Below, in pieces: positions 1-10,917 of a stretch of DNA of 10,917 nucleotides; within the stretch, counting starts at the first letter, position 1, and each line of letters starts with the position of its first letter. The translations under genes were made by a program, and so were the position numbers. Below the pieces are notes generated by a model. The model did not search any database. It saw only the letters and a program-made list of their open reading frames with translations, and was not told the origin of the DNA. The DNA is taken from contig JACQDO010000019.1 in NCBI GenBank assembly GCA_016201085.1, forward strand, positions 1 through 10,917. Reading direction: 5' to 3'. The stretch comes from Hyphomicrobiales bacterium (GTDB lineage: Bacteria > Pseudomonadota > Alphaproteobacteria > Rhizobiales > Xanthobacteraceae).

Positions 1-369
1 TCCAAGGGCATTTCGGCCGGCAAATCCAACAACACCTATCGCGGGCTGGTCTCGGCGCACCGCAAGGCGACGGGCGCGCGCAACTTCACCAACTGTGACT
101 CGCTGTTGATCGGCAACCAGTGCGGCGCGCATACGGTGCCTTACATCGAGGCGAAGAATTCGTCCGCGGTGTTCGAACACGAGGCCTCAACCTCGAAAAT
201 CTCCGAGGATATGCTGTTCTACTGCCAGCAGCGCGGCATGTCGGCGGAGGAGGCGACCGCGCTGGTGGTCAAAGGCTTTGTCAAGGACGTGTTGCAGCAG
301 TTGCCGATGGAATTCGCGGTCGAGGCGCAGAAGCTGATCTCGATCTCGCTTGAAGGAAGTGTGGGGTAG
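1..369 (+). CDS. sufB: SufB, Fe-S cluster scaffold subunit (C-terminal part)
   Basis: C-terminal 122 residues of SufB, the scaffold subunit that with SufC and SufD builds Fe-S clusters in the cytosol. The frame is open from base 1 and stops with TAG at 367-369; the start lies outside the window. The sequence follows the family closely: SKGISAGKSNNTYRG at the left edge, TNCDSLLIGNQCGAHT, then FEHEASTSKISEDMLFYCQQRG and the ending EFAVEAQKLISISLEGSVG. The Cys of NCDSLLIG (codon 94-96) corresponds to the assembly cysteine Cys405 of E. coli SufB, and the EHEA motif carries the His/Glu pair that acts with it (family knowledge). The C-terminus is complete, so the insert downstream has not damaged the protein. 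In related genomes sufC would be expected directly after it, whereas here a ParA-like gene begins 14 bases after the stop. Confidence 0.97.
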   Translation, partial: SKGISAGKSNNTYRGLVSAHRKATGARNFTNCDSLLIGNQCGAHTVPYIEAKNSSAVFEHEASTSKISEDMLFYCQQRGMSAEEATALVVKGFVKDVLQQLPMEFAVEAQKLISISLEGSVG

Positions 370-383
370 GGCGGGATATCCAA

Positions 384-1181
384 ATGAAAACTATTGCGAC
401 CATTAACTTTAAAGGCGGCGTTGGGAAAACAACCGTGACATGGTGTCTCGGTGACGTTCTGTCGACGTATTCGCGTTCGAAGGTCATTTTGTTCGACCTG
501 GATGCGCAGATGTCTCTGACACAGGCGATCGCATTGGACGCAGAGGGAAATTCGTCCGGAAAGTTTGCCTCATGGTACGAAAATGCAGCAGCACATGACA
601 AAACAATCTTTTCTGCATTACGAAAATTTCTTGAAACTGATCTGACCGGCTTTCAAGCTGATAACGGATTTGTCTTTCGGCTTGCAGAAAATTATCACTT
701 CGTTCCATCAACCGAGCAATTGTATTGGCTCGAACTTGAGGCGCCTGATCCTGGAAAGGGCAAGTTCTTCATTAAGAACTTACTTGGAAAAGTAGAAAAT
801 TCCGGCGCGTTGCCAAAATATGACTACGCGCTCTTTGATTGCCCCCCGTCGTTTACGATGCTGTCATATAGCGTTCTCACATCGTGCGACCTTATTCTTA
901 TTCCGTTTAATCCGGATTTCTTTGCGGCAAAGGGCGTGGGCCTATTAATTGCTGGCCTTCGGCATCGCATTCAACCACATCCCATTCCAAAATTGGCCGT
1001 ATTCGCAAACAGGGCGCGAACGTACGGTGGAGAGCCAACGAAACTAGCGCGGGCATGGATATCTGATGTTCGCGCGGCCTGCGACAACGTAAGCAATCAA
1101 ACCTCGTGGAGGAACTTGCGAACGTTAAGGAAGCGCTCCGGGAAACGTCGCGGCAATTGCTGCGTATTGAGAGGCGCGTAA
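384..1181 (+). CDS. ParA/MinD-family P-loop ATPase, C-terminus probably damaged
   Basis: A 265-residue ParA-type ATPase. Visible motifs are the deviant Walker A KGGVGKTT (residues 10-17, with signature Lys10), Walker A' LFDLDAQ (36-42) and Walker B LFDCPPS (150-156), followed by SCDLILIPFNPDFFAAKG (167-184), typical of soluble ParA proteins. I see no CxxC, so it is not an ApbC/Mrp-type Fe-S carrier. Such ATPases normally position plasmids, chromosomes or protein cargo on the nucleoid; the cargo here is unknown. The start is ATG 384, after a weak GGCGGGA, 14 bases past sufB. The family normally continues for several tens of residues after a segment like WISDVRAACD. Here the tail from about residue 240 is Arg-rich and low in complexity, while another frame becomes coding-like, so I infer a frameshift or deletion at 1095-1106. 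GC is low: the 60 bases from 601 count 22 G+C, against 41 for the 60 bases from 1681 in sufC. This suggests horizontal transfer. Confidence 0.85.
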   Translation: MKTIATINFKGGVGKTTVTWCLGDVLSTYSRSKVILFDLDAQMSLTQAIALDAEGNSSGKFASWYENAAAHDKTIFSALRKFLETDLTGFQADNGFVFRLAENYHFVPSTEQLYWLELEAPDPGKGKFFIKNLLGKVENSGALPKYDYALFDCPPSFTMLSYSVLTSCDLILIPFNPDFFAAKGVGLLIAGLRHRIQPHPIPKLAVFANRARTYGGEPTKLARAWISDVRAACDNVSNQTSWRNLRTLRKRSGKRRGNCCVLRGA

Positions 1182-1525
1182 CGGCAGCATTCCCATCGGC
1201 TATGAAAGCCAGTCGTGCTCAAACCAAACATTCCTCTTCCGAGAAAAGGCTTCGCCTTGATGAAGCTGCGGCGCAACAAGTCATTGCTAGCTTGAAAGAA
1301 AGAATATCAAAGGGCGAACAGATAGAAAGCCAACTCACGGACTATTCAGTGAAACCCAATCTCCAAATCATAGCGAGAATTCTTGGAATGACAAATGTCA
1401 AGCTTCCGCCAAAAGACGAGCTCGTGAGAAGAATATCGACGCGATTGCGACAAAGCGTATCCGTGACGACGGGATTCCACGAAGAAACGCGTGGCTACAC
1501 CGGTAGCGATGAAAAAGTACGATAG
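1106..1525 (+). CDS. Unrecognised small helical protein, possible partner of the ParA-like ATPase
   Basis: I do not recognise this 139-codon frame. With GTG 1106 as start it overlaps the parA-like frame by 76 bases; with ATG 1202 it would be 107 residues and not overlap. Neither start has a clear ribosome binding site. The stretch after the GTG, EELANVKEALRETSRQLLRI, looks like a real charged, coiled-coil-type helix, so coding probably begins at or before 1106. The protein may be the remnant of a longer one, or be joined to the ATPase by a frameshift. Residues 84-118 (PNLQIIARILGM, then PPKDELVRRISTRL) have the rhythm of a small helix-extended-helix or SAP-like motif; this is a guess from pattern. 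AGA and ATA codons (for example aga-ata-tca and aga-ata-tcg) are unlike the suf genes. Stop TAG is at 1523-1525, 23 bases before sufC. By position it is a candidate ParB-like or cargo partner, but no function is claimed. Confidence 0.6.
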   Translation: MEELANVKEALRETSRQLLRIERRVTAAFPSAMKASRAQTKHSSSEKRLRLDEAAAQQVIASLKERISKGEQIESQLTDYSVKPNLQIIARILGMTNVKLPPKDELVRRISTRLRQSVSVTTGFHEETRGYTGSDEKVR

Positions 1526-1548
1526 CGCGAACAAAAGAAGTGAAATAA

Positions 1549-2298
1549 ATGCTTGAAATCAAAAATCTGCATGCCGAGGTCGAGGGCAAGAAAATTCTCA
1601 ACGGCCTGACGCTGACCGTGAACAAGGGCCAGGTCGCCGCCATCATGGGCCCGAACGGCTCCGGCAAGTCGACGCTCGCCTATGTGCTCGCCGGCAAACC
1701 GGGCTACGAGGTGACCGAGGGCGAGGTGCTGCTCGACGGGCAGAACATCCTGGAGCTGTCGCCGGACGGGCGCGCCGCCAAGGGCGTGTTTCTTGCCTTC
1801 CAGTATCCGGTGGAAGTGCCGGGCGTCGCCACCATGACTTTCCTGCGCACCGCGCTCAATGCCCAGCGCAAGACGCGCGGCGAGGGCGAATTGTCGACGC
1901 CGGAATTCATGAAGCTGGTGCGCGACACTTCGACCAAGCTCGGCGTCAGCCAGGAGCACCTGCGGCGTGCCGTCAATGTCGGCTTTTCCGGCGGCGAGAA
2001 GAAACGCAACGAAATCCTGCAAATGGCGATCCTGCAGCCGCGCCTGGCGGTGCTCGACGAGACCGACTCCGGCCTCGACATCGACGCGCTGCAGATCGTG
2101 GCCGAGGGCGTCAATCGGCTGCGTTCGCCCGAGCGCTCGATGATCGTCATCACGCACTATCAGCGCCTGCTCAACTTCATCGTGCCCGACGTGGTGCACG
2201 TGCTGGCCAAGGGCCAGGTGGTCAAGACCGGCGGCAAGGAGCTCGCGCTCGAGTTAGAGGCCAAGGGTTACGCGCAATTCGTTGGCGAGGCAGCGTGA
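1549..2298 (+). CDS. sufC: SufC, ABC-type ATPase of the SufBCD complex
   Basis: A complete 249-residue SufC, the cytosolic ATPase that drives conformational change in the SufBCD scaffold. ABC motifs in order are Walker A GPNGSGKST (34-42), Q-loop Gln85 in AFQYPVEVPG, the SufC-type signature FSGGEKKRNE (146-155), Walker B LAVLDETDSGLD (166-177), and the switch His203 in ITHYQ. Length and sequence are normal for the family. The start ATG 1549 follows AGAAG at 1536-1540 with 8 bases between. This ribosome binding site lies in the AT-rich 23-base gap after the foreign insert, so it may belong to either. The stop TGA (2296-2298) shares its A with the sufD ATG, implying translational coupling. Confidence 0.98.
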   Translation: MLEIKNLHAEVEGKKILNGLTLTVNKGQVAAIMGPNGSGKSTLAYVLAGKPGYEVTEGEVLLDGQNILELSPDGRAAKGVFLAFQYPVEVPGVATMTFLRTALNAQRKTRGEGELSTPEFMKLVRDTSTKLGVSQEHLRRAVNVGFSGGEKKRNEILQMAILQPRLAVLDETDSGLDIDALQIVAEGVNRLRSPERSMIVITHYQRLLNFIVPDVVHVLAKGQVVKTGGKELALELEAKGYAQFVGEAA

Positions 2299-3611
2299 TG
2301 AACGTTGAACTGCGCCCAGTGAAAACGGAGGCCGAGCAGGCGCTGAGCGCCGCTTACGCGGCCGCGCGCGCGACGCTGCCGGGCAAGGGCGATGTCGCTA
2401 AACTGCGCGAGGACGCATTTCGCCGCTTCGAGACGCGCGGGCTGCCGCATCGCCGCGTCGAGGAGTGGAAATACACCGACCTGCGCGCCTTGCTGCGTAC
2501 CGCCTATCCGCTGGCGCCGGCCCCCGATGCCGCGGCGCATGCGCGGGTGCGGAACGCCGGAGGAATACTGAGCGGGGTCGACCGCCGCCGGCTGGTGTTC
2601 GTCGACGGCGTCTTCGCGCCGGAGCTGTCCGATCTGACCGAGGAAGAGGGGCTCACCATCGGCTCGCTGGCCGAAGCTTTGACCAAGGCCGACCCGCTGG
2701 CCATGGCGCGGGTCGGCAAGACCTTTGTCACCGAGGACGTCGCCGTCGCGCTCAACACCGCGCTGATGGGTGACGGCGCGGTCATCCGAGTTGCCGCCGG
2801 TGTTGCGCTCCGGCGGCCGATCCATCTGATTTTTGCCGCCAGCAACGACCGGCCGAGCGCAAGCTACGTCCGTTCGCTGATCGTGATCGAGAAGGGCGCC
2901 CACGCCACGATCGTCGAGAGCTACGAGGGCGCCAGCTCCCAGATCAATAGCGCGCTTGAGCTTATCGTCGGCGACGACGCCCGCGTCGACACCATCAAGA
3001 TCGCGAGCGGCCGCGCATTGCAGATGGCGAGCCTGCTGGCTACCGTCGGCGCGCGCGCGATCTTCAACAGTTTCGCCTTTGCCGCCGACGCCGAGCTGGT
3101 GCGCACGCAAAGCTTCATCCGCTTTGCCGGCGAGGATACCAAGGCCGCCGTGCGCGGCGTCAGCCTGCTGCGCGGACGCGATCATGTCGACAACACGCTG
3201 CTGATCGAGCACGCCGCGCCGCATTGCCAGAGCCGCGAGCAGTTCCGTGCCGTGCTCGACGGCGACAGCCGCAGCGTTTTTCAGGGCAAGATCGTGGTGC
3301 AACCGCACGCGCAGAAGACCGACGCCAAGATGCTGACGCGCGCGTTGCTGCTGTCGGAAACGGCGGAAGCCGACAACAAGCCGGAGCTGGAAATCTTTGC
3401 CGACGACGTGGTCTGCGGCCATGGCGCCACCGCCGGCGCGCTCGATCCGGGCCTCAAGTTCTACCTTATGTCGCGCGGCATTTCCGAGAAGGAGTCCGAG
3501 GCGTTGCTGATCGAGGCCTTCATCGACGAGACGATCGAAGAGATCGCGCATGAGGGCATTCGCGACGCGCTGAAGTTTGCCGCGCTCAAGTGGCTGGGGG
3601 TGCGCTCATGA
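2298..3611 (+). CDS. sufD: SufD, scaffold subunit of the SufBCD complex
   Basis: A complete 437-residue SufD, paralogue of SufB and partner of SufB and SufC in Fe-S assembly. The N-terminal helical domain carries the typical EEWKYTDL (residues 55-62). The SufBD beta-helix follows, and the conserved CGHGATAG near the C-terminus holds His375, equivalent to the functional His360 of E. coli SufD (family knowledge). ATG 2298 is chosen because it overlaps the sufC stop as TGATG; a GTG in frame three bases earlier is less likely. The stop TGA at 3609-3611 overlaps an ATG at 3608 in another frame, an ATGA arrangement usual for coupled suf genes. Here that ATG leads into a repeat-derived short frame rather than directly into sufS. 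Confidence 0.97.
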   Translation: MNVELRPVKTEAEQALSAAYAAARATLPGKGDVAKLREDAFRRFETRGLPHRRVEEWKYTDLRALLRTAYPLAPAPDAAAHARVRNAGGILSGVDRRRLVFVDGVFAPELSDLTEEEGLTIGSLAEALTKADPLAMARVGKTFVTEDVAVALNTALMGDGAVIRVAAGVALRRPIHLIFAASNDRPSASYVRSLIVIEKGAHATIVESYEGASSQINSALELIVGDDARVDTIKIASGRALQMASLLATVGARAIFNSFAFAADAELVRTQSFIRFAGEDTKAAVRGVSLLRGRDHVDNTLLIEHAAPHCQSREQFRAVLDGDSRSVFQGKIVVQPHAQKTDAKMLTRALLLSETAEADNKPELEIFADDVVCGHGATAGALDPGLKFYLMSRGISEKESEALLIEAFIDETIEEIAHEGIRDALKFAALKWLGVRS

Positions 3612-3623
3612 CGCGGACTTCCT

Positions 3624-3670
3624 GTCCCGGGCGCACTGCAGCACGCAGTGCTGCTGTGCAGAACCGGGAC
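3624..3670. repeat. 47-bp palindromic repeat, unit 1 (REP-like)
   Basis: The ends are gtcccgg (3624-3630) and ccgggac (3664-3670), a 7-bp inverted repeat. Inside is a hairpin with arms 3633-3644 and 3648-3659 (12 bp, one mismatch) and the 3-base loop gca. It has the same length and layout as unit 2. Intergenic repeats of this style are common in Bradyrhizobium-type genomes (recalled, not searched). It lies between sufD and sufS and would form a strong hairpin in the operon mRNA. Confidence 0.85.
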
Positions 3671-3695
3671 CGTTACGGGCACCGAATTTGGAAAG

Positions 3696-3742
3696 GTCCC
3701 GGATCAGCGATGCAGCATTGCATGCTGCATCGCGTCCGGGAC
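3696..3742. repeat. 47-bp palindromic repeat, unit 2 (REP-like)
   Basis: The ends are gtcccgg (3696-3702, its g being the second of ggtcccgg) and ccgggac (3736-3742). The inner hairpin is perfect: arms gcgatgcagcat (3707-3718) and atgctgcatcgc (3722-3733) with loop tgc. It is separated from unit 1 by 25 bases, giving a two-unit BIME-like cluster. It ends 11 bases before the sufS start codon, so mRNA folding could affect sufS translation. Confidence 0.85.
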
Positions 3743-3753
3743 AAGAGGCAGTA

Positions 3754-4995
3754 ATGCATCCGGCAGTCAGCAACGGCAGCTACGACGTCGGGCAAATCCG
3801 CAAGGATTTCCCCGCGCTGGCCATGCAGGTCTATGGCAAGCCGCTGGTCTATCTCGACAACGCGGCCTCGGCGCAAAAGCCGCAAGCCGTGCTCGACCGG
3901 CTCACCCGGGCCTATACGTCGCAATACGCCAACGTGCACCGCGGCCTGCATTATCTGGCCAACGAAGCGACCGAGGCTTATGAGGCGGCGCGCGAGAGCG
4001 TGCAGCGATTCCTCAATGCCTCGCGCAAGGAAGAGATCGTCTTCACGCGCAACGCCACCGAGGCGATCAATCTGGTGGCCGCCACTTTCGGACGCGAGCG
4101 CATCCGGGCGGGCGACGAGATCGTGCTCTCGATCATGGAGCACCATTCCAACATCGTACCGTGGCATTTCCTGCGCGAGCGCCATGGCGCGGTAATCAAA
4201 TGGTCGCCGATCGACGAAGACGGCAATTTCCTCATCGACGAGTTCGAAAAGCTGCTGGGGCCGCGCACCAAAATGGTGGCGATCACCCAGATGTCGAACG
4301 CGCTCGGCACCGCGGTGCCAGTGAAAGAGGTGATCAAGCTCGCGCATGCGCGCGGCATTCCGGTGCTGGTCGACGGCGCACAGGGCGCGGTGCATCTCGA
4401 CGTGGACGTGCGCGACCTCGACGCCGATTTCTACGTGATGACCGGCCACAAGCTGTACGGCCCGACCGGCATCGGCGTGCTGTATGGCAAATACGATCTG
4501 CTCGCCGCCATGCCGCCGTTTATGGGCGGCGGCGAGATGATCCGCGACGTGTTCGAGGACCGCATCACCTATGGCGAACCGCCGCATCGCTTCGAGGCCG
4601 GTACCCCGGCAATCGTGCAGGCAATCGGACTGGGCGCCGCCATCGACTACGTCAATTCGGTCGGCAAGGCGCGTATCCGCGCGCACGAGAACGTGCTGGT
4701 CAAATACGCGCATGAGCGGCTGGGCGCGATCAACTCGTTGCGCATTATCGGCAATGCGGCGAACAAGGGGCCTATCGTCTCGTTCGAGATCAAGGGCGCG
4801 CATCCACACGATGTCGCCACCATCATCGACCGTTCGGGTGTTGCCGTGCGCGCCGGCACCCATTGCGTGATGCCGTTGCTCGCCCGCTACGGTCTCACCG
4901 CCACCTGCCGCGCATCGTTCGCCATGTACAACACCAAGGATGAGGTGGACGCGCTCGCCGCCTCCCTGATCAAGGCGCAGGAATTTTTCGCATGA
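3754..4995 (+). CDS. sufS: SufS, cysteine desulfurase (class II)
   Basis: A 413-residue PLP-dependent cysteine desulfurase that releases sulfur from L-cysteine as a protein persulfide for SufBCD. Visible features are LVYLDNAASAQKPQ near the N-terminus, EHHSN with PLP-stacking His130 or 131, the Schiff-base Lys233 in MTGHKLYGPTG, and the persulfide Cys371 in RAGTHCVMPLL, the short-loop form of class II (SufS/CsdA) enzymes. ATG 3754 is chosen because AGAGG (3744-3748) precedes it by 5 bases and the protein then has the usual length. The frame is open further back to a TTG at 3577, but that extension only reads the repeats and sufD in the wrong frame. The stop TGA overlaps the next ATG at 4992 (ATGA). 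No SufE or SufU partner is seen in this window. Confidence 0.97.
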   Translation: MHPAVSNGSYDVGQIRKDFPALAMQVYGKPLVYLDNAASAQKPQAVLDRLTRAYTSQYANVHRGLHYLANEATEAYEAARESVQRFLNASRKEEIVFTRNATEAINLVAATFGRERIRAGDEIVLSIMEHHSNIVPWHFLRERHGAVIKWSPIDEDGNFLIDEFEKLLGPRTKMVAITQMSNALGTAVPVKEVIKLAHARGIPVLVDGAQGAVHLDVDVRDLDADFYVMTGHKLYGPTGIGVLYGKYDLLAAMPPFMGGGEMIRDVFEDRITYGEPPHRFEAGTPAIVQAIGLGAAIDYVNSVGKARIRAHENVLVKYAHERLGAINSLRIIGNAANKGPIVSFEIKGAHPHDVATIIDRSGVAVRAGTHCVMPLLARYGLTATCRASFAMYNTKDEVDALAASLIKAQEFFA

Positions 4996-5396
4996 CGGAA
5001 AACAGCCACGCGACCGAAAACACCTCGGTGGCCGAGAAGCCGCCGGAGAACGCCGCGATCAGCGGCTCCTCCGCGCTAACGCAGGAGGAGATCGACCGGC
5101 TCAGCGACGGCATCGTCGCCGCCATCAAGACCGTATTCGATCCGGAAATTCCGGCCGACATCTACGAACTCGGGCTGATCTACAAGATCGACATCGGCGA
5201 GGACCGGGCGGTGAAGATCGACATGTCGCTCACCTCGCCCAACTGCCCGTCGGCGCAGGAACTACCGATCATGGCGGAGAACGCCGTGGCCAGCGTGCCG
5301 GGTGTCAAGGAGGCCAAGGTGGAGATTGTCTGGGATCCGCCTTGGGACCCGAGCCGCATGTCGGACGAAGCGCGGCTGGTCTTAAATATGTGGTGA
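4992..5396 (+). CDS. sufT: SUF-associated DUF59/MIP18-family protein (SufT-like)
   Basis: A 134-residue MIP18/DUF59 protein of the kind encoded in suf operons and thought to help maturation or transfer of Fe-S clusters. About 30 N-terminal residues are charged and low in complexity. The domain then runs from residue 31, with DPEIPADIYELGLIY (50-64), the TSPNCPSAQELP loop with Cys85, and VEIVWDPPWDPSRMSD (110-125), all typical of the family. The start ATG 4992 overlaps the sufS stop, so translation is likely coupled. The stop TGA is at 5394-5396. A small inverted repeat aatatgt/acatatt (5385-5391 and 5398-5404) straddles the stop and is too weak to call a terminator. Confidence 0.93.
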   Translation: MTENSHATENTSVAEKPPENAAISGSSALTQEEIDRLSDGIVAAIKTVFDPEIPADIYELGLIYKIDIGEDRAVKIDMSLTSPNCPSAQELPIMAENAVASVPGVKEAKVEIVWDPPWDPSRMSDEARLVLNMW

Positions 5397-5429
5397 AACA
5401 TATTAGATAGAGTGGAGACGAGGACCGAA

Positions 5430-5813
5430 ATGGCGACTGCCCGACCCAGACCCCAGGTGATGCGGCTGACCGATGCCGCCGCAATGCGCATCAAGGACGT
5501 GATGGCGCGCGCGCAACAGCCGGTCGCCGGCGTGCGCGTCGGCGTCAAGAACGGCGGCTGCGCCGGCATGGAATACACCATGGAATACGCCACCGCGGTC
5601 AATCCGACCGACGAGGTGGTGGAGGACAAGGGCGTCAAGATCCTGGTCGATCCCAAGGCGGTGCTGTTCCTGCTCGGCACCGAGATGGACTACAAAACGG
5701 AAAAATTGTCGGCCCAGTTCGTGTTCAAGAACCCGAACCAGACCTCAGCCTGCGGCTGCGGCGAATCCGTGCAGCTTGCGCCGGCCAAGGATGACGCTGC
5801 CGAGGCGCGGTAA
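5430..5813 (+). CDS. A-type Fe-S carrier (IscA/SufA/HesB family)
   Basis: A 127-residue A-type carrier that binds a transient Fe-S cluster and passes it to target apoproteins. The three conserved ligand cysteines are present: Cys44 in NGGCAGMEY and Cys108 and Cys110 in SACGCGES. The Asp/Ala-rich tail after residue 117 is not conserved. ATG 5430 is preferred because AGG (5421-5423, in GACGAGG) lies 6 bases upstream; an in-frame GTG at 5412 would add six residues. The gap to the previous gene is 33 bases. Whether to call it sufA or iscA cannot be settled from sequence alone; its place in the suf operon favours the SufA role. Confidence 0.95.
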   Translation: MATARPRPQVMRLTDAAAMRIKDVMARAQQPVAGVRVGVKNGGCAGMEYTMEYATAVNPTDEVVEDKGVKILVDPKAVLFLLGTEMDYKTEKLSAQFVFKNPNQTSACGCGESVQLAPAKDDAAEAR

Positions 5814-5833
5814 ATCCGCCGCGGGCTTCGCCC

Positions 5834-6217
5834 ATGGATGCCGACACTATCCGCGATCTATTCGTTGAATTAGGGATGGTGCATGTCCGCCGCATGTTCG
5901 GCGGCGCCGGCATCTATGCGGGCGGCGTGATGTTCGGACTGGTGTCGGACGGTCTGATCTATCTCAAGGCGGATACCGAAACCGTGCCGGCCTTCGAGCG
6001 CGAGAAGTGCGCGCCGTTCGAATATGCGACCAAGAAAGGCAAAAGGGCGGTGATGTCCTATTGGCGGCTGCCCGACCGGCTCTATGACGATCCCGCCGAA
6101 CTCGCGCAATGGGCCAGGCAGGCGATCGCGGTTGCGCGCCGGAACGCGGTCAAAAAACCGGCGGCCAAAAAGTCGGCGAAAAAGCCCCGGACAAAGCGAA
6201 AAAAAGCGAAGCGATAA
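5834..6217 (+). CDS. TfoX N-terminal-domain protein with basic tail
   Basis: A 127-residue protein with a TfoX/Sxy N-terminal domain: RRMFGGAGIYAGGVMFGLV (19-37), LIYLKAD (41-47), then PFEYATKKGKRAVMSYWRLP. It lacks the second, C-terminal TfoX domain of gamma-proteobacterial Sxy competence regulators, so a competence role should not be assumed. The last 23 residues are almost only Lys, Arg, Ala and Pro, like a histone-H1-style DNA- or RNA-binding tail. It starts at ATG 5834, 20 bases after the A-type carrier, and is probably the last gene of the suf transcript. I recall the same neighbour order in Bradyrhizobium. The stop at 6215-6217 lies only 3 bases from the convergent GGDEF stop, with no terminator between. 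Confidence 0.88.
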   Translation: MDADTIRDLFVELGMVHVRRMFGGAGIYAGGVMFGLVSDGLIYLKADTETVPAFEREKCAPFEYATKKGKRAVMSYWRLPDRLYDDPAELAQWARQAIAVARRNAVKKPAAKKSAKKPRTKRKKAKR

Positions 6218-6220
6218 AGC

Positions 6221-7291
6221 TCAGGCCACCTGCACCGAGGCGCCGGTGGCGGCTACTTCCGGATCGGTCTCGCACATCACGCGATTGCGGCCGTGCCGCT
6301 TGGCGGCATAGAGGCAGGCATCGGTGCGCTCGATGAAGGTCTGCGCGCTGTCGCTCTTGTGCAGCGTGGCGACGCCGACCGAAATCGTCACCCGGCCGAG
6401 ATGTTCGCCGGTCGAGCGTTTCATGAGTTCCTTGGTCATCACCGCGCGGCGGATGTGATCGGCAACCGTAATCGCCGAGCGCAGCACGGTATTGGGCAGC
6501 ACGATGGCGAATTCCTCGCCGCCGTAGCGCGCCGCGGTATCCTGGCCCTTGACGTTCTGCTTCACCGACATCGCCACCAGACGCAGCACCTGGTCGCCGG
6601 TGAGGTGGCCGAAGCTGTCGTTGAAATTCTTGAAATGATCGATGTCGGTCATCATCAGCGACAGCGGCTCGTTCTTGGCGCGCGCGTCGGCGATGGCGTC
6701 ATCGAGCGTGGTGTCGAAGAATTTGCGGTTGGCGAGCTGGGTCAGCGGATCGGTCAAGCTCTCGGTGCGCACCGCTTCGAGGTTTTCCTGCAGCGTGTCG
6801 ATTTCCTGCTTGGAGGCGTGCAGCCGCTGTTCCAGCTTCTGGTTGGAGGCTTCCATCTCCTTGGCGGTCTGCACCAGGCCTTCGACAATGGCGCGCAGGC
6901 CCTCGCGGTCCTTGGAATTGCCGAGCTTCTCGCTCATGTCGGCGAGGCTCTCGGTGTAGCTGTTGGCCGAGCCGGCGGCGGCGTCGATCATCGCCATCAC
7001 CTGCTCGATTTCGCCCATCACCTGATGGCCGACCTTGTCGATGCGGTCGGTCAGCCGGGTCGGCGACAGATAGGTTTCGTAGATCTGCTCGATATCGGCG
7101 TCGGTCAGCGCGCCGCTCTGCTGCAATGTCTCGTTGATCTTCTGGTTGAGCGAAGGGTGGTAGCCGGTGGCGTAGGCGTACCAGACCTCGTAATTGCGCG
7201 GGCTGGCTGCCTGGCGCAGCGCCTTGATCTGGCCAAGCGCGATTTCAGCGAACGCCATCGTGCGTTCGTGTTCAGCGGCATGCCCAGTCAT
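6221..7291 (-). CDS. GGDEF-domain diguanylate cyclase
   Basis: A 356-residue soluble enzyme predicted to make cyclic di-GMP from two GTP. An N-terminal helical region (about 10-125, with NYEVWYAYATGYHPSLN at 33-49) is followed by a coiled coil (about 141-178) that probably dimerises the enzyme. The GGDEF domain begins at SLTDPLTQLANRKFF, with the metal-site Asp216 in MTDIDHFK and the active loop RYGGEEF (255-261). The inhibitory I-site RxxD is KGQD here (248-251), so product inhibition may be weak. ATG 7291 is chosen because the family-like sequence begins there and a G-run lies 8 bases upstream. A GTG at 7366 in frame would add 25 residues and has no ribosome binding site. No signal peptide or membrane segment is seen. 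It lies downstream of the helicase on the same strand, 186 bases away. Confidence 0.92.
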   Translation of the reverse strand: MTGHAAEHERTMAFAEIALGQIKALRQAASPRNYEVWYAYATGYHPSLNQKINETLQQSGALTDADIEQIYETYLSPTRLTDRIDKVGHQVMGEIEQVMAMIDAAAGSANSYTESLADMSEKLGNSKDREGLRAIVEGLVQTAKEMEASNQKLEQRLHASKQEIDTLQENLEAVRTESLTDPLTQLANRKFFDTTLDDAIADARAKNEPLSLMMTDIDHFKNFNDSFGHLTGDQVLRLVAMSVKQNVKGQDTAARYGGEEFAIVLPNTVLRSAITVADHIRRAVMTKELMKRSTGEHLGRVTISVGVATLHKSDSAQTFIERTDACLYAAKRHGRNRVMCETDPEVAATGASVQVA

Positions 7292-7477
7292 CTGGCAAAC
7301 CCCCGTCCCGTCAGCGGCGGACTTGAAATGTCCCTCCGCGCGCGGCCGGTGGGCCGAGCGCGTCACGCCAGATGAGACGGTATGGCAGGGAGGTGAATCA
7401 GCGGTAAATTAGCGATACAGCTCGCCGCTATAATTTGCCGCACGCCTAGCGAGTATACAGGAAAAATTCGTCTAGAA
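7292..7477. other. Gap between helicase stop and GGDEF start
   Basis: These 186 bases contain no gene that I can support. The half nearest the helicase (about 7400-7477) is AT-rich for this genome. It contains TATACT and TATAGC on the minus strand, either of which could be a -10 element, but neither has a convincing -35 element at the right distance. A short inverted repeat tagcg/cgcta (around 7410-7430) has no T-run, so I do not call a terminator. Confidence 0.5.
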
Positions 7478-8881
7478 TCAGGCTTTTAAGGTCACCGGGC
7501 GTAGCAGGAAGGCAGGCAGGTGGCTGCCGTCGGACTCTTCGCTTGCGTCATGATGCGGGCGCTCTTTGTGGGTGCGCGGCTTGGTGGCGTGGCCGCCAGT
7601 TTTGTCGGCGCGCTGCCGCGGCTGCTGCTCGCCATGGCGTTCGCCGCGATGCGGCCGCTCGCCGTGGCTGCTTTTGCCATGACTGCTTTTGCCGTGGCCG
7701 CGCTCGCCATGACTGCGTTCTGGCCTTGGCGGCCGGCTTTCGTGCGTCTCGGTGGCAGCCGGCGCGCCCATCCAGGGGATTTGCTGGCCGGTCAGCCGCT
7801 CGATCGCGGCCACCGCCTTGCCGTCGATCGGCGTGACGATGGTGATGGCGGTGCCGGTGAGGCCGGCGCGACCGGTGCGACCGATGCGATGGATGTAATC
7901 GTCCGGATGGTGCGGGACGTCGAAATTGAAAATATGGCTGACGGCGGGGATATCGAGCCCGCGGGCGGCAACGTCGGAGGCGATCAGCAGCTTGGCCTCG
8001 CCGTTGCGGAAGGCATCGAGCGCGGCCGTGCGCGCCGACTGGTCGAGATCGCCGTGCAAGGCGACGGCGTTGAACTTGTGGCGCAGCAGCGAGCGGTGCA
8101 GCAGCGCCACCTCGCGCTTGCGGTTGCAGAACACGATGGCGTTCTTGAAGCCGTCGGCCGAGCGGATCAGGTTGCGCAGCGTCTCGCGCTTGTCGGCCGG
8201 ATCGCGGCCGGTGGCGACTTGCAGCTGAGTGATGGTAGTAGCGGCGGTGGCCGGCTTGGAGACTTCGACGCGCACCGGATTGTGCAGGAAATTATCGGCG
8301 ATGCGCTGGATTTCCGGCGGCATGGTGGCGGTGAAGAACAGCGTCTGGCGCGTGAACGGCACCAGCTTGCCGATGCGCTCGATGTCGGGGATGAAACCCA
8401 TGTCGAGCATGCGGTCGGCTTCGTCGATCACCAGCAGTTCGACGCCGGAGAGCAGCAGGCGTCCGCGTTCGGAATGATCGAGCAGGCGGCCGGGTGTGGC
8501 GATCAGTACGTCGACGCCGCGCACCAGCTTGGCGTCCTGATCGCCGAACGACACGCCGCCGATGATCAGCGCGACCGAAAGCTTGTGGTTCTTGCCGTAT
8601 TTGATGAACTGCTCTTCGACCTGCGCGGCCAGTTCGCGCGTCGGTTCCAGGATGAGCGTGCGCGGCATGCGGGCGCGCGCGCGGCCCTTTTCCAGCATGG
8701 TGAGCATCGGCAGCACGAAGGCAGCGGTCTTGCCGGTGCCGGTCTGCGCAATGCCGAGCACGTCGCGGCGGGCGAGCACGTGCGGAATGGCTTGGTCTTG
8801 GATGGGGGTGGGCGTCTTATAGCCGGCCGATGAGATGGCCGAGATAACTTTTTCGGACAAGCCGAGATGAGAAAAGGCCAT
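7478..8881 (-). CDS. DEAD-box RNA helicase, RhlE type
   Basis: A 467-residue ATP-dependent RNA helicase, likely in ribosome assembly or mRNA turnover. Motifs in order are Q motif GYKTPTPIQDQAIP (20-33), motif I AQTGTGKT (45-52), Ia PTRELA (80-85), Ib TPGRLLDH (129-136), II DEAD (153-156), III TAT (184-186), IV IVFCN, V DVAARGLDIP (303-312) and VI HRIGRTGR (331-338). The start of the core, AFSHLGLSEKVISAI, is RhlE-like. After about residue 375 comes a His/Gly/Lys/Arg-rich disordered tail containing five 5-residue repeats (387-411), probably an RNA-binding extension. The start ATG 8881 follows TGAGG with TTAT between. A promoter is seen about 100 bases upstream, leaving a leader of roughly 94 bases. 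Long 5' leaders are typical of cold-induced helicase genes, but no cold regulation is shown here. Confidence 0.95.
   Translation of the reverse strand: MAFSHLGLSEKVISAISSAGYKTPTPIQDQAIPHVLARRDVLGIAQTGTGKTAAFVLPMLTMLEKGRARARMPRTLILEPTRELAAQVEEQFIKYGKNHKLSVALIIGGVSFGDQDAKLVRGVDVLIATPGRLLDHSERGRLLLSGVELLVIDEADRMLDMGFIPDIERIGKLVPFTRQTLFFTATMPPEIQRIADNFLHNPVRVEVSKPATAATTITQLQVATGRDPADKRETLRNLIRSADGFKNAIVFCNRKREVALLHRSLLRHKFNAVALHGDLDQSARTAALDAFRNGEAKLLIASDVAARGLDIPAVSHIFNFDVPHHPDDYIHRIGRTGRAGLTGTAITIVTPIDGKAVAAIERLTGQQIPWMGAPAATETHESRPPRPERSHGERGHGKSSHGKSSHGERPHRGERHGEQQPRQRADKTGGHATKPRTHKERPHHDASEESDGSHLPAFLLRPVTLKA
7649..7723. repeat. Five 15-bp tandem repeats in the helicase tail
   Basis: Five adjacent 15-base units at 7649, 7664, 7679, 7694 and 7709 encode, on the minus strand in protein order, PERSH, GERGH, GKSSH, GKSSH and GERPH. 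Two units (7664 and 7679) differ at only three bases, which points to recent duplication. The reading frame is kept, so copy number can vary without breaking the helicase. Confidence 0.85.
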
Positions 8882-8981
8882 ATAACCTCAGGCAATGATC
8901 GTCCCGGGTCCGCGCCGGACATGAAAACCAGTTGCAATGCGCGGGGGACGGTCGAATCTTCGTTCGCACCGGTTAGCCGGG

Positions 8982-9009
8982 AACATAGGCCCGAAAGGGC
9001 CAAAGTCAA
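8982..9009 (-). promoter_or_regulatory. Sigma-70-like promoter of the DEAD-box helicase
   Basis: On the minus strand, TTGACT (9009-9004) and TATGTT (8987-8982) are separated by 16 bases, a good match to alphaproteobacterial housekeeping promoters. The expected transcript start is near 8975. The spacer itself holds a perfect inverted repeat ggccc-gaaa-gggcc (8988-9001), which could be an operator or chance. Confidence 0.65.
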
Positions 9010-9062
9010 TGTGCGAGGGTGCTATAAGTCGTATTAATTCTTAATGTTTTCGGCCTTTTTCC

Positions 9063-9230
9063 GTCATTCCGGGACGCGCCACCCAAGTCGGCTATAGCCG
9101 ACTTGGGCGTTTAAACACCGCCGATCTCGGGTAAACCCGAGATCGGGGGGCGCGGACCCGGAATCCAGATAAGTTCGCGGGTGTTTTCTGGATTCCGGGT
9201 TCGCTCGTTTCACTCGCGCCCCGGAATGAC
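9063..9230. repeat. 168-bp composite palindromic repeat with three inner hairpins
   Basis: The outer ends are gtcattccgg (9063-9072) and ccggaatgac (9221-9230), a perfect 10-bp inverted repeat. Inside are three perfect palindromes. The first, at 9082-9107, has 13+13 bases and no loop. The second has arms 9121-9131 and 9136-9146 and the loop taaa. The third has arms 9156-9168 and 9188-9200 and a 19-base loop. Together they could fold as a multi-branch cruciform or RNA. The gtcattccgg ends and ggattccgg-type arms recall intergenic repeats spread through Bradyrhizobium and Pseudolabrys-type genomes (from memory, not searched). It ends 24 bases before the hydrolase start codon. Confidence 0.9.
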
Positions 9231-9254
9231 CGAGGGGGTTATTTGGAGCCTAAA

Positions 9255-9956
9255 ATGGCGTCATCTTTACCGCTTGTGCTGGTTCCCGGGCTGCTGTGCA
9301 GCGCGCGCCTCTATGGGCCGCAGCTTGCCGCGCTGTGGCCGTACGGCCAGGTTGCCGTGGCCGATCACCGGAGCGACGCCGACATGGCTGCAATCGCCGC
9401 GCGCATTCTCAAGGATGCACCGGCCCGCTTCGCGCTCGCCGGCCTGTCGATGGGCGGCTACATCGCCTTCGCGATGCTGAGACTGGCGCCCGAGCGCATC
9501 GCGCGACTGGCGCTGCTCGATACCTCGGCGCGGCCGGATACGCCCGAACAGTCGGCGGGACGCCATACGCAGATCGCCATGGCGCAGGACGGCCGGTTTG
9601 ATGAAATTCCCGATCTGTCCATTCCGCGCTTCCTGCATCGTAATCGCCAGCAGGATGAACGGTTGACCGCGATCGTACGGCAGATGGCGCAAGAGACGGG
9701 ACCGGAGGCTTTCGTGCGCCAGCTCAACGCGATCCTGTCGCGGCCGGATTCGCGGCCGCTGCTGGCGAGCATCCACTGTCCGACGCTGGTGTTGGTCGGT
9801 GACGGCGATCTTGCGACACCGCCGGAGCTCAACAAGGAAATCGCCGACGGCATTTCGGGCTCGAAATATGTGGTGGTGCCGGACTGCGGGCATCTGTCCA
9901 CACTGGAGAAGCCGGAAGCGGTGAATGCGGCGATGGCCGAGTGGCTGGGCGGTTGA
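9255..9956 (+). CDS. Alpha/beta-fold hydrolase
   Basis: A 233-residue single-domain alpha/beta hydrolase, cytosolic with no signal peptide. The catalytic triad can be read as Ser65 in the elbow GLSMGG (63-68), Asp185 in LVGDGDLATPPE (180-191) and His213 in PDCGHLSTLEKP (209-220). The oxyanion-side LVLVPGLLCSARLYGPQ opens the protein. The substrate cannot be told; esterase, lactonase or thioesterase activity is possible. ATG 9255 is chosen because GGAG (9245-9248) sits 6 bases upstream; a TTG at 9243 would add four residues. The methyltransferase gene follows on the same strand after about 50 bases, so the two may share a transcript. A neighbouring pobA-like gene hints at aromatic catabolism, but the sequence is not specific enough to call a pathway enzyme such as PcaD. 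Confidence 0.92.
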   Translation: MASSLPLVLVPGLLCSARLYGPQLAALWPYGQVAVADHRSDADMAAIAARILKDAPARFALAGLSMGGYIAFAMLRLAPERIARLALLDTSARPDTPEQSAGRHTQIAMAQDGRFDEIPDLSIPRFLHRNRQQDERLTAIVRQMAQETGPEAFVRQLNAILSRPDSRPLLASIHCPTLVLVGDGDLATPPELNKEIADGISGSKYVVVPDCGHLSTLEKPEAVNAAMAEWLGG

Positions 9957-10007
9957 GACGATGAGCGAACCGTTGCACACATTGCGCGTTGCTATGGTGG
10001 GATGATC

Positions 10008-10496
10008 ATGTCCGAAACCCGCGACAATGCCGGCGTGATCGCGCCGCCGCCGCTGCTGGCGTTGGCGGCGGTCGTCATTGGGCTGGCGCTCGACTGGCTG
10101 CTGCCGGCCTATGTGCTGAGCGTGCTGCTCACAATGTCCGATCGCATCGTCATCGGCGCACTGCTGATTGCTGCCGGGCTCGGGCTCGCCGTTTCCGCCC
10201 TTGGGTTATTCAGGTCGGCCGGCACCCATGCCGAGCCTTGGAAGCCGTCGACGACGCTGGTGACCGAAGGCATCTTCAAGTGGCTGCGCAATCCGATGTA
10301 TGTCGGCCTCATCTTCATCCTGGCCGGTGTGTCCATCCTGCTTGCATCGGACTGGATGCTGGTGATGACAATCGTATTCGCGCCGGTGATCCATTTCGGG
10401 GTGGTCAAGCGCGAGGAGCGCTATCTCGAAGCGAAATTCGGCGAGGCTTACCGGCAATACAAAGCACGCGTGCAGCGTTACGGACTGCCGTTCTGA
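10008..10496 (+). CDS. Membrane methyltransferase of the ICMT/phospholipid methyltransferase type
   Basis: A 162-residue integral membrane protein with about four hydrophobic segments (roughly 13-41, 47-69, 98-114 and 116-135). The C-terminal half carries the motifs of isoprenylcysteine carboxyl methyltransferase-like and PEMT-like enzymes: LVTEGIFKWLRNPMYVG (84-100) and KREERYLEAKFGEAYRQY (134-151), which form the S-adenosylmethionine site in the family. Bacteria do not prenylate proteins as eukaryotes do, so the methyl acceptor is unknown and may be a lipid or small molecule. ATG 10008 is preferred because GTGGG (9997-10001) is 6 bases upstream; ATG 10002 in the same frame has no spacing from it and would add two residues. 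A 14-codon frame at 9961 ends across ATG 10002 and may be chance. Confidence 0.88.
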   Translation: MSETRDNAGVIAPPPLLALAAVVIGLALDWLLPAYVLSVLLTMSDRIVIGALLIAAGLGLAVSALGLFRSAGTHAEPWKPSTTLVTEGIFKWLRNPMYVGLIFILAGVSILLASDWMLVMTIVFAPVIHFGVVKREERYLEAKFGEAYRQYKARVQRYGLPF

Positions 10497-10526
10497 AATG
10501 TGCCATTCTTTCCGCGCTTCGTCCCT

Positions 10527-10555
10527 TTGCTCGGCAGAAAGCGGACGCGTATAGC
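10527..10555 (+). promoter_or_regulatory. Candidate sigma-70-like promoter of the pobA-like gene
   Basis: TTGCTC (10527-10532) and TATAGC (10550-10555) are separated by 17 bases, with an expected transcript start near 10562 and a leader of about 25 bases. It lies in the 90-base gap after the membrane methyltransferase, so the pobA-like gene can be transcribed on its own. I see no clear operator for a PobR-type regulator. Confidence 0.5.
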
Positions 10556-10586
10556 AGCCAAAACATTTGTCGGGGAGGCTTAGCTC

Positions 10587-10917
10587 ATGCGCACGCAGGT
10601 CGGGATCATCGGAGCGGGGCCGGCCGGACTGATGCTGGCGCGCCTGCTGCACATGCAGGGCATCTCGTCGATCATCGTCGAGAACCGCAGTCGCGAATAC
10701 ATCGAGAATCGCATCCGCGCCGGCCTGATCGAGGACTGGGCCGCCAACCTGCTGATCGACGTCGGCGTCGGCGCGCGCATGCAGGCCGAGGGCATGCTGC
10801 ATTGGGGCATCAACATCGGTATCAACGGCGAGCTGCACCGCATCGATTTCAAGAAGCGTGTCCTTCACAGCGCGAGGATAATCGATTTGTTCGAAGCCTT
10901 TCAACTGCGCTTTGTTA
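10587..10917 (+). CDS. pobA: 4-hydroxybenzoate 3-monooxygenase-like flavoprotein, 5' part, possibly interrupted
   Basis: The N-terminal 110 codons of a flavin monooxygenase resembling PobA, which turns 4-hydroxybenzoate into protocatechuate with NADPH and oxygen. The start ATG 10587 follows GGGGAGG (10572-10578) with 8 bases between. MRTQVGIIGAGPAGLMLARLL contains the FAD-binding GxGxxG (9-14), and NRIRAGLIE holds Arg44, a FAD/NADPH contact in Pseudomonas PobA. HRIDFKK (84-90) still fits. PobA proteins then continue with a GKxVTVYGQxEV-type segment that contains a flavin contact (Gln102 in Pseudomonas PobA). Here the frame instead reads RVLHSARIIDLFEAF to the window edge, and the last 57 bases have 26 G+C. 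The frame has no stop, so the gene may be broken by an insertion or rearrangement, or may belong to a divergent homologue. Confidence 0.7.
   Translation, partial: MRTQVGIIGAGPAGLMLARLLHMQGISSIIVENRSREYIENRIRAGLIEDWAANLLIDVGVGARMQAEGMLHWGINIGINGELHRIDFKKRVLHSARIIDLFEAFQLRFV

Follow-up and report, generated by a model that had tools for sequence, protein, structure and literature searches.

Probable decayed copy of a mobile, ParA-led two-gene module between sufB and sufC of a Hyphomicrobiales bacterium

ParA-type motors have mostly been studied as fixed housekeeping or plasmid parts. The closest described systems to the locus discussed here are the ParA/Soj partition ATPases (ParABS) and the cargo-positioning pairs such as McdA-McdB, in which one ParA is combined with a small partner gene. 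Two genetic arrangements are also relevant, namely integron gene cassettes and the small accessory genes found in operon gaps. Parts of one paper (PMC12444791) mention genome-wide cassette insertion at attG sites in E. coli and report that integron arrays hold many anti-phage cassettes. The present locus, a ParA-type gene followed by a partner gene termed X, shares features with each of these systems. No description of the ParA-X pair was found among the literature matches listed, as judged by titles and abstract openings, which is not a claim of absence from print.

The stretch of DNA analysed, termed the window, is contig G000:C104 of 10,917 bp; the host assembly comprises 526 contigs and is 88.6% complete. 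The gene order is sufB (partial), insert, sufC, sufD, sufS, an FeS_assembly_P protein and an Fe-S_biosyn protein. We also note a palindrome in the sufD-sufS gap (window 3611-3756) with perfect 12-nt arms at 3707-3718 and 3722-3733, which may be a dispersed repeat. The features of the sufB-sufC region are as follows.

1..369, + strand: 3' part of sufB, open frame to a TAG at 367-369; the contig start falls inside the gene
370..1548, + strand: insert between sufB and sufC, set off by its GC3; all 37 other junctions that could be read in the genus lack it
384..1181, + strand: truncated ParA-type ATPase ORF (ORF1) with PF13614; residues 1-240 (384-1103) match homologues
1098..1108, + strand: deletion joint, placed within a few bases; the codon of ParA residue 240 is complete at 1103, and X begins at 1106 with residue ~17
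1106..1525, + strand: 5'-truncated partner gene X (ORF2), with 61 homologues besides itself
1549..2298, + strand: intact sufC, TIGR01978 match of 352 bits (cut-off 212.8)

The insert of 1.18 kb fills the interval from the sufB stop to the sufC start, as the first-pass annotation had placed it; 14 nt separate the sufB TAG (ending at 369) from the ParA ATG at 384, and 23 nt separate the stop of X (ending at 1525) from the sufC ATG at 1549. The lower GC content claimed for it is borne out, with values of 0.478 for ParA (384-1103) and 0.496 for X versus 0.604, 0.641 and 0.670 for sufB, sufC and sufD, respectively, and a GC3 of 0.48 versus 0.85-0.87 in the suf genes. The remark that the insert is marked by AGA and ATA codons holds for X, which has four of each in 139 codons, and hardly for ParA (none and one in 240), as compared with none and one in 809 codons of the suf genes. 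Consensus scans of 250-1700 gave neither a promoter-like nor a terminator-like site on the + strand, in agreement with the earlier statement that no terminator was seen; two promoter-like and four terminator-like sites were found on the minus strand. Judging from this arrangement, the insert is plausibly co-transcribed with suf. Direct repeats are absent from window positions 340-1560, and the two imperfect inverted repeats of the insert region (609-625/675-691 and 1062-1075/1525-1538) do not span both ends. The insert carries no recombinase, as had been noted, and a family scan of the 10 other window ORFs gave no replication, mobilisation or integrase family.

ORF1 has the nucleotide-binding domain and motifs of the ParA/MinD deviant-Walker ATPases. 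The PF13614 match scores 101.1 bits against a curated cut-off of 27, and KGGVGKT at residue 10, DLDAQ at residue 38 and LFDCPPS at residue 150 are kept, which we take to be the deviant Walker A motif with its signature lysine, Walker A' and Walker B, respectively. The top Foldseek matches are Soj (2bej/1wcv) and McdA (6non), with an identity to solved chains of 13-24% among the 50 matches listed. The domain, the motifs and the fold are shared with the ParA/Soj ATPases of ParABS. The 20 closest homologues share 81-91% identity with ORF1 along most of its length; 19 have 286-287 aa, the exception being P0004 with 255 aa. In the homologue alignment the window ParA collapses after about residue 240; P0004 does so shortly after, and we note that its C-terminus is shifted. 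The genome search returned the same limit, residues 1-240 or nt 384-1103, beyond which the ORF is out-of-frame read-through.

Residues 241-287 of ParA and residues 1 to ~16 of X are missing at the joint, where the frames of the two genes differ. The loss amounts to ~170-190 nt, or a computed 186 nt if X starts as in P0134; it is an estimate, as intact DNA of the same close subgroup was not at hand. In a related copy, L002, the second gene matches from 6855 and ParA ends at 6858, such that the start of X overlaps the ParA stop. The lost part of ParA corresponds to the strand 244-252 and the helices 257-263 and 268-286 in the model of homologue P0002 (mean pLDDT 72.7), and the window protein, which matches 240 of 287 residues, lacks the C-terminal strand and helices of a complete domain. 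All three nucleotide motifs are kept and no stop lies ahead of the deletion. Comparison with the ParA of L002 over 240 codons gave pN 0.17 and pS 0.82, synonymous sites being close to saturation, which suggests constraint on ParA through most of its history, and damage that is either recent or an assembly fault. The window ParA and X are parts of one internally deleted module. The first-pass description of a two-gene cassette stands as far as a two-gene module is concerned, and needs correction in that the two genes are not intact; neither the internal deletion nor the integron setting of a related pair was visible to that annotation. The option of a decayed remnant, raised at the same time, is supported.

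The protein database records the window's own X with a later start only (P0121, 107 aa), and the aligned homologues carry 11-26 additional N-terminal residues, 16 in P0134. In the model of an intact homologue (mean pLDDT 73.9, pTM 0.43), residues 5-44 form a single long helix, and a short C-terminal part is likewise helical. A Pfam scan of the window X gave no match above a cut-off, and a fold search against solved structures returned nothing significant, the best match having an E of 0.54. In a count by eye, 15 of 61 X clusters, the window's excluded, have a longest contig of the same length as that of one of the 120 ParA clusters listed, in favour of a conserved pair. The intact module in the window's own subgroup is a ParA of ~287 aa directly followed by a helical partner X of ~150 aa.

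The module was further compared among 11 loci read as DNA, namely the window, L002-L009, L079 and L080; L010 and L011 were excluded, as they match over 27 and 37 residues only. An ORF of 133-223 aa lies directly 3' of ParA in 10/10 other loci. By tblastn, the second gene of L002 is a clear relative of the window X and that of L008 a weak one (E about 5e-6), and those of L003-L007 and L009 gave no match at 1e-3; L079 and L080 were outside this set. The hhalign comparison of the window X group with the second genes of L003-L007 does not reach significance (probability 1.4%, E 0.036), and similar short basic stretches near the C-terminus are seen in the alignment of the two groups. A ParB family was not found by Pfam in the window X, in eight second-gene proteins or in that of L079, and one second-gene protein has a weak Rho_N match (E 0.038). 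In sequence terms, ParA is the firm common part of the pairs. We also note that other copies look damaged as well, P0004 among them: L008 (around 5968) and L080 each have an out-of-frame ParA start, and one in-frame stop is counted in L009 460-1311.

The pairs differ from ParABS in that Pfam gives no ParB match for X and in that they adjoin host genes or cassettes. They resemble McdA-McdB and other cargo-positioning pairs in the combination of ParA with a small partner gene and in the fold match to McdA. Unlike McdAB-type pairs, they have no carboxysome or organelle genes recognised beside them, and X is without a significant fold match; the neighbours, as far as they could be named, are housekeeping, cassette or restriction genes without a common theme. 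From general ParA biology, the natural reading of X is a helical activator that may link ParA to cargo or DNA.

The slot between sufB and sufC was compared across 43 genomes of the genus, 40 with a SufC match at E<=1e-60 and three without. Besides the window, 39 have SufC, and 37 of these are readable; G042 is cut by a contig end, and G003, where SufC begins at base 12 of its contig, was not included. Over its sufB part, the window shows 90.2-97.5% identity to the corresponding stretch of 37 genus genomes. This junction comparison had been set beforehand as the test that could refute a foreign origin. The ParA-X pair occurs in 0/37 other readable junctions, a negative outcome of that test; ancestral suf content, in which the pair would be old in the operon, is ruled out by the same count. 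The reading of the insert as a foreign, ParA-type element colinear with suf is supported. The accompanying premise that sufB and sufC are usually adjacent is not true of the genus, where the gap exceeds 30 bp in 29/37 readable genomes (eight at <=30 bp, 12 at 31-200 and 17 above 200, with a maximum of 427). Other small ORFs, the longest of 72-102 aa, are present in 17/37 junctions. Such gap ORFs elsewhere in the genus weaken the premise that the two genes should adjoin, and mark the slot as one where accessory genes settle.

Several of these gap ORFs could be grouped by eye. A conserved family of ~100 aa is found in 12/37 gaps (L034, L037, L047-L051, L054, L060, L061, L141 and L148), a small membrane-protein ORF in three genus genomes (L044, L057 and L145), and the remaining 2 of the 17 are of neither type. 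One ORF of the ~100-aa family and one of the membrane type were scanned, and neither has a Pfam match at 1e-5.

The distribution of the module is sporadic. A close ParA was found among 100 relatives in the window genome only, the best other match reaching 56 bits versus 501. X occurs in 1/385 genomes of the class and the ParA family in 1/398 genomes of the phylum, in both cases the window's own. Around other copies, the family is found in 1/194 genomes in the order of G837 and 1/125 in the family of G840, each being the centre itself, and in 3/235 genomes in the order of G843, two of them in addition to the centre. These two were the only new members found by genome searches for further loci; the class, phylum, order and family samples overlap in genomes and are not summed. 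At least 1022 protein clusters match the ParA profile at E<=1e-60 (7998 candidates scored).

In a comparison of eight sequences (the window, L002-L007 and L079, with L008, L009 and L080 outside), the window ParA is 75% identical to that of L002 and 49-56% to the other six. The ParA of L007, from an Acidobacteriaceae MAG, is 80-82% identical to those of L003, L004 and L005, from Burkholderiales, Lysobacterales and Nitrosomonas MAGs, which are 80-91% identical to each other. The GC content of the pair is below that of its flanks in 11/11 loci. These comparisons support ParA-led pairs that probably move horizontally and occur sporadically across phyla.

The settings of the 11 copies are listed below; in 8/11 the adjoining upstream gene shares the strand of the pair.

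Window: sufB upstream, same strand
L002: DAHP synthase upstream, same strand
L003 and L007: upstream gene divergent
L004: integron cassette ORF upstream, same strand
L005: nrdB upstream, same strand; order nrdA-nrdB-[pair]
L006: phosphoglucomutase family gene upstream, same strand
L008: purQ upstream, same strand; order purQ-[pair]-purL
L009: at a contig end
L079: nuoD upstream, same strand; order nuoD-[pair]-NuoG-like
L080: NotI-like restriction gene upstream, same strand

The pair splits the genes of one pathway in three loci, namely sufB-sufC, purQ-purL and nuoD/NuoG-like. The NuoG-like gene, which is followed by NuoI, scores 362 bits with the NuoG model (cut-off 470) and higher, 476 bits, with a formate dehydrogenase model, also under its cut-off. 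Among 29 relatives of G1362, the host of the nuo copy, 27 have both flanks, and the junction gap is 15-278 bp (stop codon included) in all 27 readable. The purQ-purL junction was readable in 18/29 loci from relatives of G843, and four of the 18 (L128, L132, L135 and L136) hold 665-1081 bp of other sequence. The pair fits tightly in sufB-sufC and nuo, and ~0.7 kb of other sequence lies between the pair and purL in L008. An extra small reading frame is seen there behind the pair (L008 7460-8171), HicB antitoxin-like by eye. Like small accessory genes in operon gaps, the pair shares its slots with unrelated sequence, found in 17/37 sufB-sufC and 4/18 purQ-purL gaps; it differs from them in being a ParA-led pair seen in several phyla.

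The L004 copy is an integron cassette. An integron integrase is encoded at 3595-4725 on the minus strand (478 bits against a cut-off of 265), attC sites lie before the pair at 5613-5672 and 5901-5960 and after X at 7275-7343, and the ORFs are in line between them, the cassette measuring ~1.4 kb. The bottom-strand folds of the two attC before the pair are clear (z -5.14 and -5.82), and in the one after X the outer cores are paired and the fold is modestly better than shuffles (z -1.60). Cassette status is well supported for L080, where attC-like sites flank the pair, both deviating from the core consensus at a single position; the site upstream, picked by eye, folds with z -3.38 and the one downstream with z -1.49. 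It is partly supported for L003, which has core-type sites at both ends, with DNA behind X that does not fold as attC (z -0.28). The similarity of L003 to L004 (76%) ends 1 nt beyond the core-type site that overlaps the stop of X, and the leaders of the two differ, as the 5' similarity starts only 13 nt before ParA. We also note that L080 is possibly a restriction-rich cassette array.

A core-type site is present within 120 nt upstream in 5/11 loci (L003, L004, L005, L006 and L080), where the background rate is 0.088 per 120 nt; in L005 and L006 it has no partner site behind X, and the other six loci, the window among them, have none upstream. In contrast to integron cassettes, none of the copies in housekeeping operons, that of the window included, shows an attC. 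At the ends of the window insert neither an attC nor a core site was found as an RYYYAAC...GTTRRRY pair, even with one mismatch, and 1526-1600 folds no better than shuffles. No integron integrase was matched in G000 at E<=1e-20, in an assembly of the completeness given above. Cassettes that lie outside integrons are not known to need a resident integrase at present. Integrases over the cut-off were found in 2/11 host genomes, that of L003 (on another contig) and that of L004; weaker matches in six more mean little, as 4/14 control genomes give them too. The ParA proteins of L003 and L004 are 54-55% identical to the window's, the cassette copies belonging to other subgroups. Since the window copy has no attC, and gaps of 14 and 23 nt leave no room for one, we only infer that it arrived as a cassette.

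Taken together, we read the insert as a decayed, horizontally acquired copy of the ParA-X module with no suf-linked function, at a probability of roughly 0.66. The module would have arrived between sufB and sufC as a cassette without its own promoter, and the window copy would be transcribed from the suf promoter, not selected and decaying. The internal deletion, which removes the last strand and two helices of ParA and the start of X, implies that the encoded pair is probably non-functional. For the intact module, general ParA biology suggests that ATP-bound ParA dimers would coat the nucleoid, the long helix of X would bind these dimers and stimulate hydrolysis, and the C-terminal part of X would hold a cargo or DNA target. 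The intact module may accordingly be pictured as a small partition, positioning or defence cassette for which a borrowed promoter would be enough, unrelated to Fe-S assembly.

Whether the intact module is specifically an anti-phage or anti-plasmid defence cassette, a serious alternative that is compatible with the mobile origin, is a question on which we lean tentatively against, at odds of about one to two. Restriction genes lie near the pair in 2/11 loci; in L002 a type III methylase and a restriction enzyme are located downstream, and in L080 the surroundings of the pair (2730-7098) contain a NotI-like restriction gene along with a DNA methylase and an REase-ARP nuclease. A BrnT-type toxin gene follows the pair in L006, and integron arrays are reported rich in anti-phage cassettes in the parts of the paper cited above (PMC12444791). 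In the other eight loci no defence gene was identified beside the pair, the neighbours being outside the PADLOC scan, and the PADLOC models match ParA or X poorly, with no good match and a best E of 0.0002 for ParA over 39 residues.

A broader proposal, which we regard as speculative and rather unlikely, is that ParA-X forms a cross-phylum, recombinase-free family of selfish or defensive cassettes that are integron-borne, settle in essential operons and act on invading or competing replicons. ParA-X would then destabilise invading replicons or capture their DNA on the nucleoid, rather than segregate host DNA, and would borrow the promoters of the essential operons in which it settles.

For the window copy itself, the likeliest alternative to a decayed, acquired module is an assembly artefact, in which the insert or the internal deletion would be a chimeric join in a metagenome-type assembly. 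The fragmented and incomplete assembly, the contig start inside sufB and the GC shifts at both insert ends are in its favour. However, the flanking sufB and sufC point to a single genus (best matches 97.5% and 92%), the joins lie between stop and start codons, a placement for which chimeras have no reason, and a comparable insertion with both flanks in place exists in another assembly (nuo). We consider an artefact improbable overall; the deletion alone could be one.

A little less probable still is a partition locus left behind by a plasmid, phage or ICE that has otherwise been lost. ParA does belong to the partition superfamily, but the 964 plasmid and 47 phage records that match the window ParA are all below 60% identity (24-31% in the 15 matches listed for each), the viral contigs gave two matches at 23-27% in a pattern scan that reaches close relatives only, and the scan of the 10 other window ORFs gave no replication, mobilisation or integrase family. 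Least probable is a working accessory pair for Fe-S assembly, with the shortened ParA and X active and tied to suf expression as the first-pass annotation had considered, for the colinearity with and closeness to both suf genes, the intact Walker motifs without a stop before the deletion and the missing + strand terminator are set against the loss of the last 47 residues of ParA, including its last strand, and of the X start, and against the 10 other loci, where no suf gene was recognised beside the pair among the ORFs identified and the neighbours include DAHP synthase, nrdAB, purQ/purL, nuoD/NuoG-like and integron cassettes.

The window copy, being broken, is of little weight by itself. It leads to a ParA-led module that is widespread, mobile and apparently uncharacterised, a small module of unassigned function with at least 1022 related protein clusters. 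The gaps of core operons, such as sufB-sufC, nuoD-nuoG and purQ-purL, serve as landing slots for accessory genes. If true, travel as an integron cassette combined with parking in essential operons would be a new route of spread for ParA motors.
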